Made by a program: the position numbers and the translations under genes
Virus record (IMG/VR): IMGVR_UViG_3300046012_000624
Location: 1-36,896 of that record
Strand: one strand, 5' to 3'
Length of the DNA stretch: 36,896 nt
From: a virus
The notes under the pieces: model-generated
The model's input: the letters and a program-made list of their open reading frames with translations, nothing else
Databases searched by the model: none
Told to the model about the DNA's origin: nothing
Shown: positions 1 to 36,896 of the stretch, in pieces
Layout of the letters: each line of letters opens with the position of its first letter
Numbering within the stretch: position 1 is the first letter of the stretch

Positions 1-106
1 CGACGTAGCCGACGCCCTCGACGTAGCCCGATAAGGACACGCAAGGCCCGGCGAGCAGAGCCCCACAGCCGCCGCACGCCCGGCATCTCTCCCAGTCGAC
101 GGTCAC
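1..106 (-). CDS. Partial Cys-rich early protein, cut by left edge
   Basis: A GTG start at 106 overlaps the stop of the next upstream gene (GTGA). The frame stays open to the window edge and encodes about 35 residues, beginning MTVDWERCRACGGCGALLAG. The CxxCxxC cluster suggests metal binding, as in many tiny phage early proteins, but the function is unknown. The DNA at the edge holds two copies of CGACGTAGCC (1-10 and 20-29), which encode a repeated Gly-Tyr-Val. The gene is the next member of the leftward early operon and continues outside the window. Confidence 0.6.
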   Translation of the reverse strand, partial: MTVDWERCRACGGCGALLAGPCVSLSGYVEGVGYV

Positions 107-606
107 TCGGGCTCACCGCCCGCCGTGATGCCCAACCCGTCGAGCAGTTGGCCGGCCAGCTTGGCGCCCACCTGATCGGCCACGGCCAGCGCGTCGCCGT
201 TCGGTTTGAACCGCAGCGACTGCGCCAGCCCGCCCGGGCGCACGCCGAGACCAGGTACGACCTCGCCGGTGCCCGGGTCCATGACGACCTCGCCCGTCGG
301 CGAGAGCCGGGCCAGCAGCGCCGACTGGAACGCCGGGTTGACCACCTCCCGGATCTCGGACGGGTAGCGGCCCTTCACCCACTCGGCCAGCGCGGCGGGG
401 TCGGCGACGTACGGGGCCTCCTTCGAGACCGGCAGCGACCAGGTGCCGAGGTCGGCCAGCCGCCACGTCGGCGCTGCCCCCTGCTCGGCGAACTCGTGCC
501 GGGCGTCGGCGTCCAGCTCGAGCCGCACCGCCTTGGCGCGCTCCTTGAGCTGGGCTGCGGCGGCCTCGAGGAGGAGGACCTGCTGGGTTGCTTCGAGCCT
601 GTTCAC
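103..606 (-). CDS. Hypothetical early protein downstream of recombination ATPase
   Basis: This encodes 167 residues from a GTG start that overlaps the ATPase stop codon as GTGA. The N-terminal 35 residues are rich in Leu, Ala and Glu and look helical or coiled-coil. The middle contains WRLADLGTWSLPVSKEAP and the C-terminal part is Gly-rich. No catalytic motif is seen. Tight coupling to the Walker ATPase gene suggests a partner role in phage recombination or replication, which is inference from position only. Both edges overlap neighbours by four bases, as in the rest of this operon. Confidence 0.75.
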   Translation of the reverse strand: MNRLEATQQVLLLEAAAAQLKERAKAVRLELDADARHEFAEQGAAPTWRLADLGTWSLPVSKEAPYVADPAALAEWVKGRYPSEIREVVNPAFQSALLARLSPTGEVVMDPGTGEVVPGLGVRPGGLAQSLRFKPNGDALAVADQVGAKLAGQLLDGLGITAGGEPE

Positions 607-1559
607 GCGTAGGCCTCCACATGTCCTGTGTCGGGGTGGTCATCCGGTCGCCGCTCTCGCGGCCTGTCGCCCGCGTTCTCCTGCGGCGCGACCTCGTCGC
701 GTCGCTCCTTCCATGCCATGGCCAGCGCCTCGCCCTGCATGTCGGTGACCTGACCCGTCTTGCGGGCCAGCGCGATCGCGTGCCACGCGGCGGTCAGCGC
801 GGGCTTGTCGGCGGCGTCGAGGATCACGTCATTGAGCCGGTCGTAGGCCGACGGCCCGGCCGACTCGCCGTCGTCGAGCCACTTCTTGAACGTCTCGGCG
901 AACGCCGCCCCGGGCCGGTCGACGATCTCGCCGGACAGGGCCGGGCAGCGGGACTTGCCGACGGTCAGCTCGTTGTGCAGGTCCATCGACGCGACCAGGT
1001 CGAACTCGTATTCGAGGCCTTCGCGCTGCTCAGCCTTGGTGCCGACCTTCATCATCTGGCGCTTGCCGCGACTGTTCTCGCCCTCGACCCAGTCGGTCTT
1101 GACCCGCAGCGTGCAGATCACGTGGCCGGGGTAGGCCAGCAGCGACTCGACCATCTGCCGCTCGACCGGCCGCATGATCTTCCAGCCGGACATGCCGTGC
1201 CGGTCCTGCGACGACTTGGCGGCCTTGTCGACCTGCTCGAGCATCCCGTCGGTGCCCATCCAGAAGTGGCTGAGCGAGTCGACGACGACGACCTCGTACC
1301 CGGCGCTACCGGCGGCGGCGAGGGCGTCGATGAGGATCTGCGGGCTGTAGCGGTGCAGGTGAAGGGTGTCGAAGGTGAACAGGTCGGCGTACTTGGAGGC
1401 GCTGCCGTGTTCGGTGTCGATGACGGCGATGCGGTTGCCGAGGACCTGGGCGAGCATGAGCGCGGTGTAGGTCTTGCCGGAGCCGGACGGGCCGTCGATG
1501 GCGATGCGGCCTTTGGCGGCCTTCTTGGTGGCCTTGGTGAAGGTGAAGCTCGCGGTCAT
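603..1559 (-). CDS. AAA/RecA-like recombination ATPase (Sak4-type)
   Basis: This is a 318-residue nucleotide-binding protein. Walker A is GPSGSGKT (residues 23-30) and Walker B is VVVVD (90-94), followed by SLSHF. It also has a TEHGS motif (49-53). This layout fits the small phage RecA-fold ATPases grouped as Sak4 or AAA_24, which assist single-strand annealing and recombination. The C-terminal third is charged and probably disordered. The start is ATG 1559, chosen because a GGAGG lies 8 bases upstream; longer readings lack such a site. It overlaps both neighbours by four bases. The annealase or nuclease partner would be expected nearby, possibly beyond the left edge. Confidence 0.85.
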   Translation of the reverse strand: MTASFTFTKATKKAAKGRIAIDGPSGSGKTYTALMLAQVLGNRIAVIDTEHGSASKYADLFTFDTLHLHRYSPQILIDALAAAGSAGYEVVVVDSLSHFWMGTDGMLEQVDKAAKSSQDRHGMSGWKIMRPVERQMVESLLAYPGHVICTLRVKTDWVEGENSRGKRQMMKVGTKAEQREGLEYEFDLVASMDLHNELTVGKSRCPALSGEIVDRPGAAFAETFKKWLDDGESAGPSAYDRLNDVILDAADKPALTAAWHAIALARKTGQVTDMQGEALAMAWKERRDEVAPQENAGDRPRERRPDDHPDTGHVEAYA

Positions 1560-1750
1560 CGGGTTCCTCCCAGTGCGAGCGCCCCGCACCCGAGCGCGCC
1601 TGCCATGAAGGCGAGCGCCCCGAGCACGTCGGTCCAGGTCCCGTCGGGGCTGAGGGCGGCGATGGCGTACACGGCGGCGTAGTAGGCGCAGACGACGGTG
1701 AGCGCGCAGGCGATGGCGGTGGCGGTGAGCCGGGCGGCGGAGGTCTTCAT
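1556..1750 (-). CDS. Small two-helix membrane protein
   Basis: This encodes 64 residues from ATG 1750, overlapping the genes on both sides by four bases (ATGA). Two hydrophobic segments are visible: roughly residues 8-33 (ACALTVVCAYYAAVYAIAAL) and 43-61 (VLGALAFMAGALGCGALAL). A short polar turn with SPDGTWTD separates them. The function is unknown. Small membrane proteins are common in early operons of actinophages and may act at the host membrane, for example in exclusion, but nothing here proves that. Confidence 0.65.
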   Translation of the reverse strand: MKTSAARLTATAIACALTVVCAYYAAVYAIAALSPDGTWTDVLGALAFMAGALGCGALALGGTR

Positions 1751-2073
1751 CGGGCACCTGCCGCGTGCATCCGTTCCAACAACTCGGCCGTCTCGGTCAG
1801 CCGCGGGCCGTCGTAGCCCGTGCCTTCCCGCTCGGCGCAGTGCGCCTTGAAGTCGGCGAGGCCGCCGCGCTTGCGCAGGACGACCAGCTCGTCGACGCCG
1901 GTGTCCTCGAAGGGCGAGGGGCAGGAGCAGCCGGAATCCTCGGCGTAGACGAACCTGCCATCCGAGACGCGCTTCCAGACGACAGTCAGGTCGAAGCAGT
2001 AGCTGCCGTCCGACCAGTCGATCTCGCCGATCGTGGTCAGGCCGAACTTCTCCGGGTCGTAGTAGAGGTTCAC
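1747..2073 (-). CDS. Hypothetical phage protein, DUF7574-like
   Basis: This encodes 108 residues from GTG 2073, which overlaps the upstream stop (GTGA) and follows an AGGGGAAGG purine run. The protein begins MNLYYDPEKFGLTTIGEID and contains a conserved-looking core with SDGSYCFDLTVVWK and then SGCSCPSPFED. I recall this pattern from small actinophage proteins labelled DUF7574; that match is from memory. The paired cysteines could bind a metal. No enzymatic role can be named. Confidence 0.7.
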   Translation of the reverse strand: MNLYYDPEKFGLTTIGEIDWSDGSYCFDLTVVWKRVSDGRFVYAEDSGCSCPSPFEDTGVDELVVLRKRGGLADFKAHCAEREGTGYDGPRLTETAELLERMHAAGAR

Positions 2074-2324
2074 GACGCCTTCCCCTGATGGAAGGCGAGC
2101 GGCCCGGCGGCATGGCGGGCCCATCGCATCCGCTCGGCGGCCTCGGCCGGGTGCTCCCCGTACGCCTGGGCCATCAGCGCGGCGCAGCCCTTCACGCCGC
2201 CGTAGTGCTGGACGGCGGCCACGATGGCGGCCTTCAGCTCGGCCCGGTCGTGCGGCTCGGCGGTGGACAGGGTGGAGACGAACAGCGCCTCGGCGCGGGC
2301 GATGGTGATGTCCAGGGCGGTCAC
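2070..2324 (-). CDS. Small hypothetical early protein
   Basis: This encodes 84 residues from GTG 2324, with GGGAGG about 8 bases upstream, and overlaps both neighbours by four bases. The sequence is predicted to be largely helical: ARAEALFVSTLSTAEPHDR, then AAIVAAVQHYGGVKGCAALM, then a C-terminal stretch with AERMRWARHAAG. The Y-G-E-H and helix-breaking glycines do not match a family I recognise. It is one cistron of the leftward early operon. Confidence 0.65.
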   Translation of the reverse strand: MTALDITIARAEALFVSTLSTAEPHDRAELKAAIVAAVQHYGGVKGCAALMAQAYGEHPAEAAERMRWARHAAGPLAFHQGKAS

Positions 2325-2578
2325 CGCGTCACCTCCCGCGTGATGCCGGGACGGTGGGCGGCGTCGACGGCCTTCCACCGCGCGCCGCCCATGGTCAGCG
2401 TGGTGCCCGAGGCGAGGAGTTCGCCGTACTTCCCGGAGGTGATCTCCCACTTGACGAGCAGGCGGCGGCGGATGGCGTGGCCGTAGATGTCGGGGTCTTT
2501 GAGCAGCTCGACCCGGTCGTCGACAGTGCACACGGCCGACTTGCCGTAGCGGGCCACGAACGTGATCACGGCGGTCAT
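2321..2578 (-). CDS. Small hypothetical early protein, beta-rich
   Basis: This encodes 85 residues from ATG 2578, overlapping the upstream stop as ATGA. The sequence alternates short hydrophobic strands and charged turns (AVITFVARYGKSAVCTVDDR, later GTTLTMGGARWKAV). This suggests a compact beta or alpha/beta fold. The region LLKDPDIYGHAIRRRLLVKW is strongly basic. No family is recognised. Coupled translation with both neighbours supports it as a real gene. Confidence 0.65.
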   Translation of the reverse strand: MTAVITFVARYGKSAVCTVDDRVELLKDPDIYGHAIRRRLLVKWEITSGKYGELLASGTTLTMGGARWKAVDAAHRPGITREVTR

Positions 2579-2811
2579 GACTCACCGCCCGGGCGCGGCA
2601 GTCCCTCGATGAACCGCTTCGCGCCGCGCGCCCCGGCGAGCAGAACCTCGCCGAGGAACAGGCCCTGCAGTGCCGGGTTCAGGATGCCCGCGGTGCCGTC
2701 GTGCTTGCCCAGGTCGGAGATCAGCGACGACATCGCGTTGCCCGGGTCGCCCAGCTCGACGTACTCCATGGCGCGGCCGACGGCCCAGTCGAAGTGCTCA
2801 GCGGCGGTCAC
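2575..2811 (-). CDS. Small acidic hypothetical early protein
   Basis: This encodes 78 residues from GTG 2811, overlapping the upstream stop codon. The N-terminus is TAAEHFDWAVGRAMEYVEL, followed by LISDLGKHDGTAGILNPALQ and then a helical segment with GEVLLAGARGAKRFIEGL. It looks like a small all-helical protein. Similar small proteins with a repeated helix-turn pattern occur in actinophage early regions, but I cannot name a family. It ends by overlapping the next gene by four bases. Confidence 0.65.
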   Translation of the reverse strand: MTAAEHFDWAVGRAMEYVELGDPGNAMSSLISDLGKHDGTAGILNPALQGLFLGEVLLAGARGAKRFIEGLPRPGGES

Positions 2812-3359
2812 AGGAACACCCGCAGCACGGTCACGGTCACGGCGGCCAGGAGGATGAGGAACGCCCCGACGCCCACCTGCACGCGCAGGCGGCGCGGCTC
2901 ACCGGCGGGCTTCGCGGCCTCGACCATCCGTTCCCAAGCGCCGTCGCCGAGGATGGCGACGCGGTCCCACGGGTCACGGTGGCGGCCGACGTAGCCCCTG
3001 GCCGGCGTCGGGGGCGGCGGAGGCGGAACGGGGTCCGGGGTCGGCGGGATCTGCGGCCCGGTGAAGTCGCCGAGCGCGGCGAGGATGGTCAGCCGCTGCG
3101 TGTCGGCAACCCGCTCCCACGGCGCGACCGGCTGGGCATCGGCCAGGTCCGGTACGACGCCGATCGTGGGCGGGATGTGGAAGGTGACGGTGTCGTCGAT
3201 GTCGATGACCTTGCGCGGGATGGCCCCGACCACGCTGGCGTGGATCGCGTAGCGGCCGAGGTTCTGGGTCTTCTCGCCGGTCTCGATGCGGATGCGGGTC
3301 TCGCCGACGGGGATGTCGCCGGTGTCGTTCGGGTCGTAGTCGAGCAGGGTGTCGGTCAT
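2808..3359 (-). CDS. Tail-anchored protein with Pro linker
   Basis: This encodes 183 residues from ATG 3359, preceded by GAGGAGG. The N-terminal 95 residues are soluble and beta-rich (ETRIRIETGEKTQNLGRYAI, VTFHIPPTIGVVPDL). Next come a proline run near residues 105-115 and a basic segment. A single hydrophobic helix lies at the very C-terminus (VGVGAFLILLAAVTVTVL). The layout predicts a cytoplasmic domain held at the membrane by a C-terminal anchor. The function is unknown. Confidence 0.7.
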   Translation of the reverse strand: MTDTLLDYDPNDTGDIPVGETRIRIETGEKTQNLGRYAIHASVVGAIPRKVIDIDDTVTFHIPPTIGVVPDLADAQPVAPWERVADTQRLTILAALGDFTGPQIPPTPDPVPPPPPPTPARGYVGRHRDPWDRVAILGDGAWERMVEAAKPAGEPRRLRVQVGVGAFLILLAAVTVTVLRVFL

Positions 3360-3676
3360 CGCGCGACCTCCTCGGTGTTCGGCAGGTCGCGGATCTGGGC
3401 CAGGAGCGTCTCGACCTCGTCGTCGTCGAGGTGGCCGAGCACGTCGTCGGTGATCGGGGTGTCGTAGGCCAGGTCGAAGTCCCTGGCGACGTTCTCGCCG
3501 GTGAAGCGCAGGACCGCCAGCTCCCAGTGGCCGCTGGCGGCGCCGTAGCTGCCAACGCCGAAGCCGCCGATGGTGAACCGGACGACGGACGCTCCGAAGC
3601 CGTTGTCGAAGCGGTAGATCTTCTGAGTGCCCGACCCGGCCGGATGCGGCCGTTCGAGCGTGGGCGTGAAGGTCAT
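3356..3676 (-). CDS. Hypothetical early protein
   Basis: This encodes 106 residues from ATG 3676 with GGGAG upstream. The middle is Gly- and aromatic-rich (FDNGFGASVVRFTIGGFGVG, then GAASGHWELAVLRF) and looks like a beta-sheet domain. The C-terminus is a short acidic helix (DDDEVETLLAQIRDL). Similar small proteins with HWELAVLRF-like strands recur in actinophages, but no function is known to me. It is the first gene after a gap of about 120 bp that carries two hairpins, so it may start a transcription sub-unit. Confidence 0.7.
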   Translation of the reverse strand: MTFTPTLERPHPAGSGTQKIYRFDNGFGASVVRFTIGGFGVGSYGAASGHWELAVLRFTGENVARDFDLAYDTPITDDVLGHLDDDEVETLLAQIRDLPNTEEVAR

Positions 3677-3722
3677 CTGTATGTCTCCCGTGTGAAATTG
3701 CTGTGAGGTGCGAAGTCGGGTG

Positions 3723-3760
3723 GCCCGGGGCGCGGTACTGGGGGGACGCGCGCCCCGGGC
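3723..3760 (-). terminator. 12-bp GC hairpin, possible terminator or attenuator
   Basis: GCCCGGGGCGCG (3723-3734) is perfectly complementary to 3749-3760, with a 14-base loop. It lies in the only sizeable gap of the distal early operon, just after the 30-residue gene. There is no U-run, as is common for actinobacterial hairpins, so it could also be an RNA processing or stability element. Confidence 0.4.
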
Positions 3761-3769
3761 CGTTCAGGC

Positions 3770-3793
3770 GGTGCGCCGGGGAAGAGGCGCACC
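3770..3793 (-). terminator. 8-bp hairpin next to the gene end
   Basis: GGTGCGCC (3770-3777) pairs perfectly with GGCGCACC (3786-3793) across an 8-base loop. It sits 3 bases beyond the stop of the small gene ending at 3797 and forms a tandem pair with the larger hairpin at 3723-3760. It has no U-run, so the terminator call is weak. Confidence 0.35.
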
Positions 3794-3796
3794 GGG

Positions 3797-3889
3797 TCAG
3801 CGCAGGTGGAGCAGGCGTCTCCACCACGGGCGCGGGGCGGGCCGGTAGTTGGCGCAATGCGGGAAACCGCACGCGCACGGCGGCGTCAT
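3797..3889 (-). CDS. Tiny Cys-containing peptide, 30 residues
   Basis: ATG 3889 shares one base with the upstream stop (TGATG), and the frame runs 30 codons to TGA. It begins MTPPCACGFPHC and ends in a basic aromatic tail with PWWRRLLHLR. Codon third positions are mostly G or C, as in its neighbours. The three closely spaced cysteines suggest metal binding. Size and position are the only support, so the call is moderate. Confidence 0.45.
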   Translation of the reverse strand: MTPPCACGFPHCANYRPAPRPWWRRLLHLR

Positions 3890-4272
3890 CACAGGTCCCG
3901 CACGGCCGGGTCGACCTCGATCAGGCCGCCGGCCACCTCGACCACCGCGCGGCCGTCCTCGAAGTGCGGCGGGATACGCCCGGCGATCGGCTGGGTGGTC
4001 TCGCCGTCGTCGGCGCGGGAGTAGTCGAAGCCGACCGGCGGGGCAGGGCGCACCGGCAGCAAGGCGTCCGGCATGAATGTCGTGCTCTCGCAGTTGCCGT
4101 CGTCGAGCTTGTATGCGACGAGCACCCATCGGCCGCCCCGCCCGGGAAGGTCATAGACGTGCACGAACAGCACCTCGCCCGCCGAGCCGGTGAAGGTGGG
4201 CGGAACGAACTTCGCGTCGATGCGGTCGCCGACGACGAGCTGGTCGGCGCGCTTGGGCACCTGCTGGGTCAT
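3889..4272 (-). CDS. Hypothetical early protein, SH3/beta-barrel-like
   Basis: This encodes 127 residues from ATG 4272, which has GGGAGG about 9 bases upstream and overlaps the preceding stop. The protein opens with ADQLVVGDRIDAKFV and continues with short strands (EVLFVHVYDLPGRGGRWVLV). This pattern is typical of small beta-barrel phage proteins. No catalytic residues stand out. It is probably cytoplasmic and its function is unknown. Confidence 0.7.
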   Translation of the reverse strand: MTQQVPKRADQLVVGDRIDAKFVPPTFTGSAGEVLFVHVYDLPGRGGRWVLVAYKLDDGNCESTTFMPDALLPVRPAPPVGFDYSRADDGETTQPIAGRIPPHFEDGRAVVEVAGGLIEVDPAVRDL

Positions 4273-4487
4273 CGCCCGGCCTCCCGGTCGAGCTGAGCGG
4301 CGGCGGCGATGACGTTCCGGATCCGCGCCACCCGCTCCTCGTCGCTGAGCAGCGAGTCGCCCAGGATCGACTGAACGAGGCCGAGCGCGGCGGCGTCGAG
4401 GTAGCTAGTGCCCCTGACGACGCGGAGCAGGACCTCGCGATAGCTCTCAACGCTGCCGTACGGCTTTTCGGGTACCGTCTCGGTCAT
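4269..4487 (-). CDS. Small helical early protein
   Basis: This encodes 72 residues from ATG 4487, with AAAGGA 9 bases upstream. It contains SVESYREVLLRVVRGTSYLD, then a helix-turn-helix-like stretch (LLSDEERVARIRNVIAAAAQ). The acidic/basic helix pattern suggests a protein-protein contact module. There is no recognised family. It overlaps the next gene by four bases and is separated from the gene above by a 70-bp spacer that contains a weak GCGGGC/GCCCGC stem (4520-4525 with 4544-4549). Confidence 0.6.
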   Translation of the reverse strand: MTETVPEKPYGSVESYREVLLRVVRGTSYLDAAALGLVQSILGDSLLSDEERVARIRNVIAAAAQLDREAGR

Positions 4488-4557
4488 CGGATCGGTCCTT
4501 TCTGGTAGTGATCCGGTAAGCGGGCTGGCCGGTGAAGCGGCTGGCCCGCATCTGTTT

Positions 4558-4812
4558 TCAGCTGGCGAACGGTGGCGGCGGGGTCGGCACTGGGGGCGGG
4601 TTCGGCCGGGGGCGGGGCCACGGCTGCGGACGGCCGTCACCGAAACGCGGCGGGCCCAGCGGCTTGGGCATCGAGGGAACCGCGCCGGGGGAGGGGTCAG
4701 CCCCGGCACGGCCCTCCGAGTCGGCGGCAACAGCCAGCCGAACCCCCTGCGGCGCGAGGCCGAGGTCTTGGAAACCGAGCGTGGCGGCCAGGTCGAAGAT
4801 GTTGTCGGTCAT
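4558..4812 (-). CDS. Proline-rich small protein
   Basis: This encodes 84 residues from ATG 4812, overlapping the upstream stop as ATGA. The first 35 residues are ordinary (TDNIFDLAATLGFQDLGLAP). The rest is dominated by Pro, Gly and Arg (PKPLGPPRFGDGRPQPWPRP) and is probably unfolded. Such tails may mediate binding, but no partner can be named. The coding call rests on start/stop coupling with the gene above and on length. Confidence 0.55.
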   Translation of the reverse strand: MTDNIFDLAATLGFQDLGLAPQGVRLAVAADSEGRAGADPSPGAVPSMPKPLGPPRFGDGRPQPWPRPRPNPPPVPTPPPPFAS

Positions 4813-4982
4813 GCCGCACGCCGGATCCGGCGGGCAAGTGCGGCGGCCTCGATCTCCGCTTCGATCTGGGCAAGGGTCTCGCTGAATCGCGTAGCAACCT
4901 CGCGGCCCTTCGGCGAGTTCGGATCGAGGCTCTCGGCCTTGCCCGGGCCGGTCGGCGGCGGGTTGGTGACCGGCCCGGTCAC
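4809..4982 (-). CDS. 57-residue coupled early protein
   Basis: Reading from GTG 4982 (GTGA overlap with the stop of the HTH gene) gives 57 codons ending in TGA, which in turn overlaps the next ATG. The product starts MTGPVTNPPPTGPGKAESLD and ends with an amphipathic helix containing ETLAQIEAEIEAAALARRI. The perfect coupling on both sides and GC-rich third codon positions support a real gene. Its job is unknown. The heptad-like C-terminal half suggests coiled-coil pairing. Confidence 0.65.
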   Translation of the reverse strand: MTGPVTNPPPTGPGKAESLDPNSPKGREVATRFSETLAQIEAEIEAAALARRIRRAA

Positions 4983-5254
4983 GCCTTCTCGCCGATCTGG
5001 AAGAGATCCTCGAACTGCACGCCGACCCCGAGCTCCGACAGGGCGTCGGCGTGCTGGCCGAAAGTCGAAAGGACGGCGGCGATGAAGCGCTCGCCGATGA
5101 TGCCGTCTCGGGCTCGGCCGATGGTGAGCCTGTCCATACCGATGGCCCTGCCGATTGCTGCGTCGGAAGTCAGATCGAGCAGCTTGGTGACCAAGGCGAA
5201 GTGGTCGGTCTTTAGGAACACCCCCGCCCGCAGGTCAGGCTGTGTCACATCCAT
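4979..5254 (-). CDS. Cro-like HTH regulator heading the early operon
   Basis: This encodes 91 residues with a helix-turn-helix at about residues 30-51 (SDAAIGRAIGMDRLTIGRAR), followed by a small helical domain ending FEDLFQIGEKA. It is the first gene of the leftward operon, facing a repressor-like gene across the immunity region, the position of Cro in lambda-like switches. ATG 5254 is preferred because a leftward -10 (TAATGT) sits at 5279-5274; the TTG at 5311 and ATG at 5294 lie upstream of it and would not be in the transcript. It probably binds the ACACGCATGT repeats, which is inference. Confidence 0.75.
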   Translation of the reverse strand: MDVTQPDLRAGVFLKTDHFALVTKLLDLTSDAAIGRAIGMDRLTIGRARDGIIGERFIAAVLSTFGQHADALSELGVGVQFEDLFQIGEKA

Positions 5255-5273
5255 GTTGTAACTCACGTGTTGC

Positions 5274-5302
5274 ACATTAGCTGTCACACGCATGTTGCGC
5301 AA
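5274..5302 (-). promoter_or_regulatory. Leftward early promoter with operator in its spacer
   Basis: On the minus strand TTGCGC (5302-5297) and TAATGT (5279-5274) are separated by 17 bases. The predicted start near 5267 gives a leader of about 13 bases before ATG 5254. The repeat ACACGCATGT (5286-5295) lies inside the spacer, a position where a bound regulator would block polymerase. Confidence 0.6.
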
Positions 5303-5486
5303 CTGGGCCAAAAGTAGGAGTTGAGTGCAACACGCATGTCACGTACCCTACGGACATGAGCACCCGGCAAGACGTGCGCAAGATGAGGCGGATCAAGGGA
5401 AAACGCGCCCGAACGAATCGACCGACCCCCTACTTCAAGCTCGACCAGCGCCTAACACGCATGTCGCAGTGCAGTGACACGCATGT
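5286..5486. repeat. Four ACACGCATGT operator-like repeats
   Basis: Exact copies start at 5286, 5330, 5455 and 5477, all in the same orientation. Each is a near-dyad of the form ACA-N4-TGT. Three of the four fall between the -35 and -10 elements of the three promoters in this region. An inverted copy of the flank (CGTGTTGCAC at 5266-5275 versus GTGCAACACG at 5325-5334) adds outer symmetry. These are strong candidates for binding sites of the HTH proteins encoded on either side. Confidence 0.7.
5321..5349 (+). promoter_or_regulatory. Rightward leaderless promoter 1
   Basis: TTGAGT (5321-5326), a 17-base spacer containing an operator repeat, and TACCCT (5344-5349) stand 6 bases before ATG 5356. 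Transcription would start at or next to the A of that ATG, giving a leaderless message. The ATG is in frame with the repressor-like gene at 5503 and would add 49 basic residues to it. Confidence 0.55.
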
Positions 5487-5496
5487 CGCGTATAGT
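5468..5496 (+). promoter_or_regulatory. Rightward leaderless promoter 2
   Basis: TATAGT (5491-5496) lies exactly 6 bases before ATG 5503, with an operator repeat just upstream (5477-5486) and another at 5455. The -35 is poor. The 29 bases from the repeat to the ATG closely match those at promoter 1, so the two units look duplicated. Confidence 0.55.
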
Positions 5497-5502
5497 CCGG
5501 AC

Positions 5503-5949
5503 ATGCTTTTCGGACGAATTGATCGAGGCGCGTGGGCACGCGAGATCGACGCGCTCATCGACCGGCTCGACCACGGCAACAAGAGCGCGTTCGCGCGGCG
5601 GATCGGCCGCACCCGGCAGACCGTCATGCGGTGGCTCGCCCAGGAGACCGACACCAGCCTGGAATCAGTACGCCAGGTCCTGGACCAACTCCACCTTTCG
5701 CAGGAAGAGCAAGGCGAGCTGCTCACCAGGGTCGGCTACCTCGCCGTCGGCGGCCCAGCGCCGCCCGCATACCCCGACCCGCGCGACGACCCGGTAATCA
5801 AGCAGATCATGGCTGACCCGCAGCTCGACGAGGACCAGCGCGTCGAACTCGTCCAGGTCCAACTCGACCTGATCGAGGCCGACGTGAAGCGCCGCCAGGC
5901 CGAGTACGAACGTCTCATCGGCTACCGGGGCCAGCGGGACGCATCGTGA
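5503..5949 (+). CDS. HTH immunity repressor candidate
   Basis: This encodes 148 residues with a helix-turn-helix at about residues 27-44 (KSAFARRIGRTRQTVMRW), then a helical region and an acidic C-terminal part (EDQRVELVQVQLDLIEADVK) that could mediate dimer contacts. It lies directly upstream of the integrase, overlapping it as GTGA, so both are likely co-transcribed in the lysogen. ATG 5503 is preferred because TATAGT stands 6 bases upstream. ATG 5356, also behind a -10 element, would give a 197-residue form in the same frame. It is the likely phage repressor; direct evidence for operator binding is absent. Confidence 0.75.
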   Translation: MLFGRIDRGAWAREIDALIDRLDHGNKSAFARRIGRTRQTVMRWLAQETDTSLESVRQVLDQLHLSQEEQGELLTRVGYLAVGGPAPPAYPDPRDDPVIKQIMADPQLDEDQRVELVQVQLDLIEADVKRRQAEYERLIGYRGQRDAS

Positions 5950-7400
5950 CCCAGCGGCACCTCGCCGCTGTCCCCGAGCGGCCGCGGCGCGTCGCTCTCT
6001 ACGTCCGCGTGTCCGCCCTCATGGGCCGCGGCGGCGACGACTTCCACAGCCCAGACGTCCAGACGAACGCCATGCGCCGCCTCACCGCAGGCCTGCAAGA
6101 GGTCGAGGTCATCGAGGACATCGACCAGACCGGCCGCACCTTCTCCCGCGACGGCATCGACAAGATCCGCAGTCTCGCTGAGGCGCACGCCATCGACGTC
6201 GTCGCCGTGTACAACGTCTCCAGGCTCGGCCGCAACGTCCTCGAGTCGCTGAAGTTCCTGACCTGGCTCGCCGAGCGCGGCGTGACAATCCTGTCCGCCA
6301 CTGAGCACATCGACACCAGCACCCCCGCCGGCCGGTGGATGTTGACCAATATGCTCGCGATCGCCGAGATGCGCTCCGACGAGATCAGCGGCGAATGGGC
6401 CCGGACGATCCACCACCGCGCTGAGGCCGGCAAACCCCACGGCCGGCCGGGTACCGGATACGTGCGCGCGCCGGACGGGCGCTTCGCCGTCGACCCGGTG
6501 GCGGGCCCCGCGATCCGGACCGCGTTCATCGACTATGCCGCCGGCGTCGGCGGCCGCCAGATCCGCCTGTCGGTCCGGGCCGCCACCGGACTGGAGATCG
6601 CGCCGTCCACGCTGAAGCGGATCCTGCGCAACCGGGTGTACCTCGGCGTCGCCCGCGTGCGCGGTCAGCTCGGCCTGGTCGAGGTGCCGGGCGCCCATGA
6701 GCCGCTCGTGGACGAGGTCACCTGGCAGCGCGTTCAGGTGCGCATCGCGGCCGATCGGACCGTCGCGCCCGCGCTCAAGGCGGTGAAGTACCCGCTGTCG
6801 GGGCTGTGCCGCTGTGGGGTTTGCGGCCACGGTTGCGGCCACAAGAAGGCCCGTAACCGGGGCGGTCTTTCGCTGTCGTGCGCGAGGCAGTGGGTGGACC
6901 TGGAGAAGTGCACCGGCTGCGGTTACATCCCCGCTGCCGACGTCGAGGCGTACGTCCTGCGCCGCGTTGCCAGCTACGTCAGCGAGCTGCAGAGTGACAG
7001 CACCGTGCAGGCTGCCGTGGTGGCCCGTACGCGCCGCGCGGGGATCGACGCCAAGACGGTGAACGGTGAGCTGGCCGCTACCCGCAGGGCGATGTCCAGG
7101 GCGACTGAGCGGTGGGCCCGCGGTCAGCTCGACGACCGCACGTACGACGACACCATGACGGCGCTACAGCAGACGGAGACCGAGCTGGCCCTGACGCTGG
7201 GCTCGCTGCAGCAGGCGGCGGAACGTCCCTCGCCGAAGAAGGTGGCGATGCTCGGTCAGCGCCTGCTGCAGCTCTACCCGCAGATGAACGCGGAGCAGCG
7301 CAACCGGGCGCTGAAGGGCCTGATCGAGAAGATCGTCATCCGATCGGCAGCGCGCTATCGGGAGCCCGCGCATCTGCGCGTGGAGATCCGCTGGCTCTGA
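5946..7400 (+). CDS. int: Large serine integrase
   Basis: This is a 484-residue site-specific recombinase that would integrate the phage into the host chromosome. The resolvase domain starts at about residue 15, with the nucleophile in YVRVS (Ser23). It also has the SRLGRN motif near residue 95 and EMRSDEIS at the end of the domain. The recombinase domain follows (GRPGTGYV onward). A zinc ribbon with CRCGVCGHGC (from Cys288) and CTGC (322-325) precedes a coiled-coil (about 365-430). The order matches large serine integrases such as those of phiC31 and Bxb1. The start is GTG 5946, overlapping the repressor stop. The attP site is not identified. Confidence 0.95.
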   Translation: MTQRHLAAVPERPRRVALYVRVSALMGRGGDDFHSPDVQTNAMRRLTAGLQEVEVIEDIDQTGRTFSRDGIDKIRSLAEAHAIDVVAVYNVSRLGRNVLESLKFLTWLAERGVTILSATEHIDTSTPAGRWMLTNMLAIAEMRSDEISGEWARTIHHRAEAGKPHGRPGTGYVRAPDGRFAVDPVAGPAIRTAFIDYAAGVGGRQIRLSVRAATGLEIAPSTLKRILRNRVYLGVARVRGQLGLVEVPGAHEPLVDEVTWQRVQVRIAADRTVAPALKAVKYPLSGLCRCGVCGHGCGHKKARNRGGLSLSCARQWVDLEKCTGCGYIPAADVEAYVLRRVASYVSELQSDSTVQAAVVARTRRAGIDAKTVNGELAATRRAMSRATERWARGQLDDRTYDDTMTALQQTETELALTLGSLQQAAERPSPKKVAMLGQRLLQLYPQMNAEQRNRALKGLIEKIVIRSAARYREPAHLRVEIRWL

Positions 7401-7410
7401 CCGACGTTTG

Positions 7411-7436
7411 CGCACCGGCACGTCCGTGCCGGTGCG
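7411..7436. terminator. Bidirectional hairpin between convergent genes
   Basis: An 11-bp perfect stem (7411-7421 with 7426-7436) closes a GTCC loop between the integrase stop (7400) and the stop of the opposing gene (7447). There are no long U-runs on either side. Position and symmetry favour a shared terminator. Confidence 0.5.
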
Positions 7437-7446
7437 TTGAGGTCGG

Positions 7447-7830
7447 TCAGGTGGGTGTCTTGATGCGTCGTCGCCAGGCCTGCGAATCGTTCGTCCAGCG
7501 GCCCGCGGTGTCGTCGAGTAGCTGGTCCGCGCAGGGCCGCAGCCGCACGGTCGGATCGTTGGCCAACATCCGGTCGCGTTTGGCGCTCAGGTCGATCACC
7601 GTCGTCATGCCCGGCTCGGCACGCTCGGCGGCGATGGCAGTCGGCATCACCACCACCTGAGCCTTGCCGGAATCCAGGTCGCCCAGGGCGTGGTCCAGGT
7701 CCCGGTCAACGGCGTAGAACTTGTAGCCACGGCGCTGCAGGTACGCCCAGTACTGGCGCGCGAGGCACAGGCCGACCGGACGGCCGGCTGGGATGTAGAC
7801 GATGGCGGACGCGGCCAGGATCTTCTGCAC
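7447..7830 (-). CDS. Hypothetical protein with recombinase-like fold hints
   Basis: This encodes 127 residues from GTG 7830, chosen for the GAGGGGGA 8-15 bases upstream; GTG 7836 is also possible. Alternating strands and helices (AASAIVYIPAGRPVGLCLAR, then YWAYLQRRGYKFYAVDRDLD, then KAQVVVMPT) resemble a Rossmann-like or resolvase N-domain without a clear nucleophile. The C-terminal part is basic (SQAWRRRIKTPT). It faces the integrase across a hairpin and is perhaps a remnant or regulator related to integration. Function unknown. Confidence 0.55.
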   Translation of the reverse strand: MQKILAASAIVYIPAGRPVGLCLARQYWAYLQRRGYKFYAVDRDLDHALGDLDSGKAQVVVMPTAIAAERAEPGMTTVIDLSAKRDRMLANDPTVRLRPCADQLLDDTAGRWTNDSQAWRRRIKTPT

Positions 7831-7867
7831 TGCCACTTCCCCCTCGGGTTCCTGGAGCCATTCATGA

Positions 7868-7889
7868 GCAAGGTTCAATGGAACCTTGC
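7868..7889. promoter_or_regulatory. 22-bp perfect dyad, operator-like
   Basis: GCAAGGTTC (7868-7876) and GAACCTTGC (7881-7889) form a perfect dyad with the spacer AATG. It lies upstream of the minus-strand gene at 7830 and 135 bp before the excisionase-like gene. The core AAGGTTC recurs near 8915 in the next regulatory gap, so one regulator may bind both. It could also be part of an attachment site. Confidence 0.45.
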
Positions 7890-7978
7890 AGCCTGCAAGT
7901 ATGTGGATCGGCGTAACGGCCGGTTCACCCGTCGGTCACTCAGCGGGCCCAAACCATCCGATCATCCATTTCGGTCAA

Positions 7979-8018
7979 CCGTGCGACCGCACGGCAAGAT
8001 CGCACGGCAATACCGTGC
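7979..8018. promoter_or_regulatory. Cluster of four GCACGG half-sites
   Basis: CCGTGCG (7979-7985) and CGCACGG (7988-7994) form one dyad. CGCACGG (8001-8007) and CCGTGC (8013-8018) form a second. The cluster ends 6 bases before the GTG of the excisionase-like gene and overlaps its candidate -10 (TACCGT, 8011-8016), as expected for autoregulation or Xis binding. Confidence 0.5.
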
Positions 8019-8024
8019 ACTCCC

Positions 8025-8213
8025 GTGGCAGCGCCGAAGGTCGTCGGGCTCGCCGAGATCGCCCAGCGGCTCGGCGTCTCCAAGACGTACGCGCGTGAGC
8101 TGTCCCAGCGCCGCGGCTTCCCGGCCGGCACCAAGCTGACCCAGGGGTGGGTCTGGACCGCCTCCGACGTCGAGGCGTGGATCGCCAAGCACCGGCCGAA
8201 GCCGCACGGCTAG
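8025..8213 (+). CDS. Excisionase-like MerR/AlpA-type HTH protein
   Basis: This encodes 62 residues from GTG 8025. The fold is a small winged helix: GLAEIAQRLGVSKTYARELS at the helix-turn-helix, then the wing (WVWTASDVEAWIAKHRP). This layout is that of phage and AICE excisionases and AlpA-type activators. It lies close to the serine integrase and so is a candidate recombination directionality factor, though RDFs of serine integrases are diverse. No ribosome site is seen; TACCGT lies 8 bases upstream, so it may be leaderless. Its stop TAG overlaps the opposing gene's stop within CTAG. Confidence 0.75.
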   Translation: MAAPKVVGLAEIAQRLGVSKTYARELSQRRGFPAGTKLTQGWVWTASDVEAWIAKHRPKPHG

Positions 8214-8581
8214 AGCTTCACCGGGCGGCGGCCCGGGGTGTGCGCGACGCACCAGGCACACGGCCGCAGGTGGGCCGAGGTGCCGTAGTCGTGCTCAGGT
8301 ATCTCGTCGGCCAGCACCTCGGCCAGCTCCCGCAGATCGGTTCGGAAGGCCTCGACGTGGTGCTGCGGGATCGTATTGTTCGTCGCCCAGTAGCCGGCCG
8401 GACGCTCGAAGCCCGCATTGATGTTCTCGGGCATCCAGGACACGTACCACCCCGGATACCGGTCCTCGAGGTCGACGCACCCCTGGAGTACGCCGTCGGG
8501 CCAGCCGGTGCGCTCGGCGATCAGCCGCAGGTTGTTTCGCCTGCGGTGCAGGTCGGACGGCCACTTCGGGTACGGCGTCAT
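8210..8581 (-). CDS. Hypothetical actinobacterial protein
   Basis: This encodes 123 residues from ATG 8581, overlapping the stop of the upstream gene by four bases. The protein is rich in Trp, Arg and Asp: MTPYPKWPSDLHRRRNNLRL, then ERTGWPDGVLQGCVDLEDRY, then a CAWCVAH motif near the end. It resembles uncharacterised proteins of plasmids and prophages. Two cysteines and a histidine near the C-terminus could bind metal. It is translated together with the gene at 8805 and ends in a CTAG shared with the excisionase-like gene. Confidence 0.65.
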   Translation of the reverse strand: MTPYPKWPSDLHRRRNNLRLIAERTGWPDGVLQGCVDLEDRYPGWYVSWMPENINAGFERPAGYWATNNTIPQHHVEAFRTDLRELAEVLADEIPEHDYGTSAHLRPCAWCVAHTPGRRPVKL

Positions 8582-8805
8582 GCCCGCCACCGCCCGGCGT
8601 TGTCGCGCCAGCCGTGCGCGAGCCGCTCGGCGGGGTACGGCCCGAACTCCTGGTCCGGCGGGTAGACGTCCGCCAGCGTGACCATGTACCCGCCGTCGAC
8701 CCGGCGGGAGACGGTCGCGTAGTGCTGGAAGGCGAGGATGTAGACGTCCTGCTCGTAGGGCGGGAGCACCGTGACGGGCTCGCCCACCTTCGGTAGATCG
8801 GCCAT
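8578..8805 (-). CDS. Small hypothetical protein
   Basis: This encodes 75 residues from ATG 8805, selected because AGGAGG lies 8 bases upstream. An upstream in-frame ATG at 8910 would add 35 residues with a coiled-coil-like ALEARVGALHARPG but has no ribosome site. The core (VGEPVTVLPPYEQDVYILAF) suggests a small beta-barrel domain, and the C-terminus has HGWRDNAGRWRA. It shares an operon with the gene ending at 8210. Function unknown. Confidence 0.65.
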   Translation of the reverse strand: MADLPKVGEPVTVLPPYEQDVYILAFQHYATVSRRVDGGYMVTLADVYPPDQEFGPYPAERLAHGWRDNAGRWRA

Positions 8806-8956
8806 TGCGGCCGCCTCCTTCGCTGCATCGAAGGGCGGAGGTCCGGGCCGGGCATGCAGTGCACCGACCCGGGCCTCCAGTGCAGCGGAGGTTACACCTG
8901 GAACTGTCATAGGGAAGGTTCTTGAGCAAGCTTCATACAGAAGCTGCACACGTACC

Positions 8957-8962
8957 TAGCGT
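8957..8962 (+). promoter_or_regulatory. -10 element for leaderless HTH gene
   Basis: TAGCGT stands 7 bases before ATG 8970, and no ribosome site precedes that ATG. CATACA at 8934-8939 could be a weak -35 with a 17-base spacer. An imperfect dyad around 8912-8932 (AAGGTTC/GCAAGCTTC) may be an operator. Confidence 0.4.
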
Positions 8963-8969
8963 GATCGCC

Positions 8970-9182
8970 ATGGGTGCGAAGGGGCGGCTCTACACAACTG
9001 GGGACATAGCCGACCGGCTCGGCATCACCCGCCAGTACGCGCTGACGCTCACCAAGGACCGGACGAAGCACTTCCCGGACAGCTTCGACGACATGCCCAA
9101 CGGCTCGGTCTGGCTCGTGCAGGACGTCGAGCGGTGGATCACCCAGAACCGGGGCGAACTGGCCGAGGATCCGGAGAGCTAG
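8970..9182 (+). CDS. Small excisionase-like HTH protein 2
   Basis: This encodes 70 residues from ATG 8970. The helix-turn-helix is TTGDIADRLGITRQYALTLT and the wing includes GSVWLVQDVERWITQNRGEL. This is the same architecture as the gene at 8025, with low identity. An ATG-side extension to 8922 exists but lies upstream of the -10, so 8970 is chosen. Its stop overlaps the opposing gene's stop in a CTAG. A DNA-binding role is likely; the target is unknown. It could control the plus-strand block that follows. Confidence 0.7.
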   Translation: MGAKGRLYTTGDIADRLGITRQYALTLTKDRTKHFPDSFDDMPNGSVWLVQDVERWITQNRGELAEDPES

Positions 9183-9457
9183 GCGTCGTCCTTGCGGCCG
9201 GCCTTCTGGAACACGACGCTGCGGCGCAGCTGGTAGATCTTCCGGTCAGCCACGGGCTTGCACCGCCAGCCCTGACCCTCGGCGCCCCACTCGCGAGTGC
9301 GGCGTTCCTCGTCGGCGAGTGACCGCTGGATCGTGCGCGCGGTGACTTCGAGCACCTCGGCCGCCTCGGCCACGCTCATCCAGTCCGCCACGTCGTACTC
9401 CTCGCCCCCAGGTGGTGGCAAGGATGTTTCCACGTCTTTCACGACCTCCAACGTCAT
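9179..9457 (-). CDS. HTH protein 3, DNA-binding
   Basis: This encodes 92 residues from ATG 9457. After a flexible N-terminus with PPPGGEEYDVADW comes SVAEAAEVLEVTARTIQRSL, a MerR/excisionase-type helix-turn-helix, then a basic region ending RRSVVFQKAGRKDDA. It is divergent from the transfer-like block, whose first gene starts 64 bp away, which suggests it regulates that block. GAGAAT lies 6 bases before its ATG, so this gene may also be leaderless. It converges on the HTH gene at 8970 with overlapping stops. Confidence 0.7.
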   Translation of the reverse strand: MTLEVVKDVETSLPPPGGEEYDVADWMSVAEAAEVLEVTARTIQRSLADEERRTREWGAEGQGWRCKPVADRKIYQLRRSVVFQKAGRKDDA

Positions 9458-9485
9458 GGTCGTATTCTCGCGTCCTTAACGCCAC

Positions 9486-9515
9486 TTGCGCTACCCGCGA
9501 CTCTCGCGACAGGAT
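9486..9515 (+). promoter_or_regulatory. Promoter for transfer-like block
   Basis: TTGCGC (9486-9491), an 18-base spacer and CAGGAT (9510-9515) are followed 6 bases later by ATG 9522. The -35 is identical to that of the leftward early promoter. The arrangement implies a leaderless first gene and lies in a 64-bp divergent gap with the HTH gene ending at 9179. Confidence 0.4.
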
Positions 9516-9521
9516 GGACAC

Positions 9522-9713
9522 ATGGGTCTCCCCGGAAACCTGACGCTGGCGGTCGGCGGCGCGCTCGTCGAGGGTGCCGTCTTCTGCCTCGTCATCCTCT
9601 CGGTCCGTTACGTCGTCAGGTCGGCTCGACCCAAGCCGCAGCAGCCGATCCGGATGACCGCCACGGTCGGCCGCGAGCTGCCCGCCCCGTCCCGGAAGGA
9701 GATCAGCCGATGA
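9522..9713 (+). CDS. Single-span membrane protein, first gene of transfer-like block
   Basis: This encodes 63 residues from ATG 9522. One hydrophobic segment covers about residues 6-30 (LAVGGALVEGAVFCLVILSV). A basic cytoplasmic tail follows (RYVVRSARPKPQQP). It overlaps the start of the DUF2637 gene as ATGA, so the two are coupled. In actinomycete plasmids, small membrane proteins of the Spd (spread) set precede the DNA translocase gene; the likeness here is of layout, not of a recognised family. Confidence 0.65.
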   Translation: MGLPGNLTLAVGGALVEGAVFCLVILSVRYVVRSARPKPQQPIRMTATVGRELPAPSRKEISR

Positions 9714-10495
9714 CCCGCAGGATCCGCTGGGCCGTGCGCGGGACGCTGTTCCTCGGCGTCGCCGCGTCCATCACCGCGAACGTGCTGCACGCCCGCGACA
9801 ACCCGATCAGCCAGGCCATCGCCGCGTGGCCACCCCTCGCGCTGCTGATCACCGTCGAGGTCGTGGCGCGGGTGCCGATCACCCGCCGCTGGTTCGCCGT
9901 CGTGCGCGTACTGGCCACCGCCCTGATCGCCGGGATCGCCGCATGGGTCAGCTACTGGCATATGGCGGGCGTCGCCCAGCGGTACGGCGAGCAGGGCAGC
10001 GCACCGTTCCTGCTGCCGCTGTCGGTGGACGGGCTGATCGTCGTCGCGTCGGTGTGCCTGGTCGAGCTGGGCGGACGCGACCGCGCCGCCGAGGAATCAA
10101 CACGAGGAGGAAGCAATGGCACTCAACTTGGGCAAGGTCGGCCGCAGGGTGAACGCGGCGATCACGTCAGCGGAGGCGAAGGAGTCGGCGGCGCTGGCGA
10201 AGCTGACGGGCAGCAAGGAGGACGCCCGGCAGGCGGAGATCCTGCGCCGGTCGGCGGAGGTGCTGCGCCGCCAGTAGCCGAGGTCAATTTGAGCCGACCG
10301 CGCAAGCCGCACACGACGAACCCGGACCGGGTGCGCCGGGCCTACGACCGGAACCCGGAAGCGGACCCGGCAGCGGTCGCCAAGCGGCTCAATTTGAGCC
10401 TGGCGACGGTGAAGAAGTACCGGCCGCCGAAGGAGCAGCCGGAGAAGGTCAACGGCAAGGTGCCAGAACTGGATCTGGAAGGAGCGAAGGCATGA
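9710..10495 (+). CDS. DUF2637/SpdB-like membrane protein with C-terminal HTH
   Basis: This encodes 261 residues. Four membrane helices fill residues 10-120 (TLFLGVAASITANVLHA, WPPLALLITVEVVARV, VLATALIAGIAAWVSYWHMA, LLPLSVDGLIVVASVCLVEL). A Gly-rich linker follows, then a helix-turn-helix near 215-245 (DPAAVAKRLNLSLATVKKYR). DUF2637 proteins of this build are linked to plasmid spread (SpdB) and AICE transfer in Streptomyces and Micromonospora relatives. They may pair with the TraB pore between hyphal cells. The linker reads like a shadow of another frame, because a 53-codon gene with its own ribosome site lies inside it (10116-10277). Confidence 0.8.
   Translation: MTRRIRWAVRGTLFLGVAASITANVLHARDNPISQAIAAWPPLALLITVEVVARVPITRRWFAVVRVLATALIAGIAAWVSYWHMAGVAQRYGEQGSAPFLLPLSVDGLIVVASVCLVELGGRDRAAEESTRGGSNGTQLGQGRPQGERGDHVSGGEGVGGAGEADGQQGGRPAGGDPAPVGGGAAPPVAEVNLSRPRKPHTTNPDRVRRAYDRNPEADPAAVAKRLNLSLATVKKYRPPKEQPEKVNGKVPELDLEGAKA
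10116..10277 (+). CDS. Nested 53-residue gene inside the DUF2637 gene
   Basis: A GAGGAGGAAG ribosome site at 10104-10113 precedes ATG 10116. The frame encodes MALNLGKVGRRVNAAITSAE and continues as an Ala/Lys/Glu-rich helix to TAG at 10277. This frame has the natural amino acid mix. The overlapping DUF2637 frame through the same bases yields an odd Gly-rich string. The nested gene is therefore probably real and may have been inserted or overprinted into the linker. The product looks like a small basic coiled helix; its role is unknown. Confidence 0.65.
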   Translation: MALNLGKVGRRVNAAITSAEAKESAALAKLTGSKEDARQAEILRRSAEVLRRQ

Positions 10496-10728
10496 CGAAG
10501 AACGTCACCGAGCAGGTCGCGCAGGAGAAGTTGCGCGCGTCGCTGGCCATGGGCGACACCCGGGCGAAGGCCGAGAAGTACGCCCAGCAGGTACGCGATT
10601 ACGACCGCGCCCAGGGCCGCGAAGGAGCGAAAACGACCGCGCCCAGGGCCGCGAAGGAGCGAAGTGATGGCGCAGCGAAAGCGTACGGAGGACTTTTACC
10701 CCGAGCATGTGGACGTCGATCAGCTTAA
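10492..10728 (+). CDS. Small helical protein with frame-shifted C-terminus
   Basis: This encodes 78 residues from ATG 10492, overlapping the DUF2637 stop as ATGA. The first 46 residues form a charged helix (EQVAQEKLRASLAMGDTRAK, then YAQQVRDYDRAQGREGAK). A 32-bp tandem duplication then shifts the frame. Without it the protein would end right after REGAK, with a TGA overlapping the next gene's start. The present tail (from about residue 47) is therefore new sequence. The helix could bind DNA or the membrane proteins beside it; function unknown. Confidence 0.65.
   Translation: MTKNVTEQVAQEKLRASLAMGDTRAKAEKYAQQVRDYDRAQGREGAKTTAPRAAKERSDGAAKAYGGLLPRACGRRSA
10601..10663 (+). repeat. Tandem duplication, period 32 bp
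   Basis: A 31-base unit at 10601-10631 is repeated exactly at 10633-10663. The period of 32 is not a multiple of three, so it changes the reading frame of the gene at 10492. It also duplicates an AAGGAG ribosome site. Exact identity suggests a recent event, or a sequencing or assembly artefact. Confidence 0.9.
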
Positions 10729-10879
10729 GGCGCGCCGGGAGCTGAAGAAGCTCGATGCCACTCGGATGCCCGCACAGGAGCGGAAGCGGCTGGGACCTGC
10801 GCTTACGGAGGCCCGCGACCGTGCTGTCGGTGATTCCCCGATGCACAGGCTGCCGCGAGACAACTGGCGGAACAACTAG
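10667..10879 (+). CDS. Small basic protein before translocase
   Basis: This encodes 70 residues from ATG 10667 with AAGGAG 8 bases upstream. GTG 10664 is an alternative. The product is strongly charged: RTEDFYPEHVDVDQLKARRE, then MPAQERKRLGPALTEARDRA, ending RLPRDNWRNN. It is predicted to be helical and cytoplasmic. It lies inside the 464-bp repeat-bounded unit and 72 bp before the translocase gene. No family is recognised. Small charged proteins are common between spd and tra genes. Confidence 0.65.
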   Translation: MAQRKRTEDFYPEHVDVDQLKARRELKKLDATRMPAQERKRLGPALTEARDRAVGDSPMHRLPRDNWRNN

Positions 10880-10951
10880 ACGCCCGCCCGCCGAAGAAGT
10901 AGCCGGAGAAGGTCAACGGCAAGGTGCCAGAACTGGAAGGAGTGAGCACCG

Positions 10952-12562
10952 GTGGCTGACCTGTTCCGGGTATGGCTGCCCGTGTCGTCGGCGGTCGCCG
11001 CGGTAGCCGCCGACGAGGGGCACAAGGCGGGCGTGGCTGCGGCGGCCGTGGCGCTGTGGCGCGGCCGCCAGTACCTGCACGAGCGCCGCTTCCGCCGCGA
11101 GTACATCGAGCCGACGCTGGCCGCGATGTCCCCAGCGCTCGGCCTGCAAGAGTCCCAGGTCCGGCTGCGCGTCGACACGTCCCTGGGCAACCTCACCCCG
11201 AGGCTGGCCAAACCGCTGTCGCCCGCCGAGAAGTGGATCCGGCTGCGGTACGGCGCCCACGTCGAGCCCGTGCTGCGGTGGCTGCCCGAGCGGGCGCAGC
11301 GCGGCGTGTGGGCGGTCCAGCGCAAGGCCCGGCCGGTCACCGGCAAGGTCGTGCTGCTGCGCCGGCCACGGGAGGACGCCGGCCCGCGGATCGAGCTGGT
11401 CGCGCAGACGCCTTACCTGACCGCGGAGCAGCGTCAGCTCGTCTCGTCGATCGTCAAGGCGAAAATTCCAGCAGGAGATCTCGTGGAAGCGTGGCACCAG
11501 GTCGGCGTGCGGGTGCGGGCCGTGTGGACGGTGCGCAAGCGGCCGCCGTCGGCGGTGGGCCTCGAGCACGTCCTGGCGCAGCTGCCGAAGCTGAAGGAGT
11601 GGGAGTTCTACGTCGGGCAGGCGGCCGGGGATCTGCCGGTGGTCATCTCGCTGCGGGACGACTCGCCGCACATCGCCGTGTCGGCCGGGTCGGGCGCCGG
11701 GAAGAGCGTGCTGGCGCAGCTGCTGGCCGTGCAGACCCGGCACCGGGGTGGCCGGGTGGTGATCCTGGACCGCAAGGGCTCGCACCGGTGGGCGATCGGG
11801 CAGCCGGGCATCGACTACTGCACGCGGCCGGTCCAGATGCACGAGGCGCTGCTGCGGACGGCGGCGCTGGCCGACGAGCGCAACGACCTGGCGCTGCACG
11901 AGGAGGAGGACTGGGACCCGGGCGACCGCGTGCTGGTGATCTGCGAGGAGCTGAACGCGACGATCGGGCAGCTCGCGAACTACTGGGCCGACGTCCGGGA
12001 GAAAGGCGAGCCGAAGAAGTCGCCCGCAATTGCGGCGCTGGCCGATCTGCTATTCATGGGCCGCTCGGCGAAGGTCAACGTATTAGCCATTGCGCAGATG
12101 CTCACGGCGCGGGCAATCGGCGGGCCGGAGGCGCGGGAGAATTTCGGTATTCGGTGCCTGGCTCGCTATACGGCGAACAACTGGAAAATGCTCGTGCCTG
12201 AGGCTGCGATGCCACGGGCATCACGCACGCTGGGCCGCTGGCAGGTCGTCATCGGAGGGCAGGCCATAGAGGTACAAGTCGCCTACCTCACCACAAAGCA
12301 GGCACGTGCCCTCGCGAATCCGGGCGACGGGCTTGTAGGCGCGCTGAGCAGCGATGTCCCCGGGGTCAGGGACATGATGACGCTGCGGGACGCCATCGAG
12401 GACGGCGTGATCCCCTGGTCGTACGAGGCGGCGAAGAAGCGGCTGCAGCGCAAGGTCGGGAACGCGCCGAAGCCTCGCGGCAAGAATGGGAACGCCGACC
12501 TATTCCAGCGCGAGGATCTTGCCCGCTGGGTCGAGAGCACGGAATCGGAGTCGGTGCCATGA
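10952..12562 (+). CDS. FtsK/TraB-like DNA translocase
   Basis: This is a 536-residue FtsK/SpoIIIE-type ATPase. An N-terminal hydrophobic stretch (SSAVAAVAADEGHKAGVAAA) is followed by a basic linker. The motor has Walker A GSGAGKS (residues 246-252), Walker B VLVICEE (327-333) and a sensor-like IAQMLTA segment. A basic C-terminal tail with a helix (FQREDLARWVES) could bind DNA. TraB proteins of Streptomyces plasmids and AICEs move double-stranded DNA between hyphae as a single-protein motor, and the neighbouring DUF2637 gene supports that class. Start GTG 10952 follows AAGGAG. It contains one rare TTA leucine codon (12083-12085), which in Streptomyces depends on bldA. Confidence 0.88.
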   Translation: MADLFRVWLPVSSAVAAVAADEGHKAGVAAAAVALWRGRQYLHERRFRREYIEPTLAAMSPALGLQESQVRLRVDTSLGNLTPRLAKPLSPAEKWIRLRYGAHVEPVLRWLPERAQRGVWAVQRKARPVTGKVVLLRRPREDAGPRIELVAQTPYLTAEQRQLVSSIVKAKIPAGDLVEAWHQVGVRVRAVWTVRKRPPSAVGLEHVLAQLPKLKEWEFYVGQAAGDLPVVISLRDDSPHIAVSAGSGAGKSVLAQLLAVQTRHRGGRVVILDRKGSHRWAIGQPGIDYCTRPVQMHEALLRTAALADERNDLALHEEEDWDPGDRVLVICEELNATIGQLANYWADVREKGEPKKSPAIAALADLLFMGRSAKVNVLAIAQMLTARAIGGPEARENFGIRCLARYTANNWKMLVPEAAMPRASRTLGRWQVVIGGQAIEVQVAYLTTKQARALANPGDGLVGALSSDVPGVRDMMTLRDAIEDGVIPWSYEAAKKRLQRKVGNAPKPRGKNGNADLFQREDLARWVESTESESVP

Positions 12563-12795
12563 CAACGGCATTCGTGCTCGGCTTCATCGTCGGCGGGTTC
12601 GTGGCGTGGAATACGTCGGTGGCCATCGAGCGATTCCGCCGGGCCCGCTGGGATTTCCATGCCACCCGGCGCGGCCTGCGCTCGCTGATCGAGATGATGT
12701 GGGCACGCGGCGTCCAGGCGGTGAAGGGCTGCCTGCTCGCCGCCGGAGTCATCGCTGCGGTGGTCCTGGTCTGGCACGGCCAGCACTTCCGGTGA
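12559..12795 (+). CDS. Small membrane protein after translocase
   Basis: This encodes 78 residues from ATG 12559, overlapping the translocase stop as ATGA. Two hydrophobic segments are seen: TAFVLGFIVGGFVAWNTSVA (residues 3-22) and LLAAGVIAAVVLVW near 58-72. A basic loop with RFRRARWDFHATRRG lies between them. Coupling to the motor gene suggests a membrane partner of the translocase. It ends the plus-strand block and is followed by a strong terminator. Confidence 0.7.
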   Translation: MTTAFVLGFIVGGFVAWNTSVAIERFRRARWDFHATRRGLRSLIEMMWARGVQAVKGCLLAAGVIAAVVLVWHGQHFR

Positions 12796-12810
12796 GTCCC
12801 GGACACGCAA

Positions 12811-12843
12811 AAGCGCCCCGCCTCCGAAGAGGCGGGGCGTTGT
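12811..12843. terminator. Strong bidirectional terminator
   Basis: An 11-bp perfect stem (12814-12824 with 12829-12839) has a CGAA loop. On the plus strand it is followed by TTGTTGT. On the minus strand it is followed by a TTTT run. It separates the transfer-like block from the convergent lysis genes. Confidence 0.85.
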
Positions 12844-12871
12844 TGTCGGTGGGTGCGAGTAGGGTGCGGCG

Positions 12872-13063
12872 CTACTTCGCCGGGGCGTTCTTGGCGCCCC
12901 ATGTGGCCCAGCCGACGAGCGCGGCTGCGGCGACGAACGCGCCGATGGCCTGGCTGATCGTGTCGCCGTCGAGCTTCCCGGACTTCCAGATCACCGGGAT
13001 AGCGGCGGCCACTCCGGCACCGAGCCCGGCCACGACAGCCTTCTTGATGCGTGCGAGGTTCAT
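12872..13063 (-). CDS. Holin candidate
   Basis: This encodes 63 residues from ATG 13063 with GGAGGAAGCC upstream. Two membrane segments lie at about residues 9-25 (VVAGLGAGVAAAIPVIW) and 39-56 (AIGAFVAAAALVGWATW). A short charged turn (KSGKLDGDTI) links them, and both ends are basic. Size, topology and position downstream of the endolysin fit small actinophage holins, which form membrane lesions that release the endolysin. A plus-strand gene at 13096 separates it from the other lysis genes. Confidence 0.7.
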   Translation of the reverse strand: MNLARIKKAVVAGLGAGVAAAIPVIWKSGKLDGDTISQAIGAFVAAAALVGWATWGAKNAPAK

Positions 13064-13095
13064 GGCTTCCTCCGAACGCGTGTTCTAATCGGTTG

Positions 13096-13344
13096 ATGGA
13101 GCGGATCGACCTGGCCGACGTGCGCTCGGCGATGCGGCAGTGGTGGCGCAACGGCGACCTGTGGGACGAGCACGCCGCGAAGGTCATCGTCGGCGAGGTG
13201 GCCGACGGGCGCTGGTACGTGCGCCGCTACGGCGGCGGGACGGAGACGGTCATCGCGTACGCCGGGCCGAACGCCGAGCACTACGCGCGGGGCACGGCCA
13301 GGCGCTGGATGCGGACCGTCGGCGGCGAGTGGGTCGAGGCTTAA
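13096..13344 (+). CDS. Hypothetical plus-strand gene in lysis cassette
   Basis: This encodes 82 residues from ATG 13096. There is no ribosome site; TCTAAT sits 6 bases upstream, suggesting a leaderless message. The product (DLADVRSAMRQWWRNGDLWD, then GRWYVRRYGGGTETVIAYAG) is compact, aromatic and beta-rich. It stands alone against the late-gene direction, the layout of a moron expressed in the lysogen. Its stop TAA overlaps the opposing stop within TTAA. Function unknown. Confidence 0.65.
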   Translation: MERIDLADVRSAMRQWWRNGDLWDEHAAKVIVGEVADGRWYVRRYGGGTETVIAYAGPNAEHYARGTARRWMRTVGGEWVEA

Positions 13345-13622
13345 CGCTCCGGGCAGCCGAAGCTGACCCGCAGCCCGTGGATCTCCGCCGCGACCTTCTT
13401 GCCCACCTCGGTGGACGGGCCCGGCGAGGTGGCGTAGGCGTTGTCCAGCTCGGTCAGCAGCGCACACCAGCGCCGGTCCGACTCGGCCCGCTCAGCCTCG
13501 GTGTGGCGTCGCGCCTGGCCCTGGACGTAGTTGGTGTAGCCGACGCCCGCGAGCGCGATCGCCAGGCAGGCGACGAACGAGACGGCAATGGCGTACCAGG
13601 CGCGGATCAGCGGCGCACTCAC
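13341..13622 (-). CDS. Single-span lysis-cassette membrane protein
   Basis: This encodes 93 residues from GTG 13622, overlapping the previous gene's stop (GTGA). An N-terminal membrane anchor (WYAIAVSFVACLAIALAGVG) is followed by an extracytoplasmic helical part (ARRHTEAERAESDRRWCALL) with two cysteines. This resembles small accessory lysis proteins of Gram-positive phages (LysZ-like or antiholin-like), which is inference from topology and position. It converges with the gene at 13096 with overlapping stops. Confidence 0.6.
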   Translation of the reverse strand: MSAPLIRAWYAIAVSFVACLAIALAGVGYTNYVQGQARRHTEAERAESDRRWCALLTELDNAYATSPGPSTEVGKKVAAEIHGLRVSFGCPER

Positions 13623-13876
13623 CGCTCACCGTCCCGCGTAGACGAGGGCGAGCGCGATGCCGAAGACCGCGAGGACGACGACCGCCCACGACCACCGCCG
13701 CTCGAAGGCTTGAGCTGCCACGCCCGGATGCCGCCCGTGAACCCGAGCAGCCCCATGCACGTGCCCATCCCGAGGGCGGTCGGATGCCCCGTGTAGATCT
13801 GGAACGCGATCCCGCCCAGGCCCAGCAGCACGCAGCCCGCGTCCCGGACGTAACCGATCAGCTTCTCGGGGCTCAC
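13619..13876 (-). CDS. Two-span membrane protein, second holin candidate
   Basis: This encodes 85 residues from GTG 13876, eight bases from the endolysin stop. Hydrophobic segments lie at about residues 11-28 (DAGCVLLGLGGIAFQIY) and 34-50 (ALGMGTCMGLLGFTGGI). The tail is rich in Ser, Arg and Gly (GGGRGRSSSSRSSASRSPSS). The two-span topology directly after the endolysin is typical of actinophage holins. With the protein at 12872 there are two holin-like genes; which one triggers lysis cannot be told. Confidence 0.65.
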   Translation of the reverse strand: MSPEKLIGYVRDAGCVLLGLGGIAFQIYTGHPTALGMGTCMGLLGFTGGIRAWQLKPSSGGGRGRSSSSRSSASRSPSSTRDGER

Positions 13877-13881
13877 TCACG

Positions 13882-14610
13882 TCACGCGGCGGGCTTCGCC
13901 GGCGGCGGTGAGACCTTGGCTGACAGGGCAGCGACCTGGGCCTGCAGCGCAACCAGCGCCTTGCCCATGTTCTCGATCACCTTGTACGCCGGCGTCTGCG
14001 GCGAGCCGGGCTTGGTCCCGTCGGGGATCTGCTGGCTCAGCACGTCGTGCCCGGCTTCGGTCTCCGAGAGCGCGGACGGGTCGGTGTCGGCGTACGGCGC
14101 GCGGACAGCCGCGACGATCTTCGCCAGGTCGGCGTCGGTGAGTGCCACGGGGATGTCCTCCAGGCGGTAGTCGAACGTCGTGTTGTTGTCGGCGGCCTGG
14201 CTGTACGCGCCGCTGAAGTGGATGTGCTCGGTGTGCGCGGACGGGCCGGTGTACGCCTCGGGCTTCCAGTTGCTCGACGCCCGGTAGATGCGCCGGTTGT
14301 AGATCATGTAGCGCAGCATCGACGAGACGCCGGGCAGCGCGCGGATGTGGTCGACGACCTGCTGGGCGGTGGCCGGCGCAGCGCGCAGGTCCGAGTCCAT
14401 GTCCCAGGCGCGGACCTCGGCGTTCGCATCGTTGTCGCTGTTCCACTCGGTCTTCGAGCCGGGGGTGTCGTCGGGGTTGTGGCCACTCGTCTCGGCCTGG
14501 TGCGCCTTGTCGCCGATCGTGCCGTCGCTGGTCTTGTCCCGGTCCGGGAATGCGGCGTTGACCTGGGCGCGGAGGTTCTGCAAGCCCTTGGTGAGGTCCC
14601 AGTTCGCCAT
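13882..14610 (-). CDS. Endolysin, M15-like peptidase
   Basis: This encodes 242 residues from ATG 14610 with GGGAGG upstream; a longer reading to 14640 lacks that support. The catalytic part shows SGHNPDDTPG (His44), RAWDMDSD (Asp70, Asp72) and AHTEHIHFSG (His126, His129, His131), a pattern of zinc D,D-peptidase-like phage lysins. A C-terminal region from about residue 165 with a coiled segment (KALVALQAQVAALSAKV) may bind the wall or other lysin units. It would cleave host peptidoglycan at the end of the lytic cycle. No signal peptide is present, so release depends on a holin. Confidence 0.8.
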   Translation of the reverse strand: MANWDLTKGLQNLRAQVNAAFPDRDKTSDGTIGDKAHQAETSGHNPDDTPGSKTEWNSDNDANAEVRAWDMDSDLRAAPATAQQVVDHIRALPGVSSMLRYMIYNRRIYRASSNWKPEAYTGPSAHTEHIHFSGAYSQAADNNTTFDYRLEDIPVALTDADLAKIVAAVRAPYADTDPSALSETEAGHDVLSQQIPDGTKPGSPQTPAYKVIENMGKALVALQAQVAALSAKVSPPPAKPAA

Positions 14611-14654
14611 GCCGCCTCCCGATAGGTCGTACGTGATCAACGTTCATACCATGC

Positions 14655-14660
14655 GACTAT
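14655..14660 (+). promoter_or_regulatory. -10 element before the GDPD gene
   Basis: GACTAT lies 6 bases before ATG 14667 in the divergent gap with the endolysin gene. No ribosome site precedes the ATG, so a leaderless transcript is likely. The -35 is unclear. Confidence 0.35.
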
Positions 14661-14666
14661 GCGTCA

Positions 14667-15482
14667 ATGAATCGAAGGATCATCGCTATGGCCGCCGTGG
14701 CGGCGCTCGGCACCGCAGGCCTGGCCGCCGCCGCTCCGCCCGCAGCGGCCGCCGCGTGCGTGACGCCCGGACCGGTCGCCCACCGCGGTGGAACCGAGCG
14801 GTACGTCGAGAACACCCGCAACGCGTTCCGTCAGGCCACTCGATCCGGCGTCGGCTTCTGGGAGACCGATGTGCGGTTCACCAGCGACGACGTGCCCGTG
14901 ATCATGCACGACGCGACGGTAGACCGAACTACGAACGGCACCGGGGCGGTGGCCGGCATGACGTACGCGCAGATCGCCGCGTTGCGCACCGCCGACGATC
15001 AGCCGGTCCCGACCCTCGCCGAGATCATGAACGACCAGAGCGTCGACCGGGCGTACGCGTTCGTCGAGCCGAAGGTCATGCCCACCGAGGCACAGTGGGC
15101 GACGTTCATCACCGCGCTGACCAGCCGCGTACCCGCTGGCACCCCGCGCCCGGCGATCGAGTCGTTCGACCCGGCCGTCCTCGATCAGGTGGCGATCCGG
15201 CTGCCCGGCTACACCCGCGCGCTGGACCAGTCCGTGGGCGACGCAGACCCGGCAGACATCACCCCGCACGCGAGCATCCTGCTCAAGCACCACGACGCGA
15301 TCACCTCGGCCCGGCTGACCAAGTGGATCGGCGCCGGTCTGCGGGTCTACGCGTGGGCCGATCCGAGCGCCGGGGACGCGCCCTCTGAATGGGCTCGGAT
15401 CGCCGGATACGGCGGCGTCTCCGGGTTCATCACCAACTCGCCCGGGGCGTACGTCGCCTGGCGCAACGCCAGGGTCTGCTAG
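14667..15482 (+). CDS. Secreted glycerophosphodiester phosphodiesterase
   Basis: This is a 271-residue GDPD-family enzyme. Residues 1-30 form a signal peptide with a basic start, a hydrophobic core and an Ala-rich cleavage region (AAAPPAAAAAC). Catalytic residues appear as HRGG (His39), EN (48-49), ETD (Glu66, Asp68) and MHD (His81). GDPDs hydrolyse glycerophosphodiesters to glycerol-3-phosphate and an alcohol; some act on teichoic acids. Export and its own plus-strand promoter suggest a lysogen-expressed gene that alters the wall or scavenges phosphate, or superinfection exclusion. It could also aid late wall breakdown beside the endolysin. Its stop overlaps the fibre gene's stop in CTAG. 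Confidence 0.85.
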   Translation: MNRRIIAMAAVAALGTAGLAAAAPPAAAAACVTPGPVAHRGGTERYVENTRNAFRQATRSGVGFWETDVRFTSDDVPVIMHDATVDRTTNGTGAVAGMTYAQIAALRTADDQPVPTLAEIMNDQSVDRAYAFVEPKVMPTEAQWATFITALTSRVPAGTPRPAIESFDPAVLDQVAIRLPGYTRALDQSVGDADPADITPHASILLKHHDAITSARLTKWIGAGLRVYAWADPSAGDAPSEWARIAGYGGVSGFITNSPGAYVAWRNARVC

Positions 15483-16081
15483 GCGATCTCGTAGGTCATC
15501 GTGAATGACAGGTAATCGTTGGCGGTCCAAGCGCCCGGCGCGCCGGAGGCGACGTTGTTTCCGCTGGTGGTCAGTGCTGCCATGGTCGTCGACCCGGAGG
15601 AGCTGAACCAGGTCACCGTGGCGACCGAGCCGGCGCAGCGGACGACGCCCGAGCCGACGAACGGGACGCCGCCGGTGATGGACGACGCCGCCTGGAACGG
15701 CAGGTCGATCTTGTACTGGCCCGATCCGGCGTTGGTGCCGGAGGTGCCGAAGACGACGCTGCCCCGGATGGTGCACCACTTGCCACCGAACAGAGTGAAG
15801 CGGGCCGCTTGGCCGCCGCCGGAGCCGAGGGTCGGGTTGGTCGTCACCGCGGTCAGGGTGGGCGTGTAGGTGCCGGGGATCATCTGTGCGACGTAGACCC
15901 AGGCGGCGAGGGTGGCGTTCCACGACATGTACCGCTCGGTGTCGGTCTCCCAGATCATCATGCCGTCGGGCGGCGATGACGGCCTGGTTCCCGAGGTGCA
16001 CGGGATGATCGACTGCTGGAGCAACGGGTTGAAGTAGCTGCTCGCGCCCGGGACATCGCCGGTGACCAGCAGGGTATACAT
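15479..16081 (-). CDS. Tail fibre or receptor-binding protein
   Basis: This encodes 200 residues from ATG 16081 with GGAGGACTG upstream. An N-terminal segment (PCTSGTRPSSPPDGMMIWET) resembles the linker found in many actinophage distal tail proteins. The rest is Gly/Ser/Thr-rich and beta-strand-like (FTLFGGKWCTIRGSVVFGTS), typical of trimeric or lectin-like tip domains. It is the last gene of the tail operon, where host-recognition proteins usually lie. The receptor is unknown. Confidence 0.7.
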   Translation of the reverse strand: MYTLLVTGDVPGASSYFNPLLQQSIIPCTSGTRPSSPPDGMMIWETDTERYMSWNATLAAWVYVAQMIPGTYTPTLTAVTTNPTLGSGGGQAARFTLFGGKWCTIRGSVVFGTSGTNAGSGQYKIDLPFQAASSITGGVPFVGSGVVRCAGSVATVTWFSSSGSTTMAALTTSGNNVASGAPGAWTANDYLSFTMTYEIA

Positions 16082-16094
16082 CAGTCCTCCGGAC

Positions 16095-17384
16095 CTAGTA
16101 GGCGATCGCGTTGAAGCCGACGCGGCCCAGGATCGGGTCGCCGACGGTGAAGAACGAGTAGCGGTCGGCGTCCTGGAGCACGAAGTCCGAGTCCCACATC
16201 GCGCCGTCCGAGGACATCTCGATGCCGCGGATGAAGCACTGCTTCTCGATCGCAGATCCGCCGCCCTTGGGCCGGCGGCGGACGGTGATCCGGTCCACGA
16301 ACCGGGCGCCCAGCAACAGCGGCCACATCACCGACTCGACGGCCGGGTCCGGCCGGCGAAAGATGAGCTTCGAGAAGCGGCGGCGGGGATTCGCGTACTG
16401 GTACAGCAACGCCTGCGCCCATTGCAACGCGATCGCGTCGGTCTGCACCATCAGGTCGTCGCGGCTGTAGCTCTTCGTCAAATAGCGGGCGGCCGACGTG
16501 GCGTCCTCGGCGTGCTGCAGCGTGCCGCCCACTCGGGTCGCGTCGATCGAGTTCACCATCGTCTCGTCCGGCGTGGACGTCTCGACGTCGGCGTATGGCA
16601 GCTCGCCCGAGATCAGGTAGCCCGCGGGGTTGTCGCCGAAGGTCGCCTGGCTGGTGGTGATCCGCGAGTCGGTGAACATGATGTTGCGGTTCCGGAAGAC
16701 CACCCTGCCCTGCCGGTCCATGTACACCGAGCCCTGCTCGGAGTCCTGCGCGACCTGCATCTCGGCGAGCATGTTCCCGTCGAGGGCGGTGGCCTGCAGA
16801 TGGGTGTCGCCGGTCGAGATGACCCGGTCGGCGGCCGGCCACCCGTACGCGTCGAGGATGCGGTTGACCCGGGCTCCGGAGTCCTCGCCCGCGCCGACCG
16901 GGGCGACCGCAATGCGGTTCTCCGAGGTGAAGACCTTGAATGCGTCCGTCGCGGTCAGCGTGCACGTCGACCAGAACGGGCCGTCGTAGTCCGTCCGCCA
17001 GTTGTCGGCCAGGCCGTAGTAGAGCGGATAGTCGATGCCTGCGTAGGTGCCGACGATCCGCACCCGCACCATCGGCGTCAGCAGCGTCGCGCCGGCCACC
17101 ACGTACGGGCCGGCGAGGTTGTCGGGGTCGAAGCGGCGGTCACCGTCGTTGAGGACGATGGTGCAGGTGCCCGCGTCGTACCGCAGGGTCGGATCGTCGC
17201 CGTTGGTGGCGCCGATCCGGAACGACCAGCTCTTCAGGTACGGGGTGATCTCTGTCCAGACCGCGTCGGGGCCGATCTGATTGGTCGTGCCGACCTGGCC
17301 GAGCGTCGGGTGACCGACGGTGAAGTAGGCGCCGGAGGTCGGGGTGCTGAAGCCGACGTAGACCCGGATCGTGGGCAGCGGCAT
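16095..17384 (-). CDS. Minor tail protein, baseplate hub
   Basis: This encodes 429 residues from ATG 17384, directly abutting the tape measure stop. The first 130 residues contain strands and an LNDGDRRFDPDNLAGPY motif, common in actinophage minor tail proteins that form the distal tail or hub. The middle has a HLQATALDGNMLAEMQVAQD segment, and the C-terminus is a beta domain ending VLQDADRYSFFTVGDPILGR. It would sit at the tail tip after the tape measure and help DNA entry. No enzyme motif is visible. Confidence 0.8.
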   Translation of the reverse strand: MPLPTIRVYVGFSTPTSGAYFTVGHPTLGQVGTTNQIGPDAVWTEITPYLKSWSFRIGATNGDDPTLRYDAGTCTIVLNDGDRRFDPDNLAGPYVVAGATLLTPMVRVRIVGTYAGIDYPLYYGLADNWRTDYDGPFWSTCTLTATDAFKVFTSENRIAVAPVGAGEDSGARVNRILDAYGWPAADRVISTGDTHLQATALDGNMLAEMQVAQDSEQGSVYMDRQGRVVFRNRNIMFTDSRITTSQATFGDNPAGYLISGELPYADVETSTPDETMVNSIDATRVGGTLQHAEDATSAARYLTKSYSRDDLMVQTDAIALQWAQALLYQYANPRRRFSKLIFRRPDPAVESVMWPLLLGARFVDRITVRRRPKGGGSAIEKQCFIRGIEMSSDGAMWDSDFVLQDADRYSFFTVGDPILGRVGFNAIAY

Positions 17385-20300
17385 CTACAGCACCTTCTGA
17401 CCGTTGACCCGTAGCTCGCCGCCGCCCTGCAGGTAGGAGCCGATGTAGTTCAGAACCTCTGCGCCGATCTCGCGCGGGTGCGATCCGACCGAGGCGTTGA
17501 CGGTGAGGTTGACGTTCGTCACCTGGCTCCCGCCGCCTGCGCCCGGGCCCTGCCAGTTCGGAATGACCTGCTCGGGCTGGTAGTTCTCGCCGAACGAGTA
17601 GGTGCGGCCGGACGCGCCGACGCCGAAGATCGGCTCGCGGATCGTGCCGCCGCGAGCGAACGCGACATGGTCGTGCGCGTTTCCCCCGGCAAACGAGTGC
17701 TCGTTGAAGACGATCGGCGAGTATGAGTGGCGGTGGCCGTTCTGGATGTTCAGTGACTGCCACGGAGTGATCAGTTCTTTGATCTGCGAGAAGTACTTCG
17801 TGTTGAACCACTCGGCCAGCGGCTTAGACGGCGGCCAGTCCACCGCCCGGCCGAAGCCGTGATAGCTCTTGTTGCCGGTCAGCGTCATCGCGCCAGGCCG
17901 GTAATCGGAGATCACGCGCATGCCAGGGAACGCGGCATGGACGACTGCCTCGATCCACTTGTACGTCATGCCGCCGCCCGACGGTCCGGGCAGGAACATC
18001 GGCGGGATCTTCGTCTTCGACACGTTCGTCGGGAACGGGAACGTCGCGTGCCCGCCCAGCACGTAGCCGGGCCAGTTGCCCGTCTCGTTCATGTAGTCCA
18101 ACGCGCCCGGCTTGGCTGCCTCGAGGCGGCGGCGCGACGGCTTGCGGATGACGTGCTCATCGGCGTGCACGACTCCGGCGACGTCGTACATGTCGCCGGG
18201 GCCGGTCCAGCCGCCGCCGTCGTAGCCCTTCTGCCGGTTACGGTCCAGGTCCTTCTGCACGGCGGACCGGGCCGCCCCGTACGACAGTCCACTCGCGAGG
18301 GCCCGCTGCTTGATCAGCAGGTCGGCCAGCTTCGCGTTGACCTGCTTGTCACCGGAGACGGTCAGCTTGGCCTGGTAGTTCCCCTCGAACCCCTTCGCCT
18401 GCGCCCACGCGTCGGCCATCTGCTGCTTCGCGGTGACCGCGCCGGGAGCCGTGGCCTTCGCCACGTAGTTGCCGGAGTACTTGTCAGCGGCCTTCTTCGC
18501 GTCCTTGAACTGCTGCTCGAGGTTGTGGATCTCGGCCTTGCTCGCGCCGGCCTTCTTCAGCGTGTTGACCAGGGCGGGCGACAGCTTGCCGTTGAACCCC
18601 TGCGCGACGTTCCCGACCGCACCCTGCAGCTCGATCGCGGCCAAGGTGAAGTCCTGCGTGGCGGCCTTGGCTTCCTTGCTGTTCCGGCCGTGCTCCTTGA
18701 TCGCCTTCGTCGCCTTGTCCTGGGCGGCCTTCAGGTCGGACTCGGCCTTGATCAGGCCGAACACCGGGTCCGCCTCGGCCTTCATGAAATCCGACAGCTG
18801 ACCCAGGGCGATGCGCTGGCCCTTGGCCGCGCCCGCAGCCGCCTGCGCCGCGGTCGTGTACTTCTTCGTGTCCTCCGCCGCGGCGGCAGACGCAGCGCCC
18901 GCGGCCTTCGTGCCGTCGGCGGCGGCGAGCGCGCCGGCCCCCTGAGCCTTGCCGGACTTCGCCGCATCCATCTGAGCCTGATTGAGCGCGCCGACTTCCT
19001 TGTAGGCGTTCGGCATCAGCTTGGCGAGTTGCTCGGTGTCGAGGCCGCTCTTCGCGAGAACCTGGTTCCACAGCTCGGACGCCTTCTTGGCGTCGCCCGC
19101 CGTGGTCATGTAGTTGGTCAGCGCGGTGTCGAGGTTCGCGAAGTTCTGCTGCGCGGTCTGGTAGTCGTCCTTACCTGCCAGGCGTGCGCCGAGCGCGACC
19201 GCCGAGCGGGCTGCGTCACCGATGATCGGGATGCCACCCGCGATCTTGTCGAGCCACTTCGCCACGCCGCTCGTCGCGACGCCGGCGTCGTCGCCGATGC
19301 CGTCGAGGTTCTTGCCGAACTTGTCGGCCGCCTCGCCGCTCACCTTCCCGGTGTTAGCCAGGTTCGTCAGGCTGGCCGTGAGCCGGTCTACGTCAGCAGC
19401 CTTGCGGCCGAACTCGCCGAGGATGGCCGCAGTGGCTTCCAGCGCAGCGAACGCAACCGCGGTCTTACCTGCCGCTGAGGCGGTCTTCTGGAGGCCGGTT
19501 GCGGCCTTCTCGCCCGCCGGGCCCATGGCCTCGAGCTGGAGGACCGCCTCGGCGAGACCCTTGCGGACCTTCACGAATGCGGCAAGCGCCAGCAGAGAAG
19601 CGCCACCGACCGCGGCGAGCACGGTCAACGTTCCACCGACCGCGGGCGGCATGGCGAGGAACTGGCCGACCAGGCCGTCGAGCGACTTCACCAAGACCCG
19701 CAGGCCGCCGTTCGCGCCCGAGCCCGACGAGATGGCCAGGGTCTCGACCGAGCCCTTCAGCCGCTCGATGTCGCCGGACAGGTTGTTGGTCAGGTCGGCG
19801 GCGGTCTTCGACGCGTACCCGGCGTCGTTGGTCTTGTTGATCCAGTCCTGGATGCCTGCGCCGCCCTGCTTGTAGAGGACGTTCGCGGCGCGGATGGCGT
19901 CGGTGCCGAAGATCTGCGCGAGGGTCTGGTCGCGCTGCGCCTGGGTCAGGCCGCCGAGCTTCGTCTTGAGCTGCTCGGCAAGGTTGGTGATGCCGACGAA
20001 CTTGCCCTGCGCGTCATAGGCCGAGATGCCCAGCTCGTCCATCGCGTCTTTGGTCTTCACCGCCGGGTTCGCCAGGGCCAGCAGCATCGTCTTGAAGCTG
20101 GTGCCCGCGTCGGAGCCGATCAGACCCGCGCTCGCAAACGCGGCCAGCGTGCCGGTGGTGTCTTCGATGCTCAGCCCGAACTGCGAGGCGACGAGACCCG
20201 ACTGCGACAGGGCGTAGCCCATGTCGTGCACAGAGCCCTGGGCCTTGCCGGCGGCCGCGGCGAGCAGGTCCGCGACGTGCGGGATGTCCTTGCCCGACAG

Positions 20301-20786
20301 CCCGAACTGCGTCATCGCGCTGGCCGCGGTCTCCGCCGCCTCGCCCACGTCGATCTGGCCGGCCGCCGCCAGCGACAGCGCACCCTTCAGCCCGCCGCCG
20401 AGAACGTCGGCGGTCGAGACGCCCGCCTTCGACAGCTCGGTGATGCCCTGCGCGGCCTGGGTCGCCGAATACTGGGTGTCCTTGCCCGCCTGCAGCGCCG
20501 CCTGGCGCAGCGCCCCGATGTCCTTGGCGCTGGCGTGGGTGGCGGCCTGGACACCGGACATGGCCTTGTCGAAGTCGGCCGCCGCCTTGATCGCGTAACC
20601 CGCCATCCCGGCCAGCGCGATACCGGCGACGCCGGCGGTGTCGGCGACCTTGTCGAGCTTGCCCGCCTTGGCGCTCTGGTCGAGCTTCCCCGTGAAGTCC
20701 TTCGTGGCCGCGCCGGCCCGGGCGAGGGCGGACGTGTACTGCGAGATGTCGGCGGTGAGCTTGACCCCTACGGTGCGCAGCCCCAC
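17385..20786 (-). CDS. Tape measure protein with M15-like peptidase domain
   Basis: This encodes 1133 residues from GTG 20786 with a GAGGTG ribosome site. The N-terminal third has the TP901-type tape measure core (DFDKAMSGVQAATHASAKDI, then QAAQGITELSKAGV). Long Ala-rich helices follow, with a hydrophobic stretch near residues 385-410. From about residue 930 there is a D-Ala-D-Ala carboxypeptidase-like domain: SDYRPGAMTLTG, SYHGFGRAVDW and NAHDHVAF supply the His/Asp metal ligands. It sets tail length and probably opens peptidoglycan during injection. The C-terminal tail has NVNLTVNASVGSHPREIG, a common phage motif. Confidence 0.93.
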   Translation of the reverse strand: MGLRTVGVKLTADISQYTSALARAGAATKDFTGKLDQSAKAGKLDKVADTAGVAGIALAGMAGYAIKAAADFDKAMSGVQAATHASAKDIGALRQAALQAGKDTQYSATQAAQGITELSKAGVSTADVLGGGLKGALSLAAAGQIDVGEAAETAASAMTQFGLSGKDIPHVADLLAAAAGKAQGSVHDMGYALSQSGLVASQFGLSIEDTTGTLAAFASAGLIGSDAGTSFKTMLLALANPAVKTKDAMDELGISAYDAQGKFVGITNLAEQLKTKLGGLTQAQRDQTLAQIFGTDAIRAANVLYKQGGAGIQDWINKTNDAGYASKTAADLTNNLSGDIERLKGSVETLAISSGSGANGGLRVLVKSLDGLVGQFLAMPPAVGGTLTVLAAVGGASLLALAAFVKVRKGLAEAVLQLEAMGPAGEKAATGLQKTASAAGKTAVAFAALEATAAILGEFGRKAADVDRLTASLTNLANTGKVSGEAADKFGKNLDGIGDDAGVATSGVAKWLDKIAGGIPIIGDAARSAVALGARLAGKDDYQTAQQNFANLDTALTNYMTTAGDAKKASELWNQVLAKSGLDTEQLAKLMPNAYKEVGALNQAQMDAAKSGKAQGAGALAAADGTKAAGAASAAAAEDTKKYTTAAQAAAGAAKGQRIALGQLSDFMKAEADPVFGLIKAESDLKAAQDKATKAIKEHGRNSKEAKAATQDFTLAAIELQGAVGNVAQGFNGKLSPALVNTLKKAGASKAEIHNLEQQFKDAKKAADKYSGNYVAKATAPGAVTAKQQMADAWAQAKGFEGNYQAKLTVSGDKQVNAKLADLLIKQRALASGLSYGAARSAVQKDLDRNRQKGYDGGGWTGPGDMYDVAGVVHADEHVIRKPSRRRLEAAKPGALDYMNETGNWPGYVLGGHATFPFPTNVSKTKIPPMFLPGPSGGGMTYKWIEAVVHAAFPGMRVISDYRPGAMTLTGNKSYHGFGRAVDWPPSKPLAEWFNTKYFSQIKELITPWQSLNIQNGHRHSYSPIVFNEHSFAGGNAHDHVAFARGGTIREPIFGVGASGRTYSFGENYQPEQVIPNWQGPGAGGGSQVTNVNLTVNASVGSHPREIGAEVLNYIGSYLQGGGELRVNGQKVL

Positions 20787-20790
20787 GGCT

Positions 20791-21216
20791 TCACCTCTTC
20801 CGGATCGTGGTGCCGAAAAGGCGGGCCTCGGCGTTGCGGAGCGGCTTCTTGCCTTCGTCGGTCAGCGCGTTCCTGACCTCGGCGATGGCCAAGGTTGCGC
20901 GGCACGTGGACTGGTTGACCTCGAATTGCGGCGACCCCGGCGCGGCCTCGTCGGAGGTGCACACGTCGAGCGGCCGGTGGCACTTCGGGCACAGGCCGTC
21001 GCGGTAGATGGCCAGGGCGATCAGCTCGGCCCGGTCCTGCTCGGTCCAGAGCGGTTCCCGGGTCGTCACCGACCGGACCAGACGACCGCGCTCGTACTCG
21101 TGCTCGGTGACCTCGACCGGCTCCCGGCCGTCGAACTGCGACGGCGGGATACCCAGCCGCTCAGCTACCTCTACTCGGCGGCGGAACCCAACATCAGCCT
21201 CGAAGCGGCGGACGAG
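20791..21216 (-). CDS. Tail assembly chaperone, -1 frameshift extension
   Basis: This frame has no good start of its own and continues the chaperone gene after a -1 slip at 21216-21222. It encodes about 141 residues (FEADVGFRRRVEVAERLGIP, then PPSQFDGREPVEVTEHEYER, then LCPKCHRPLDVC). The joined product would be about 314 residues, the GpGT-type long form that links the tape measure and the major tail protein during assembly. The stop lies 4 bases before the tape measure start. The CPKC/DVC cysteines are a notable addition. Confidence 0.8.
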   Translation of the reverse strand, partial: LVRRFEADVGFRRRVEVAERLGIPPSQFDGREPVEVTEHEYERGRLVRSVTTREPLWTEQDRAELIALAIYRDGLCPKCHRPLDVCTSDEAAPGSPQFEVNQSTCRATLAIAEVRNALTDEGKKPLRNAEARLFGTTIRKR

Positions 21217-21734
21217 AAAGGGATGTCCACGTCCCCGCGGTTGAGGAACCAGGCGCAGGCGGCCAGATCCTCGAACTGGTTCTCGGTGAGCGTGTCCAGC
21301 AGCTGCGACCAGGTCTCGTCGTCGAGCTCCGGGTCGATCAGGCACATGCGGGTCAGCGGCGTGAAGCCCGTCTCGGTGTTGAATCCGAAGACTGCATCCT
21401 GCTTGTTGGCTTCCCCGTCTTCGATGCGGATCGGATGGTCGGCCTTGAACGCGCGGAATTCCGGGCCTGGAAGGCCGCGCAGCCGGAAGGTGTAGACGCT
21501 CTCTTGCATCTCGGCTTCGAGGGCCCGGATGCGTTCGGCGATCTCGGCGGCACCGTTGCCCGCCAGGCTGTTGCCGGTCTGCTTCTCGGCCTTCTCCAGC
21601 TCGCGTTCGGCGGCCTGGTGGTCGCCGACCAGGTCACCGCGCAGGCAGATCTCGACGGTGCGCTCGGGCAGCTTCGCCCCGGCCAGCATCGCCTTGAAGT
21701 TCTTCAGGGTGCCCTTGCCGCTCACGCCGGTCAC
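21171..21734 (-). CDS. Tail assembly chaperone, short form
   Basis: This encodes 187 residues from GTG 21734, overlapping the upstream stop as GTGA; an earlier GTG at 21767 would overlap that gene by 37 bases. It contains DDETWSQLLDTLTENQFEDL, a typical chaperone C-terminal pattern, and ends RLMLGSAAE. The N-terminal half has ERTVEICLRGDLVGDHQAAE and a coiled-coil (AERELEKAEKQTGNSLAG). It would coat the tape measure protein while the tail tube polymerises. It lies between the major tail and tape measure genes, as in most siphophages. Confidence 0.85.
   Translation of the reverse strand: MTGVSGKGTLKNFKAMLAGAKLPERTVEICLRGDLVGDHQAAERELEKAEKQTGNSLAGNGAAEIAERIRALEAEMQESVYTFRLRGLPGPEFRAFKADHPIRIEDGEANKQDAVFGFNTETGFTPLTRMCLIDPELDDETWSQLLDTLTENQFEDLAACAWFLNRGDVDIPFSSAASRLMLGSAAE
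21216..21222 (-). other. Programmed -1 frameshift slippery site
   Basis: On the minus strand the heptamer is C CCT TTC, in the correct phase (X XXY YYZ) with the chaperone frame. A -1 slip leads directly into the extension frame ending at 20791. The site is 15 codons before the short-form stop, the usual place for this tail chaperone switch. Confidence 0.75.
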
Positions 21735-22057
21735 CGTCCGCACGTCGGGCACTTGGGAGCCAGCCACGTTTCGACGAGTGGAGGCGGCGGCACCGTGACA
21801 GGGAAGGTCCTGGTCTCCATCAGGACGCGGTCACCCTCCGGCGCAATCACGTCGTGGCCATTCGGGCCGCGCACCTTCATGACCAGGGTGACCTGGCCGT
21901 CGACCATGGTGGCCCTGGCGTCGGCTGCGACGTGCGCGGGGTTGATCCCGTTGGCTCGCAGCCAGTCGCAAGTCTGCGAGAAAGTGGACTGCGGACCGCT
22001 GGTGCCGGGCCGGTCAAAGCTCTCGTCTTGGCGGTTGTGAGGATCGTGGTCAGTCAC
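21731..22057 (-). CDS. Small protein between major tail and chaperone genes
   Basis: This encodes 108 residues from GTG 22057 with TAGGAG upstream. The N-terminus is polar (HDPHNRQDESFDRPGTSGPQ). The core (FSQTCDWLRANGINPAHVAA) and the following strands (VTLVMKVRGPNGHDVIAP) resemble small actinophage proteins often found here. It ends with a KCPTCGR motif that could bind zinc. It overlaps the chaperone start by four bases. Its role in tail assembly is inferred from position. Confidence 0.65.
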   Translation of the reverse strand: MTDHDPHNRQDESFDRPGTSGPQSTFSQTCDWLRANGINPAHVAADARATMVDGQVTLVMKVRGPNGHDVIAPEGDRVLMETRTFPVTVPPPPLVETWLAPKCPTCGR

Positions 22058-22088
22058 AGTTCTCCTACCCGAACGTCCCGAACTGAGC

Positions 22089-22146
22089 GCCCGGCCGCGG
22101 GTTCGGGGACCGCGGCCGGGCACGAAAAAACCGCCCCGAGAGGCGG
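22089..22146 (-). terminator. Double hairpin after major tail gene
   Basis: On the minus strand the first hairpin (stem 22131-22135 with 22142-22146) is followed by six T residues (22130-22125), a classical intrinsic terminator. A second, 12-bp perfect stem (22089-22100 with 22110-22121) comes next. Partial termination here would keep major tail protein mRNA high relative to the downstream tail genes. Confidence 0.85.
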
Positions 22147-22165
22147 CGGCTGGAAGGGTCGCGGA

Positions 22166-22660
22166 CTACGCGACGGCGGCGCGCAGCGACGGGCCAGTAC
22201 CGGCGGTACCGCCGGTGATCATGATCGGGAGCTCGTAGCGCTCGACGGTGTTCGGCTCCGGGTCCATGCGGGCCACCTCGCCGATCAGCGCCGGGTAGAC
22301 CTCGCACGCCTGGGTCGACGCCCACGCCGTCGACTGGGCGATCGTCCGGCGGATCACGACGAAGCCGGCCGTGTCGCGAACCAGCGTGGTGAAGATCGTG
22401 TCGCCGGACGCCTGCTTCTTCAGCCGCAGCTTCGTCGAGCTGAAGCCGGTCCGGCCGTTCACGTTCGACGTGAACGTGCTCGCCAGCGAGCTGGTGTCCA
22501 CCGCGGCAGTGTCCGGCTGGAAACCGTTCAGGCCGTCGGCGGTCAGGGTCGACGTCAGGTCGATGCCTGCGTTCAGCTCGGTCGTGGTCGGGGCGTTCTG
22601 GGACGAGATGGTCGTGACCCAGTACACCCGGGTCTTGCCATCAGCGACGACGTCGGCCAT
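22166..22660 (-). CDS. Major tail protein
   Basis: This encodes 164 residues from ATG 22660 with AAGGAG upstream. The sequence is beta-rich (KTRVYWVTTISSQNAPTTTE, then GIDLTSTLTADGLNGFQPDT, later TLVRDTAGFVVIRR), like the tube proteins of actinophages with the lambda gpV/HK97 fold. It lies directly before a strong terminator and upstream of the chaperone and tape measure genes, the canonical position. It would form the hexameric rings of the tail tube. Confidence 0.85.
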   Translation of the reverse strand: MADVVADGKTRVYWVTTISSQNAPTTTELNAGIDLTSTLTADGLNGFQPDTAAVDTSSLASTFTSNVNGRTGFSSTKLRLKKQASGDTIFTTLVRDTAGFVVIRRTIAQSTAWASTQACEVYPALIGEVARMDPEPNTVERYELPIMITGGTAGTGPSLRAAVA

Positions 22661-22663
22661 CGT

Positions 22664-22978
22664 CTACTCCTTCTTGTCGCCGCTGCTGGCGGACTTGGAC
22701 GGGGAACTCTTGGGCGGGGCCGGATCGGGCTCGACGTAGCCGGGCGGGCCCGACGGCACCCAGCCGAGGCCCGCGTGCAGGGCGACCGCCGCGTGGGTGA
22801 GGTAGCCGACACCGCCGTGGTCGACGTTGCGGACGGCCTGGAACTCGCCGGCGACGGGCTCGGTCGCGTCCACCCAGCCGCCACGGACCTTCACCCACTC
22901 GTCGCGGTCCGCCTCGGTGGCCACGCACGCCTTACGGCCCTCGGCGTCGGCGATCCAGAACTGCTGCTTCTCGGTCAT
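22664..22978 (-). CDS. Small virion-region protein upstream of major tail
   Basis: This encodes 104 residues from ATG 22978. The core (EADRDEWVKVRGGWVDATEP, then VGYLTHAAVALHAGLGWVPS) is compact. The C-terminus is a Pro/Ser/Lys tail (PAPPKSSPSKSASSGDKKE), probably disordered. Similar short proteins sit before the major tail gene in many actinophages and may be minor head-tail or capsid-associated proteins. No family name is certain. Confidence 0.65.
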   Translation of the reverse strand: MTEKQQFWIADAEGRKACVATEADRDEWVKVRGGWVDATEPVAGEFQAVRNVDHGGVGYLTHAAVALHAGLGWVPSGPPGYVEPDPAPPKSSPSKSASSGDKKE

Positions 22979-22991
22979 TCGGGCGCGCTCC

Positions 22992-23324
22992 TCAGGCGGT
23001 GTAGATCTCGTAGGTCACGCCGGTCAGGGCGCCGGAGAACAACACCGTCGCGACACCGGTCGTATCGATCGCCGTTCGGGGGACGAGGAACATCCGCACC
23101 CCCGTCGCCGGGCAGGTCACCGGCGTGACCGTGCCCGGGTTGCTCGACGGCGAGAAACCCGGGTCCTGGATCGATACGTTGGTCGCGGTACCGGTGGTGA
23201 TCACCCGCAGGAACATCCCGGCGGGCCCGAAGGCGGAGCCGGGGAACGTGTCGGAAGCGGTCGGAGTGACTGCCGTCGGCGTGGTGCCGGCGGGGACGAC
23301 GGACTGCGGTGTCCGGAGCGTCAT
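22992..23324 (-). CDS. Beta-sandwich virion protein
   Basis: This encodes 110 residues from ATG 23324 with AAGGAGG upstream. It starts TLRTPQSVVPAGTTPTAVTP and shows regular strands (AGMFLRVITTGTATNVSIQD, later GVRMFLVPRTAIDTTGVATV), like the small beta-sandwich proteins in head-decoration or connector regions of actinophages. It lies between the moron at 23407 and the major tail gene. Exact place in the virion unknown. Confidence 0.65.
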   Translation of the reverse strand: MTLRTPQSVVPAGTTPTAVTPTASDTFPGSAFGPAGMFLRVITTGTATNVSIQDPGFSPSSNPGTVTPVTCPATGVRMFLVPRTAIDTTGVATVLFSGALTGVTYEIYTA

Positions 23325-23394
23325 CCGGCACCTCCTTCTAAATCGGACAGGACATCCGCCGAATGACCGACGGTGATCTCGTGCGTGCGGGTCG

Positions 23395-23400
23395 TACGGT
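23395..23400 (+). promoter_or_regulatory. -10 element for plus-strand moron
   Basis: TACGGT stands 6 bases before ATG 23407, with no ribosome site. The -35 is weak. The gene lies against the direction of all surrounding late genes, so its own promoter is expected. Confidence 0.45.
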
Positions 23401-23406
23401 CGAGTT

Positions 23407-23655
23407 ATGACGCAGATCGATGGGCGCCCCGAGGGGGACGCCGAGCACATGCCGTCCCGCTGGTGGTCGATTCAGTGGGTGACCAGCCGGCTCTTCTACG
23501 CCGTGGTCGCCGCGATCGTGATGGCGCACGGCGTAGACCCAAGCGATCCGCTCGAGTACTTCGGCAGCGTCGCGATCGTCACTACGGTGCTTTTCGCCGC
23601 GCTGACCGTGATCGCTTGGTACTACCGGCGGCGCTGGGCCCGCGAGCACTCCTAA
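23407..23655 (+). CDS. Moron: small membrane protein
   Basis: This encodes 82 residues from ATG 23407. Two membrane segments are predicted, at about residues 24-42 (VTSRLFYAVVAAIVMAHGV) and 52-71 (GSVAIVTTVLFAALTVIAWY). An acidic N-terminus and a basic C-terminus (YRRRWAREHS) flank them. It is inserted between tail genes, transcribed oppositely, with a leaderless-type promoter, so it may be expressed in the lysogen. Superinfection exclusion at the membrane is a plausible role but unproven. Its stop overlaps the opposing tail gene within CTAA. Confidence 0.7.
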   Translation: MTQIDGRPEGDAEHMPSRWWSIQWVTSRLFYAVVAAIVMAHGVDPSDPLEYFGSVAIVTTVLFAALTVIAWYYRRRWAREHS

Positions 23656-24092
23656 GCCGAGGTAGCGGTCCACCCGTAGACGTCGACCACGTCGAAGACC
23701 GCCGTACCCGGCACCTCTTCGTTGCGCTGCGGCGGCTGACCCTCGATCCAGCGGACCGGATTGCACGAATAGCCCGCCACGGTCAGCGTCTGATCCAGCA
23801 CGGCGGCCCGCACCCGGCCTGCCACCGCGCGGGCCGCCCTGGCACCTTCCGGATCAGCGCCGACGCAATGGACGATGGCCCGGGCGTTGATGACCGTGCT
23901 CGTCAGGGTCAGGGACAGCCACTCCGGCACGGTCAGCCCGTCCGGCGTCTCGATCTGGAAGTACACCAGCGCGTACGCGGGCTCCGCCCCGTCCGGGACC
24001 CTGCCGTCGTAGACCGCCAGCGACGGCGACCCGGACGCAGCACGGACCAGCGTCAGGAACGCGTCGCAGTGGTCCTGGATCGGCCAGGTCAT
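23652..24092 (-). CDS. Tail terminator protein
   Basis: This encodes 146 residues from ATG 24092. Strands and helices alternate (YALVYFQIETPDGLTVPEWL, then RAIVHCVGADPEGARAARAV, then GRVRAAVLDQTLTVAGYSC), as in the lambda gpU/HK97 tail terminator fold. It follows the gp10-like gene and precedes the tail tube genes, the expected slot. It would cap the tail tube and join it to the head. It overlaps the upstream gene by four bases. Confidence 0.75.
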   Translation of the reverse strand: MTWPIQDHCDAFLTLVRAASGSPSLAVYDGRVPDGAEPAYALVYFQIETPDGLTVPEWLSLTLTSTVINARAIVHCVGADPEGARAARAVAGRVRAAVLDQTLTVAGYSCNPVRWIEGQPPQRNEEVPGTAVFDVVDVYGWTATSA

Positions 24093-24478
24093 TCGAGGCC
24101 CAGCGCCTTCACGACCAGGGCCTCGATCGCCGCGGCGAACTTCGGCTCTTCAGCGTCGGCGGCCGGGCGCATGTACGGGATCGGAGCGCTGGTCGGCGAC
24201 CCGTACTCCGGGATGTGACCGAGGTTGCCCTGCGGCTTGCCGTGGTTCGGGCCGATCTCCGCCGCCGGGCCCTTCAGCGAGAAGTACGTGTCGAAGTCGA
24301 TCGCGTACTTCAGCCGCCCCCAGCGCTTGTGACCGGAGATCCGCCGCTGGGCGTCCTTCTTGATCTGGATCGCGCCCCGGAACACGACAGCCTCGACATC
24401 AGCCCGCGCCGGGGCCGACGCCTTGGTGATCGCGTCGGCCAGCACGGTGACCTCATGGAACTCGAACTCGATGCCCAT
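24089..24478 (-). CDS. HK97 gp10-like head-tail protein
   Basis: This encodes 129 residues from ATG 24478, which shares a base with the upstream stop (TGATG). It begins with a helix-rich region (ADAITKASAPARADVEAVVF, then GAIQIKKDAQRRI). It then has the motif YFSLKGPAAEIGP, close to the AEVGP-like pattern of the HK97 gp10/minor capsid family. The Pro-Tyr-Met-Arg-Pro-Ala stretch near the end (IPYMRPAADA) is also typical. It would sit at the head-tail joint. Confidence 0.8.
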   Translation of the reverse strand: MGIEFEFHEVTVLADAITKASAPARADVEAVVFRGAIQIKKDAQRRISGHKRWGRLKYAIDFDTYFSLKGPAAEIGPNHGKPQGNLGHIPEYGSPTSAPIPYMRPAADAEEPKFAAAIEALVVKALGLE

Positions 24479-24879
24479 CAGGACCCCGTCTTCTCCGCGC
24501 AGGACACCCGCCGGGCCGTCGCCTCGCTCTTGTGGGCCAGGTCGTGGACCAGGAACGTGCGGCCGACGAGATCCGCGTCGTTCACCGCAGCGGTGACCAG
24601 CACCTCGTCGCCGACCTTCAGGCCCTCCGTGCCGACCACGGGCAGCTGCACGTCGATGCGCTGCTCGAAGATGTAGTCCTCGCCGACGTCGTGCGGGCGA
24701 GCCGTGCCGGTGATCTGCTGAACCCGGCACTTCCCCGCGTAAAGCTGGGTGTAGGGCTGGGTCGGGTAGCCGGTGTTCGGGTCCGTCGTCCCGCCGCTGC
24801 GGCGCCGGATCGTGCACGCGTCCGCCATGCTGATCTCGGCGGCCGTGCGGCCACGGGCGAGGGCGGTGGCGCGGGACAT
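24478..24879 (-). CDS. Head closure protein, DUF6093-like
   Basis: This encodes 133 residues from ATG 24879. The core (ADACTIRRRSGGTTDPNTGY, then LYAGKCRVQQITG) has the pattern Y-x-G-K-C-R-V common in actinophage head-completion proteins I recall as DUF6093. Strands follow (EQRIDVQLPVVGTEGLKVGD). It lies between structural genes and the gp10-like gene, consistent with a head-closure connector. Confidence 0.75.
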   Translation of the reverse strand: MSRATALARGRTAAEISMADACTIRRRSGGTTDPNTGYPTQPYTQLYAGKCRVQQITGTARPHDVGEDYIFEQRIDVQLPVVGTEGLKVGDEVLVTAAVNDADLVGRTFLVHDLAHKSEATARRVSCAEKTGS

Positions 24880-24880
24880 G

Positions 24881-25273
24881 TCAGGCGGCGATCGGAGACT
24901 GGCTCACACTCATGCTGTTCAGCGTGAGTGTGTCCCCGGTCTGGACGGTCTTCGATGCTGTGAGCTGCACGGAGAAGTAGAACGTGCCCGCCGAGCTCGC
25001 GCCCCAGTCCGACACGTCCGTCACCGTCTCCGGCGACGTGCCCGCCCAGCTGGTCCACGACGGCGTGCCGCTGGCCGACTTCGAGCCCGCCGAGGCCGCG
25101 TTCCAGGTCTGCGCCGGGCGGGTCGTCACCGAGGAGACCGCGGTCGTGCCGGCCGCGCCCGGGTCGGCGGTGTGCAGCTGGATGAACGACCCGGCCGCGC
25201 CGGTGAACGTGGTGCCGGAGATGACGTTCAGCCAGGCGTTGGCGGTGTTGACCGCCGAGAGTCCACGCGTCAT
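24881..25273 (-). CDS. Virion protein, phage tail-fibre-like beta family
   Basis: This encodes 130 residues from ATG 25273. It has GSFIQLHTADPGAAGTTAVS near residue 30 and a strand-rich rest. The LHTADPG signature recalls a family of small phage structural proteins (annotated as tail fibre or decoration) with a jelly-roll-like fold. The C-terminus (GDTLTLNSMSVSQSPIAA) fits that family too. It sits among head and connector genes, so decoration is as likely as fibre. Confidence 0.7.
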   Translation of the reverse strand: MTRGLSAVNTANAWLNVISGTTFTGAAGSFIQLHTADPGAAGTTAVSSVTTRPAQTWNAASAGSKSASGTPSWTSWAGTSPETVTDVSDWGASSAGTFYFSVQLTASKTVQTGDTLTLNSMSVSQSPIAA

Positions 25274-25641
25274 GCCTGCTCCGCCTTCACGACGTCGGGC
25301 CGGTCCTCGAAGAGGTCCGGCAGGTTCATCAGGTGGTCGACCATCTGCGCGCCGGTACCGGTCGCGTCGGCGACCTGCGGCCCGCAGAGGCCGTTCGGGC
25401 AGCCGGCGGCGGCGCAGCAGTCGAGGTGCCGGTCGGACGACGTGGTGTCGACCAGGTCGTTCACCAGCCGGGCGCGCTCCTCGGCCGGGGCGGCTTCCAG
25501 CACCCGGTTGAGGATTTCGTCGGACGGCCGCGCGAACGCGTCCCGCTCGGTGCCCGCGATGACGTGCCGGGGATGGTCGTCAACTTGTCCGCACAGGTCA
25601 CAGACCCGCAGGACCCGGCCCTCTCCGATGTTCGCTGCCAT
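25270..25641 (-). CDS. Cys/His-rich virion-region protein
   Basis: This encodes 123 residues from ATG 25641 with AAGGGAG upstream. The N-terminus carries RVCDLCGQVDDHPRHVIAG and the middle carries LDCCAAAGCPNGLCG, so one or two zinc sites are likely. Between them lies a helical segment (PAEERARLVNDLVDTTSSDR). I recall similar actinophage proteins in head operons without known function. Possible roles are a structural zinc protein or an assembly factor. Confidence 0.7.
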   Translation of the reverse strand: MAANIGEGRVLRVCDLCGQVDDHPRHVIAGTERDAFARPSDEILNRVLEAAPAEERARLVNDLVDTTSSDRHLDCCAAAGCPNGLCGPQVADATGTGAQMVDHLMNLPDLFEDRPDVVKAEQA

Positions 25642-25650
25642 GGGACTCCC

Positions 25651-26532
25651 TTACGGTCGGGGCGTGATGCCCGCGAACGGGCGACTGGTGCGGCCGGTGC
25701 CCGGCCGGGATGTGGTCCCGGTGAACGGGCGGAACGTGATAGACCCCGCCGAAGCTGCCGAGGCGACAAAGGACGTGAGCACGGCCAGCGCGGCTGCGGC
25801 CTGCTGCAGTCCGCCCGCCGAGGCGGTCACGGTGGTGACCACGGGAAGCGACGCGGTGACCACTGCGGTGCGGGTGGCGGTCGCGGTCAGGGTGACCGTG
25901 ATGCTGAGGGCGGCGGTCGGCAGCGCGGTGCGGGTGGCGGCCGCCGTGACGGTCGCGGTCAGCGCGAGGCTCGCCGTGGCGACCGTGGCGAACGACGCGA
26001 CCGCCGTTGTCGTGATGGCCAGCGACGCCGAGGCGGACGCGGTGTACGTCATCCCGGCGGCCACCGTGGTGGTGACCGGAAGCGCCGCATCGACCAGGGC
26101 CGTGCGCGTTGCGGCTGCCGCCAGCGTCGTGGTGACGGCCAGGGCGGCGTCGACAGCGTGCGAGCCCGTAGCGGCCGCTGCGACCGTCGTGGTGACCGCG
26201 AGGCTGGCCGTTGGCAGCGCGGTGCGGGTGGCGCTCGCCGCGATGGTCGTGGTGACCGCCAGCGCCGAGTCCACGCCGGCCGAAGTGACCGTCGCGCCGG
26301 CGGCAAGGGTGGTGGTGACCGCTAGTGGCGCGTCGGCCGGGCGGGTGCCGGTGGCCGCCGCGGCGAGTGTGGTCGTGACCGCCAGGTCTGCGCCTGCCGG
26401 GCGCGTGGCCACCGCCGCTGCGGCGAACGTAGTGGTGACGGCCAGGGCGGCATCGGCGAGCTGCGTGGCGGAACCAGTGAGCTGGCGGGCGATGATCGCC
26501 CGAGCCGGGAAACTGCGACCGATCCGGGCCAT
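25651..26532 (-). CDS. Tandem-repeat virion protein, about 12 x 20 residues
   Basis: This encodes 293 residues. From about residue 28 it consists of about 12 imperfect repeats of 20 residues with the core LAVTTTLAAAAT, such as LAVTTTLAAAATRTALVDAA. The regular alternation suggests a beta-solenoid or fibrous structure. The N-terminus (ARIGRSFPARAIIARQL) is basic. The C-terminus has short RP repeats (TTSRPGTGRTSRPFAGITPR). The 60-bp units differ in wobble bases, so they are old rather than fresh copies. It may be a head fibre or decoration protein. Repeat number probably varies between related phages. Confidence 0.75.
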   Translation of the reverse strand: MARIGRSFPARAIIARQLTGSATQLADAALAVTTTFAAAAVATRPAGADLAVTTTLAAAATGTRPADAPLAVTTTLAAGATVTSAGVDSALAVTTTIAASATRTALPTASLAVTTTVAAAATGSHAVDAALAVTTTLAAAATRTALVDAALPVTTTVAAGMTYTASASASLAITTTAVASFATVATASLALTATVTAAATRTALPTAALSITVTLTATATRTAVVTASLPVVTTVTASAGGLQQAAAALAVLTSFVASAASAGSITFRPFTGTTSRPGTGRTSRPFAGITPRP

Positions 26533-26558
26533 GGGCTACCGCCTTCCGATAGCCGGTC

Positions 26559-27059
26559 CTACGCCTCGGTCCACAGCACGTAACAGACCGCGTTCACCGC
26601 GGCCCCCGCGGTTACCCGCACGCGCAGGAACCGCGACGCGGCCACCTCGGGCTCGTAGCCCAGCGGATACTGCTTTACGAACTGCCCGGTCGGCGCGATC
26701 TGCTGGTAGTCCAGCAGCCGCGTCGCGGTAATCGAGCCCTCAGCCGTAGCCGTGTAGCCGGTCGCGCTCGTGCCCAGGGTCATCTTCGACGCCACCGTGC
26801 CGGTGTCGTTGTGACTCATCACCCCGGCCGCCACGTGCGCGGTCACCGTCGCCGCGACGTTCGTGTCGACCAGCTCGCACTTGATCGGCGTAGCCGCCGC
26901 CGAGCCGTCGAAGCTGATACCCCACTCCAGCACCCGCATCTCACACGTGGACGGGGTGGCGATCTGCAACAGGGTCTTGATGGCCGTGCCCGTCGTCACC
27001 GGGGCCAGCGCCGCCGTGGTCGGCATCGCACCGTTGAACGCGATGAACGTGTTGTGCAC
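26559..27059 (-). CDS. Beta-rich virion protein
   Basis: This encodes 166 residues from GTG 27059 with GAGGAG upstream. It has strands (AIKTLLQIATPSTCEMRVLE, later EVAASRFLRVRVTAGAAVNA) and a LEWGISFDGSAAATPIKCEL segment that recalls actinophage structural proteins of a jelly-roll type. It precedes the repeat protein and follows the gene at 27069, in a cassette of surface-like proteins. Likely a capsid or tail decoration; not proven. Confidence 0.65.
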   Translation of the reverse strand: MHNTFIAFNGAMPTTAALAPVTTGTAIKTLLQIATPSTCEMRVLEWGISFDGSAAATPIKCELVDTNVAATVTAHVAAGVMSHNDTGTVASKMTLGTSATGYTATAEGSITATRLLDYQQIAPTGQFVKQYPLGYEPEVAASRFLRVRVTAGAAVNAVCYVLWTEA

Positions 27060-27068
27060 GCCGGCTCC

Positions 27069-27770
27069 TCAGTAGGTGTAGCTGCGATTGACGGCCTGGG
27101 AGACGACGAACGGGGGCGGCGCGACGAACGACGTTCCGCCGGAGTCCTGGACCTCGATGGCGACGGTCACGTACTGCATGCCGGTCGGGGCGGACAGGCC
27201 GTAGCTCTGACTGCCCGTGCCGGTGGATGACTGGTAGGCGTGATAGTCCACGCCGTTCGCGCCGACATGATCGTCGCGGACGGCCTCATCGGTAGCCGAA
27301 GCCAGATACGCCCGGGTCGACGGATTCACCGACTGGGCGTCACCCGCGCACCAGTCGATGACGCTGGTCCCGGACGACGGGGTGATCGAACCGGACGCCG
27401 CAGCGAACCCCGTACTTGATGACGTGACCGGCGTGGCCGCAAGCTGAGCGCTTGAGAAGCGTTTGACCACCATCGAGCCGCGAAGGCTCGCCGACGGCGT
27501 CGAGCTGACCGTCATCGCGCCCGGCGAGCCGAGGATGGTCGTGGTGTAGATCGCGCACCACTGGTTGAACCCGCCCGGGGCGTTGACGATCCTGCCGGTA
27601 TAGGTCTGGCCGCCGCCGGTCGGAGCGCCCAGCGGCGAGGCCGAGTCCCAGGTCACCAGCTTGATGGCCAGCACCTCGCCGTTCGACGGCGTGAAGCTGG
27701 GCGTGACCAGCGGCGATGTGCCCTGCGGGCTGAGCGGGACGTAGTAGGTGGCGATCGGCGTCGGAGACAT
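27069..27770 (-). CDS. Fibre-like virion protein
   Basis: This encodes 233 residues from ATG 27770. It contains repeated beta segments: VLAIKLVTWDSASPLGAPTG, AMTVSSTPSASLRGSMVVKR and GMQYVTVAIEVQDSGGTSFV. The pattern recalls phage proteins with galactose-binding-like or concanavalin-like folds that decorate capsids. It ends with SQAVNRSYTY, and no membrane or enzyme motif is visible. It belongs to the beta-rich cassette between 24881 and 28101. Confidence 0.65.
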   Translation of the reverse strand: MSPTPIATYYVPLSPQGTSPLVTPSFTPSNGEVLAIKLVTWDSASPLGAPTGGGQTYTGRIVNAPGGFNQWCAIYTTTILGSPGAMTVSSTPSASLRGSMVVKRFSSAQLAATPVTSSSTGFAAASGSITPSSGTSVIDWCAGDAQSVNPSTRAYLASATDEAVRDDHVGANGVDYHAYQSSTGTGSQSYGLSAPTGMQYVTVAIEVQDSGGTSFVAPPPFVVSQAVNRSYTY

Positions 27771-27786
27771 CGGTCACCTCCGCCGA

Positions 27787-28101
27787 TCAGCCCGAGTAGT
27801 TGACGCCGGTGATCTGCTGCGCGCTGAAGAAGAAGTTGTTCACCGTGGCCTGCGTCTTGGTCCCATGCGCGATGCCGTACAACCCGTTCGCCGAGCCGAG
27901 GTCGTTGACCGCCGCCCGCAGCAGCGTGATCTCGGCACCGCTGTAGCCGAGGCTGGTCAGCATGGCGTCGGTGATGATGTTCGTGTTGGCCAGCCAGAGC
28001 GCCGCCTGGTTGGCGATGTTCAGCGAGCCCCAGACCTGCTCCACGACCGCCGCCATGCGCTGGTCGATGTCGTTCTTGGTGATGCCTCGTCCGACGGACA
28101 T
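27787..28101 (-). CDS. Small helical virion-region protein
   Basis: This encodes 104 residues from ATG 28101. It is helical (NDIDQRMAAVVEQVWGSLNI, then AALWLANTNIITDAMLTSLG, then EITLLRAAVNDLGSANGLYG), ending NFFFSAQQITGVNYSG. Similar short helical proteins, often adjacent to head fibre genes, occur in actinophages; they may link decoration proteins to the capsid. The assignment rests on position. Confidence 0.65.
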   Translation of the reverse strand: MSVGRGITKNDIDQRMAAVVEQVWGSLNIANQAALWLANTNIITDAMLTSLGYSGAEITLLRAAVNDLGSANGLYGIAHGTKTQATVNNFFFSAQQITGVNYSG

Positions 28102-28132
28102 GAAGGTTCCCCGATCAGGAGAGGGTGATGGT

Positions 28133-28669
28133 TCAGGCGACGAGGGTGCCGCGGTACATGCGTGCGAGGTCCCGCGCCGAGGCCGTCAACTGCAGGCCGC
28201 CGCCGGTCGTGGCGTACTTGATCGCGTAATCGTCGATGGACTCGCCGATCACGGCGGCGACCGGGATGTCGTACGCCTGCGCGGCGACGTCCAGGACCTC
28301 GGCCTTCACGTCATCCGGCGCGGTGGCCTCGCCGTGGGTCAGGTCAATCTCCACCTTGTCCGGCGGGATCAGGCACGAGCTGCCGAAGCCTCCCGGGCGC
28401 CACAGCGTCCGCTTGACCAGCGTCCAGCCGGTGACAGTCACGCCGTTGACCCGCACCGCCGTGACCGCGCTGATCGGCCGGAACGGCAACCTGATCGACG
28501 GGTACAGCGTCCCGAGTGTCGTGTAAGTGGCCGTGGTCGGCTCGAACCAGGTGTCCGCCTCGCGGGAGAACAGGGCCGATGCGAGGGTGAGCACCTGGTT
28601 GGCGCTGTACGTGTCGAGGTCCTTCTGCAGCTTCCCCGCCAGCTCAGTCGCCGTCGCGTACTGGGCCAT
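28133..28669 (-). CDS. Head-tail connector
   Basis: This encodes 178 residues from ATG 28669 with GAGGAGG upstream. It opens ATATELAGKLQKDLDTYSAN, typical of the gp6-like connector family, with strands (LPFRPISAVTAVRVNGVTVT) and a C-terminal helix (LTASARDLARMYRGTLVA). It would dock on the portal and form the head-tail channel. Its start lies inside the end of the glycosyltransferase gene (26-base overlap), which suggests that gene was inserted later. Confidence 0.75.
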   Translation of the reverse strand: MAQYATATELAGKLQKDLDTYSANQVLTLASALFSREADTWFEPTTATYTTLGTLYPSIRLPFRPISAVTAVRVNGVTVTGWTLVKRTLWRPGGFGSSCLIPPDKVEIDLTHGEATAPDDVKAEVLDVAAQAYDIPVAAVIGESIDDYAIKYATTGGGLQLTASARDLARMYRGTLVA

Positions 28670-29375
28670 CGGACCTCCTCAGCGCCTTGACCGTCGCCAC
28701 ATCTACGTCCCGGGCGGCTTCGGACCACCGCCGGTAGGCGGCCTCGTCGCGGTGGAACTGCTCGGCCCGGTTGACCCGCGCATAGCCGGTGTCCCACTCC
28801 GCCTTACCGGCGAGCGGGTGGCAGTGCTCGACAACCACATCCGGCAGGTACCGCAGGCAGCCCGCCAGGCGGCCCAGGTCCATCACCGCGTTGTCGCAGT
28901 ACATGTGCTCCACCGGCGCGGGCACCATCCGGCCCAGCGCCCGCACGATGTCCGAGGTCATGGCCCACTGCGTGCACAGCCGCTCGCCCTGCAGCAGGTC
29001 GTTGCCGTAGACGATGCCGGTGCCGAGTTCCCGCAGTTCATCGACATACCGGCGGTTCCATCCGAGGGATGTCGGCCGGTGGTCGTCGCCTGCGAAGCCG
29101 AGCGCGAAGTGGCCTTCCTCGGCGAGTAGCGCGGCGGCCCGGTCGAGCTTGGTGACCATCGGCTGCCACGGCCCGCAGTTCATCAGGTAGATATCTTCTG
29201 CGGCGAGCCGTCCCCGGGCGGCGTTGTATCCCGGCAGCAGCGGGTCGTCGGCGTCCACCGCGAAGACCAGCCCGGCCGATTCTTCGAAAGCTCCGGTGGC
29301 GTCCCAGGCAGCGGCGACCCGCTCCAGCGACTCCGGGCGGCCCCGCGACGGGACGATGACCAGCAGGTCAGACAC
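28644..29375 (-). CDS. Glycosyltransferase-like protein
   Basis: This encodes 243 residues from GTG 29375. The N-terminus LLVIVPSRGRPESLERVAAA is the classical GT-A start. Nucleotide-sugar ligands are suggested by FAVDADDP (DxD-like, near residue 40) and GFAGDDHRP (near 95). VEHCHPLAG near 190 supplies a likely metal or base residue. It is coupled to the fusion gene upstream (GTGA overlap). In mycobacteriophages, glycosyltransferases next to virion genes glycosylate capsid and tail subunits, so the same role is likely here. Substrate and target are unknown. Confidence 0.75.
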   Translation of the reverse strand: MSDLLVIVPSRGRPESLERVAAAWDATGAFEESAGLVFAVDADDPLLPGYNAARGRLAAEDIYLMNCGPWQPMVTKLDRAAALLAEEGHFALGFAGDDHRPTSLGWNRRYVDELRELGTGIVYGNDLLQGERLCTQWAMTSDIVRALGRMVPAPVEHMYCDNAVMDLGRLAGCLRYLPDVVVEHCHPLAGKAEWDTGYARVNRAEQFHRDEAAYRRWSEAARDVDVATVKALRRSDGPVRDGD

Positions 29376-30870
29376 CGTCGGCTCGCCGGACGAACAGGGT
29401 GTCGGCGAAGTGGGCCTCGTGCTCCCAGCGGATCGCCGGTACGAAGTCGACCTTCCCTAGCGCCTCCACCGCGTCCGGCCAGAACGCGGCATACAGCTTG
29501 CGGGACAACTCCTGCGTCTCCAGGATCAGCAGCTCGACGCCGCTCAGGTCGGCACTCGCCAGGACCTCCAGCTCGGTGCCCTGCGTGTCGACCACCAGCA
29601 CGCTCGCGGCATGCTCGGCCTGAACCTCACGCAGCGGCCGGACCGCAACCTCGACCTGACCGGCCTCGGGGATGCCGGGATCCTGCTTCAGCCCGCTGAA
29701 CACGCTGTTGGCCGCGCGATGCAGCGTCGCCGTCCCGGCCTGCTCACCGGCCGCGCATTCGACGACCGCGCAGTCCGGGAACTCGGCACGCAGGAACGCG
29801 GCGTTGTCCGGGTCCGGCTCGACCAGGGTGATCTGCTCGAAGCCGCACTTGCGGTACACCTCGACCTCTTCACCGCGGTGCGCGCCGACGTGCATGATCG
29901 ACGTGGCGGTGATGCCGAGGTCGGCCAGCGCCTCCGGCAGCAGGCTGAACGTCCAGGACTGCTCCCGGGTCATCGCGACCCGCTTCATCCCGGAGACCTC
30001 GGGGCTGCGCTCCAGCAGGGCCAGGGCGACCCGCTCGCGGGTGTACTGGTCCTCGGATACCCACACGTTCTTCAGGTGGGTCGTCTTCACCCGGGTGTCG
30101 ACGAACACCGGGATGTCCAGCGCGCCCGCCCGGACGCAGAACGACAGGTCTTCGGAGAACAGTTGCCCGGTCGACGGGTTCGGAAGCCGGTTGTACCAGC
30201 TCGGGCCGAACTTCTCCTGGATCCGCTCCAGGACGCTGCGGTGGATGATGATGCACGCCGAACCGGTCGCGTGGACCTGGGTGACGGTGTCCCGCGGGTA
30301 GTCCCAGCGCACCGCGTATCCGGACTGCCCGTCGACAGTGATCCAGTCGTAGATGACCGGGGTCGGCTGGGTGCGGCGGCCGCCCATCCCGTCGGACTCA
30401 ATCTCCTGCATGCTGAAGCACAGCGCGCCGACGACCGGCCGTTCCACCGGGTCGGCGGCGGCGATCAGCAGCTCGAGGGTTTCGGGCGGGAAGCCCATGT
30501 CGGTGTCCAGCCAGAACAGCCAGTCGGCGTCCGGGAAGTCGTTCAGGAAGTCGTACACGGCCTGGTTGCGGGCCTCGATGAGCCCGCCGGTGCCGTACCG
30601 CATCCCGTGGTAGCCGCCGCGTCCGTCGCCGAGACGCTGGTGCAACTGGGCGTCGAAGCCGATGAGCTGGACCATGCTGTTGTGCCACGAGTAGGACACC
30701 TCGTTGCCGCACACGTAGGCCAGGACGGCGGCATCGGGGACATCGACGGCCGGCACGGATGCCTCCGCCCGGCCGCCTCCCACACCCCCGAGCCCATCCT
30801 CGGAACTCCCCGGCATACGATCCGCAGGCGTGGTGTCGTGCACTGTGCTGGGAAGAACGGTATCAGCCAC
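29368..30870 (-). CDS. Glycosyltransferase-FkbM methyltransferase fusion
   Basis: This encodes 500 residues from GTG 30870. The N-terminal part (about 45-290) is a GT-A-type transferase with LIEARNQAVYDFL, then DWLFWLDTDMGFPPETLELL (DxD near 120) and an FSEDLSFCVRAG acceptor-site motif. The C-terminal part (about 305-500) is an FkbM-type SAM methyltransferase (SIMHVGAHRGEEVEVY, then TLVEPDPDNAAFLRAEF, later VLVVDTQGTELEVL). One chain could therefore add and methylate a sugar. Its place between capsid and connector genes points to virion modification. It overlaps the genes on both sides. Confidence 0.82.
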   Translation of the reverse strand: MADTVLPSTVHDTTPADRMPGSSEDGLGGVGGGRAEASVPAVDVPDAAVLAYVCGNEVSYSWHNSMVQLIGFDAQLHQRLGDGRGGYHGMRYGTGGLIEARNQAVYDFLNDFPDADWLFWLDTDMGFPPETLELLIAAADPVERPVVGALCFSMQEIESDGMGGRRTQPTPVIYDWITVDGQSGYAVRWDYPRDTVTQVHATGSACIIIHRSVLERIQEKFGPSWYNRLPNPSTGQLFSEDLSFCVRAGALDIPVFVDTRVKTTHLKNVWVSEDQYTRERVALALLERSPEVSGMKRVAMTREQSWTFSLLPEALADLGITATSIMHVGAHRGEEVEVYRKCGFEQITLVEPDPDNAAFLRAEFPDCAVVECAAGEQAGTATLHRAANSVFSGLKQDPGIPEAGQVEVAVRPLREVQAEHAASVLVVDTQGTELEVLASADLSGVELLILETQELSRKLYAAFWPDAVEALGKVDFVPAIRWEHEAHFADTLFVRRADGV

Positions 30871-31105
30871 GGCGCACGTTCCGACGCTCGCCGGGCGCGG
30901 CCGTGGCCTGCTCGACGGGCGGGTCGTTGTAGCCGGGCGGCTCGGCGCTGTACCGCAGCCCATACCGCGGATCCGCCGAGAACAGCGACGGGGAAGCCTT
31001 CACCGCCGGGTCGTCCGCCGGCCAATGCTCGCCCTTGTGCACCAGGACGACGCCGCATTCCTCGGTCGGGATCTGCGCGGTTTCCACCGCGTAAACCACG
31101 TCCAT
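30863..31105 (-). CDS. Small protein before the fusion gene
   Basis: This encodes 80 residues from ATG 31105 with GGGAGG upstream. It starts MDVVYAVETAQIPTEECGVV, continues with VHKGEHWPADDPAVKASPSL and ends in a charged tail (PGERRNVRRG). It resembles short proteins found downstream of capsid genes in actinophages; some have a PAxDP motif and unknown function. It overlaps the fusion gene by 8 bases. Confidence 0.65.
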   Translation of the reverse strand: MDVVYAVETAQIPTEECGVVLVHKGEHWPADDPAVKASPSLFSADPRYGLRYSAEPPGYNDPPVEQATAAPGERRNVRRG

Positions 31106-31128
31106 TCTTTACCTCCCACGTAGGTGGA

Positions 31129-31155
31129 GCGGCCCGGAACGTGGGTCCGGGCCGC
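31129..31155 (-). terminator. Hairpin downstream of capsid genes
   Basis: A 10-bp perfect stem (31129-31138 with 31146-31155) has a 7-base loop, located 8 bases after the stop at 31163. There is no U-run. It could attenuate transcription or stabilise the capsid mRNA. Confidence 0.45.
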
Positions 31156-31162
31156 CCCGCTA

Positions 31163-31348
31163 TCAGCAGTAGCCGAGTTCGGCCAACTGCTCGCTCAGCA
31201 CGGCGACCTTCGCGTCGTCGTTGTTCATCTGCGCCGTCTGGATCTCACCCATCAGCTGGTGGACCGCCGGGTCGCCCGACTCGCTCGCCCGGGCCAGTAC
31301 CAGCTTCGGCGCGGGTGCCTTCTTCGGCTCCGGCTTGGACTCGGCCAT
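31163..31348 (-). CDS. Small protein after capsid
   Basis: This encodes 61 residues from ATG 31348, sharing a base with the capsid stop (TGATG). The first part is Lys/Pro-rich (ESKPEPKKAPAPKLVLARAS) and the rest is a helix (MGEIQTAQMNNDDAKVAVLS) ending ELGYC. Coupling to the capsid gene suggests a capsid accessory role. No family is recognised. Confidence 0.65.
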   Translation of the reverse strand: MAESKPEPKKAPAPKLVLARASESGDPAVHQLMGEIQTAQMNNDDAKVAVLSEQLAELGYC

Positions 31349-32862
31349 CAGCTCGAGACCAGCAGGCGGAAGCCGAGGTCGTTCGCCGACGACCCGCCGA
31401 TGCGGGAGTAGGCGAACAGGCCACGCTGGCCGGTCGGCATGCCGTACGCGGAACCCGCCGTGGCCTGCTGGAAGATCTGCGGGATCAGCTCGACCGACAT
31501 GCCGCCCCGGCGGGCGATCACGTAGTTGGAGAAGTCCCCGACGACGGCGTAGCCCTCGGTCGCGGTGGTGGTCGTGGTGGTGGTCGGCATGTACGGCGAC
31601 TCGTACACCGGCGACTGGAACAGCTCCTCGGCCGCTCCGGCCGGCAGGCCGACGGTGTAGCCGTGGTAGACGTTCGCGGTACCGAGCTGCCGGATCGCGT
31701 TGTTCACGGCGACGTTCATCAGCCACGACGCGTTGCGGCGGTTGCGCTGCGGGACGGCCTGCCACAGGTTGTACGGGTCGTTGATGCTGATGCCCGGGTT
31801 GGTGTTCACCTTCACCCGGACGTTCGTGTTCGCCGAAAGGCAGGTCAGGATGCCCTTCGGCTCGCCGGTACCGGAGCCGCGGGTGAACTTGTCCACGAGC
31901 AGCTCGTCGTAGCCGGAGGCCAGCAGGGTCTGCATCTCGCTCGCGAAGCCGGGGTAGTCCATCCCCACCTCGATCGAGTAGGGGATGAAGCCGCGGGCCA
32001 TGAACACGGACACCTGCGGCTGCGCCAGAGTCGGCGTGTCGTCGCTGACCGCCGAGGCCTCAGTGTCGAACGACCAGGAGACACCGGCCGAGCTGACGCC
32101 CTTCCAGAGGTTCGTGTTGACGTCGACCTGCCGGGCGATCTGCAGGAACGGGTTACCGCTGCCCTGCGCGGTCATGATGATCGACGGGTCGATGAAGACC
32201 GGGATGCCGAAGCCGCCCGCGGTCGTGGTGCCCTCGCTCGCGGCCCGGTACTCCTGGTAGGCGCGCACCGCGTTCCGCTCGTCGTCGGAGAGCAGGCCGA
32301 CCGCGTTCGGGTCGGTGACCAGCTTCATCCACGCTTCGCGGTAGTGCTCGTTCTCGGTGACCAGGATCCGCCGGGCGATGTCCGGGTTACGCCGGATCTG
32401 CGCCTCGACGTGGTCCTTCTCGTCGGACCGCAGGTGCGACGCCGCGCCACGGTCGTCCAGCGTCCGCAGCGCCCGGTCCCGAGCCTCGGAGTTCGACAGC
32501 CGCCGCACGTCGCCGCCCGGGTCGCTGCCGTAGTTGATGTTCGCCAGCGCCCGCTGCACGGCGGCGGGCTTGCGGCGGAAGATCTCCTGGATGTTGCGGT
32601 GCTCCTCGACCTTGGCCAGGGCCAGGTCACGCAGCTTCAGGCCGTAGTCGAAGGCCTTCTGCTCGTCGGGGGTCTTCTCCCGCAGCTCACCGGTCTCGTC
32701 GTTCTGGTGCAGGTCCTTCAGGTGCGCGTCGAGGACCTCGACGTAGCGGGCCAACTCGTCGGGGGTCTTGCCGCGCAGCTCGTCCGGCGTGGTGCCGGTG
32801 GTCAGCGCGGTGACGTCCTTGCCGCGCAGCTCCTCGAGGATCTCGGGCTGATTGTCGTTCAC
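31348..32862 (-). CDS. Major capsid protein, HK97 fold
   Basis: This encodes 504 residues from GTG 32862, overlapping the protease stop. Residues 1-200 are charged and helical, an N-terminal delta (scaffold) domain probably removed by the protease. The mature HK97-type part begins near 210 (TTTAGGFGIPVFIDPSIIMT), with GSGTGEPKGILTC and RNRRNASWLMNVAVNNAIRQ as typical capsid motifs. A run of seven Thr near residue 430 lies in a loop that could be exposed. It forms the head shell. The order portal, protease, capsid confirms the HK97-type head module. Confidence 0.9.
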   Translation of the reverse strand: MNDNQPEILEELRGKDVTALTTGTTPDELRGKTPDELARYVEVLDAHLKDLHQNDETGELREKTPDEQKAFDYGLKLRDLALAKVEEHRNIQEIFRRKPAAVQRALANINYGSDPGGDVRRLSNSEARDRALRTLDDRGAASHLRSDEKDHVEAQIRRNPDIARRILVTENEHYREAWMKLVTDPNAVGLLSDDERNAVRAYQEYRAASEGTTTAGGFGIPVFIDPSIIMTAQGSGNPFLQIARQVDVNTNLWKGVSSAGVSWSFDTEASAVSDDTPTLAQPQVSVFMARGFIPYSIEVGMDYPGFASEMQTLLASGYDELLVDKFTRGSGTGEPKGILTCLSANTNVRVKVNTNPGISINDPYNLWQAVPQRNRRNASWLMNVAVNNAIRQLGTANVYHGYTVGLPAGAAEELFQSPVYESPYMPTTTTTTTATEGYAVVGDFSNYVIARRGGMSVELIPQIFQQATAGSAYGMPTGQRGLFAYSRIGGSSANDLGFRLLVSS

Positions 32863-33650
32863 AGGATGCCTCTCAGGCGAAGCGCGTCAGTGTCGGCGCG
32901 CGAACGGATCGAAACGGGGTGGCCGCTCGCCGTTTCCTGGCTGCGTACCTGCAGGTCGTCACCATCGGCGCTCCGCGCGCCCCCGGTGAGGTCTAGGCCC
33001 GCCTGGGAGCGGAGCTCGGCGGCGAGCTCACGCAGCATCAGGCGGTGCTCGTCGGGGGTCAGCTGCGCCAGCAGCGACCGCACGCCGACGGAGGTGGAGT
33101 CGTAGGCGGGGAACACGACCGGGCCCAGCTCGAACAGCGGGTCGACGCGGGTGATCGTGCGCAGCAGCGGCCCACGCGCGCCCGGATTCCACAGCAGCTG
33201 GTCGAGTTCGCCCGCCTTGACCCTCGCGCCGGCGGCGTCGGTCCACTGCTCCTCGGCGACCTGGAACCGGAACGACATGCCGGTGATCGCCTTACCGGCG
33301 ATGGCCTGCCGGATCGGCTCCACGACCGGGTTGTCGAACAGCCGGGCCCGCACGGACAGGCCCTGGTCGTCCTCGCTCAGGTCGTCGATCGAGCCGATCG
33401 GCACGGTGCCGGTGCGCTGGTCGCGGCCGTGGTCGAACTGCAGGACCGGGGTGGCGGAACGCAGGGTCCGCTTGAACGCGCCGGGGGCGATCTGCTCGTT
33501 GTACTCGCCGTCCCATGACTGGATCATGGTGGGCGTGTTGAACACGGCGGCGTAGCCCTCCAGCGTGCGGCCGTCGCCCCCGCCGTCGCCGGTCGCCCGG
33601 AACTCGGCGGCCCGCAGGCAGATCGGCGATCGCTGTGTCCTGGTGCTCAC
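32859..33650 (-). CDS. Prohead protease, HK97 S78 family
   Basis: This encodes 263 residues from GTG 33650, overlapping the portal stop. The catalytic His is in VLQFDHGRD (His74) and the Ser in KAITGMSFRF (Ser126), with the usual N-terminal motif LEGYAAVFN. Acidic residues near PVVFPAYDSTSVG complete the family pattern. It would cleave the capsid delta domain during maturation. The C-terminal tail is longer than the catalytic core and is polar. Confidence 0.92.
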   Translation of the reverse strand: MSTRTQRSPICLRAAEFRATGDGGGDGRTLEGYAAVFNTPTMIQSWDGEYNEQIAPGAFKRTLRSATPVLQFDHGRDQRTGTVPIGSIDDLSEDDQGLSVRARLFDNPVVEPIRQAIAGKAITGMSFRFQVAEEQWTDAAGARVKAGELDQLLWNPGARGPLLRTITRVDPLFELGPVVFPAYDSTSVGVRSLLAQLTPDEHRLMLRELAAELRSQAGLDLTGGARSADGDDLQVRSQETASGHPVSIRSRADTDALRLRGIL

Positions 33651-35035
33651 GCTGCGCCTCCGTTCGGAGTGGTGGTCGGAGGTGTCGAGCCGGGCACTTG
33701 CAGCTGAACCGAAACCAAGCCCGTGTGAACGAGCTGGGACATATCGCGGCCGATCACGGCGGCCTTGGCCGAGTCGGGGGTGAAGCCCTCACGGACGAGC
33801 TGCCCGATCGTGGTGGCCTCGGTCTGCGCGATCTGGGCGGCGTCCTTCGCGTCCTCGCGCAGGATCGGCATGTCCGCCGTGTCGAACCACAGCTCGGCGT
33901 CCCGCAGGCCACTGCGCGGATTCACCGGAGACGGCAGGATCGACTCGACCGACGCGCACAGGTCCTGCAGCGACGGATAGATCCACGAGTCGGCGAAGAT
34001 CCGCCGGGCCATGCCGAAGTTGCCCGCGTTCAGGGAACTGCCCGCCAGGCCCTCGGAGATGCCCAGCAGCGGCGCCGGGACGCGGCCGAGCATCGCGATG
34101 CGGGTCTCGCCCGCGCCCTGGGTGGCCTTGAAGTCGAGCTGCTTCAGATCGGCGCCCACGACCGTCGCGTCCGCGCCGGCGGCCAGGTACAGCGTCCGGT
34201 AGGCGTTCGCGACGCCGGCGTGATTGGACTCCATCGAGTCGACGATTTCTTGGAACTGTTCCTTGGTCGCCGCGGTGATGCCCTTGACGACCATGTTCGG
34301 GGTCGCGCCGTTCGCGAAGAACTGCAGCTTGTGATGGGTCGCCGCCCGGTCACCCTGGATGTCGGTCAGCGCGGCGGTGATCCACGACTGGCCCATGCCC
34401 GGGCAGTCCGGGTCGGGAATCTGCGACCAGTGCGCGAACTCGCCGGGCAGCAGCGTGTTCAGCTGGCCGCGGCCGGTTCCGATGCCGCCGTTCTGGTAGA
34501 CCAGCCCTAGCAGCTCGCCGTCCAGCGCGGTCGCGGCGATCTCGTCCGGGTCCTGGTCCGAGCCGAACAGCAGCCCGCACCAGTCCGGGCGCAGCACCCG
34601 CAGCCGATCGGGGCGTCGCGCCACGAACGCGTTGCCGGCCAGACCGGAGTGCCATTCCATCGTGGCGATCAGGTCACCGGTCGTCGCCTTCGGCCACGGC
34701 CGCTCGAGCAGCGCCAGGTCCCGGTTGCCGAACAGCCGCCGGGGTGTCGGCGACGACGGCAGGTTGCGCCACGTGAACCGCATCCCGGACAGCACCAGCG
34801 CCCGGACCATCTGCGCCGCGAACGCGGGAGGGCAGTGACGTAGCGCCGCCGCGTAGCCGGGCAGGGTCCCGGAAATCTGCTGGATCTTCTGCCCGGTCAT
34901 CGTCTGGTTCAGGCCGAGCGGGTAGGTGCTGCCGCCGTACTGGAACTGCGACGGGATCAGGTACTCGGAGATCCACTGGTCGATGCCGAACCGCTTCTCG
35001 CCACGGCCGGGCGAGACCCGCTCAAGAAGGCCCAC
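33647..35035 (-). CDS. Portal protein, HK97 family
   Basis: This encodes 462 residues. GTG 35035 is preferred because longer readings enter the overlapping membrane-protein gene in an unnatural Arg/Ser-rich frame. Features include STYPLGLNQTMTGQ and QDPDEIAATALDGELLGLVY. The C-terminal helical and tail region has AGNFGMARRIFADSWIYPSL, WFDTADMPILRED and TTIGQLVREGFTPDSAKAAV. It forms the dodecameric DNA entry ring. It is followed by protease and capsid, as in HK97. Confidence 0.92.
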   Translation of the reverse strand: MGLLERVSPGRGEKRFGIDQWISEYLIPSQFQYGGSTYPLGLNQTMTGQKIQQISGTLPGYAAALRHCPPAFAAQMVRALVLSGMRFTWRNLPSSPTPRRLFGNRDLALLERPWPKATTGDLIATMEWHSGLAGNAFVARRPDRLRVLRPDWCGLLFGSDQDPDEIAATALDGELLGLVYQNGGIGTGRGQLNTLLPGEFAHWSQIPDPDCPGMGQSWITAALTDIQGDRAATHHKLQFFANGATPNMVVKGITAATKEQFQEIVDSMESNHAGVANAYRTLYLAAGADATVVGADLKQLDFKATQGAGETRIAMLGRVPAPLLGISEGLAGSSLNAGNFGMARRIFADSWIYPSLQDLCASVESILPSPVNPRSGLRDAELWFDTADMPILREDAKDAAQIAQTEATTIGQLVREGFTPDSAKAAVIGRDMSQLVHTGLVSVQLQVPGSTPPTTTPNGGAA

Positions 35036-35297
35036 GAGCGCCGCCGATCGGCTTGCGGCCCTCCTGCCAGCCCAGCCGAACCGCCCGGCCACACCAGCAC
35101 AGCGACGGCCACACCGCCGCCGACGCGAACCAGCCCGCACCGAACAGGACCGCGGCGAGGATCGTGGCGACCGTGCGCAGCGCCTTGGCGACCAGCCAGC
35201 CGCCCGCGTACAGCAACCGGGCCAGACCGGCCACGACCAGACGCCCGGCGTCCTGCCAGTGCGCCCGGGAGTCCGGGCCCGTCGATAGGACGGCCAT
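35022..35297 (-). CDS. Small hydrophobic protein between terminase and portal
   Basis: This encodes 91 residues from ATG 35297, with AGGAGG 5 bases upstream. The stop TAG of the terminase lies in the same ribosome site. Hydrophobic segments occur at about 19-35 (LVVAGLARLLYAGGWLV) and 41-60 (VATILAAVLFGAGWFASAAV). The C-terminus is basic. It overlaps the portal start by 14 bases. Its role is unknown; small membrane proteins here are unusual but not unique. Confidence 0.7.
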   Translation of the reverse strand: MAVLSTGPDSRAHWQDAGRLVVAGLARLLYAGGWLVAKALRTVATILAAVLFGAGWFASAAVWPSLCWCGRAVRLGWQEGRKPIGGARGPS

Positions 35298-35306
35298 GAT
35301 TTCCTC

Positions 35307-36544
35307 CTATCGCCAGGACGCGAAGAACGGCTGGACCTGCTCGGGCTGCTTGGACAGCAGGTAGAACGCCTTCGCCGCGCCGCTGAGCGGGCCGATGTCG
35401 GTCGCCGACCGGCGGTGGAAGACGCGAGTGTCACCGACCGGCCGCCAGGCCGCCTGCTCGACGGCGATGTTCAGCGCCGCCTGGTTGCCGTGCCGGATCC
35501 TGCGGTCGACCAGCGCGTCGAAGAACGCGCCGTCGGCCTGGGCCTCTTCCCGCCCGGTCACCAGTACGGGCTCGATGCCCAGCGCCTGGAGGCCCTGGGT
35601 CAGGGAACCTTCGGGCGCGCCCGGGTTGAGGGCGATGCCCATCGGCTGCCAGTCGGCGTGCAGCGCGGCGAGCCGGTCCACCATCCACGCCGTCCCCGGC
35701 CGGTAGTCGATGGACTCCAGTTGGACCAGGCCGTCGGCCCGGCGGATCGCGGCGGTGATCGCACCCTTGGTGCGCTCGGCGTTGATCGTCGGGCAGAACG
35801 CGATCGGCGAACGGTCGCGGCATTCGGTGTCGATCAGGTCGTGCCACAGCGCCAGGTCGATCGCGGCGTTCATCCGCCCGTCGGCCCAGATGCCCAGGCG
35901 CTCCCGGGCGAATTCGATCTCCGGCAGGGCGGATCGCTCGGCTGACACGAAGTCCGGCTCGATCCGAATCCCGAGGCCGGGATTCGCCGCGGCCCACGCC
36001 TGCGGGTCGTCGAGATCCGCGTCCGCCGGCGCCGACCACTCGAAGGGACCACGTCGCCGGAGAAGCCACGGCCCGAGCCGGTCGAGCGGGCCACGAACCG
36101 CAGCCGCGCACCGGACCGGAGCTCGATGCCTTCCTCGCCGTGCGACGTGCGCACCCGGGAGACGAGCCGTTCCAGGTCAGGAGTGTTCTGAACCAGCGCC
36201 AGAACGCGCCGGAAAGCCTCTTGGGCGGTCTTGAACTCGTGCGCCGAGTGGAGGATGAGCTGCTCGCCGAACAGGAACAGGCCGGCCAGCTCGCGCGCCT
36301 CCAGGACAGCGCCCTTGCCGTTCTGGCGGCCCACGATCAGGCCGACCTCGAACGCGGCCCATTTGCCGTCTGAGCGCTCCCCGAGGGCCACGGAGAGGAT
36401 GTGCCGCTGCCAGTCGTCGAGCATCAGGCCCGCCGAGGCCGCCAGTTCGGCAGCCTCCCCGCCGGCCGAGCTGACGTACGTCGGTGCGGAGCTAACCCGT
36501 GGCCTCTGCGCGCCGAGCAGCGCGGCGCTTGGTGAGATCGTCAA
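35307..36544 (-). pseudogene. terL: Large terminase with internal deletion and frameshift
   Basis: Reading begins at TTG 36544, supported by AAGGAG 7 bases upstream. The first 166 codons give the ATPase N-terminus with Walker A-like GRQNGKG (72-78) and end GSGRGFSGDVV at 36047. In the family ILDE (Walker B) would follow; here the frame changes, and from TTC 36044 another frame encodes FEWSAPADADLDDPQAWAAA to the stop at 35307 (245 residues). The gap removes an estimated 60-70 codons and leaves a +1 mod 3 length. The present reading would total about 411 residues versus about 500 normally. In the nuclease part the expected first Asp seems replaced (FCPTINAER). Packaging motor function is therefore doubtful unless the sequence is wrong. 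Confidence 0.85.
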
Positions 36545-36713
36545 CGCTCGACTCCTTCACCGGGGCGAGGGATTCGAGCTCGGCGGTCACCGCCCGGAGC
36601 TCCTTGGAAAGGGTTGCGGCGTCACGGGCAGCGGAGTCGCCGCTCACGGATTCCATCTGCGCCAGCAGCTCGGCTTGCAGCTGCTCGAGCAGGTCGCGAC
36701 GGCCGATCGGCAT
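36492..36713 (-). CDS. Terminase small subunit candidate
   Basis: This encodes 73 residues from ATG 36713 (ATG 36716 is an alternative). GGGAGG lies 5 bases upstream of the second ATG. The protein is a helical bundle: RRDLLEQLQAELLAQMESVS, then AARDAATLSKELRAVTAELE, then a basic tail with TKRRAARRAEATG. This is the size and character of short actinophage small terminase or DNA-recognition proteins. It overlaps the large terminase by 53 bases and is the first late gene. Confidence 0.65.
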   Translation of the reverse strand: MPIGRRDLLEQLQAELLAQMESVSGDSAARDAATLSKELRAVTAELESLAPVKESSVDDLTKRRAARRAEATG

Positions 36714-36749
36714 CATTGCCTCCCGTCACAGAAGGTCACGGAACTACGT

Positions 36750-36777
36750 AACGTAACGTGGCGGAGGGTCATGTCAA
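36750..36777 (-). promoter_or_regulatory. Late promoter candidate
   Basis: On the minus strand a perfect TTGACA (36777-36772), a 16-base spacer and TACGTT (36755-36750) lie about 30 bases before the transcript would reach ATG 36713. This is the best sigma-70-type promoter seen and is placed to drive all leftward late genes. Confidence 0.6.
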
Positions 36778-36881
36778 GATCGGCTTGACCAGCACATTCT
36801 GTAGCCGAATCGCAGTTGATCAAGCCCTGAGCTGCATGGGGAGAGATGAGGGTTGGCACCGGTGCTTCTCTCTCCTTTTCC

Positions 36882-36896
36882 AGATCGGAAGAGCAC
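36882..36896. other. Illumina adapter remnant at contig end
   Basis: The last 15 bases are AGATCGGAAGAGCAC, the standard start of TruSeq adapters. They are not biological sequence. The true DNA ends at or before 36881. Confidence 0.92.

Follow-up and report, generated by a model that had tools for sequence, protein, structure and literature searches.

The linear plasmids pRL2, pFRL6 and pPR2 of Streptomyces and Planobispora carry a gene pair in which a membrane partner precedes a motor, and pRL2 and pPR2 additionally carry a DUF927 gene. The annotated tables of the 15.5-kb pPR2 and the 20-kb pRL2 contain no other transfer gene, and the motor homologue of pFRL6 is named Tra protein in its record. 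In Streptomyces, the system of TraB or pIJ101 Tra together with Spd proteins consists of an FtsK-superfamily P-loop motor with a C-terminal helix-turn-helix (HTH) domain and a DNA-binding integral membrane partner. AICEs (pSAM2, SLP1, pACPL), which are defined by Int, Rep (RepSA, RepAM or Prim-Pol) and an FtsK-type Tra and lack virion genes, combine an integrase, a single FtsK-superfamily motor and a membrane Spd-type protein in mycelial hosts, and they amplify before transfer. SpdB2 is described as a DNA-binding, oligomeric membrane protein and an interaction partner of TraB, and the palindromes bound by SpdA2 lie within its own gene (PMC4170104). TcpA of Clostridium perfringens plasmid pCW3 is a membrane FtsK-type translocase proposed to move double-stranded DNA (PMC12857230). 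The plasmid-phages pZL12 and pFP4 carry transfer genes and are reported to combine episomal conjugation with virions (PMC4170104, PMC3583192).

Here we analysed a 36,896-nucleotide stretch of viral DNA, hereafter the window. It represents a temperate, integrating siphophage of ~37 kb or more, with matches to portal (PF04860), protease (PF04586), HK97 capsid (PF05065) and tape measure (PF10145) families, which bears out the first-pass annotation of a phage with head and tail genes. The phage also has a terminase-like gene of its own and a large serine integrase (positions 5946-7400, plus strand; PF00239, PF07508, PF13408). It is a soil phage whose hosts are probably thread-forming (filamentous) bacteria; its close relatives with named hosts all come from Micromonosporaceae, a mycelial family. 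The proteins scanned in the window, including part of the small ORFs, gave no ParA/ParB or Rep match over the cut-off, in agreement with the earlier statement that no replication initiator lies nearby, and neither RepSA nor Prim-Pol was seen in the window. In contrast to AICEs, the window has virion genes and no detected Rep. It also differs from pZL12-type plasmid-phages: the pZL12 record is circular, measures 90 kb and includes ParAB, whereas the window phage integrates. The FtsK-type gene of pZL12 is unrelated to the window motor, with an HHalign probability of 0.9%.

Between the immunity and lysis genes, as first described, the window contains a plus-strand gene block at positions 9522-12795. 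Its first gene (9522-9713) encodes a 63-residue membrane protein with one transmembrane helix (residues 10-28 by hydropathy), and homologs with 60-63% identity occupy the same position in three sister phages. It is followed by a DUF2637 partner (9710-10495), two small soluble ORFs, the motor (10952-12562) and a small protein with two predicted transmembrane helices (12559-12795; residues 5-23 and 54-72). This last gene overlaps the motor stop codon and is the third conserved component, as its product is 80-86% identical in the relatives L003-L005 and 49% identical in L007. The two small membrane proteins were correctly recognized from the start. Both soluble ORFs are optional: the one at 10492-10728 is missing between partner and motor in L003-L005 and finds a weak counterpart in L007 (53% identity across 58% of its length), and the one at 10667-10879 has no family match. 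At the border with the lysis genes, a bidirectional terminator hairpin is predicted at about 12808-12845, with folding energies of -34.0 kcal/mol on the plus strand (z -4.4) and -29.7 kcal/mol on the minus strand (z -4.8), consistent with the strong terminator noted before. The proposed bounding by HTH genes applies to the left side only, where an excisionase/MerR-type HTH protein (8922-9182, plus strand; HTH_17 E 0.0095, phrog_66 E 0.002) is followed by a divergent HTH gene (9179-9457, minus strand; HTH_17 E 0.001); the right side has none. In sister phages, the order of three to four cassette genes and their placement are conserved, with open frames and dN/dS of 0.13-0.24. Together with motors 70-84% identical in other viral contigs, this synteny and selection indicate that the block is more than a chance assembly.

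The motor protein has 536 residues and matches PF01935 (DUF87, E 2.5e-7). It contains N-terminal helices, an FtsK/HerA-type P-loop domain and a C-terminal HTH-like domain, and the Walker motifs recognized earlier are present (Walker A AGSGAGKS at residues 245-252, Walker B VLVICEE at 327-333). The gene is intact and under purifying selection, with dN/dS of 0.22-0.24 against sister phages. We note that the description of this protein as FtsK/TraB-like holds for the FtsK-superfamily P-loop, and that the TraB part is not supported at the level of families: the motor gives no match to PF01580 (FtsK_SpoIIIE) at E<=1, whereas pIJ101 Tra itself matches this family at 9e-10, and HHalign of the motor with pIJ101 Tra reaches a probability of 27.7% in the motor region only. 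In comparison, HHalign with pRL2-11 reaches 100% (4.2e-56 over 408 columns), indicating full-length homology, and the motor carries the pRL2-11 family block SPH..SAG.G.GKS ... GGPE.REN..R.LARYT. Identity to the pRL2, pFRL6 and pPR2 motors is about 38-42% over the motor domain. A Foldseek search with the predicted fold ranked TcpA first (3e-13), followed by FtsK; TcpA is the best PDB fold match, with about 15% identity, and also the best sequence match, although not a significant one (E 0.07); the conjugation apparatus with which it works was not seen in the window. The AlphaFold2 model has a middling pLDDT of 72, and the N-terminal membrane anchor is not confidently predicted. Sequence and modelled structure place the motor in the pRL2-11/DUF87 branch of the FtsK-HerA superfamily, with a predicted fold nearest to that of TcpA. 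No transfer assay of a motor from this family, the plasmid ones included, was found in our literature search.

The partner protein at 9710-10495 (plus strand) matches DUF2637 (PF10935, E 2.3e-13) and is modelled with four membrane helices, a long linker and a C-terminal HTH domain. The AlphaFold2 model places the helices at residues 2-27, 32-54, 60-91 and 98-137, supporting the four spans assigned earlier, and adds a three-helix HTH at residues 205-236 (pLDDT 86-91) that the first-pass annotation lacked. Its DUF2637 assignment stands; the SpdB-like label lacks support at family level, and no relation to pIJ101 SpdB is detectable: HHalign gives 0.5%, and pIJ101 SpdB has no DUF2637 match. A Foldseek search with the DUF2637 model returned no significant match, tblastn found no DUF2637 in isolated phages, and our literature search found no functional study of this domain. 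A possible small nested gene for a 53-residue product, read from the letters alone, lies in another frame within the linker (10116-10277, plus strand; start region AGGAGGAAGCAATG), and its product has no significant family match.

Inside the partner gene there are two candidate cis sites, GGTCAATTTGAGCC at 10282-10295 and the perfect palindrome GGCTCAATTTGAGCC at 10386-10400, 105 bp apart. The pair is AT-rich. Both sites match TCAAWTTGA, which occurs just twice in 36.9 kb against an expectation of 0.01 per shuffled window. A pair of palindromes 116 bp apart is also found in L005, where the second site has one mismatch and the equivalent of the first lies in a different codon phase (VNLSR versus AQIEP); the pair was seen in these two phages only. 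The 8-bp TRS/clt repeats bound by TraB, which had been suggested as a search target, were not found: near the module there is no tandem array of 7-9 bp repeats and no cluster beyond shuffled sequences, and only the RBS-like GAAGGAGC attains four copies. The cassette differs from the TraB/Spd system in lacking both PF01580 and the 8-bp repeats, and resembles it in its P-loop motor, C-terminal HTH and predicted DNA-binding membrane partner.

The motor matched 79 plasmid records, and the pair with DUF2637 beside the motor recurs on pRL2, pFRL6 and pPR2. Motors of this kind also occur in at least eight prophages of Micromonosporaceae, in seven further viral contigs and in small elements that encode a serine integrase and gave no matches to phage structural families. 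Two AICE-type loci of Micromonosporaceae (G096 and G098) contain the motor together with genes for GntR, Prim-Pol, HTH/Xis and a tyrosine integrase. Within Micromonosporaceae genomes, many of the motor-bearing loci cannot be recognized as phages. Most of the loci in this family have DUF2637 or another multi-TM protein upstream of the motor, several of them with an N-terminal HTH-like stretch. RepSA was sought in 22 Micromonosporaceae genomes, and none lay close to the motor. On some large plasmids a MobF relaxase lies near the motor, suggesting that single-strand transfer is possible there. Among isolated phages, only Streptomyces phage Dagobah has a motor relative (gp87, 34% identity over 48%), a short motor domain with no DUF2637 detected adjacent. 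The phage motors form no single clade, whether specific to packaging or to segregation, and are interleaved with element motors, with at least five forced changes, suggesting that the gene moves between phages and elements; the phage-specific placement named beforehand as refuting the first-pass reading did not appear. What remains of the initial comparison with plasmid and AICE transfer pairs is a DNA-transfer-type module common to plasmids and AICE-like elements, without support for membership in the TraB or SpdB families.

Related phages differ at the immunity-lysis junction, where the cassette may be absent (L156), carry a different FtsK-type motor (L157) or consist of DUF2637 alone; a second FtsK-type motor is found paired with DUF2637 at this place in a related phage. 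This variability suggests an accessory cassette and not packaging machinery. The presence of DUF2637 without the motor in L109, L115 and L118 suggests that the partner may serve a separate function.

We consider it slightly better than an even bet that the cassette encodes a membrane double-stranded DNA translocase by which the excised phage genome crosses hyphal membranes, and that it is an accessory unit exchanged with plasmids and integrative elements. The serine integrase would excise the prophage as a circle. The motor, whose fold and family are as given above, would form a ring-shaped hexamer at the cytoplasmic membrane, anchored by its N-terminal helices and the DUF2637 protein, and the two small membrane proteins would probably help to hold the ring. 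The HTH domains of partner and motor may recognize a sequence in the phage genome, for which the GGCTCAAWTTGAGCC palindrome pair in the partner gene is a candidate. By analogy with TraB/Spd, ATP hydrolysis would then pump the double-stranded phage DNA into an adjoining hyphal compartment or into a hypha in contact, and the integrase would re-establish it there. The prophage could in this way spread or be re-seeded through the mycelium without lysis, with virions kept for long-range spread.

A different use of the same machinery, which we consider unlikely, is spread or segregation within the mycelium only, in which movement of prophage or replicating phage DNA across cross-walls or into spores serves stability without transfer between strains. 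SLP2 Spd1 and SpdA2/sps of pIJ101 have roles in spreading or stability (PMC13245405, PMC4170104), the palindrome pair in the gene of a DNA-binding protein resembles sps, and the motor fold is FtsK-type; however, an integrated prophage has no need of a segregation aid, and small linear plasmids and small elements with a serine integrase show no candidate other than this motor for moving horizontally. Genes expressed in lysogens are often located between immunity and lysis genes. The cassette lies at such a position, and it might accordingly be asked whether a prophage membrane ATPase and its DNA-binding partner block or eject incoming phage DNA. This reading is improbable: defence systems do include HerA-type ATPases (Foldseek rank 33) and PADLOC gives a weak match to mad8 (6e-8), but that match covers the P-loop only, nuclease and effector domains are missing from the block, plasmids carry the pair as well, and the motor is found in AICE-like loci. 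It is very improbable that the cassette is a hitch-hiking remnant of AICE-phage recombination without present function, because its patchy presence and variable small ORFs are set against open frames, the low dN/dS across sister phages and the kept gene order. The least credible reading is that the motor assists packaging or pulls in the infecting genome, which draws on the P-loop resemblance of a phage-borne gene to a terminase PHROG (E 0.003). It was rejected, as portal, capsid and terminase-like genes are already encoded by the phage and the cassette is dispensable and shared with carriers other than phages.

Returning to translocation across hyphal membranes, a cassette for pumping DNA through membranes may allow the phage to spread in or between bacterial threads without virus particles. 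A broader proposal, possible but doubtful, is that a group of integrating temperate siphophages of mycelial actinobacteria has two spread routes, virions and conjugation-like hyphal pumping of the excised double-stranded genome by a TcpA/pRL2-11-type translocase acquired from plasmids and AICEs, and that the junction is a standing slot for such cassettes, with at least two different motors in use. Phages with transfer genes are already known (pZL12, pFP4). If our favoured reading is true, some integrating phages of filamentous actinobacteria would spread without lysis, and what separates a prophage from a conjugative element would there come down to one exchangeable cassette. It would also provide a function for the large, unnamed family of DUF2637 proteins and DUF87 motors that antibiotic producers carry on linear plasmids and AICE-like elements.

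The record (36,896 bases, G+C 69%) is that of a temperate siphophage, and its portal, prohead protease, HK97 capsid, tape measure and serine integrase proteins pass the Pfam cut-offs. The plus-strand block reported in the first-pass annotation is real (9522-12795). It opens with a protein that has a single TM segment (9522-9713), followed by the partner, a DUF2637 protein (9710-10495, Pfam), two small soluble ORFs (10492-10728 and 10667-10879), the 536-residue motor, a predicted DNA translocase (10952-12562), and, overlapping the motor stop, a 78-residue protein for which two TM segments are predicted (12559-12795); all are on the plus strand. The Walker A and Walker B motifs had been placed correctly in the motor; the HTH genes lie on the left of the block only. 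A strong hairpin able to form on both strands lies 3′ of the block. The two small ORFs that separate partner and motor lie between the copies of a 54-bp direct repeat (94%; 10420-10473 and 10884-10937). In three sister phages with the cassette at the equivalent place (L003-L005), the core of this repeat is present once, at the end of the partner gene, so the two ORFs appear to have been inserted by a duplication. Elsewhere in the window, ACACGCATG is present four times (5286-5350) where two genes diverge (4979-5311 and 5356-5949), and is perhaps the immunity operator. A secreted-looking glycerophosphodiester phosphodiesterase (PF03009, 14667-15482) adjoins the lysis genes on the opposite strand, and the plasmid-phage pZL12 similarly has a gene annotated GDPD near its tail genes.

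The DUF2637 assignment of the partner was confirmed with Pfam, and in its model four long membrane helices are followed by a disordered linker and a C-terminal three-helix HTH, the latter modelled with confidence. The earlier label SpdB-like holds by analogy alone, in that an integral membrane protein is combined with a DNA-binding part; pIJ101 SpdB has no detectable relation to the partner. At loci without a DUF2637 profile match, the gene upstream of the motor usually still encodes a multi-TM protein, and several of these carry an N-terminal HTH-like stretch; at one locus (L023) the upstream gene has no TM segments by hydropathy.

The motor matches DUF87, the HerA central domain (2.5e-7), and has no match to FtsK_SpoIIIE even at E 1 (both Pfam). 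An AlphaFold2 model built on 26 relatives (pLDDT 72, core blocks mostly 80-93) has its best structural match in TcpA of pCW3, a conjugation translocase of a clostridial plasmid (3e-13), followed by the FtsK motor (8e-10). According to a recent review, TcpA resembles FtsK and possibly moves double-stranded DNA (PMC12857230). In profile comparisons, the motor is homologous over its full length to pRL2-11, encoded on the linear Streptomyces plasmid pRL2 (probability 100%, 4e-56), shows next to no similarity to pIJ101 Tra (28%, confined to the motor region), and is unrelated to the FtsK-like gene of pZL12 (0.9%). Judged from the sequence, its C-terminus looks like a small HTH domain. Among the sister phages, the dN/dS of the motor is 0.13-0.24.

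Seven other viral contigs in IMG/VR carry the motor. The nearest keep the order of HTH genes, small TM protein, DUF2637 or another multi-TM protein, motor and 2-TM protein, followed by lysis genes and tail genes on the other strand. The integrase type varies, being serine in the window and, by eye, tyrosine-type in L003 and L005. A pattern scan of bacterial genomes found close relatives at 18 loci, all in Micromonosporaceae, and a broader search detected the motor in 22 of the 355 Micromonosporaceae genomes (26 loci), where contexts vary. At least eight loci are prophage-like, with a tape measure, capsid, lysin or tail gene near the motor (G005, G007, G009, G011, G012, G013, G052 and G280). 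Two are AICE-like (G096 and G098), with a GntR gene, the motor, Prim-Pol no more than 2 kb from the motor stop, HTH/Xis and a tyrosine integrase. At least five lie in ~10-kb elements with a serine recombinase and without a phage match. No RepSA was found near the motor at the Micromonosporaceae loci. In Micromonospora parastrephiae, a short element (L019, 12280-17614) holds the motor together with genes for an HK97 capsid (PF05065, 3e-42), a primase/AAA_25 protein and a tyrosine integrase, with no further virion gene recognised nearby; it resembles a phage satellite or mini-element that carries a capsid gene and, in addition, the transfer module. Among plasmids, 79 records match the motor. DUF2637 adjoins it in pRL2, pFRL6 and the 15.5-kb pPR2, and the pFRL6 motor carries the record name Tra protein. 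In a Streptomyces uncialis plasmid (L105), genes for a MobF relaxase and for a replication-relaxation family protein are close to a pRL2-11-type motor, so the motor may act with a relaxase on some plasmids.

Changes between phage and element labels were counted in a tree of 42 motors. The phage label changes six times, and five of these changes are forced by well-supported branches. The serine-integrase clade has the motor of prophage L025 as its sister, and the two AICE-like motors fall outside most of those from phages; the deep branching order of several plasmid motors, Dagobah and L008, which are on long branches, is uncertain. Phage motors thus do not form a packaging or segregation clade of their own, the outcome that would have refuted the transfer reading of the first-pass annotation. 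Since these form no separate clade, the motor gene passes between phages and elements.

Related phages found with the lysin of the window phage show that the cassette slot at the immunity-lysis junction is variable. One has no cassette there (L156), and another has DUF2637 with a different motor of ~690 residues at the equivalent junction (L110/L157). Among 49 viral DUF2637 loci, six have the window-type motor and 14 a second FtsK-type motor (~690-760 residues; L107, L110, L111, L113, L114, L117, L120 and seven more); the others have another motor or none within the available contig sequence. In L109, L115 and L118, DUF2637 stands without a motor in front of the lysis genes. The cassette is therefore optional for the phage, which favours a function in lysogeny or transfer over one in packaging. 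DUF2637 may also act independently of the window-type motor. In a contig classed as viral (L122), regular repeats (3595-5561, translated VAGTTPPRGHFD) adjoin the DUF2637 gene and suggest a CRISPR-like array.

The classical 8-bp TraB-type repeats that the first-pass annotation suggested looking for were not found. TCAAWTTGA is present twice in the window, at a spacing of 105 bp and both times towards the 3′ end of the DUF2637 gene; the average in shuffled windows is 0.01 copies, and an AT-rich palindromic pair of this kind occurred in 0 of 300. L005 has a pair 116 bp apart, the second site with one mismatch. At its first site the codon phase differs (VNLSR versus AQIEP) and the palindrome is kept, which suggests that the DNA itself is conserved. 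The motif is absent from the other loci. In pIJ101 and its relatives, spdA2 contains the sps palindromes, which are bound by SpdA2 and required for plasmid stability (PMC4170104); the candidate site is similarly a palindrome inside a gene, but the sequence differs (CGTCACGTGACG). We note that a nested ORF with a strong ribosome-binding site (10116-10277) occupies another frame inside the DUF2637 linker, and that in L005 another frame likewise stops with TAG directly before the palindrome. In L004, an operator-like palindrome, GGTGTCATGACACC, closely precedes the small TM gene in two copies with a spacing of 26 bp (6840-6879).

Conjugating Streptomyces plasmid-phages, pZL12 and pFP4, are cited in PMC4170104 and PMC3583192, so transfer genes in a phage have precedent. 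What is new is an integrating siphophage group with a transfer-type cassette, the slot that this cassette occupies at the immunity-lysis junction, and a motor family that lies outside TraB/PF01580, is unrelated to that of pZL12, and is common to phages and Micromonosporaceae AICE-like elements. Together with DUF2637 and the small TM proteins, the motor would assemble into a membrane-bound ring, bind the excised phage circle at a specific site through the HTH domains, and pump double-stranded DNA into the adjacent compartment or hypha. That the cassette lets the phage spread in a genuinely second way, from one hypha to another of different origin, seems less likely than not; that it serves DNA transfer in the broad sense, either to other strains by conjugation or only within the mycelium for spread and stability, we regard as slightly better than an even bet.
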